Below are positions 1 through 28,322 of a stretch of 28,322 nt of DNA, piece by piece. The first letter of the stretch is position 1. Each line of letters begins with the position of its first letter. The notes under the pieces were generated by a model. It was not told the DNA's origin. It did not search any database and saw only the letters and a list, made by a program, of their open reading frames with translations. A program made the translations under genes and the position numbers. The stretch spans positions 1 to 28,322 of the IMG/VR virus record IMGVR_UViG_3300037246_001295, one strand, 5' to 3'. This stretch comes from a virus.

Positions 1-166
1 TCAAATATCTGATGGTGGTCAAACTGCCGGTTTAGCTGGTGGTGGACTTGGTTGGGCTACAAATGAAGTTGGTCCAGAAGATCGACCATGGCTTCATGGG
101 TATGCTGGTGTAAGAGCCGACCTTGTTGTTCCTGATTTACCAAATGCAGGTAAAGAAAACAAGTAA
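1..166 (+). CDS. 3' end of an unidentified gene (54 residues visible)
   Basis: An open frame enters from the left edge (first full codon at base 2) and stops with TAA at 164-166, leaving 54 C-terminal residues. The fragment is rich in Gly in its first half and reads GLGWATNEVGPEDRPWLHGY in the middle. I do not recognise the family. It is followed about 20 bases later by a strong terminator, so it ends a transcription unit separate from the gp32 gene. The Gly/Asp-rich composition would suit a structural or tail-associated protein, but that is only a guess. Confidence 0.6.
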   Translation, partial: QISDGGQTAGLAGGGLGWATNEVGPEDRPWLHGYAGVRADLVVPDLPNAGKENK

Positions 167-186
167 CAATTGTAATCAAAAATTAA

Positions 187-217
187 ATGGGGATAGTTTC
201 GGCTATCCCCATTTTTT
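187..217 (+). terminator. Rho-independent terminator
   Basis: A perfect 10-bp stem (ATGGGGATAG at 187-196, CTATCCCCAT at 203-212) encloses the stable loop TTTCGG and runs directly into a T-tract at 213-217. It closes the unit ending at 166 and lies immediately upstream of the gp32 promoter. Confidence 0.93.
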
Positions 218-220
218 ATG

Positions 221-249
221 TTTACTTTTTACTGGAAATTTGTTAAAAT
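221..249 (+). promoter_or_regulatory. Sigma-70-type promoter for gp32
   Basis: The -35 element is TTTACT (221-226), followed by a 17-base spacer and the -10 element TAAAAT (244-249). The same TTTACT plus 17-base spacing recurs before three other units (5247, 11198, 18392). It starts four bases after a terminator and about 93 bases before the gp32 start codon, leaving a long leader. T4 gp32 represses its own translation by binding its mRNA leader; whether this AT-rich leader does the same is inference. Confidence 0.7.
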
Positions 250-341
250 ATATATTGGTCGTGGACAAAAAAGCAAATAAAATAAAGCAGATATTCCATT
301 GGTTACTAACCACGACAAGTAATTTCAATGGGGGAGAGAGG

Positions 342-1364
342 ATGAGTAAATGGATTAACAAAGACCTTTTTGGAGATTTTCAGAAGGCAAAGAAAGAAGA
401 AGCAGATGCACCACAACAGCAGTTCGGTTTAAGAAGAAGTGAGTTAGTATGGGAAACACCACAGAAAGGAAGTTCGGAGAGACCAAAAGTTTATGAAGGT
501 AGGTTCTTACCAGACGCAAAGGGGAATTTTTATAAGAAGTACTCTTATCATATGTTCCTGTCTGGTGAAAAATGGGCATTTATTCTATGTCCTAAGACAC
601 ATGCATTTGAAAATTATTGTCCTGTATGTTCAGCTACTTCTAAGTTGTATCAAGGGACACCGGCTGACAAGAAAATGGCGGCAAACTATAAGAGGAAAGA
701 GAAGTTCGTAAGTAACTTTTATCTTGTAAATGATCCACGTGACCCAGAACGAGACGAAGAAAAAAGAGTAAACGGCACAGTTAAACTGTATGAGTTTCCT
801 GGAAAAGTTGAAATGAAGTTGAAAGAGGAAATTACAGATACTAAGAATGGATATGGTTATAGAATATTTGATCCGGGCGAGGAAGGACATAACTTTATAC
901 TAAAAGTACTTGCTACAAAGAAAGATTCTAGTGGTAAGGTGTGGCCGGATTATAGTTCGTCACAATTTGCAAGAAATTCTCAAGCAATTGGTAGTGATGG
1001 TGAGATTGATGGAGTTATGAAACAATGTACTGATTTAAATGAGTACGTGAAAGCACTTAATATGCCAGAGGAAAGAATAGAAGAAGTACTTAAAACTGAG
1101 ATGCTTTGGGATTTAGTTGGTCAAGAATGGGATAAAGTAAGAGGATTTACGGAAGAAGAAGAAGATAAACCTGAAATACAGAGTCCGGCATTGAATTATG
1201 ATAGTATTGATGATTCTGTGTTGGATAGGGAACAGGAACCAGACCCAGTTGAGGCAGAAAATAAGACAGACCCAGTTGAGGCAGAAGATGATACAAAACC
1301 GTGGGAAGACGATGATAAAGATTTAGACGATGAAGATTTATTAGCTGAACTAGACGAGATGTAA
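342..1364 (+). CDS. 32: Single-stranded DNA-binding protein, T4 gp32-like
   Basis: The 340-residue product resembles T4 gp32, which coats single-stranded DNA cooperatively and organises replication, recombination and repair. The N-terminal basic segment (about residues 1-35) would be the self-interaction domain. The core has a zinc-binding cluster (C83, H87, C93, C96, with the CPVC signature also found in T4 gp32), then YKRKEKFVSNFYLVNDPRDP, close in pattern to the T4 core. The C-terminal third is very acidic and ends in DLDDEDLLAELDEM, like the T4 tail that recruits replication proteins. The frame is open back to base 123, but ATG 342 is chosen: it has the Shine-Dalgarno GGGGGAGAGAGG just upstream, and the longer version would cross a terminator and a promoter. 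The tail carries a 27-base duplicated unit (1241-1286). Confidence 0.93.
   Translation: MSKWINKDLFGDFQKAKKEEADAPQQQFGLRRSELVWETPQKGSSERPKVYEGRFLPDAKGNFYKKYSYHMFLSGEKWAFILCPKTHAFENYCPVCSATSKLYQGTPADKKMAANYKRKEKFVSNFYLVNDPRDPERDEEKRVNGTVKLYEFPGKVEMKLKEEITDTKNGYGYRIFDPGEEGHNFILKVLATKKDSSGKVWPDYSSSQFARNSQAIGSDGEIDGVMKQCTDLNEYVKALNMPEERIEEVLKTEMLWDLVGQEWDKVRGFTEEEEDKPEIQSPALNYDSIDDSVLDREQEPDPVEAENKTDPVEAEDDTKPWEDDDKDLDDEDLLAELDEM
1241..1286 (+). repeat. Tandem direct repeat in the gp32 acidic linker
   Basis: The 19-base unit AGACCCAGTTGAGGCAGAA occurs at 1241-1259 and 1268-1286, an exact repeat with a 27-base period that encodes DPVEAE twice. It lengthens the disordered acidic linker between the DNA-binding core and the C-terminal tip, and probably arose by slippage. 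Confidence 0.85.
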
Positions 1365-1373
1365 ATTTTTTCC

Positions 1374-1401
1374 TTGACAATCAAAAATTAATGATTAACT
1401 T
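1374..1401 (+). promoter_or_regulatory. Possible promoter for the Hsp20 gene
   Basis: A consensus -35 TTGACA lies at 1374-1379, ten bases after the gp32 stop codon. A weaker -10, TAACTT, follows at 1396-1401 after a 16-base spacer. It does not share the TTTACT element of the other promoters. It would let the chaperone be transcribed separately from gp32. Confidence 0.4.
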
Positions 1402-1440
1402 TTAATTATAGAAAAGTATTTTTGACTAGGAGGAAAAAAT

Positions 1441-1863
1441 ATGACACAGGACATGGTTCCTTATGGAAGAGGAAGGAAGTTTGGAAACTGGGTTCCAGAA
1501 ATATTTAGAAAAGACTTTGATGGAATCTGGGATAATTTTTTCGGTGATTTTGACCGAATGTTTGGTGAGTGTTGCTATGATAATGAGGACGGGGATGTAG
1601 TTTACCATGTTGAGGTTCCTGGCTTTAGCAAAGATGATTTAACAGTCGAAATTGCGGATGGCATACTCGAAGTAAAAGGTGAAAGGAAAATAAAAGAAGG
1701 AGAGAGATTCGTCGGGCAGAAAACTATATATAAAAGGCTCACAATTGGAGACGTCCAAGATGCTGACGCCACTGTCAAGGATGGTATTTTAACTCTTACT
1801 TTGAAATTTCCTAAAGCTGATGTGAAGAAGATCGAAGTTGTAGAAGAAGAGGTAACCCAATAA
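1441..1863 (+). CDS. hsp20: Small heat-shock protein (Hsp20/alpha-crystallin family)
   Basis: The 140-residue protein has a short N-terminal arm with aromatic residues (FGNWVPEIFRKDFDGIWDNF) and one alpha-crystallin domain from about residue 50 to 135. That domain shows the family's VEVPGFSKDDLTVEIADGIL strand pattern, LEVKGER, and the GILTLTLKFPK segment equivalent to the GVLTVTVPK signature. Small heat-shock proteins hold unfolded proteins without ATP. Hsp20 genes are common in T4-like marine phages, where a role in virion assembly has been proposed. The start is ATG 1441 with a strong AGGAGG seven bases upstream. It sits 76 bases after gp32 with a possible promoter of its own. Confidence 0.95.
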   Translation: MTQDMVPYGRGRKFGNWVPEIFRKDFDGIWDNFFGDFDRMFGECCYDNEDGDVVYHVEVPGFSKDDLTVEIADGILEVKGERKIKEGERFVGQKTIYKRLTIGDVQDADATVKDGILTLTLKFPKADVKKIEVVEEEVTQ

Positions 1864-1892
1864 CCTAAGACACTAGGCAAATAAGTCCCAGT

Positions 1893-1950
1893 CAGGTAAA
1901 GATAAGGTCCGGTCAGATGGGGGCACTTATCACCTTTGGATTAATACCTG
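1893..1950 (+). other. Possible structured RNA in a noncoding gap
   Basis: The 250 bases between the Hsp20 stop and the next convincing start (1864-2113) hold no well-supported gene. Within them, CAGGTA (1893-1898) pairs exactly with TACCTG (1945-1950), and inside that AAGGT (1904-1908) pairs with ACCTT (1932-1936), giving a nested stem around a GC-rich loop. A small hairpin CCTA/TAGG precedes it, and a strong terminator follows at 2052-2100. The arrangement would fit an Hsp20 3' UTR or a small RNA. No known RNA family is recognised and the pairing was found by eye. Confidence 0.3.
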
Positions 1951-2051
1951 ATAATAGCGACTCCAATCAATTAGAGATAAGAGAGTTGTTAAATTATAAG
2001 AAGATATATATTATAGAGAATAGTAAAGAGTTATTATTATTAGAGTGTGAG

Positions 2052-2100
2052 AACCCCCGACTGCGGAACATTGATGTCCGGTATCGGGGGTTTTCTATTT
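2052..2100 (+). terminator. Rho-independent terminator
   Basis: AACCCCCGA (2052-2060) pairs exactly with TCGGGGGTT (2084-2092). An inner CGG/CCG pair lies within the loop, and the stem is followed by TTTTCTATTTT. It probably ends the transcript that contains Hsp20 and the downstream gap. The ribosome binding site of the next small gene starts just after it. Confidence 0.85.
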
Positions 2101-2113
2101 TAGAGGAGATTAA

Positions 2114-2254
2114 ATGAAAAAAGATAATGAAGTAAAAGATGAAATGAAAGTAAAAATAAAAGGCGGGCCAAAATTTTGGCAGAAATTTTTGAAGAAGTTG
2201 GATAAAGCGAAAAAAGAAGGCAATGTATCTTGTGGTGGTACTTGTTGTAAATAA
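2114..2254 (+). CDS. 46-residue basic microprotein with a Cys-rich tail
   Basis: ATG 2114 is preceded by AGAGGAGA at a good distance. The product starts MKKDNEVKDEMKVKIK, has a Lys-rich amphipathic middle with one Trp (GGPKFWQKFLKKLDKAKK), and ends SCGGTCCK. Three cysteines within six residues suggest metal binding, a disulfide or lipid attachment, but no family is recognised. It lies between a terminator and the promoter at 2261, whose -35 element begins seven bases after this stop codon. It may be expressed by readthrough. A real gene is likely because of the ribosome binding site; its function is unknown. Confidence 0.55.
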   Translation: MKKDNEVKDEMKVKIKGGPKFWQKFLKKLDKAKKEGNVSCGGTCCK

Positions 2255-2260
2255 AATATG

Positions 2261-2289
2261 TTTACAACTATAAATAGATGTGATATTAT
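2261..2289 (+). promoter_or_regulatory. Sigma-70-type promoter overlapping an inverted repeat
   Basis: TTTACA (2261-2266), a 17-base spacer and TATTAT (2284-2289) make a good promoter 37 bases before the start of the 94-residue gene. The -35 lies in one arm of a perfect 8-base inverted repeat, GTTGTAAA (2244-2251) and TTTACAAC (2261-2268), with a 9-base gap, which could be an operator. The spacer also contains TATAAATA (2269-2276), identical to the T4 late-promoter -10 sequence, but that octamer recurs inside genes here, so it carries little weight alone. Confidence 0.65.
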
Positions 2290-2325
2290 TATACTAAGAC
2301 TAAAAAAATCAGGAGGTTATATACG

Positions 2326-2610
2326 ATGGCGAAGCACATCAGGAAGAGTAAGAAAGGTGGCACTTGGGATGAAAAACGCAATGAAATGAAGTGGCGTGGG
2401 AAAAGTACCACCGTCAAGAAACATTTACTTCATCTAACTGGTGAAACTGAATGTGGTGGCTCTGGGGATAGATCACCAAGACCACCAAGGCGTGAGTGGA
2501 CGGATGATAAGATAGGGGGGCGTGACATTCACAGTGGAAAAAATGAAGAAACAGTCTGCGGCTGGCCAGAAAGCCGTGGAGATAAGGGTGGTGGATTTTA
2601 TGCAGAGTAA
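2326..2610 (+). CDS. 94-residue basic Gly/Arg-rich hypothetical protein
   Basis: ATG 2326 follows a very strong CAGGAGG Shine-Dalgarno and a good promoter, so expression is likely. The product is hydrophilic and basic, starting MAKHIRKSKKGGTWDEKR. It has a Pro/Arg patch (SPRPPRREW) and two isolated cysteines, and looks largely disordered. Codon use is more GC-rich than in neighbouring genes. No domain is recognised. It leads a run of microprotein ORFs reaching 3077. Nucleic-acid binding would suit the charge but is not shown. Confidence 0.6.
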   Translation: MAKHIRKSKKGGTWDEKRNEMKWRGKSTTVKKHLLHLTGETECGGSGDRSPRPPRREWTDDKIGGRDIHSGKNEETVCGWPESRGDKGGGFYAE

Positions 2611-2686
2611 AGTTAAGGGCGATGGTCTAAGTTTTCCTGAATTTAAATCAATTGCAAAAGAAAAGGATCCTGGAGACGGAAGTTAA
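2600..2686 (+). CDS. Possible 28-residue microprotein
   Basis: ATG 2600 overlaps the end of the 94-residue gene by 11 bases and is preceded by a purine-rich AAGGGTGGTGG. The product is MQSKVKGDGLSFPEFKSIAK followed by EKDPGDGS. It resembles its neighbours in being rich in Lys, Gly and Asp. Evidence is limited to the ribosome-binding-like sequence and the overlap, so it may be chance. Confidence 0.3.
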   Translation: MQSKVKGDGLSFPEFKSIAKEKDPGDGS

Positions 2687-2695
2687 GGAGGTCAC

Positions 2696-2749
2696 ATGAG
2701 TGGTGGAGTGAAGAAAAAGAAATGTAAGAAGGAACACAAAGGTGTCTAA
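2696..2749 (+). CDS. Possible 17-residue Lys-rich peptide
   Basis: ATG 2696 has an excellent TAAGGAGGT Shine-Dalgarno five bases upstream, which is why it is listed. The peptide is MSGGVKKKKCKKEHKGV: very basic, with one Cys and one His. The strong ribosome binding site suggests translation, but the length allows no family assignment. Confidence 0.35.
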   Translation: MSGGVKKKKCKKEHKGV

Positions 2750-2773
2750 TATGAGAGAGGATACAACAGAAGT

Positions 2774-2833
2774 ATGATTAAAGAAATAACCAAAAAGCCC
2801 GTTTCAGAAGGCCCAATCAGAGGAGGAGGATGA
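2774..2833 (+). CDS. Possible 19-residue peptide, coupled to the next ORF
   Basis: ATG 2774 opens a frame for MIKEITKKPVSEGPIRGGG. The codons for its last residues (AGAGGAGGAGGA) form the Shine-Dalgarno of the 42-residue ORF that starts at 2835, two bases after this stop. It may be only a translational leader. Its own ribosome binding site is weak. Confidence 0.25.
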   Translation: MIKEITKKPVSEGPIRGGG

Positions 2834-2834
2834 C

Positions 2835-2963
2835 ATGATCGGAACAAGAGATTTAAAACCAACTGGAAGGAAGTCAGGCAATATGAAACCAGACACAGGC
2901 GGTGGTCCTGTTGATGATCGTTGGAAAAAACGCATCGACAAAAAGGATAAGAGCGGTGTTTAG
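2835..2963 (+). CDS. 42-residue Lys/Gly-rich microprotein
   Basis: ATG 2835 follows GGAGGAGGA at a good spacing. The product starts MIGTRDLKPTGRKSGNMKPD, has a TGGGP turn and ends in an alternating Lys/Asp segment. It is hydrophilic and probably disordered. It is the best supported of the short ORFs between 2600 and 3085 because of length and ribosome binding site. Function unknown. Confidence 0.45.
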   Translation: MIGTRDLKPTGRKSGNMKPDTGGGPVDDRWKKRIDKKDKSGV

Positions 2964-2996
2964 TAAAGTGAAAATAACTAGAGGACCAAGACCGAT

Positions 2997-3077
2997 ATGA
3001 TAAGAGAAATAATTGAAGAGTTATTTGTAATCCTGTTAGTTCTGGCATCTGGTGCTTTGTTTATGTCAACTGGATTA
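2997..3077 (+). CDS. Possible 26-residue hydrophobic peptide
   Basis: ATG 2997 opens a frame for an acidic N-terminus (MIREIIEEL) followed by the hydrophobic stretch FVILLVLASGALL, long enough for a short membrane helix. GAGG lies 13 bases upstream, farther than usual. With the preceding ORFs it fills the interval 2611-3085, which otherwise has no gene. Low confidence. Confidence 0.25.
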
Positions 3078-3085
3078 ATGTATAT

Positions 3086-3382
3086 ATGAAGGTATATCTT
3101 GATGATATAAGAAAACCACCGGCAGGTTGGAAGTTAGTCAAGTGGCCGGATGAAGCTATAAAATTGCTTAAAACTGGGCAAGTTAAAGAGATAAGCCTTG
3201 ACCATGATTTGGGTGATGATGAGCGTGGAACCGGATATGATGTGGTACTGTGGATAGAAAAACAAGTTGTTATAAATAAATTCAATCCACCAAAGATAAA
3301 GGTTCATTCGGCAAACGTATCGGCAAGAAAAAAGATGGAGTTAGGAATCAAAAGTATAAAAAGATTTATGAAGTATATATAA
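3086..3382 (+). CDS. Cyclic-phosphate-processing receiver-like (cREC) protein
   Basis: The 98-residue product matches the cREC family, a receiver-fold domain proposed to act on cyclic phosphates at RNA ends in repair and nucleotide-signal pathways. Visible signatures are KVYLDDIRKPPAGW near the N-terminus (acidic pair D6/D7), ISLDHDLGDDERGTGYDVV in the middle and VHSANVSARKKM near the end (His-Ser-Ala-Asn). The D-D, LDHDLG and HSAN motifs are where the family is most conserved. The start has a poor ribosome binding site but fits the usual N-terminus of the family. The stop overlaps the next start as TAATG, so the two are translationally coupled. A stand-alone domain of this size is common in phages. 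Confidence 0.85.
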   Translation: MKVYLDDIRKPPAGWKLVKWPDEAIKLLKTGQVKEISLDHDLGDDERGTGYDVVLWIEKQVVINKFNPPKIKVHSANVSARKKMELGIKSIKRFMKYI

Positions 3383-3933
3383 TGGGAAAAGGCGGAGATT
3401 TTGAAAGGGATATAGCAAAACAGTTTACTGTATGGTTGATAGGTAAACCCAAGCCGTACATGTTTTGGCGAATGCCCGCTAGCGGTGGCCTCGCTACCAT
3501 ACATGAAGAGTGTGTGGGGTTAGCTGGTGATATTAGGTCTATCCATAAGGATGCGGATTTCTTAACTGACATATTCGCAATTGAGTGCAAGACTGGTTAT
3601 CCCAGTACCTCATTTTGGCAACATTTCAAGGGAATAAAAAATTTTAATCTTGAAGCATTTTGGCTCCAAGCTTGTAGTGAAGCAATGGGTTCAAATAGAC
3701 GACCCATGTTAATATATAGAAAAAAAGGCAATAAGCCTTTGATTGGAATAACGGATGATGTGGTAAGTGAACTTAATGAAGTAACTGATCTTTGTGAGAT
3801 GCCAAGTATATTTATGAACTGGCCGATGATAAAAAATATACAGTCTATGTACTTATTTCCATTTGAGGAATTTTTAAAAGCTGTACACCCAGATGAAATA
3901 AAGGAAGCAGGTCACCAACTGGGGATACGATAG
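3382..3933 (+). CDS. Putative PD-(D/E)XK-fold endonuclease
   Basis: This 183-residue protein shows a pattern typical of Holliday-resolvase-like nucleases. It has an N-terminal helix with Glu (GGDFERDIAKQF), then GDIRSIHKDADFLTDIFAIE with the following CKTG. This gives a candidate D...E-x-K metal-binding site (the ECK motif near residue 70). The C-terminal half (MLIYRKKGNKPLIGI onward) would complete the fold. Such enzymes act in junction resolution, recombination-dependent replication or DNA degradation. It overlaps the cREC stop codon. The family is inferred from motif order, not from close similarity to a named enzyme. Confidence 0.6.
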   Translation: MGKGGDFERDIAKQFTVWLIGKPKPYMFWRMPASGGLATIHEECVGLAGDIRSIHKDADFLTDIFAIECKTGYPSTSFWQHFKGIKNFNLEAFWLQACSEAMGSNRRPMLIYRKKGNKPLIGITDDVVSELNEVTDLCEMPSIFMNWPMIKNIQSMYLFPFEEFLKAVHPDEIKEAGHQLGIR

Positions 3934-3952
3934 TAGAATTAGGAGTATATGA

Positions 3953-4402
3953 ATGACAACATTAAATTTAACACCGGATGAGTATGCTGATTTAACCATA
4001 AGTTTTTTATTAGATAAAATGCTTCACCCGGATGAAATAGTATCAGATAATGAAAATTTTAATGAACTTGCTGAAAAGTTAAAATCATTGGGTGTAAAAC
4101 CACATTTAACTAAGTATTATATTAAAATGGATTCAATGAGTAGAATGAATTACAAGAGGATAAAGGATGGATTTGATGGGTCTAGTGATAACCCTCAAAC
4201 AATAAAAGTTAATCCAGCAAAAGAAGATAAGAAAAAAAGTAAAAAAGAAAAGGAAGGCTTCTTAAAGAAGGTTGGAAAGGCCGTACTTAAGAAGCTAATA
4301 GGTCAAGGTCCAATGTCACTTAGCACAGAAGAGTGGCGAATATTAAATGAAACGATAGAGTGGATGGACCAGATCAGGGAGGAAGCAGAAATAAATGGGT
4401 GA
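3953..4402 (+). CDS. Hypothetical protein, 149 residues
   Basis: No family is recognised. Residues 1-75 look helical and acidic (TPDEYADLTISFLLDKMLHP). A very Lys-rich linker follows (about residues 90-115), then a helical C-terminus with Trp residues ending in EEAEING. The layout of two helical parts joined by a basic linker would suit a small adaptor or DNA-associated protein. It lies between gp32 and RNase H, where T4 carries the small genes 59, 33 and dsbA, but I cannot match it to any of those. ATG 3953 follows AGGAG. It overlaps the next gene by eight bases. Confidence 0.65.
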   Translation: MTTLNLTPDEYADLTISFLLDKMLHPDEIVSDNENFNELAEKLKSLGVKPHLTKYYIKMDSMSRMNYKRIKDGFDGSSDNPQTIKVNPAKEDKKKSKKEKEGFLKKVGKAVLKKLIGQGPMSLSTEEWRILNETIEWMDQIREEAEING

Positions 4403-4703
4403 ATTAAGTGGAACATTTAACGATTCTCCGGAGGCAAAAATAGCACAAGATAGACAAGTTATTGAGCCACCGGATGGAAAATTTGAAACAGACGTACCAG
4501 AGTGCTTTGCTGATGGCGAGTATCGTGGGAGTCATGTATTTGATGTGTCAAAAGAAGAGTTTTACAATAACATGAGAGCTGACAGACAAAGACTTAGATT
4601 TAAGTCAGGAACATCAGCGCAAGTATATTTTAAGAGTACGCATTATAAAACACCATTTTATATTAGAAACACAGATGATGGTTATATGAGGAAAATAAAA
4701 TAA
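4395..4703 (+). CDS. Hypothetical protein, 102 residues
   Basis: ATG 4395 overlaps the preceding stop by eight bases, a sign of coupling. The N-terminal half is acidic and probably disordered. The second half (FYNNMRADRQRLRFKSGTSA, then a Tyr/Phe-rich strand region) could be a small beta fold. No motif or family is recognised. Confidence 0.6.
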   Translation: MGELSGTFNDSPEAKIAQDRQVIEPPDGKFETDVPECFADGEYRGSHVFDVSKEEFYNNMRADRQRLRFKSGTSAQVYFKSTHYKTPFYIRNTDDGYMRKIK

Positions 4704-4724
4704 AAATTTAAAGGGAGGCTAAAA

Positions 4725-5018
4725 ATGTTTTTTCCGGTTCAAGTACAACCAGAAGTAGGTGAATCCGCCGCTGGATATCCATATCCATATATACAAGGTG
4801 GTCAGCCGCAAATGAGCTATGTGCAAGGTCTCGTTAAGAAAGTAAATGAAGATAAAAGAGAAATTAAAATCCAAGGATTTAAAAAATGGATACCTTTCCA
4901 TAGAATTATAGTTTTTACATTTGGTGGTATAGAATTACTAAATGAAGATTATGATGATGCTAAACGATGGGAAGAGGATAGGAAGATTGTAGAAAGTCTA
5001 AAAAAGAAAGGACATTAG
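4725..5018 (+). CDS. Hypothetical protein with a DUF504-like motif, 97 residues
   Basis: ATG 4725 has the strong Shine-Dalgarno AAAGGGAGG. The first 30 residues are Pro/Tyr/Gly-rich and likely disordered. Residues 35-72 form a compact beta-like unit: VQGLVKKVNEDKREIKIQGF, then WIPFHRIIVFTFGGIEL. The I-P-F-H-R-I phrase followed by a hydrophobic strand and Gly recalls DUF504/MJ1267-type domains linked to RNA repair, which would be notable near the cREC gene. The match is short, so treat it as a hint. The C-terminus is a charged helix. Confidence 0.6.
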   Translation: MFFPVQVQPEVGESAAGYPYPYIQGGQPQMSYVQGLVKKVNEDKREIKIQGFKKWIPFHRIIVFTFGGIELLNEDYDDAKRWEEDRKIVESLKKKGH

Positions 5019-5019
5019 A

Positions 5020-5274
5020 ATGTTTGAAGATATTTTAATTGATGATCCGGAGCCATTTGATAAGTTTGGTCCATCGTATTTATTCATACAATATTTCAAA
5101 GACGGAGAGATGCGTGAATACGAAGTGAGTGTAAATAGCCAAGAGTTACTTGGTGCCCTACCACTATTCCCACCAAAAAATATAAACAAAGAAAGACTAG
5201 GAGAATTTATCGAATTTATAAAGGCTCATTTGCTATTAGAGAAATGTTTACTTCTGGAGTCAAATGTAGTATAA
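5020..5274 (+). CDS. Hypothetical protein, 84 residues
   Basis: An acidic small protein (MFEDILIDDPEPFDKFGPSY at the start) with a Shine-Dalgarno-like AAAGGA upstream. It starts one base after the preceding stop. No family is recognised. Its last nine codons overlap a strong promoter (5247-5275), so it is the last gene of its unit in sequence terms, although no terminator is visible. Confidence 0.6.
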   Translation: MFEDILIDDPEPFDKFGPSYLFIQYFKDGEMREYEVSVNSQELLGALPLFPPKNINKERLGEFIEFIKAHLLLEKCLLLESNVV

Positions 5275-5275
5275 T
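5247..5275 (+). promoter_or_regulatory. Sigma-70-type promoter for the RNase H unit
   Basis: TTTACT (5247-5252), a 17-base spacer and a consensus TATAAT (5270-5275). The context GTTTACTT...TGTAGTATAAT is shared with the promoters at 11198 and 18392. It lies inside the end of the 84-residue gene, 34 bases before the RNase H start codon. Confidence 0.85.
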
Positions 5276-5308
5276 AGAGGAAACGTTGAAAGATAAGGAG
5301 CGGAGCTG

Positions 5309-6223
5309 ATGAATAATGTAGTAATTTTATTTGACTTCAACAACCTAGTATTCAGAAATTTTTTCATTAAAGATATAAATGCACATACTGAGAATCCGGA
5401 TTATATGTTATGGAGATATAATATATATAATTCAATTTATCAATCCCTATGGAAACACAAAAAAGTAAGAGAAGTAATTATAGCCGTAGATGATAGAAAT
5501 TCTTGGAGAAAATCATACTTTAATAGATACAAGGAGTCAAGAAAAAAACAAAGAGATAAATCGGATATAAATTGGAAAGAGTTATTTAAACAGATTAATG
5601 ATTTAGTATCTGACCTAAAGCATTATATGCCATTTAAGGTTATAAAGATAAGGTCAGCGGAAGCAGATGATGTAATTGGTGTATTAGCAATTACATTAAA
5701 AAGTAATTGTGTGGTAATATCAAATGATGAAGATTACTTACAACTTTGTTCGGATAGAGTAAAGGTTTATAATCCATCTAAGAAAGAGTACACTCAATGT
5801 GGTGATCCACAAGGTTTCATACATAAGAAATCATATATAGGGCAGAAAAAGGATGATATTTTTAATATCATAACTCCAAGTGATTGGGGAAAAACGGAAG
5901 AAACAGAAGGAAAACGGAAGCCTGGTTTTGGTGAGGTCGCTTATAAAAAAGTACTAAAAGAGGGAGCCGAAGATTGGCTTGAAAAAACGCATATAAATAA
6001 GTGGTATGGTGAGATTGATGTAAAAGCAAATCTGAAAAGAAATAAGATTCTTATGGATTTTAACTACATACCACAGACAATTAAGAGTAGAATTTTTAAT
6101 GCTTATACTGACTACACTTTCCCACCACCCTCTAACATATACCAATTTTTTAAGAAGTATAGTATGAGAGGATTCTTAGAAGATTATAATAGGGTTGAGG
6201 GTAAATTAATGGAGTTATATTAA
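5309..6223 (+). CDS. rnh: RNase H / 5'-3' nuclease, T4 Rnh-like
   Basis: The 304-residue protein matches T4 RNase H (305 residues), a FEN-family 5'-3' nuclease that removes RNA primers from lagging-strand fragments. Metal-binding acidic residues are in place: D9 in LFDFNN, D61 in IIAVDD, the E118/D120/D121 cluster in SAEADDVIG, D140 and D142 in ISNDEDYLQL, and the later GQKKDDIFNI motif. The C-terminus keeps the T4-like phrases FNYIPQTIKSRIFNAYTDY and PPPSNIYQFFKKY. Start ATG 5309 has AAGGAGCGGAG upstream. In T4, rnh also lies downstream of gene 32 on the same strand, so the order is conserved. Its partners here are gp32 and the gp61 primase at 12869. Confidence 0.95.
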   Translation: MNNVVILFDFNNLVFRNFFIKDINAHTENPDYMLWRYNIYNSIYQSLWKHKKVREVIIAVDDRNSWRKSYFNRYKESRKKQRDKSDINWKELFKQINDLVSDLKHYMPFKVIKIRSAEADDVIGVLAITLKSNCVVISNDEDYLQLCSDRVKVYNPSKKEYTQCGDPQGFIHKKSYIGQKKDDIFNIITPSDWGKTEETEGKRKPGFGEVAYKKVLKEGAEDWLEKTHINKWYGEIDVKANLKRNKILMDFNYIPQTIKSRIFNAYTDYTFPPPSNIYQFFKKYSMRGFLEDYNRVEGKLMELY

Positions 6224-6459
6224 TGAAAAAAGTGCCAGATAAGGGACAAAGAGATGTAAGAGTAACAATAATTTACGACTATGAGAAGGATGATATAAAA
6301 GTATTTTCGGGATTTGAAGATGCGAATAATACAGTAAAGTTAATACAACTGGGATTGGAGGTATTTTTAAATTCAATAGAATCACTAAACTGTCCAAAGT
6401 GTGGGGATACAGTTCATCCTAAATGGTCTAATTGTAGTAGTTGTGGTCAGGAGTTATGA
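6223..6459 (+). CDS. Small protein with a C-terminal zinc ribbon, 78 residues
   Basis: The start overlaps the RNase H stop (TAATG). Residues 1-58 hold a beta-alpha segment (VRVTIIYDYEKDDIKVFSGF). The last 20 residues carry two Cys-x2-Cys knuckles, CPKC and CSSC, about 12 residues apart: a classic zinc ribbon. The stop overlaps the start of the DUF4326 gene (ATGA). Such ribbons often mediate protein or nucleic-acid contacts; no specific family is recognised. Confidence 0.7.
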   Translation: MKKVPDKGQRDVRVTIIYDYEKDDIKVFSGFEDANNTVKLIQLGLEVFLNSIESLNCPKCGDTVHPKWSNCSSCGQEL

Positions 6460-6752
6460 CTAAAGTAGTAAATATAAAAAAATATAGTGGTGATTATGTC
6501 TACATAGGAAGAGGCTCTAAATGGGGTAACCCATATAAATTGGGCAAAGACGGAACAAGAGACGAAGTAATCATCAAATACGAGGAGTACATAAGAGGTA
6601 AGACAGAATTATTATTGGACTTACCAAGGTTAGAGTCGCAAGTACTTGGTTGTTATTGTAAACCTAAGGCTTGTCATGGAGACATATTGGTTAAACTTTT
6701 ACGTGAAAGAGGAGAAGTAAAAAATGATACCAAGATACGTAGTACTGAATGA
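6456..6752 (+). CDS. DUF4326-family protein
   Basis: The 98-residue product contains the DUF4326 signature: YIGRGSKWGNPYKLGKDGTR near the N-terminus, then a helical KYEEYIRG segment and LGCYCKPKACHGDILVKLL. The conserved Gly-Arg, W-G-N-P and C-Y-C...C-H-G-D residues are all present. The family is frequent in phages and bacteria and its biochemical role is not established; the Cys/His cluster suggests metal binding. ATG 6456 overlaps the previous stop (ATGA), which favours it over the in-frame upstream codons. Confidence 0.88.
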   Translation: MTKVVNIKKYSGDYVYIGRGSKWGNPYKLGKDGTRDEVIIKYEEYIRGKTELLLDLPRLESQVLGCYCKPKACHGDILVKLLRERGEVKNDTKIRSTE

Positions 6753-6921
6753 GGCTGAACGAGATGATTTTGAAAGAAACAATCATCTATCTTATGGGTA
6801 TGGTTCACTTGATATTTATTATGATATAGAGGAAGCCATTGAAGAAGCCGAGTTTTATGGATTAGGTTATATTGTGGAGGAAATATCCGAAGATGGAAGG
6901 CAGGCTGTCCATAAGGTATAA
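6724..6921 (+). CDS. Hypothetical acidic protein, 65 residues
   Basis: ATG 6724 lies inside the end of the DUF4326 gene (29-base overlap) and has GAGGAG upstream. The product is acidic and Tyr-rich with a helix of repeated Glu-Glu-Ala (DIEEAIEEAEFYGLGYIVEE). No family is recognised. It ends just before the GC-rich structured segment at 6925-6999. Confidence 0.6.
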   Translation: MIPRYVVLNEAERDDFERNNHLSYGYGSLDIYYDIEEAIEEAEFYGLGYIVEEISEDGRQAVHKV

Positions 6922-6924
6922 CTC

Positions 6925-6999
6925 TGGTGGGCTCGGGGCTGAAATAACCCTGGCCTTGGTGAATCCGGATTATCTAAGACAACCTAAAGGCCCCGACCA
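6925..6999 (+). ncRNA. Candidate structured RNA element (riboswitch-like or cis-acting)
   Basis: This 80-base intergenic stretch is far more GC-rich than its surroundings and has no good reading frame. TCGGGGC (6933-6939) pairs exactly with GCCCCGA (6990-6996), extended by TGG (6928-6930) with CCA (6997-6999) across a 2-base bulge. Inside, CCTT...GGT (6954-6960) can pair with ACC...AAGG (6982-6990). An alternative hairpin GGGG(6935-6938)/CCCT(6948-6951) competes with the long stem. Mutually exclusive folds just upstream of a short zinc-ribbon gene, thymidylate synthase and ribonucleotide reductase suggest a regulatory leader. I cannot match it to a known riboswitch class, and there is no U-tract terminator. 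Confidence 0.45.
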
Positions 7000-7001
7000 T
7001 T

Positions 7002-7184
7002 ATGAAAATAATAGATGCTAAATGGACAAGTAAGTTTAATATACTTATCATTAAATGTCATGTATGTGATACTGAATTTGAGCATAGATCAGATAGATGG
7101 AACGCCAGATGTACATATTGTCATACACAAGAGAAATTAGATGTAATAAGAGATAGATATATGAAAGGAGTGATTAAGAAGTAG
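7002..7184 (+). CDS. Zinc-ribbon microprotein, 60 residues
   Basis: The product has one zinc ribbon: CHVC at about residues 19-22 and CTYC at about 37-40. Basic and aromatic residues surround it and the C-terminus is helical and Lys-rich. ATG 7002 begins within two bases of the structured RNA candidate, and no ordinary Shine-Dalgarno is visible upstream, so its translation could depend on that RNA fold. Specific function unknown. Confidence 0.65.
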   Translation: MKIIDAKWTSKFNILIIKCHVCDTEFEHRSDRWNARCTYCHTQEKLDVIRDRYMKGVIKK

Positions 7185-7197
7185 GAGGAGTTGAAAA

Positions 7198-7974
7198 TTG
7201 AAATCTGTTTTTGTTGACGAGAAAACACTCGACAGCATGTGGTTTGTATTGCTGTCTGAAGTATATAAGCACGGAAGAAAAAATCATATAGATTATGGAA
7301 GTTTTGCAGGCTCAAATAGATTAGAGTTTGACTATGTTGCTGGTACAATAGAATTTCCAACCACTAGACCTTTAGCACCGATAGTACCAGAGGGTGTCCC
7401 ACCAGTTACAACCGATGAAGAAATAGAAAAATACTTTACTAATTATTTAATGAATGGTGAACTAGAAGCCAACGAGCACTATAAATATGCCACATGGATT
7501 GCTGGTGGAGAATATACTTTACCACATGCCAATTTAGAAATAGGAGTTGAGCATAAGACATTTTTTGGTAATAGAGACGATATTGTAATGACTGTTCCTA
7601 ATCAGGTTCAGTGGGTTATAGACCACTATAAGTCAAAGGGACATGGTAATAATCACTGTTATATTCAAGTAGGATATCCAGAGTCAAGTTTTGCTTATGA
7701 TATTCCATGGGAAAATGAATCGGAAAGACAAACAAGTCCTTGTTTAAGAGGAATCGACACACACATAAAAGACGGAAAGTTATGCTTTGCCGTCGTTTTT
7801 CGTTCATGGGACCTATTTGCTGGATTCCCAGAGAATATGGGTGGTATAACAATGTTAATGGAGTACATGGCAAATCAGTTAGAAATAAAAACTGGGCCGT
7901 TATCATTTTCTTGTTTGAAGCTCCATTGCTATGATAGTGAAATTGAGGCGGTCAAAGCGAGGCTTAACTTATGA
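7198..7974 (+). CDS. thyA: Thymidylate synthase, archaeal-like branch
   Basis: The 258-residue protein belongs to the thymidylate synthase/dCMP hydroxymethylase superfamily, which alkylates C5 of a pyrimidine nucleotide using a folate cofactor. The nucleophile is C182 in TSPCLRGIDTHIKDGKL. It is followed by FRSWDLFAGFPENMGGI, equivalent to the RSxDxxLGxPFN core of ThyA, and by LHCY (H243, Y245), the HxY substrate pair. N213 sits where ThyA has the Asn that selects uracil; an Asp would suggest dCMP hydroxymethylase, so dUMP methylation is favoured. The phrasing resembles methanogen-type enzymes more than bacterial ThyA. The start is TTG 7198 with AGGAGGAG seven bases before. It stands beside class II ribonucleotide reductase, a natural deoxynucleotide-supply pair. 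Confidence 0.85.
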   Translation: MKSVFVDEKTLDSMWFVLLSEVYKHGRKNHIDYGSFAGSNRLEFDYVAGTIEFPTTRPLAPIVPEGVPPVTTDEEIEKYFTNYLMNGELEANEHYKYATWIAGGEYTLPHANLEIGVEHKTFFGNRDDIVMTVPNQVQWVIDHYKSKGHGNNHCYIQVGYPESSFAYDIPWENESERQTSPCLRGIDTHIKDGKLCFAVVFRSWDLFAGFPENMGGITMLMEYMANQLEIKTGPLSFSCLKLHCYDSEIEAVKARLNL

Positions 7975-8411
7975 AAAGTAAAGGTTTTTTAGATGATATA
8001 GAAAAGCTTGTAGAGGATTTTTCCAAGGAAGAGAAAAAGCAGATAAATACCCATATCAATCGTGTAAACTCAGGAATTAATACAATGTGGGGCAGAATGG
8101 ATAGACAACAGTATACAGATTCATTAGAAAATTTTAGGAATCATTACTTACAAAGATATATTGGAGAATGGAACACAATTACGACTCCGACTTCGATTAG
8201 GAAAGAAACAATTGGATGTAGGTGTGGTGCAGTAATAGAAATATCTTTTACTCAAGAAAGAGAAAGAGGAATTGGTAATACATACGATTGGACTAGAAGA
8301 AGAACTGTAGAAATCTCAATGGAAACAGACCATTTCTATTGTCCAATATGTAGATTAGAAAATAGGATAGTTGGAAAAATAAAAGGCTTAAAAGTAAAAG
8401 TGATGGAGTAA
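7971..8411 (+). CDS. Hypothetical zinc-ribbon protein, 146 residues
   Basis: ATG 7971 overlaps the thymidylate synthase stop (ATGA). The N-terminal 75 residues are helical and charged. From about residue 82 a split zinc ribbon appears: CRC (with a preceding Gly) and, some 45 residues later, CPIC in HFYCPICRLENRIVG, with a charged beta hairpin between. No family is recognised. Its place between the two deoxynucleotide enzymes does not itself reveal a role. Confidence 0.65.
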   Translation: MKSKGFLDDIEKLVEDFSKEEKKQINTHINRVNSGINTMWGRMDRQQYTDSLENFRNHYLQRYIGEWNTITTPTSIRKETIGCRCGAVIEISFTQERERGIGNTYDWTRRRTVEISMETDHFYCPICRLENRIVGKIKGLKVKVME

Positions 8412-8417
8412 TATTTA

Positions 8418-10652
8418 ATGAGTAATAATTTTGGTTTAAGCGACAATGCAGTAAAAATATTTAAAGATTTATATTCATTTCAAGAAGAAACAATAAAGGA
8501 CACATTCAAAAGAGTATCAGAAGATTTTGGAACAGATAAAGAAGAAAAAGAATTAGCGTATAGTTTATTGGCTAATGGAGTTTGGAGACCAAACACACCA
8601 GTATTTTTAAATGCGGGCACAAAACATAAAGTATTTTCAGCATGTTATGTTGTCGGTCTTGAAGATAGTATGAACAGCATTTATGATATATCTGATGTTT
8701 GTAGGAAAATATTTCAGTATGGTGCCGGTGTTGGCATACCAATAGGAAATTTAAGAGAAAAAGAATCTTGGATTTTTGAGGGGAATAAAGAGAAATTACC
8801 AGAAGGTAAATCATCAGGACCTATAACTTTTATGAAGTTATATGATGCCGTGGGGGAGACGACCAAGAGTGGCGGGCGTGTTAGACGTGCCGCCATTCTT
8901 GTCTCAATGCCAGTATGGCATCCAGACATAATAGATTTTATCAGGTGTAAAGAAGTTGATGGTAGATTATCTAATATGAATATATCAGTACTTATTACTG
9001 ATAAGTTTATGCGGGCATTAGAAGATAAGGTTCCATTCGACTTAGTTTCTCCATATGATGGTAAAAAAGTTTCTGAAATTGATCCACAAGAAATATGGGA
9101 TGCAATATCACAGATGTCATGGAAGAGTGCTGATCCAGGAGTACTTTTTATTGATGCGATGAATAGATATAATCCATTGATAGAAGAGATACTTATAGAG
9201 GCAACTAATCCATGTGGGGAACAACCACTACAACCATTTAACGCATGCAATTTATCTGCAATAAACGTGAGTAAATTTTGCCGGGGAATTGGTGATTTTG
9301 ACTGGGACGGCCTTTATCAAACTACATATAAAGTAATGGGTTTGATGGATAACTTAATTGATATAATGGACTTTCCAGATGACGACGATATTCTTGATAG
9401 AAAAAGATTTAGAACAAACACCCTTAAATATAGACCAGTTGGAGTTGGACCTATGGGTCTAGCAGATTCAATGTATATACTTGGTTATAGATATGATGGC
9501 GCCGATGGTAGAAAATTTGCAGGTGAAATAATGAGGGTTATGACTTGTGCATGTGCTGTGAAAAGTTCTGAATTAGCGTATGAAAAAGGTACATTCCATA
9601 ACTACGAAACATTTAAAGAAGATATGGAAAGAATTTTAGAGGAGCATACTGGTGGTGACGAAGAAACAATGAAGAAAGTAAAAAAGTATGGTGTTAGAAA
9701 TTGCCAATTTACTACATGTCAACCCACTGGAACTACAGCATTATCATGTGATTCCTCTTATGGCATTGAGCCAATAATGGGATTATCTTTTCAAAAAAAT
9801 CTCATTTCAGGAGATACCATGATGGTAGTGAATCCTGTTTTCAAACAGAGATTTTCTAATGAGTCATGGTACTCACCAGATTTACCAGATAGAATATTTA
9901 AGAATGGTGGATCACTTAAAGGACTTCATAACATTCCAAAGGAAGTCAAAAATGTATTTGTTACGGCCCATGATATAAAGTACAAGGATAGAGTAGATAT
10001 GCAATCGGCTTTACAGAAGTATTGCTCGACTGCTATATCCAGTACTGTAAATCTATCCAAGGAAACATCAGCTCAAGAAATGTCTGATTTATATGAGTAT
10101 GCTTATAAGAAAGGTTTGAAAGGTATAACTGTATATCGTGACGGAAGCAAGAAAAACCAACCAGTAACATTTTCTAAAGAAAAGAAGAAGGGTCCATTTG
10201 AAAGACCAAAGACTCTTGACTCTAAGACGCATGTAGTTGAAACTGGAAATGGTAAAATGTATGTAACTGTCTCGCATTATAAGGGTAAACCACTAGAATT
10301 ATTTATATTTCTTGGGAAGAGTGGTCAAATATTAAATACATTGTCTGAAGCTATGGGTAGAGTAATATCAATAGGTCTACAACAGGGCGTGCCGGTAGAA
10401 GAAATTACTAAAACTTTGATAAATATAAATAGTGATAAGATGGTTTGGTACCGTTTCGAAGATACGGACCAAAGACCAACACAAATACTGAGCATTCCTG
10501 ATGGCGTAGCGAAACTCCTTGATAGGTATTATACGGGAGTAAAGTACAACGGGGAACTTGGCGGAGAAATATGTGAGAAATGTGGTAACTTTATGACCGC
10601 AATGGAAGGTTGTTTCAATTGTCCAGCTTGTGGCCATAGTAAATGCTCATAA
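8418..10652 (+). CDS. nrdJ: Adenosylcobalamin-dependent ribonucleotide reductase (class II)
   Basis: This 744-residue enzyme reduces ribonucleotides to deoxyribonucleotides with a radical generated from coenzyme B12. It has no ATP-cone. The 10-stranded barrel shows RPNTPVFLNAG (57-67), the first redox cysteine C76 in SACYV, GAGVGI (102-107), the SGGRVRRAA loop, the thiyl-radical motif N264-P-C266-G-E268, and the partner C277 in ACNLSAIN. Later come PTGTTALSCDSSYGIEP and GLKGITVYRDGSKKNQPV, both typical of B12-dependent enzymes. Residues about 607-680 form a TSCPD domain. The last 30 residues are a Cys-rich zinc ribbon that can shuttle electrons to the active site. No separate small subunit is needed or seen. 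The start follows the preceding stop by six bases. Use implies a host that makes or imports cobalamin. Confidence 0.96.
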   Translation: MSNNFGLSDNAVKIFKDLYSFQEETIKDTFKRVSEDFGTDKEEKELAYSLLANGVWRPNTPVFLNAGTKHKVFSACYVVGLEDSMNSIYDISDVCRKIFQYGAGVGIPIGNLREKESWIFEGNKEKLPEGKSSGPITFMKLYDAVGETTKSGGRVRRAAILVSMPVWHPDIIDFIRCKEVDGRLSNMNISVLITDKFMRALEDKVPFDLVSPYDGKKVSEIDPQEIWDAISQMSWKSADPGVLFIDAMNRYNPLIEEILIEATNPCGEQPLQPFNACNLSAINVSKFCRGIGDFDWDGLYQTTYKVMGLMDNLIDIMDFPDDDDILDRKRFRTNTLKYRPVGVGPMGLADSMYILGYRYDGADGRKFAGEIMRVMTCACAVKSSELAYEKGTFHNYETFKEDMERILEEHTGGDEETMKKVKKYGVRNCQFTTCQPTGTTALSCDSSYGIEPIMGLSFQKNLISGDTMMVVNPVFKQRFSNESWYSPDLPDRIFKNGGSLKGLHNIPKEVKNVFVTAHDIKYKDRVDMQSALQKYCSTAISSTVNLSKETSAQEMSDLYEYAYKKGLKGITVYRDGSKKNQPVTFSKEKKKGPFERPKTLDSKTHVVETGNGKMYVTVSHYKGKPLELFIFLGKSGQILNTLSEAMGRVISIGLQQGVPVEEITKTLININSDKMVWYRFEDTDQRPTQILSIPDGVAKLLDRYYTGVKYNGELGGEICEKCGNFMTAMEGCFNCPACGHSKCS

Positions 10653-10662
10653 AAAGGAGAAA

Positions 10663-11052
10663 ATGATGGCGATTAGAGATTATTTTAAAGAATCGGAACA
10701 ATCGGACTTTAATCTTGACCAGTTATTTGAAGCAGAGGTTGTATCAATGGGTGGCTTTGAAAGGCCAATGACCGGAGCACAAATAGCCAGAGAGTTAGGA
10801 ATAACTAGGCAAGCAGTGTCCAATAACCTAAAAAGAGCAATGACTAAAGTATATGCTGATGTCAAGAAAACCGAGTCGAGTTGGGGACCTTTTGAAGTTG
10901 CTGTGGCAATGTCACAAATGTTTGGTGTAGAACAAGACAGTCCGGAAGAATTAAAGAAGTTTTTCAAGTTATTTCCACCAAAGTTGAGGAAAGAAATTGA
11001 AAAAGACGCAGTTGCACAATTGGCACCAGGGGACCGTAAAAGACTTAAATAA
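10663..11052 (+). CDS. HTH protein with a sigma-70 region 4-like motif
   Basis: The 129-residue product has a clear helix-turn-helix at about residues 46-72: MTGAQIARELGITRQAVSNN then LKRAMTKVY, the arrangement found in sigma factor region 4 and related phage regulators. The N-terminal part is acidic and the C-terminal part basic. It is too short to be a complete sigma factor. It could be a transcription regulator or an anti-/co-sigma protein active in late transcription. ATG 10663 (or the adjacent ATG 10666) follows AAAAAGGAGA, which favours it over the upstream in-frame start at 10630 inside the reductase gene. Confidence 0.75.
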   Translation: MMAIRDYFKESEQSDFNLDQLFEAEVVSMGGFERPMTGAQIARELGITRQAVSNNLKRAMTKVYADVKKTESSWGPFEVAVAMSQMFGVEQDSPEELKKFFKLFPPKLRKEIEKDAVAQLAPGDRKRLK

Positions 11053-11197
11053 CACAAGACTTTGTAAAGATTGCTGTTATTGTAAAAGAAAAAATGGATT
11101 GGTTTACTGTAAAGAAGGACATTTTACAGATAAATCTGAAAAGTCAATCATTTATACGCCGATTGATTTTGATTGCTATGAATGGGAAGAAGCGTAG
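10997..11197 (+). CDS. Cysteine-rich small protein, 66 residues
   Basis: The frame begins with TTG 10997 inside the HTH gene (56-base overlap), with GAGGA upstream at workable spacing. No ATG lies nearer, though a downstream TTG at 11012 is possible. The core is Cys-dense: LCKDCCYCKRKNGLVYCKEG, with a further Cys near the acidic C-terminus, consistent with a small metal-binding fold. Its final codons lie in a terminator hairpin that also overlaps the next promoter. Confidence 0.6.
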   Translation: MKKTQLHNWHQGTVKDLNNTRLCKDCCYCKRKNGLVYCKEGHFTDKSEKSIIYTPIDFDCYEWEEA

Positions 11198-11217
11198 TTT
11201 ACTTGTTCCCATTTTTG
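11181..11217 (+). terminator. Terminator hairpin overlapping a promoter
   Basis: AATGGGAA (11181-11188) pairs exactly with TTCCCATT (11206-11213), followed by TTTG. The 17-base loop contains the stop codon of the Cys-rich gene and the -35 hexamer of the SPFH promoter (11198-11203). The U-tract is short and the loop large, so efficiency may be moderate. Confidence 0.6.
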
Positions 11218-11226
11218 TAGTATAAT
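11198..11226 (+). promoter_or_regulatory. Sigma-70-type promoter for the SPFH unit
   Basis: TTTACT (11198-11203), 17-base spacer, TATAAT (11221-11226), in the shared context GTTTACTT...TGTAGTATAATG. The SPFH start codon is 34 bases downstream, with AGAGGAGA just before it. Confidence 0.88.
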
Positions 11227-11259
11227 GTAATAAAATAAAAATGTGAGAGGAGAAAATGT

Positions 11260-12549
11260 ATGAGAAGAGGTAAAAGTAAAATTGGATTGAAAAGTTGGAT
11301 TGGGTTGGGGTTTTTAACCACAGTGTTGATCGTAGGACTTTTCAGTCTACCAAAGATTTTTGATACTGTCGAAAAGGGCACGTATCAAGTGAAACAGGCG
11401 GCTATCACGGGAGAAATGACTGCAAAAATGACTCCTGGTACTTGGTTACAGTTATGGGGTGACATTGATCCATGGCCGAAAGCAGAAACATTCTTTTTTA
11501 CCCATGATAACGATACAAAGGGTGACGTTGATATAGACACGTCAATGGAAGTTAGATTTAATGATGGGTCTTTATGTAAGATTTCTGGAACCCTTCGTAT
11601 TATCATGCCAATAACAGAGAGTGAGGCAATTGCTCTTACAACCGAAAAGGGTCATAAGACCTACTTGGATGTACAAGAGAAGCTTATCAAACCTACAGTA
11701 CGAAATGTACTCCGTTCTACTGCCAACCTTATGTCCGCTCGAGAATCCTATTCTGAAAAACGACCTGACTTTGTTTCTTGGTCACGTGACCAGATTGAAA
11801 ATGGTATATATCAAACAGAAGAAACAACTAAACAGGTTAAAGATTTGGTATCTGGTGAAATGATTTGGAAAAGAGTTAAAAAGATTAAACAAAAAGATGG
11901 TATACCATTACATCAGAAAAATCCAATGGCTGGAAGTGGGATTGTGTTAACGAACTTTGAAATTAAACAATTTGTGTATGAGAAAAAAGTTCAGAAACAA
12001 ATCTCGAGTCAACAGGAAGCAAGGATGGCCGTTGAGACTGCTAAGGCGAAAGCTGAGGAAGCTGAGCAGGATCGTTTGACCATTGAAGCCGAAGGTAAAG
12101 CTAAGGTTGCGACCGCTAGGTACGAAGAAGAGCAGATAAAAATGCGTGCGGTTGTTGTCGCTCAAAGGGATAAAGAAGTTAAGATCATTGAAGGTGAAAG
12201 ACTCAAGGAATACGCAGGGCTTGAGAGAGATGCTGCTAAACTTCAAAAAGAGAAAAACATCCTGGATGGGCAAGGTCTTGCTGAAAAGCGTAGACTGGTA
12301 TTGGCCGCTGATGGTGCTTTGAAGCAAAAATTAGCAACATATGAAATGGTTAATAAGGACTGGGCGGATGCATTTGCTCGAAGAAAGGTTCCTGCTTACT
12401 ATATGAGTGGTCAGACTGGTGATGGTAGCGGTGGAAATGGAAGTCTTGATATGGAAACTAAACAGTTTCAACAAATGATTAACATTTTAACCGCCCAATC
12501 TCTTGGTTTGGATTTGTCTATCAAAACCAGTGATGTAGAAACTGAGTAA
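11260..12549 (+). CDS. SPFH/Band 7 (prohibitin/flotillin-like) membrane protein
   Basis: The 429-residue protein has a short basic N-terminus, one transmembrane helix (about residues 12-30, GLGFLTTVLIVGLFSL) and an SPFH domain (about 35-245) with the family's opening KGTYQVKQAAITGEM and strand-rich core. A long Ala/Glu/Lys coiled coil follows (about 248-365, for example AVETAKAKAEEAEQDRLTIE). The C-terminal tail is Gly/Ser-rich and then helical. SPFH proteins form membrane-anchored cages; HflK/HflC controls the FtsH protease, and flotillins organise membrane domains. In a phage it could modulate host FtsH, stabilise the envelope or assist superinfection control, all inferred. It is the first gene after a strong promoter and is followed by a hairpin. 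Confidence 0.9.
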   Translation: MRRGKSKIGLKSWIGLGFLTTVLIVGLFSLPKIFDTVEKGTYQVKQAAITGEMTAKMTPGTWLQLWGDIDPWPKAETFFFTHDNDTKGDVDIDTSMEVRFNDGSLCKISGTLRIIMPITESEAIALTTEKGHKTYLDVQEKLIKPTVRNVLRSTANLMSARESYSEKRPDFVSWSRDQIENGIYQTEETTKQVKDLVSGEMIWKRVKKIKQKDGIPLHQKNPMAGSGIVLTNFEIKQFVYEKKVQKQISSQQEARMAVETAKAKAEEAEQDRLTIEAEGKAKVATARYEEEQIKMRAVVVAQRDKEVKIIEGERLKEYAGLERDAAKLQKEKNILDGQGLAEKRRLVLAADGALKQKLATYEMVNKDWADAFARRKVPAYYMSGQTGDGSGGNGSLDMETKQFQQMINILTAQSLGLDLSIKTSDVETE

Positions 12550-12561
12550 GAAATAAAATAA

Positions 12562-12594
12562 GATGGAGCTACTAATGTAGCTCCATCCTAATTT
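12562..12594 (+). terminator. Hairpin after the SPFH gene, probable terminator
   Basis: GATGGAGCTAC (12562-12572) pairs exactly with GTAGCTCCATC (12577-12587) around the loop TAAT: an 11-bp perfect stem. The following CTAATTT is a poor U-tract, so it may be a partial terminator or an mRNA 3'-end stabiliser that lowers expression of the downstream genes relative to SPFH. Confidence 0.7.
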
Positions 12595-12609
12595 GAAAGG
12601 AGAGACAAA

Positions 12610-12876
12610 ATGTTTGCAGGTTATTTATTATTGTTATTAGTGTTTATTGGATTTTTGTTTGCGATATATAAATTTTTAATCGAACCAAGAATACCAGACA
12701 AACCAGTGGTACCAAAACATGTTGAAATTTTACAAGATAAACTGGAAAGAATGCAAGAAATGAAAGAAGAGCTTATTGCTGCTAAGGAAGAAAAAGAAGT
12801 AACAGAAGAAATTAGAGATTTAGATTCTAAAATAAGCTACTTAATAAAGGAGATAACTGAGATAGAAAATGCTTGA
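12610..12876 (+). CDS. Small membrane-anchored coiled-coil protein, 88 residues
   Basis: Residues about 4-26 are one hydrophobic helix (YLLLLLVFIGFLFAIYKF). An external or cytoplasmic tail of Glu/Lys heptads follows (KLERMQEMKEELIAAKEEKE and beyond), predicted as coiled coil. ATG 12610 has AAAGGAGAG upstream. It overlaps the primase start by eight bases. Placement after the SPFH gene suggests a membrane partner for it, but this is inference. A holin or spanin is less likely because only one helix and no lysis genes are seen. Confidence 0.7.
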   Translation: MFAGYLLLLLVFIGFLFAIYKFLIEPRIPDKPVVPKHVEILQDKLERMQEMKEELIAAKEEKEVTEEIRDLDSKISYLIKEITEIENA

Positions 12877-13933
12877 CCTACAAATTGTCTCCGATTTTAT
12901 GTATGAGAATTTTGAAAGGGTCTCGGTTTCTAAGAACGGGACCCATTTTCTTGCAAGATGTTTGCTCTGTGGGGATAGTAAAAAAAGTAAAAGTAAAAAA
13001 AGATTTAATCTTGATTTTGCTGGCGGCAACCCGATTTATCACTGCTTTAACTGCAGTAAGTCGGGTTCTTTTTTGCAATTATACAGTTATGTCAAAGGGT
13101 TAACTATAGAAGAGTCGAAGAAAGAATTATATAAATTTGATCCTGATAGATTAACCCAACAGTTATCAAAAAGAAGAACAGAAAAGATAATAAAACATAT
13201 AGGTTATGAGGATCATAACTGGATTTTAGAGGATTGTGTTTCCGGATCAGTTCCTATGGGTATCTTGGATAGATCATATTTTGCGGCGCTAAAGAAATTC
13301 AGAATAGATAGAAAAATAGATAGTACGTATAAGCTTTATATAGCTTATAAGGGTGAATATAAAAACAGAATCATCATTCCGATATATGATGAAAATAATG
13401 ATATTATTTATTTTCAAGCCAGGAGATTTCCGGGTAGTGGTGTGATTCCAAAATATAAAAACCCACATATTGAAAAGGGAAGTATATTATTAAATAAATC
13501 TAATTTTGACAAAGAAAAATATATAATAGTTGTTGAGGGACTTATTGATGCTTTTATGATAGGCAAACAGGGGACTTCTTGCCTGGGTGTAGAAATAAAT
13601 AATAAGTTTATGAAAGAAATTATTGATCTTGGGAAAGTCATTATATCATTTGATAATGATAAGGCTGGATATAATTCGTTAATACAATTTATGAAAGGGA
13701 AAGGAAAGCCGGGTAGAAAGAAGGCGTTACCACCAAACAAATACGCAAAGAAAGTTAGATATTTCCTCTATCCTGATAAATATGCAGGATGCAAAGACAT
13801 AAATAAGATTGTAGTGGACTTTGATGTGAGTGATGTATATGACATGATATTAAGTCACTCTTATTCATATTCAACTGCTTACACAATTTTGCATACTGAC
13901 AGGGTATTAAAGAAAAAATTGTTCCAAAATTAG
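12869..13933 (+). CDS. 61: DNA primase, T4 gp61-like
   Basis: The 354-residue protein matches the size of T4 gp61 (about 342) and its layout. The N-terminal zinc-binding domain has C31-x2-C34 (CLLCGDSKKSKSKKR) and C59-x2-C62 (HCFNCSKSGSF). The Toprim catalytic domain has E223 in IIVVEGLIDAF and the D262/D264 pair in ISFDNDKAGYNS. The primase makes short RNA primers for lagging-strand synthesis and works with a gp41-type helicase, which is outside this window. The RNase H at 5309 would remove the primers and gp32 would coat the exposed strand. The start overlaps the membrane protein gene. Confidence 0.93.
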   Translation: MLDLQIVSDFMYENFERVSVSKNGTHFLARCLLCGDSKKSKSKKRFNLDFAGGNPIYHCFNCSKSGSFLQLYSYVKGLTIEESKKELYKFDPDRLTQQLSKRRTEKIIKHIGYEDHNWILEDCVSGSVPMGILDRSYFAALKKFRIDRKIDSTYKLYIAYKGEYKNRIIIPIYDENNDIIYFQARRFPGSGVIPKYKNPHIEKGSILLNKSNFDKEKYIIVVEGLIDAFMIGKQGTSCLGVEINNKFMKEIIDLGKVIISFDNDKAGYNSLIQFMKGKGKPGRKKALPPNKYAKKVRYFLYPDKYAGCKDINKIVVDFDVSDVYDMILSHSYSYSTAYTILHTDRVLKKKLFQN

Positions 13934-13947
13934 GGGGAATATTTGTA

Positions 13948-14424
13948 ATGAAGTTAACACAGATCGGAAGTGATTATATTAGAATTAATGAAGATAACAT
14001 GTATGATGAAAATTTGCTCAGTATACCACGAGTTCACTTAATCAAACTAGATTTTTTTAATCCTAATGAAGAGAAGATAAGAAAAGTAATAGAGTCTTTT
14101 TCTAAGACAAACAGGTATGTTATTGAAGATAACATAAGAACTTACAATTTTATATTAAGAGGTACAAGTAAAAAATATTATGTCTGTAACCCAATAGGCG
14201 CAGATGTAATTTCTTTTTTTAGAAAGAACAACAAGGTGCTCGTGAATTTTTTCAATCTAACTGAGTTTGAAAAGGTATTTTTGTTATCAGAAAGGGTATT
14301 TGTAGATGTATTAAGAAATACAGAAGTAATTCAGATAGATAAAGATATATTTGACGAGAAAATGGAGTTACTAGAAAACTGGAGAGGCAACGTTATTATA
14401 TCTGATAACGGTAATATTATATGA
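13948..14424 (+). CDS. Hypothetical protein, 158 residues
   Basis: ATG 13948 follows TAGGGGGA. The protein is hydrophobic-aromatic and basic, with alternating strand-like segments (VHLIKLDFF, NFILRGTSKKYYVC, VLVNFFNLTEF). No recognised motif or membrane helix. It overlaps the next gene (ATGA), suggesting they work together. That neighbour may be a glycosyltransferase, so a sugar- or surface-related role is possible but unsupported. Confidence 0.6.
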   Translation: MKLTQIGSDYIRINEDNMYDENLLSIPRVHLIKLDFFNPNEEKIRKVIESFSKTNRYVIEDNIRTYNFILRGTSKKYYVCNPIGADVISFFRKNNKVLVNFFNLTEFEKVFLLSERVFVDVLRNTEVIQIDKDIFDEKMELLENWRGNVIISDNGNII

Positions 14425-15254
14425 CTATATTAGGTTTGGGTCCATTTATAGGGGAATTTAAGCATGAGTTTTTAACTTTCCGTCCCTACGCAAGATGGCT
14501 GACAGAAGTTATTGATTTTAAAAACGTATATGTTAGCACACATATGAATAGATCATTTATGTATGACTTCGTACCAGACCAAAATATAATCCCAGTTTAT
14601 GAAGTTTTTTCCAGAAATGAATCAGGTCAAAGGGGATATGTACATAAAGACTTACAACAGAAGGACTTCAACTTACTAGTAAGAAAATTTAGAAATGAAG
14701 TGGTGGAAAGAGAATCATGTTCAAAGAAAGAAGTTGAAATACACCATTTAAACTACGTAAAATCAACACCGCATTACTCAATCTATAATAAGATATTTGA
14801 ACAAATATCTATACCAAATGGCATAAATATACCTAAAGAACATTATAATAAAATTGTTTTTATTCCAGCTACAACGGAAGTACTGGAGAAGTGTTCATAT
14901 ATTTACAGTTATTTAAAACAAGAACAAGATTGCCTTGTAGTTGGTAATATAGATACGTGGTTTTCTAATGATAATGTTGTGCTATCTAATATTGACTACT
15001 TTGAAAATGGTTGGAAGTATATAGTAAATTATATATCTAAGGCAAATGCTATTGTTTGTCCACTCAGTTATTGGACTGCTTTATGCAATTTACAGAATAA
15101 ACCTGTATTTAGTTGGGGTGTCAGTCCGGGACAGTATAGAGAAGGCGGTGTGTACTACTTTGGTAATAAAAAATCAGTTGTTATACCGGCTGATGTAGAT
15201 ACTAACCCAGATATTATAATAAAAATGATACAAAGTTTTTTAAAGGAGTTGTAA
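14421..15254 (+). CDS. Possible GT-B glycosyltransferase-like protein, 277 residues
   Basis: The start overlaps the previous stop (ATGA). The N-terminal half begins ILGLGPFIGEFKHEFLTF and includes YVSTHMNRSFMYDF. The C-terminal half contains VFIPATTEVLEKCSYI, VVGNIDTW and ANAIVCPLSYWTALCNLQNK followed by PVFSWG. The last phrase resembles the nucleotide-sugar-binding region of GT9/ADP-heptose-type transferases, where a conserved stretch of small and aromatic residues precedes a Gly-containing turn. The similarity is one of pattern only. Its stop overlaps the first capsid-targeting-like gene (TAATG). Confidence 0.45.
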   Translation: MTILGLGPFIGEFKHEFLTFRPYARWLTEVIDFKNVYVSTHMNRSFMYDFVPDQNIIPVYEVFSRNESGQRGYVHKDLQQKDFNLLVRKFRNEVVERESCSKKEVEIHHLNYVKSTPHYSIYNKIFEQISIPNGINIPKEHYNKIVFIPATTEVLEKCSYIYSYLKQEQDCLVVGNIDTWFSNDNVVLSNIDYFENGWKYIVNYISKANAIVCPLSYWTALCNLQNKPVFSWGVSPGQYREGGVYYFGNKKSVVIPADVDTNPDIIIKMIQSFLKEL

Positions 15255-15460
15255 TGATTGATAAAATAGATAAATATTTAACTGAAGAGTGGATGCCAAA
15301 TAATTTAAATCCAAAATTAAATAGAGAAGTATCAAAAATATCAAAAATGGTTGATTATGATATTGCAGCCGCTGCTGCTTTTGCGGTATCTCTTTTAGAG
15401 GATGTAAATTTCCATGAGGCGGCAAAAGTACTTAACGACTATGCAGTTAAAAACATATAG
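15254..15460 (+). CDS. Small protein with a capsid-targeting-like N-terminus, 68 residues
   Basis: The N-terminus MIDKIDKYLTE ends in L-x-E at residue 11, matching the cleavage rule of T4 prohead protease gp21 ([LI]-x-E then cut). The rest is short and helical, with an Ala-rich stretch (DIAAAAAFAVSLLEDV). It is first of ten genes with this tag, starts on the stop of the previous gene (TAATG), and would be an internal head protein or head-core component. The residue after the predicted cut is Glu, less usual than Ala, Gly or Ser. Confidence 0.6.
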   Translation: MIDKIDKYLTEEWMPNNLNPKLNREVSKISKMVDYDIAAAAAFAVSLLEDVNFHEAAKVLNDYAVKNI

Positions 15461-15475
15461 AGAAAGGAAAGTAAA

Positions 15476-15679
15476 ATGAGATTTACAGATTTCATAAACG
15501 AAAGAACATTATATGATAGCTTGATAAACATGGTAGCCGTGGTAAGTAAAAAAGCTGACTGGATGTATGTTAATGATATTGTTAATAAAGCATTTGGTCA
15601 AAAACTTATCTCACAAAAACAACTATTTAGATTAGACAGAGAACTGAAAGAAATAGCTACGTCAGCCAGGATAAAGTAA
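15476..15679 (+). CDS. Small protein with a capsid-targeting-like N-terminus, 67 residues
   Basis: MRFTDFINE places I-x-E at residues 7-9, the same position as in several neighbours. After it the protein is helical and basic (VSKKADWMYVNDIVNKAFGQ, KQLFRLDRELKEI). Basic mature internal proteins are typical of the T4 head, where they pack with DNA. ATG 15476 has GAAAGGAAAG upstream, and the stop overlaps the next start (TAATG). No enzyme motif is seen. Confidence 0.6.
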   Translation: MRFTDFINERTLYDSLINMVAVVSKKADWMYVNDIVNKAFGQKLISQKQLFRLDRELKEIATSARIK

Positions 15680-16113
15680 TGGACTTAATAAATAGAATAG
15701 ATGAAGCCACAAAGAAGCCATCGTTTACTGAGTACTTCTTCGCTAAGAAGAACTTCAAGAAATTAGAAAAACAGTTCAGAAGATACCAAGAAGATTCCGC
15801 AATGGAATATGGAAATGATATTGTGGATGACGACCAGTATTATTCAGAAGAAGATCGAGAATTTGAAGAAATTGATCCAGCGGAAGCTTATGATAGTTAT
15901 GCTCATACTATGGGGTATGCAGCAGAGTGGGATGCAGCGTATTATACAATATTAGATAATAAAAACAAGTATGACTATAAGCGTGGTGATGAGTCAGATC
16001 AAAATGAATATGTTGATGATTTCATAGATTATATGGGATTCTCTACAAGTTTTAGTGGATTTAGACATAGCAAAAGAAAAGAAGATTACTGGAAGGAATA
16101 TGGTGGTAAATGA
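15679..16113 (+). CDS. Acidic Tyr-rich protein with a capsid-targeting-like N-terminus, 144 residues
   Basis: MDLINRIDE ends in I-x-E at residue 9, followed by Ala as expected after a gp21-type cut. The mature part would begin with a basic helix (FFAKKNFKKLEKQFRRYQED), then become strongly acidic and Tyr-rich (DDDQYYSEEDREFEEIDPAE). No family is recognised. The acidic, aromatic surface could mimic DNA, as some injected anti-restriction proteins do; this is speculation from composition. It overlaps the FmdB-like gene at its stop. Confidence 0.6.
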   Translation: MDLINRIDEATKKPSFTEYFFAKKNFKKLEKQFRRYQEDSAMEYGNDIVDDDQYYSEEDREFEEIDPAEAYDSYAHTMGYAAEWDAAYYTILDNKNKYDYKRGDESDQNEYVDDFIDYMGFSTSFSGFRHSKRKEDYWKEYGGK

Positions 16114-16310
16114 TGCCAATATATGAATTTAAATGTGAAAATTGTGGTAAGATAAATATTAGAAGTCTTGGAATATCTTCAAAACAAGAAACAGTAATGT
16201 GTGATTACTGTAAAGAGTATAAAGCAAAAAGAATAATATCCCAATCGAGCTTTATGCTTAAAGGTGGTGGGTGGTACGTAGAGGGATATAACAAAAAAAA
16301 GGAGGAGTGA
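16113..16310 (+). CDS. FmdB-family zinc-ribbon protein, 65 residues
   Basis: The N-terminus MPIYEFKCENCGK is the FmdB signature, with a second knuckle CDYC and the typical later phrases KRIISQSSF and LKGGGWYVEGY. The first Met codon of the ATGATG pair belongs to the overlap with the previous stop, so ATG 16113 is chosen because FmdB proteins begin M-P-x-Y-E. The family has unproven regulatory roles and is frequent in phages. It lacks the capsid-targeting motif. A second, divergent member lies at 16467. Confidence 0.88.
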   Translation: MPIYEFKCENCGKINIRSLGISSKQETVMCDYCKEYKAKRIISQSSFMLKGGGWYVEGYNKKKEE

Positions 16311-16313
16311 ACA

Positions 16314-16454
16314 ATGTTTATAGTATGGATATTAGTAGGTGTGGCAATAGGTGCGGGAGGCATGTATGCGTTTCATGCTAAAGTAAAGAAGGCTTTGGAA
16401 CAAGCCAAGACTGAATTAGAAGAAAGAGTGAAAGATTTGAAAGATAAATTATAA
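16314..16454 (+). CDS. Small single-pass membrane protein, 46 residues
   Basis: ATG 16314 follows a strong AAAAGGAGGAG. Residues 2-20 are a hydrophobic Gly-rich helix (FIVWILVGVAIGAGGMYAF). The rest is a short charged coiled coil (KVKKALEQAKTELEERVKDL). The layout echoes the 88-residue protein at 12610 and small membrane peptides common in phages. No lysis partner is visible to call it a holin. Confidence 0.65.
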   Translation: MFIVWILVGVAIGAGGMYAFHAKVKKALEQAKTELEERVKDLKDKL

Positions 16455-16466
16455 GGGAGAAAAATT

Positions 16467-16736
16467 GTGCCAATTTTTGATTTTGATTGCGAACATTGTG
16501 GTTTAGAATTTGATAAGTTGGTAAGTAGCGGTGTTGCCATCGCTACTTGCCCGAAATGTAGTGGTGATTCTTTTAAAGTATTTCCAAGAAAAGCACCCGG
16601 TATTGAGTTGAAGTTTAATAATGCAACTGATATGTGTGATTGGGGTGGAAACACTTCTCACTATTGGGATGCGTATAAACAAGATAAAGCAGACGGGAAA
16701 GACGTAAGAATACCTAAACATGATGGAGATGGATGA
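16467..16736 (+). CDS. FmdB-like zinc-ribbon protein, 89 residues
   Basis: The start is GTG 16467, with AAGGGAGA upstream. The protein opens MPIFDFDCEHCGLEFDKLV and has a second knuckle CPKC, the FmdB layout. Its C-terminal extension (from about residue 45, with MCDWGGNTSHYWDAYK) differs from the member at 16113, so they are diverged paralogues rather than recent copies. Its stop overlaps the putative ADP-ribosyltransferase gene (ATGA). Confidence 0.8.
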   Translation: MPIFDFDCEHCGLEFDKLVSSGVAIATCPKCSGDSFKVFPRKAPGIELKFNNATDMCDWGGNTSHYWDAYKQDKADGKDVRIPKHDGDG

Positions 16737-17146
16737 AATTAAGACAATACTTAACTGAAAGTGAAGTAAAGAAAACACTTACTCTATATCATGGGGTTAA
16801 GAACGCCAAGAATGTAGAGAAGATATTGAAATCTGGGTTTAAATTAATTTATATAAATCCACAGTGGCAAAATGACTATGCAATATCTGCAGTAAAAACA
16901 AAGAAACAAGTTACTGATTTTTTTGGTAGAGAAGTTGTTGTGCTTAAGTTTAAATTTAGTGGTAATGTATACATGTTAGATAAATTTGAAACAGTTGGTT
17001 CTGAATATGTTGGTTTTCCAAGCACACCACAACAATATACAAGAAATATTGTAAAAGAAGGAATAGATGCTGTGTCTTTACATGGTGGAATACAATACTT
17101 TATATACAACATAAAGAAAATATCTAACATACAGGTGGTAAAATGA
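16733..17146 (+). CDS. Putative ADP-ribosyltransferase with a capsid-targeting-like N-terminus
   Basis: The 137-residue product starts MKLRQYLTE (L-x-E at residues 7-9, then Ser), the tag shared by ten genes here. The body resembles small ADP-ribosyltransferase domains: LYHGVKNAKNVEKILKSGFK (the Y-H-G motif at 19-21 that grips NAD), the strand REVVVLKFKFSGNVYML, GIDAV (110-114), and QYFIYNIKKISNIQVV at the end. The last fits the usual E-Y-V-V-Y-x-x-x-x-I element, but with Gln (Q121) in place of the usual catalytic Glu. T4 Alt is an ADP-ribosyltransferase that is packaged, cleaved by gp21 and injected to modify host RNA polymerase; this would be a miniature counterpart. The Gln could mean altered chemistry or loss of activity. 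Confidence 0.6.
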   Translation: MKLRQYLTESEVKKTLTLYHGVKNAKNVEKILKSGFKLIYINPQWQNDYAISAVKTKKQVTDFFGREVVVLKFKFSGNVYMLDKFETVGSEYVGFPSTPQQYTRNIVKEGIDAVSLHGGIQYFIYNIKKISNIQVVK

Positions 17147-17358
17147 AAATAAAAAAGTATTTAAATGAAGGTGCATTAGATAAGAGAATGTCCAGTATGA
17201 AAGCCGATATAGAAAAGAAGTATGGGACAATACAGGGCAAAACAGTTGACTTAATCTATAATCAACTTATGAAAGTTCCGGATTACAAGAAATTATCAAT
17301 GGATCGTCAGGGTGAAATTGCAATGAAAGTACTTATGATGATAAAGGGGATAAAGTGA
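17143..17358 (+). CDS. Small protein with a capsid-targeting-like N-terminus, 71 residues
   Basis: MKIKKYLNE has L-x-E at residues 7-9 followed by Gly. The rest is basic and helical (KRMSSMKADIEKKYGTIQGK, then DRQGEIAMKVLMMIKGIK). ATG 17143 overlaps the previous stop (ATGA). No domain is recognised. A compact basic protein would fit an internal head protein. Confidence 0.6.
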   Translation: MKIKKYLNEGALDKRMSSMKADIEKKYGTIQGKTVDLIYNQLMKVPDYKKLSMDRQGEIAMKVLMMIKGIK

Positions 17359-17597
17359 TGGATAAAGTAGACAAATATTTAAAAGAATCAAAAGAAAAGG
17401 ATGCTCTAAAAAGTTGGAATAGTGATGATTTTACTGCTCTTAGAGATTCTTACTATGGTGTAATGGAAAATATAGAAACGCTAGCATCACAGTTGAATGC
17501 GTTAAACGGTGATACTGGTTTATTTGGTAAAGATTTAAACCTGGCGGTCAAGGGACGTGATGCTTTTAGAAAATTGACTCTGGGAAAATACGTATAA
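17358..17597 (+). CDS. Tagged small protein, first of a tandem paralogue pair, 79 residues
   Basis: The product begins MDKVDKYLKE (L-x-E at residues 8-10, then Ser) and is helical. It is clearly related to the next gene along its full length: both share the M-D-K-x-D-K-Y-L start, a GLFGKDxxLA phrase near residue 60 and the C-terminus TLGKY. ATG 17358 is chosen over GTG 17355 because it matches the paralogue. The stop overlaps the next start (TAATG). Function unknown. Confidence 0.68.
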   Translation: MDKVDKYLKESKEKDALKSWNSDDFTALRDSYYGVMENIETLASQLNALNGDTGLFGKDLNLAVKGRDAFRKLTLGKYV

Positions 17598-17839
17598 TGG
17601 ATAAACTAGATAAGTACTTAAGAGAGTCAAAAGAACAAGATTTTGTTAAATCTTTGGATAAGAATGAAATCAAACATGTGCGTGAAACATTCAAAGAAGC
17701 ATATGACTATCTTGATGATTTATCATTTTCAATGGAAGCTTGGAATGAGGACTCAAAAGGTTTGTTTGGAAAAGATATGAAGCTGGCATTACAAGCCTTT
17801 AATGCTATTAAAAAAATGACTCTGGGAAAATACATATAA
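17597..17839 (+). CDS. Tagged small protein, second of a tandem paralogue pair, 80 residues
   Basis: MDKLDKYLRE ends with L-x-E at residues 8-10, then Ser. The protein aligns with its upstream neighbour from end to end, with GLFGKDMKLA and MTLGKYI at matching positions. The DNA around both stop codons is also nearly identical (GACTCTGGGAAAATAC then TATAATG), which indicates duplication with later divergence of the middle part. It starts on the stop codon of its copy. Confidence 0.68.
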   Translation: MDKLDKYLRESKEQDFVKSLDKNEIKHVRETFKEAYDYLDDLSFSMEAWNEDSKGLFGKDMKLALQAFNAIKKMTLGKYI

Positions 17840-18120
17840 TGATTATTAACTTAGATGAAGGAAAATATGCCAAGTACTTAGAAGGACCAGGTACTAAAAA
17901 AGGAAAAGCGGCTGAGTTCAATAAGATAAAAGTTGCTAGGAAAGCATATAACCTTGAACTTAAAGTTTTAAAGAAAAAGTTGGGCGAGATAAGTAAGTTA
18001 GTTGATAAGCATGTGGCTAAACAAATAAAGAACCCGCTTGAATGGAAATTTGTCGGTGATATTTCTTTATGGAATACAAAATTAGATGATGTAATTGGAA
18101 GAATTAAGTCAGTAACATAA
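17839..18120 (+). CDS. Small basic protein with a short capsid-targeting-like N-terminus, 93 residues
   Basis: MIINLDE gives L-x-E at residues 5-7 followed by Gly, the shortest tag in the set. The body is Lys-rich and helical (KGKAAEFNKIKVARKAYNLE, LKVLKKKLGEISKLVDKHVA), then has two Trp residues near the C-terminus. It starts on the stop of the paralogue pair (TAATG). High basic charge fits DNA packing inside the capsid. Confidence 0.58.
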   Translation: MIINLDEGKYAKYLEGPGTKKGKAAEFNKIKVARKAYNLELKVLKKKLGEISKLVDKHVAKQIKNPLEWKFVGDISLWNTKLDDVIGRIKSVT

Positions 18121-18132
18121 GGAGAAAGTAAA

Positions 18133-18390
18133 ATGGCGACATTAAATCAATTTTTAGAAAAAGCTTTGGATGAAGCTACGAATAGATCGTTTCAGGATCA
18201 GATGAAAAAAGATGGAATGGAAGGCGGACCTGGAAGATATGAAGTTTTTATAAAAGTGAGTATGAATTTTAAAGCAGATAGCATGGATGATGCTATGGCT
18301 AAGGCATCCGACTTCTTAAACAAGGCTGAGAAACAAAATAGAAAACTTGGCGTTGTGGCTGAAATTGATGGGGTAGATGGTCCGATGTAA
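18133..18390 (+). CDS. Small protein with a capsid-targeting-like N-terminus, 85 residues
   Basis: The N-terminus MATLNQFLEKALDE carries L-x-E at residues 12-14 followed by Ala, a slightly longer tag than its neighbours. The remainder includes YEVFIKVSMNFKADSMDDAM and a helical segment ending in a Gly/Asp/Pro turn. It resembles a small alpha-beta unit, but no family is recognised. ATG 18133 follows AAGGAGA. The next promoter begins two bases after its stop. Confidence 0.58.
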   Translation: MATLNQFLEKALDEATNRSFQDQMKKDGMEGGPGRYEVFIKVSMNFKADSMDDAMAKASDFLNKAEKQNRKLGVVAEIDGVDGPM

Positions 18391-18391
18391 G

Positions 18392-18420
18392 TTTACTTAT
18401 TGAGTAATTTGTAGTATAAT
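18392..18420 (+). promoter_or_regulatory. Sigma-70-type promoter for the first Dam-like gene
   Basis: TTTACT (18392-18397), 17-base spacer, TATAAT (18415-18420), with the shared flanks GTTTACTT and TTTGTAGTATAATA. It starts two bases after a stop codon and lies 21 bases before the methylase start, so the mRNA leader is very short. Confidence 0.88.
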
Positions 18421-18440
18421 AAAATGTGGAGGAGTAAAAA

Positions 18441-19280
18441 ATGGTACCATACATCGGAGGAAAATATCAACAATCGTCATGGATGGCGAGTTTACTACCG
18501 AAAGGCTTTGATAGATATGGAGAAGTATTTGGTGGTGCAATGTGGTTTTATATAAAAACAGATTTTAGGGTTAGAGAAGCATATTATAATGACTTCGACC
18601 CATACATGTATAACTTATTTACATGTTTTAAGCAGTATGATGAAATGATAAAGGGGCTTAAGGATTTACCTGCCTTAAATGAGTCATGTTTTAAAGATCA
18701 AAAGAAAATATTACAAGGAAATGAAAAATTTAAAGTACCTGATGTAGAACTTGCAATTGCTCATGTTTACCTTGTTACTCATATATTTTCTGGTGTTACA
18801 GGAACACTAAGAAGTCCTAAGCTTAAAATGACTGATAAGAAGTTTAAGTTCAAAACTATGGAAAGTCAGGCTGTGGTAAAGAGGCTTAGAAAACCTGAAA
18901 TAAGAAAGAAATTTGATTTGTTAGAAACATATAATCTGTCTTATGAAGCTTTCATACCGGAAGTGGATGGGCCAGATTTATTTTTGTATCTTGATCCACC
19001 TTATTATAAGACTGAGTCATATTATAAGAAAGGTGACTTTAATTATGGGGATCACGAACGACTAGCAACAATACTAAATAATACAAAGTGTAAATGGATG
19101 CTGTCATATTATGATTATAAAGAATTAGATGAATGGTATCCAAAGGATAAATTTGTTTATAGACGCAAAGATTACAAGAAGTTAGCTGCTAATGCCAAAG
19201 GTAAGAAAACGCCTGTTGGTACTGAAGTGCTTGTAATGAATTATGGAAAGGACAGAGATAAATTATCATCGTTCTTTTAG
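18441..19280 (+). CDS. dam: DNA adenine methyltransferase (Dam/D12 class), copy 1
   Basis: The 279-residue enzyme transfers methyl from S-adenosylmethionine to the N6 of adenine. It has the N-terminal AdoMet motif (YIGGK at 4-8, the F-x-G-G-K position), EVFGGAMWFY, the acidic YYNDFDPYMYNLF segment, the catalytic D185-P-P-Y188 in LFLYLDPPYYKTES, and a C-terminal WMLSYYDYKELDEWYP. This order (alpha class) matches T4 Dam and bacterial Dam. ATG 18441 is preceded by GTGGAGGAG and by its own promoter. No restriction enzyme is seen, so a stand-alone protective or regulatory role is likely. A related copy lies at 21002. Confidence 0.92.
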   Translation: MVPYIGGKYQQSSWMASLLPKGFDRYGEVFGGAMWFYIKTDFRVREAYYNDFDPYMYNLFTCFKQYDEMIKGLKDLPALNESCFKDQKKILQGNEKFKVPDVELAIAHVYLVTHIFSGVTGTLRSPKLKMTDKKFKFKTMESQAVVKRLRKPEIRKKFDLLETYNLSYEAFIPEVDGPDLFLYLDPPYYKTESYYKKGDFNYGDHERLATILNNTKCKWMLSYYDYKELDEWYPKDKFVYRRKDYKKLAANAKGKKTPVGTEVLVMNYGKDRDKLSSFF

Positions 19281-19294
19281 AAAGGAGTAATTAA

Positions 19295-20404
19295 ATGAGA
19301 CTTAATGACTATTTAACCGAAGCAGCAGCTGGTTCTGCTACAACCAGATTACAAGAAGGACTACACTGTATTTTATTTGCTGCAAAACAAAAAAGAAAAA
19401 ATATAGATATGAGTGTTTTTGATGATCCAGCTTTTCTTGAGTCTGCTTATAGTACTTACTGCAGTGTAGATGCGCCATTTGCAGAACTATATAACTTTGG
19501 TGTTGATGAACCACTCTGGGCACAAAGTATAATAAAAGCAACAAATGTTCTGTTTGCTTCCGATTGGTTGAAAGGTAAGTATACTTTTCATAGAAACGAT
19601 GCGTATATGAACTCTATATACCAACAGTTTCAAAGACTAGCTAAACAAGATGGTGTCAAAATGGGAAATGATAAATGGAATCCAGGTGATGTGTGGGCAT
19701 CAAAGGGCATGAAAATTCCAGAATTTGATAGTCTTGCAGAATATAATAATTTTATTGCAAAAAATTTACATAATGGAAAACTACTTGGAATATCTTTAAA
19801 AAAGATAGCTAAAAAAGATAAAGGAAAAGTTGTTCTTGAGGGTGATCCTGCAGCTGAAGTAAAATCAGTTAAATTTGAGGGAATAAAAAAACCAAAGCTT
19901 CTTTTTCCAACTGGAATATCAGTAATGATTGGTGGAAAGTATACTATAAATTTTAGAAGTTTCAGCATAAGCAAAAATGCAAAAATTACTGGTGAAATAG
20001 TTAAAGCTGGTGGTGGTGCTAGACATGGTAAAGTTCCATCGGGTGATAAAATGAAGATGATAAATCAATATAAAATACCACAAACACCGAAGCAGACATT
20101 AAGTAAAAAAAGTGATGCTATGTTAAAAAATATGGTAGTAGATTTGTGGAAGCAATCTGGACATAATTTTTCACGGAAAGAAATAGAAGCCAGTTGGAAT
20201 AAAAAAATAACAAAAGAAGGATGGATGCCAGAATCAAAAAAAGTACAAGATAGAACAGGGTACTGGCAATCTGTTATAAATGCTCTTGAAATAGGTGCAT
20301 TTTTGTCAGCTCATAAAACTGTTGCGCATAAGATAGTTGATTTTTGGTATAAAGGAGCTAAATCAACAGGCGGAGCATCGTCTCAATTCATAAAAGTATA
20401 CTAA
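19295..20404 (+). CDS. Large tagged protein, possible injected nuclease-like effector
   Basis: This 369-residue protein is the largest with the tag: MRLNDYLTE (L-x-E at residues 7-9) followed by a small-residue run AAAGSATTR, ideal for a gp21-type cut. After a helical N-terminal half comes NDKWNPGDVWASKGM, then, some 30 residues later, LLGISLKKIAKKDKGK. An acidic residue before a strand ending S-x-K is compatible with a PD-(D/E)XK-like core, but this is weak evidence. The remainder has a Gly-rich basic stretch (KAGGGARHGKVPSGDK) and a helical C-terminus. ATG 19295 has AAAGGAG. Its stop overlaps the next start (TAATG). It could be an injected enzyme or a head-core protein. Confidence 0.6.
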   Translation: MRLNDYLTEAAAGSATTRLQEGLHCILFAAKQKRKNIDMSVFDDPAFLESAYSTYCSVDAPFAELYNFGVDEPLWAQSIIKATNVLFASDWLKGKYTFHRNDAYMNSIYQQFQRLAKQDGVKMGNDKWNPGDVWASKGMKIPEFDSLAEYNNFIAKNLHNGKLLGISLKKIAKKDKGKVVLEGDPAAEVKSVKFEGIKKPKLLFPTGISVMIGGKYTINFRSFSISKNAKITGEIVKAGGGARHGKVPSGDKMKMINQYKIPQTPKQTLSKKSDAMLKNMVVDLWKQSGHNFSRKEIEASWNKKITKEGWMPESKKVQDRTGYWQSVINALEIGAFLSAHKTVAHKIVDFWYKGAKSTGGASSQFIKVY

Positions 20405-20790
20405 TGGAAAAAATAGTAATAGTATTATTTTTGATACTAGCTGTGTTTTCTGTTGCGTTTTCGGCATCATGGGATGTAGAAGATGTTAATACAGTTGTAA
20501 AAATATGGACTAAGATACAAGAGTATGTTGATACTCAAGAGTTTTTCTATGGTAAGGAATTAAATCAACGTCATACTGATTATGTAGTATATGAGATACT
20601 TGCTAACTATGGTATTACTGATGCAGAAGATTATATTGTTGGAGTAATTGGCACGTTAGAATACAGACCAGTAACATTACTGGTCGCTTTTGAATTGAAT
20701 GGTGAGCAATATAGAAGAACTTTCAAAATAAAACATGTAAAAGAGAAAGAAATAAAGGATGGCTGTGATGATACAAGTAGATGTGCATGA
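20404..20790 (+). CDS. Secreted small protein with a signal peptide, 128 residues
   Basis: Residues 1-21 form a clear Sec signal: short charged start, hydrophobic core (IVIVLFLILAVFSVAF) and small residues before a likely cut at FSA-SW. The mature part (about 107 residues) has aromatic and acidic helices (DVNTVVKIWTKIQEYVDTQE) and then strand-like segments, ending in a Cys pair (GCDDTSRC) that could form a disulfide outside the cytoplasm. No family is recognised. A phage protein exported to the envelope may act in superinfection exclusion, envelope modification or lysis timing; none is shown. It starts on the stop of the preceding gene. Confidence 0.75.
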   Translation: MEKIVIVLFLILAVFSVAFSASWDVEDVNTVVKIWTKIQEYVDTQEFFYGKELNQRHTDYVVYEILANYGITDAEDYIVGVIGTLEYRPVTLLVAFELNGEQYRRTFKIKHVKEKEIKDGCDDTSRCA

Positions 20791-20998
20791 AAATTATAGA
20801 ACGTTTGACACACCAGGTGAAATAACTTATAAAACAAATTTCACCTGTACTGTTTGTGGAGACATACACCAGATATACATTGACATAGATAACATATTGA
20901 TATGTAAGGGATGTTTAGGAACATGGATAAAAGTATTAGATGAAACATATTTACAACATGCAGTAAAAGAAGGAAGAAAAATATGTAGGGGGGATTAG
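20768..20998 (+). CDS. Zinc-ribbon protein, 76 residues
   Basis: Two Cys-x2-Cys knuckles, CTVC (in FTCTVCGDIHQIYIDI) and CKGC, make a zinc ribbon between short acidic ends. The start is ATG 20768, with AGGA eight bases upstream; an in-frame ATG at 20759 would have its ribosome binding site too close. It overlaps the secreted-protein gene by 23 bases and ends three bases before the second methylase gene. No family is recognised. Confidence 0.65.
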   Translation: MIQVDVHENYRTFDTPGEITYKTNFTCTVCGDIHQIYIDIDNILICKGCLGTWIKVLDETYLQHAVKEGRKICRGD

Positions 20999-21001
20999 TC
21001 T

Positions 21002-21799
21002 TTGTTTGCGTATATGGGCGGCAAGAGTCGCCAGTCAAAATGGATATATAGCTTAATGCCACATAATTACATAGCGTATGTGGAAGTGTTTGGTGGAGCT
21101 ATGTGGAATTATATTAACCTACCGTACATACCAGAGGTTGTATACTATAACGATGTAAACCCATACATTGTTAATCTCTGGAATTGTATGAAAGAGTATG
21201 ATAAGTTCTTAGAAGTAATTGAATACAGGGACTTTAAACTCAACGATAAAAAAACCTACCATATGCTGAAAAAACAATTTTTTCAGCAAATTAAACCAGA
21301 AATTGAAACCCCCAATTTTGAGATAGCTCTTAACTATATGTACGTCTTGACTCATTGCTTTTCAGGTGATATAAGTGGTGGTATGAAGTTGAGTACTAAT
21401 GGATTTATTCCACTAGTAAACAGGTTAAAAAATCCTAAATATAGAGAAAAGCTAGATAAAGTTATGATATGGAATATGTCTTATGATACAGTTATAAAGA
21501 CATTTGTCGATGATTATAATACTTTTCTGTATCTTGATCCGCCATACTGGGGCACGGAAAGTCTGTATGGATTTCATGGCTTCGGTAAAGAGGATCACTA
21601 TAAGTTATCTATATTATTAAAATATTCCGAAACAAGGTGGATGCTAAGTTATTATGATTATCCTGAATTGAAAGAGTTATATCCAGAAGATAGGTTTAAC
21701 TATTACTATAAGGATTATCAAAAGAGTTCAACAATGAATAAAAAAGGTGTGAGTAAACCAAAGGCAACTGAAATATTAGTGACTAATTACTCACTGTAG
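21002..21799 (+). CDS. dam: DNA adenine methyltransferase (Dam/D12 class), copy 2
   Basis: The 265-residue enzyme follows the same plan as the copy at 18441: YMGGK (4-8), EVFGGAMWNY (28-37), YYNDVNPYIVNLW, the catalytic D179-P-P-Y182 in FLYLDPPYWGTES, and WMLSYYDYPELKELYP near the C-terminus. The two are paralogues that differ mainly in the target-recognition middle part, so they may methylate different sites. The start is TTG 21002, with AGGGGGGATT upstream. Eight bases separate its stop from the sulfoquinovose synthase-like gene. Confidence 0.9.
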   Translation: MFAYMGGKSRQSKWIYSLMPHNYIAYVEVFGGAMWNYINLPYIPEVVYYNDVNPYIVNLWNCMKEYDKFLEVIEYRDFKLNDKKTYHMLKKQFFQQIKPEIETPNFEIALNYMYVLTHCFSGDISGGMKLSTNGFIPLVNRLKNPKYREKLDKVMIWNMSYDTVIKTFVDDYNTFLYLDPPYWGTESLYGFHGFGKEDHYKLSILLKYSETRWMLSYYDYPELKELYPEDRFNYYYKDYQKSSTMNKKGVSKPKATEILVTNYSL

Positions 21800-21807
21800 G
21801 GGGAGAA

Positions 21808-22974
21808 ATGAAAACTGTATTATTAGCAGGCGTAGATGGATACATAGGAAATGCTCTATGTCAAAGACTTCTAAAAGAGGGATATGAAGTAGTAGGCATA
21901 GATAATTTTTTACGAAGGAGTTGGATTGAACATGACATGAAGTCAAAGTCGGCCACGCCAATTTTTTCAATGGACGAAAAAATAAAACGATTTAAGAAGA
22001 TTGGTAAGTTTCATTTTTATAAAATAGACATAGCAAAAGAAAGTATGTTTGTTAGTTTAGAAACTATATTTGAACTGCATAAACCTGAAATTGTAGTCAA
22101 TTTAGCTCATATACCATCAGGACCATATAGTCAAATCTCGCGTAATCACGCAACAACAACACTTCAAAATAATATAATAGGCACTAATAATATGCTCTGG
22201 TTGGTAAGAGAAATCGCACCAGATGCTCATTATATTACCATTGGTACGACTGGTGAGTACGATCACTATAGTAATATTGATATTGAAGAAGGATATATCA
22301 AAATTAAACATAAGGGCAGAGAGTCAGTTGAAATGATTTACCCACGTAGACCAGGAAGTATTTACCATACTTCTAAGACTGCCTCTACCTATCTTATTGA
22401 TTTCTTATGTAGAACATGGCAATTGAAATGTACTGACGTCCAACAGTCAATAGTATTTGGTGCTTATACAACCGAAATAGATAAGAGTAAAATTTACAGT
22501 AGATTAGATAGTGATGAAGCAGGTGGTACTGTTATTAATAGATTCATAGTACAAACTTTACTTGGAATACCATTGACTATATACGGTGAGGGAAAACATC
22601 AAAGAGGGTTTATATCACTAAATGATAGTATACAAGCGCTTATGATTGCGGTGAAAAATGAACCACCACGCGGACATGTTCAAGTATGGAATCAGCTAAG
22701 TGAGTGGCACTCAATGAATGAGGTAGCCGGAATGGTAATTGAAGTAGCTGAGTCAAGAGGAATGGAAATAAGCGTTCAGCATATACAATCACCAAGAACT
22801 GAGTATACCGGTAACCATTACTATAAGTATTCAACAGAAAAACTAGCAAGCCTTGGATATAAGCCAACGAGGTCAATAAAAAAAGAAGTAGATTATGTAT
22901 TCGATGTGTTGGCTACAACAAATGACTACTTTGATCTAAATGATGTAGTTATGCCTAAAATAAAGTGGAGATAA
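21808..22974 (+). CDS. sqdB: UDP-sulfoquinovose synthase-like NAD-dependent sugar enzyme
   Basis: The 388-residue protein is an extended short-chain dehydrogenase closely patterned on SQD1/SqdB, which converts UDP-glucose and sulfite to UDP-sulfoquinovose. Visible are the NAD loop G8-x2-G11-x2-G14 (AGVDGYIGNA), the family-specific DNFLRRSW and ATPIFSMDEKIKRFKK, the active-site loop PSGPYSQISR, GTTGEY (T147), the very characteristic NIDIEEGYIKIKHKGR, the catalytic Y186-x3-K190 (YHTSK), RGFISLNDSIQALMIA, and the closing MPKIKW. SQD1 ends similarly. Sulfoquinovose is best known from sulfolipids but also occurs in surface glycans, and the adjoining glycosyltransferases favour a glycan. It leads the sugar operon. 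ATG 21808 has TAGGGGGAGA. Confidence 0.88.
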   Translation: MKTVLLAGVDGYIGNALCQRLLKEGYEVVGIDNFLRRSWIEHDMKSKSATPIFSMDEKIKRFKKIGKFHFYKIDIAKESMFVSLETIFELHKPEIVVNLAHIPSGPYSQISRNHATTTLQNNIIGTNNMLWLVREIAPDAHYITIGTTGEYDHYSNIDIEEGYIKIKHKGRESVEMIYPRRPGSIYHTSKTASTYLIDFLCRTWQLKCTDVQQSIVFGAYTTEIDKSKIYSRLDSDEAGGTVINRFIVQTLLGIPLTIYGEGKHQRGFISLNDSIQALMIAVKNEPPRGHVQVWNQLSEWHSMNEVAGMVIEVAESRGMEISVQHIQSPRTEYTGNHYYKYSTEKLASLGYKPTRSIKKEVDYVFDVLATTNDYFDLNDVVMPKIKWR

Positions 22975-22975
22975 G

Positions 22976-24199
22976 ATGAACAATATAGAGATACAAGAAC
23001 TCAAAAGAGATGCGCTAAATCTATTAGGTGAAAAACAAGCGGATCAAGTTTTAACTATGAATAGCTTGCAGTTGGAGAAGCTTAAAGTACGGATTCATAA
23101 TATAAAACAGAAAAAATTTCTTTCACATATTGAAAAAAGAAATGAAGAGATAGCACGAAAAAAAGAACAAGGCACAGCAGTAGAAATAACCAAAATAATA
23201 CCAGATAGAGAAGTGTTACCATTACATAAAGTTAAAATAGAACAGAGTGAGAAAAGTGTAAAGTTAAAAGAGGTAAATGGACTACTACAGCCACCAAAAA
23301 TATCAATAACTGGTAAACCAAGAATACTATTAGTATCTGATGTTAAAGACTGGGCTTGGTGGATAAAATCAGAGTATTTGAAAGAGTACTTATCTGATGA
23401 ATTTGAAATAGATATTACAAATGCTTTAGGTAACAGGAGTAAACGTGTTGATCCAATGGACTATGATATATTTTTTACTTATGGTTTCAGCTTTATATCT
23501 TTTTATGACTATGTCCCTAAGAAAAAGAAAGTTACAGGGGTTACTGCCCATAGGAGACAAGGTGTTATAGTATCAGCAATGAAAAAGGCTGGATGGATCC
23601 ACGCAAATTCAAAAATGCTACAAAAGGAGCTTAGGAGCTGGGGTTTCAAAAATGTTTTCTATTTACCAAATGGTGTAGATGAAAATTTATTCAAACCAAA
23701 AACAAAAATTCCACTAGAGGAAGGACAAGTTACTGTAGGTCATGTAGGTAAGAAGGCAGTAAATAAAGGACAGGAAGAATATATTCTTCCATCTATAAAA
23801 ATATCAAAAGCGAAAAGTTTTTTGCATTTTAACGACTACACTAATTCAATACCACACAAAGAAATGCCAGCAGTATATCAAAATTTTGATTTTTATATTT
23901 GTTCTTCTTATGAAGATGGTACACCAAATCCAGCTCTGGAAGCGGCTGCTTGTGGTAGACCAATTTTAACTAATAGAATCGGTAACATGCCAGAGTTTGT
24001 AGTAGATGGTCATAATGGATTTTTAGTAGATAGAGATATACAACAATATGTCGATAAGATAAGATGGTTTAGAACATACCCAGAAAGGTTAGTACAAATG
24101 GGTCAAAATGCTAGAAAAACTGTCCTTGAAGGATGGACATGGAAAATACAATCAGAAAATTATAGAAAAATGTTTAGGGAGATATTAAAAGGAAAATGA
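22976..24199 (+). CDS. GT4-type glycosyltransferase with an N-terminal coiled-coil extension
   Basis: Residues about 1-110 form a Lys/Glu-rich, coiled-coil-like extension not usual in this family. From residue 115 a GT-B transferase follows: PRILLVSDVKDWAWWIKSEY, FYLPNGVDENLFKPK, and the donor-binding SSYEDGTPNPALEAAACGRP then NRIGNMPEFVVDGHNGFLV. The last matches GT4 retaining transferases, with Asp at the first acidic position of the E-x7-E motif. The catalytic half is closely related to the protein at 25808, so they are paralogues. The gene begins one base after the previous stop. Substrate unknown; the context suggests a sulfur-containing sugar polymer. Confidence 0.88.
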   Translation: MNNIEIQELKRDALNLLGEKQADQVLTMNSLQLEKLKVRIHNIKQKKFLSHIEKRNEEIARKKEQGTAVEITKIIPDREVLPLHKVKIEQSEKSVKLKEVNGLLQPPKISITGKPRILLVSDVKDWAWWIKSEYLKEYLSDEFEIDITNALGNRSKRVDPMDYDIFFTYGFSFISFYDYVPKKKKVTGVTAHRRQGVIVSAMKKAGWIHANSKMLQKELRSWGFKNVFYLPNGVDENLFKPKTKIPLEEGQVTVGHVGKKAVNKGQEEYILPSIKISKAKSFLHFNDYTNSIPHKEMPAVYQNFDFYICSSYEDGTPNPALEAAACGRPILTNRIGNMPEFVVDGHNGFLVDRDIQQYVDKIRWFRTYPERLVQMGQNARKTVLEGWTWKIQSENYRKMFREILKGK

Positions 24200-25122
24200 A
24201 AGCTGTAATACTTGGAAATACTAGATTAAATTATTCGTGGTTTGTGTTAACTTATAGACAGGGCCTTAAGTTAAATGGTGTTGAGGTATATGAGATTGAC
24301 TACAAGTCAAATTCACTTAAAAATGTAAGACAAATGATACTTCAAATAAAACCTGATTTTATTTTTACTCATTTGAGCTTCCACCCACATATACATCCTA
24401 CTCCAGTAGTTTTACAATTCTTTAAAGAAATCAAGAATAAAATAGATGTAAAGGTTATCCATACCTGTAATGATGCAAGAACACATGATAGATATATGGG
24501 TGACCTAAGAGGAGTATTTGATCTTGCGCTTGTAGGAACTTATCCAATGGTTAAAAATTGTACTAAAGCATTTAAAATACCTGTTGTTTATAGTCCTTAT
24601 TCGTCACTAACATATGACAAAATGGGAAATTTTGACCATAATTTAGCGTTTAAACAGCCAGTTTTTACTGGAAGCCCGGGAGCACATAAAGTGGGGTGGG
24701 TCGACAATAGATCAGATTTTATTGACAGATTACAAAAAGTAATGAAAATTGAAATCTTTAAAACTCAGTCAGCACAAGACCTAAGGAAGAAAACTCCTGC
24801 ATTGAGTGTTTCTGCAAAATGTATATTGGGTTTGTGTGTAGGATATGAGATTGAAGGATATATGGATGTAAGACCGTTTCAGTACTTGGGAACTGGTGCA
24901 TTTATGATTATGAGAAAGTTTAACTGCATGGACGATCATATTCCACCCGATTTATATGCTTCATTTGATAGTTATAAAGACGCGCGAATAGTAAAGAATA
25001 TATGGAATGAATGGAAAAATAAAGACACAACAAAAATTAGAGAAAATGCTTTTAACTATATGCAAGCACATCATAGTTGTAAAATTAGAATGAAAGAAGT
25101 TTTAGAGAAATTATGGACTTAA
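24196..25122 (+). CDS. CgeB-like glycosyltransferase, 308 residues
   Basis: The GT-B protein has an N-terminal half with MKAVILGNTRLNYSWF and FIFTHLSFHPHIHPTP, a central VVYSPYSSLTYDK, and the C-terminal block typical of CgeB/spore-maturation-type transferases: VSAKCILGLCVGYEIEGYMD, RPFQYLGTGAFMIM, and RENAFNYMQAHHSCKIRMKE. The S-x-x-A-K-C-x-L...G-Y-x-D-x-R-P-F pattern is the main support. It overlaps both neighbours (ATGA at its start, ten bases at its end), so the operon is translationally coupled. Acceptor and donor cannot be told. Confidence 0.8.
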   Translation: MKAVILGNTRLNYSWFVLTYRQGLKLNGVEVYEIDYKSNSLKNVRQMILQIKPDFIFTHLSFHPHIHPTPVVLQFFKEIKNKIDVKVIHTCNDARTHDRYMGDLRGVFDLALVGTYPMVKNCTKAFKIPVVYSPYSSLTYDKMGNFDHNLAFKQPVFTGSPGAHKVGWVDNRSDFIDRLQKVMKIEIFKTQSAQDLRKKTPALSVSAKCILGLCVGYEIEGYMDVRPFQYLGTGAFMIMRKFNCMDDHIPPDLYASFDSYKDARIVKNIWNEWKNKDTTKIRENAFNYMQAHHSCKIRMKEVLEKLWT

Positions 25123-25820
25123 TACAATTTCAAAATAAAAGGGTTGGTAGTACTTTTTTACAGAAAGCAATAGATTCACATCCTGATATTGTAGGCATTG
25201 ATGAAGTGTTTGTGAACATGGCAAAAAAACCAGGCATGAGAAAATCAGGAATTGTTCCGTATCTAAAAAGTGGTGCTAAGTGTCCTGAGCACTACATTGA
25301 GAAATTTGTGTGGGGGAAATATCCTGATAAACATACCATCATAAAGTTGATGTATAATCAAATAAATTATCACCAAAGGCTTTTGGAATTTATTAAAAGA
25401 CGAAAAATTCCAATGATTCACTTAATGAGAAAAAATCTTGTTAAACAAGTAATTTCTGGAATGACAGCGGATAATACTAAACATAATCATATAACTATAA
25501 CACCAGAGCAAATGATGGATAAAGTTGTAGAAGCTGATAATTTAAATAATTACTGGGCAAAACAACTTAAGGATCACATCAAGTTAACTTTATATTATGA
25601 GGATATTATAGGAGAAAGAGGGTATGAGGGAAGTAAATATCCCAGAACATATGTGGCCCATGATGCTAATGTAGATATATGTAAATTATTTAATGTTAGG
25701 TCTTTTCTGCTTCATACTAATACAAAGAAGAAAAACAAGGAAGATATATCAGTATACTTACCTAACATAAACAAAATCAAAAAGATGTTCAAAGGGAGCA
25801 AATACGAGTGGATGATATAA
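25113..25820 (+). CDS. Sulfotransferase-like protein (Stf/LPS type)
   Basis: The 235-residue protein has the PAPS-binding loop of sulfotransferases at the very N-terminus: NKRVGSTFLQKAIDSHPDIV, followed by DEVFVN, matching R-x-G-S-T-x-L-x5-SHP-x5-E-x-F. The 3'-phosphate motif appears as MIHLMRKNLVKQVISGMTAD (R-x-N x5 S). These enzymes transfer sulfate from PAPS to sugars or lipids. The typical N-terminal strand is short, so the ATG at 25113 may truncate it or the fold may be compact. It overlaps both neighbours. Next to a sulfoquinovose synthase homologue, a sulfated or sulfonated glycan is a natural inference. Confidence 0.75.
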   Translation: MDLIQFQNKRVGSTFLQKAIDSHPDIVGIDEVFVNMAKKPGMRKSGIVPYLKSGAKCPEHYIEKFVWGKYPDKHTIIKLMYNQINYHQRLLEFIKRRKIPMIHLMRKNLVKQVISGMTADNTKHNHITITPEQMMDKVVEADNLNNYWAKQLKDHIKLTLYYEDIIGERGYEGSKYPRTYVAHDANVDICKLFNVRSFLLHTNTKKKNKEDISVYLPNINKIKKMFKGSKYEWMI

Positions 25821-26899
25821 GAAAAAGAATCTTGATGGTTTCTGATGTGAAAGGATGGGGTGGATGGAAGCGTGCTGAAATGATTAAGAAGTACTTATCT
25901 GATGAATTTCGTTTTGACCTTGTGGATGGTACTGAGTTTAATGATTATGAAAGAAATTCAACACCAAATGTATTCAATAAAGATGATCTTGAAGAGTACA
26001 CGTCAAATATTAAACCTTCTGATAGGAATTTTTTGAACATTAACCACTTCAAACATTGGATAAACAATGAAAGGATAAGAAAAGAATATGATCTTATATA
26101 TCTTCTTTTTCATCTAATGCTAACAAAGAAGAGCGTCAACAGACTTCTGAACAGAGGAAGTAAATTAGTAACGATAGTTACAGTATTTCCTACTGTAAGA
26201 CTGGGATTTATCAATAATGGAGCATCAGTAGGAGTAGGAACTTATAATGGAGGTCGAAAATTATTTTTATCAAAGGCTAATAAGTGTCAGGCTATATTTT
26301 CTAACAATATCAAAAGCTTAAAAGACTTAAAGTCTATGTACAAAGGACCTACTTATTACTTACCAAGAGGAGTAAGCCCTGAAATTTTTTATCCAACATC
26401 GGATGAGTTTGTAAAAAAACCAAAAGAAAAGTTTACTGTGGCTTTTTGTGGTAAATCAAATCCAGAAAAGGGACTAAAAAAGTATATTATACCGGCATGT
26501 CAGGAAGCTGGAGTAAAGCTTATAATTAATGAAAGAAATTTTACAAATGCATTACCAGAAAAGAAAATGAGAAATTTTTATAATAAAGCTGACGCATATA
26601 TTGTGGCTTCAACAATGGATGGTACGCCTAATACTGCTTTAGAAGCAGCTGCATGTGGTAAGCCCATATTATCAAATCAAATAGGTAATATGCCAGAGTT
26701 TATAAAAAAGAGAAAGAATGGATTTTTGATTCCATTAGAAGTAAAAAAGTATACCAATAGGTTGAGGTGGATGGCAAACAATCAAAGGAAAACCTGGGAG
26801 ATGGGATTAGAAGCCAGAAAAACGATACTGGAATCCTGGACTTGGGAGAAAGTGCTAGAAAATGAGAGAGGCGCTTTCAGGAAAATATTAGGGGGATAG
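25808..26899 (+). CDS. GT4-type glycosyltransferase, paralogue of the protein at 22976
   Basis: The 363-residue protein matches the catalytic half of the upstream transferase: RILMVSDVKGWGGWKRAEMI, YLSDEF, YLPRGVSPEIFYP, STMDGTPNTALEAAACGKPI then NQIGNMPEF. It lacks the coiled-coil extension. The start is GTG 25808, overlapping the sulfotransferase stop, with AGGGAG upstream; an in-frame ATG at 25835 would remove the first strand of the fold. Two related transferases may add alternating or successive residues to one glycan. Confidence 0.88.
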   Translation: MDDIRKRILMVSDVKGWGGWKRAEMIKKYLSDEFRFDLVDGTEFNDYERNSTPNVFNKDDLEEYTSNIKPSDRNFLNINHFKHWINNERIRKEYDLIYLLFHLMLTKKSVNRLLNRGSKLVTIVTVFPTVRLGFINNGASVGVGTYNGGRKLFLSKANKCQAIFSNNIKSLKDLKSMYKGPTYYLPRGVSPEIFYPTSDEFVKKPKEKFTVAFCGKSNPEKGLKKYIIPACQEAGVKLIINERNFTNALPEKKMRNFYNKADAYIVASTMDGTPNTALEAAACGKPILSNQIGNMPEFIKKRKNGFLIPLEVKKYTNRLRWMANNQRKTWEMGLEARKTILESWTWEKVLENERGAFRKILGG

Positions 26900-26904
26900 T
26901 AAAA

Positions 26905-27804
26905 ATGGGTATTTCATGTAGCATTACACCGCTAGAAAATGCGACAAAAAAATTAAAAGATTTAAAAGGAACTAAAAAAGGACTACCAGAATACTTACAA
27001 ATGGGAGCGGCATGGAAAGTATTTGGTAAATGGATGGTGGCATCCGGTCAATCAGATCAGAACGAAGTTAAAATAGGAAATTATTTAAAAAAGTCGGGGC
27101 ACGTGTGTATAGTTCTTAGAGGTATTGGATTTAGCATGTATTTTTATGAACTTATTGGTGATTTTGAGCCTGAACAGTATGAGATTTTTAACGTTATAAG
27201 ATTTTATCTTGACAGAGTACTAGTAACTAACCAGTATGTGAGTTATAAGTTAGGGTTTTTCTTGAGAAAAGAAGGGTGGGTTGGAGAAGTGTTTCCAAAA
27301 TTTTTCGCACAATATCCTGAAAAGAAAATAGGTGATTACTCGGACGAGATAGACGATGATATAGAGAGATATTCAAACATAGAGTATGTACATAAGAATA
27401 TTAATAGAAAGCAATTACATGGCAGTATTATTTCACCGACTAAGAGCAAAATGAAGTATGATATAAAGGGATGTTATGTTGCACTGCTGTCGATTTTTAA
27501 TACTATAAAACATACAATACCACAAGATAATCTGATAATTATAGAAGATTTAATTGAGAGATGTGAGCATGGATACTTTCTTGGATTCTTATTAGAAAAA
27601 ACTCTGGAGGATTTTGAGAAGAAATATCCCGGAACCAAAAACGCTGGAGATGCAACAGAAACTTTTATTAGACAAAAGTTAAAAAAATACACAATAGGCA
27701 GAGAAAATAGAGTCACAACTGCAACCAAGGAAGCTTTTGGTTTAACGCCGGATATAGTTGAAAGACTTAATAGAATGTTTATATATAAGAAGGTGGTAAT
27801 ATGA
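26905..27804 (+). CDS. Hypothetical protein in the glycan operon, 299 residues
   Basis: No family is recognised. The protein is helical and basic with aromatic-rich strands in the middle (VCIVLRGIGFSMYFYELIGD) and a Lys-rich C-terminal third containing TTATKEAFGLTPDIVERLNR. No membrane helix or signal peptide is visible. ATG 26905 follows AGGGGGAT. Its stop overlaps the next gene (ATGA), so it belongs to the sugar operon by position. A helper or acceptor protein for the transferases is possible, not shown. Confidence 0.65.
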   Translation: MGISCSITPLENATKKLKDLKGTKKGLPEYLQMGAAWKVFGKWMVASGQSDQNEVKIGNYLKKSGHVCIVLRGIGFSMYFYELIGDFEPEQYEIFNVIRFYLDRVLVTNQYVSYKLGFFLRKEGWVGEVFPKFFAQYPEKKIGDYSDEIDDDIERYSNIEYVHKNINRKQLHGSIISPTKSKMKYDIKGCYVALLSIFNTIKHTIPQDNLIIIEDLIERCEHGYFLGFLLEKTLEDFEKKYPGTKNAGDATETFIRQKLKKYTIGRENRVTTATKEAFGLTPDIVERLNRMFIYKKVVI

Positions 27805-28322
27805 TTATACACACTTATTTTACAGAAGGATATTATCCATGGGCAGAATTTTTCATAAGAACTTTAAAGCGTTCTAATGGAGAAGAAAATAAACTGATAA
27901 TGTCTTCCAGAAATTTAAATAAGAAAAGAATCAACTCTTTGAAGAAGTTGTATAAAAACATAGAGGTGAGGAATAAAGATTTAGATTATAAACAGATGGC
28001 TAAGAAAGCTCAAGTTTCTGAAGAAAGACTAATGGTGATGAAAAATCAGATGGAAACAGTTAAGATAAACAAGAATAACTGGGTATGGAAGTTAATGGTG
28101 TCGGCTGAAGATAGGATCAAGGAAATAAGAGAAGTACTTTTGAGTTTGGAGGATGGTGAAAATATGTTGAATCTTGATATTGATACGTATATAAGACGCC
28201 CTCTTGATTCTTGGTTTGATATAGTAAAAGAGAATGACTTCACTTCTATATTCAGGATAGAGAAACAAATGAGAAAATTTGGCTTCCTTAAAAAGAAGGC
28301 TTATTTGATTATTTGCTGTATA
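27801..28322 (+). CDS. Partial GT-A-like glycosyltransferase (cut by window end)
   Basis: ATG 27801 has AGAAGGTGG upstream and overlaps the previous stop. 174 codons are open to the window edge. The N-terminus MIIHTYFTEGYYPWAEFFIR resembles the first strand and helix of nucleotide-diphospho-sugar transferases. LNLDIDTYIRRPLDSW supplies a D-x-D metal-binding motif after a hydrophobic strand, a hallmark of the GT-A fold. The C-terminal part is missing, so family and completeness cannot be judged. Confidence 0.7.
   Translation, partial: MIIHTYFTEGYYPWAEFFIRTLKRSNGEENKLIMSSRNLNKKRINSLKKLYKNIEVRNKDLDYKQMAKKAQVSEERLMVMKNQMETVKINKNNWVWKLMVSAEDRIKEIREVLLSLEDGENMLNLDIDTYIRRPLDSWFDIVKENDFTSIFRIEKQMRKFGFLKKKAYLIICCI

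What the first reader, a model, noticed from the sequence alone, without database searches (positions are those of the whole stretch)
16733..17146. Miniature ADP-ribosyltransferase that may be packaged and injected
The 137-residue protein combines the tag MKLRQYLTE with an ADP-ribosyltransferase-like body (LYHG near residue 20, GIDAV, and a final QYFIYN strand). T4 Alt is a packaged ADP-ribosyltransferase of about 680 residues, so a five-fold smaller analogue with the same delivery logic would be a distinct effector. The usual catalytic Glu appears to be Gln (Q121).
Basis: partly seen in the sequence, partly recalled or inferred. Interest (0 to 1): 0.75.

Follow-up and report, generated by a model that had tools for sequence, protein, structure and literature searches.

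The report
Tiny head-packaged ADP-ribosyltransferase-like phage protein
A T4-like phage from a metagenome carries a 137-residue protein that looks like a very small ADP-ribosyltransferase with a swappable packaging tag at its start; this fits a known strategy in which phages carry enzymes in the head and inject them, but packaging, injection and enzyme activity are all unproven.

Summary
The ORF is real: 137 aa, ATG at 16733, stop-start overlaps with both neighbours, and homologues in five other metagenomic phage contigs (two incomplete or broken), under purifying selection. No Pfam, NCBIfam or GenBank-phage match exists. The body is probably ADP-ribosyltransferase (ART)-fold: a modest-confidence AlphaFold model (pLDDT 59) finds mainly ARTs in PDB and viral libraries; a second model is weaker. 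LYHG and NDYA match motifs I and II. The motif III acid is missing and that column varies (Q,Q,Y,Q,T,R), so activity is uncertain.

The N-terminus fits a T4-type capsid-targeting sequence. 7 of 13 genes at 15.25-20.4 kb have such tags against 2 of 34 elsewhere. Homologues keep the body but carry a tag resembling those of their own phage's neighbours, and the two longest contigs with homologues encode a T4-type prohead protease. Packaging is inferred, not shown.

It works like T4 Alt but is not an Alt-family member. Small phage ARTs (AcrIF11, 137-residue chain) and head-packaged ARTs are known, so this is a new family and variant of a known strategy.

The parts
16733..17146 (+). 137-aa CTS-tagged ART-like protein
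   Evidence: homologues; purifying selection
16733..16759 (+). Putative capsid-targeting sequence MKLRQYLTE; cleavage predicted after E9 (LxE motif)
   Evidence: Resembles T4 IPII/IPIII MKTYQEFIAE; tag changes with the phage while the body is kept
16784..16795 (+). ART motif I, L18-Y19-H20-G21, invariant in all four full-length members
16871..16891 (+). Putative ART motif II, N47-D48-Y49-A50-I51-S52-A53 (Y49 kept in the four full-length members; H in L059)
17060..17110 (+). GIDAV...GGIQYFIYN: C-terminal strands; Q121 stands where ARTs usually have the catalytic Glu
15254..15460 (+). 68-aa neighbour with tag MIDKIDKYLTE
15476..15679 (+). 67-aa neighbour with tag MRFTDFINE (conserved in L004)
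17143..17358 (+). 71-aa neighbour with tag MKIKKYLNE
17358..17597 (+). 79-aa neighbour with tag MDKVDKYLKE (ORF listed from GTG 17355)
17597..17839 (+). 80-aa neighbour with tag MDKLDKYLRE, probable paralogue of the preceding gene
18133..18390 (+). 85-aa neighbour MATLNQFLEKALDE, weaker tag-like start
19295..20404 (+). 369-aa protein with tag MRLNDYLTE, PHROG 1462 (function unknown), relatives in T4-like cyanophages

Best explanation
The gene encodes a minimal single-domain ART-fold effector. An N-terminal T4-type capsid-targeting sequence (about 9 residues) takes it into the assembling prohead core, where the phage's gp21-type prohead protease removes the tag after LTE. The protein rides in the head with the DNA, enters the next host cell, and there binds NAD+ through the LYHG/NDYA pocket to mono-ADP-ribosylate a host or defence target, as T4 Alt does early in infection. 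Shown: the ORF, its conservation, the tag cluster, the exchange of tags between phages, and the prohead protease in long relatives. Supported by prediction: the ART fold. Inferred: packaging, cleavage, injection, NAD binding, catalysis and target.
For: Fold: model 1 (pLDDT 59, pTM 0.55) has the order strand-helix-(loop)-helix-strand-helix-strand-strand-strand. Its best PDB matches are ARTs (SAIP prob 0.84, tankyrase, NatT toxin, diphtheria toxin, PARP16), and its viral matches include ART-PolyVal and PARP entries plus small phage proteins of 121-149 aa, E 6e-4 to 3e-3 at prob about 1. LYHG and NDY are invariant in the four full-length members. The family profile scores above 100 of 100 column-shuffled controls against ART domains in the LYHG/YHGT register, though with hhalign probability only 12%. 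Tag: 7/13 tagged genes in the cluster vs 2/34 elsewhere, Fisher p 7e-4 with bounds chosen by eye; about 0.5-3% of internal Met positions match. T4 IPII and IPIII start MKTYQEFIAE and Alt MELITELFDE; homologues in L007 and L033 start MQTFKQWLNE and MQNFKTWLNE. Body about 80% identical to L004 but different tag. Tag matches own phage's neighbour set best in 4 of 5 phages. Prohead protease PF03420 in G005 (E 1e-34) with gp23, gp22-type scaffold and portal, and in G006 (E 3e-11). Head-packaged ARTs are described as common in myoviruses (PMC9503650).
Against: Motif III acid absent and the column not conserved. No significant Pfam, NCBIfam, PHROG or PDB-sequence match. Model confidence modest, and the second model (6 sequences) gives only weak hits, although its best superpositions in the list shown are ARTs: cholix TM 0.39, 6kyf 0.38, exotoxin A about 0.3. 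The window fragment holds no detected head genes or protease. No proteomics.
Confidence: 0.5

Rival explanations
1. A head-packaged ART-fold pseudoenzyme: injected, but acting by binding NAD+, ADP-ribose or a host protein (decoy, sponge or inhibitor of an NAD/ADPr-based defence) rather than by catalysis.
For: Column 121 is Q,Q,Y,Q,T,R, never E or D, while the LYHG and NDY regions stay conserved in full-length members, and L059 has H in place of Y49.
Against: H-Y-Q is an accepted active-site pattern in the H-Y-[EDQ] clade (PMC9503650). A protein over the Pfam ART-PolyVal cut-off in G006 (L081) also has Q in the same context, QYCVFDSKNIKS. From general knowledge, several human mono-ARTs lack the Glu and are active.
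Confidence: 0.22
2. Not an ART: a small internal head or scaffold protein of another fold whose LYHG and GIDA motifs are coincidental.
For: No sequence match to any ART family over threshold; modest models.
Against: Unbiased fold searches with model 1 return ARTs first in both libraries; the invariant residues include the ART motif positions.
Confidence: 0.15
3. ART-fold protein that is not packaged; the shared N-terminus is a docking or regulatory motif, and the protein acts in the cell in which it is made.
For: In the window the tagged genes lie near replication and glycosyltransferase-like genes, not head genes. No virion data.
Against: In L007 and G005 the tagged genes lie among structural genes and their tags closely match T4 IP tags. 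Prohead protease present in long relatives.
Confidence: 0.1
4. A KptA/Tpt1-like (H-H-h clade) NAD-dependent RNA enzyme rather than a protein modifier.
For: No motif III acid; H in place of Y in L059; T4-like phages repair RNA (general knowledge).
Against: Y49 in the four full-length members; no PTS_2-RNA Pfam match for the family; a packaging tag is unexpected for an RNA-repair enzyme.
Confidence: 0.03

Closest known systems
T4 Alt (gpAlt, head-packaged mono-ADP-ribosyltransferase)
   Same: ART used as an injected effector; N-terminus with a short head-targeting propeptide (gene starts MELITELFDE).
   Different: 682 aa, R-S-E clade (PMC9503650). This protein is 137 aa with H-Y-(Q) motifs and no detectable sequence relation.
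T4 internal proteins IPI, IPII, IPIII
   Same: Small proteins with a CTS (IPII and IPIII: MKTYQEFIAE) and variable bodies, packaged and injected against host defences (PMC3012670).
   Different: IP bodies are not ARTs.
AcrIF11 (anti-CRISPR ADP-ribosyltransferase, 6kyf)
   Same: Phage-encoded single-domain ART of the same size (137-residue chain); degenerate catalytic set H-F-H-D (PMC12421852).
   Different: Keeps an acid (D115) and has a known target (Csy1 N250); no CTS known to me; no sequence match found.
ART-PolyVal (PF18760) and small phage PARP-like proteins
   Same: Same general fold; in contig G006 several carry an N-terminal tag of the same style, and one has Q at motif III.
   Different: The family falls below all Pfam thresholds.

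Membership tests
ART superfamily, H-Y-[EDQ] clade | ART fold | tested here: inconclusive
   Model 1 matches mainly ARTs, at modest confidence; model 2 weak
ART superfamily, H-Y-[EDQ] clade | Motif I His | tested here: met
   H20 invariant in LYHG in all full-length members; also in the first frame of L059
ART superfamily, H-Y-[EDQ] clade | Motif II Tyr | tested here: inconclusive
   Y49 in four of five members that cover the region, H in L059; register not proven by structure
ART superfamily, H-Y-[EDQ] clade | Motif III E, D or Q | tested here: inconclusive
   Q in three members, Y/T/R in the others
ART superfamily, H-Y-[EDQ] clade | NAD+ binding and ADP-ribose transfer | not testable with these tools
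   Needs an assay
ART-PolyVal (PF18760) or PARP (PF00644) | Match over the curated Pfam cut-off | tested here: not met
T4 Alt/VIP2 family | R-S-E catalytic motif and Alt-type sequence | tested here: not met
   Motif I is LYHG, no acid at motif III, no similarity found
T4-type CTS cargo | Short N-terminal propeptide ending in hydrophobic-x-E, shared with other genes of the phage | tested here: met
T4-type CTS cargo | gp21-type prohead protease in the genome | tested here: inconclusive
   Present in long relatives G005 and G006; not found in the fragments G000, G001, G004
T4-type CTS cargo | Cleaved protein present in virions | not testable with these tools
   Needs virion proteomics

The most novel reading that the evidence does not exclude
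A modular warhead family: a minimal ART-fold body that has lost the catalytic acid moves between T4-like and jumbo phages, each of which fits it with its own packaging tag, and it acts after injection either by acid-independent mono-ADP-ribosylation or as an NAD/ADP-ribose-binding anti-defence protein.
Probability: 0.35. Interest if true: 0.7.

Novelty: new variant of a known kind. Interest (0 to 1): 0.5.

Why it matters
If true, a packaging tag of about 10 residues marks which small unknown proteins of T4-like and jumbo phages are injected, so whole arsenals can be listed from sequence alone. Contigs G005 and G006 each appear to carry several tagged ART-like genes. The family would also test whether an ART without the catalytic acid can still act.

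Tried and rejected
Protein searches of GenBank phages with four members found nothing credible (the SPFM9, PAU and Brochothrix hits were judged chance). Two scans of genome contigs gave no homologue. The first DNA pattern with tag plus LYHG gave only chance hits. Weak Pfam and NCBIfam hits (His_biosynth, WbuZ, HisF) were rejected as far below cut-off and not shared across the family. PHROG 6170 (E 0.014, 3 of 4 members) was left unresolved. hhalign against single ART sequences was uninformative; the 48% match to L021 over 23 residues is biased because L021 was found with that motif. A second AlphaFold job with six sequences did not raise confidence.

Full report
Observation. The window is a 28,322-base virus contig; its first 25 kb have no near match to any GenBank phage. 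It carries T4-like replication genes: single-strand binding protein, exonuclease/RNase H-type protein, primase. ORF 16733-17146 encodes the 137-residue protein described, with stop-start overlaps on both sides. It has no significant match in Pfam, NCBIfam, PHROGs, PDB sequences or GenBank phages.

Relatives. A neighbour gene led to contig G001 (64.5 kb), where the homologue L004:5240-5659 lies in the same gene order and is 80% identical. Alignment searches found L007 in G004 (30 kb). A degenerate pattern for YHG....N...I...GF found L033 in G005 (129.5 kb). Further searches gave a contig-end fragment, L050/L055, and a copy in the 374-kb contig G006 (L059). The G006 copy is split between two frames with part of the first half missing; each part is recognised separately by the family profile (E 2e-21 and 0.02). 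I did not reconstruct it. Genome scans gave none. The gene is under purifying selection.

Fold. With three sequences AlphaFold gave pLDDT 59 and pTM 0.55. That is modest, but Foldseek returned ARTs at the top of PDB (SAIP, tankyrase, NatT, diphtheria toxin; best E 0.06, prob 0.84) and ART-PolyVal, PARP and small uncharacterised phage proteins in BFVD (E from 6e-4, prob 1). A second model with six sequences kept the secondary-structure order but gave weak matches. In the list shown, the targets with query-normalised TM of 0.3 or more are exotoxin A, cholix and the anti-CRISPR structure 6kyf, which is AcrIF11, an ART. The family profile exceeds 100 of 100 shuffled controls against ART domains in the correct motif register, at low absolute probability. 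I put the ART fold at about 0.8.

Active site. Invariant residues in the four full-length members include Y19-H20-G21, D48-Y49, S52, D112 and N126. The residue at the usual Glu is Q,Q,Y,Q,T,R, and L059 has H for Y49. The published H-Y-[EDQ] clade allows Gln (PMC9503650), AcrIF11 uses H-F-H-D (PMC12421852), and ART-PolyVal proteins over the Pfam cut-off in G006 show Q, E and other residues there by eye. Catalysis is possible but not predicted with confidence.

Tag. T4 IPII and IPIII begin MKTYQEFIAE and Alt MELITELFDE. The T4 CTS targets proteins to the prohead core and is removed by proteolysis (PMC3012670, PMC5694885). In the window 7 of 13 genes at 15.25-20.4 kb match M-x(4-6)-hydrophobic-aliphatic-x-E against 2 of 34 other plus-strand genes (p 7e-4; boundaries chosen after seeing the cluster). 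The L007 and L033 homologues sit in runs of genes starting MKTF/Y...L.E, interspersed with structural genes. In G006 the tag style differs (MKNLKLYEDFSVNE), and neighbours share that style. Scored against hand-collected neighbour tags, the homologue's tag fits its own phage best in four of five cases and its sister phage best in the fifth. A body kept while the tag changes to the local style is what a targeting signal predicts. G005 encodes prohead protease, gp23, gp22-type scaffold and portal homologues, and G006 a prohead protease.

Conclusion. The most likely reading is a CTS-tagged, head-packaged, minimal ART-like effector. It works like T4 Alt but is not in the Alt family (no R-S-E motif, no similarity). 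Size alone is not new. What is new is the family, its tag exchange, and its missing catalytic acid. Packaging, cleavage, injection, NAD binding and target are inferred.

Noticed in passing
L033:2570-3022 (-); L044:9014-9463 (-) and 7065-7523 (-), contig G005: At least two further T4-tag-bearing small proteins with PARP-like N-terminal motifs (PF00644 E 2e-4 and 0.05, both below the Pfam cut-off) and one with a YRG-type motif by eye: the phage seems to carry several tagged ARTs.
   Followed up: partly
G006:C1 loci L081, L082, L083, L084, L085: A 374-kb jumbo contig with four ART-PolyVal domains over the Pfam cut-off and a fifth below it; several begin with a shared MKxLK/MKHI-type N-terminal tag, and motif III varies (Q, E, others).
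   Followed up: partly
L059:800-1185: The family member in G006 is split between two reading frames with part of the first half missing; assembly error or pseudogene not decided.
   Followed up: no
window 19295-20404; L004:9971-11059 and 8872-9921: Tagged 350-370-aa proteins; the window copy matches PHROG 1462 (unknown function) and has relatives in T4-like cyanophages: a large candidate packaged protein.
   Followed up: partly
window 17358-17839: Two adjacent 80-aa tagged, probably paralogous proteins (MDKVDKYLKE / MDKLDKYLRE); the second evolves faster against L004 than other neighbours (pN 0.36).
   Followed up: no
L050:206-535; L044:8697-9017 (-): Tagged ParB-nuclease-like small proteins (by eye), one next to the ART-like gene and one among baseplate-like genes.
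   Followed up: no
window 11260-12549: 429-aa protein that looks SPFH/prohibitin-like by eye (PHROG 11908, function unknown), conserved in L004.
   Followed up: no
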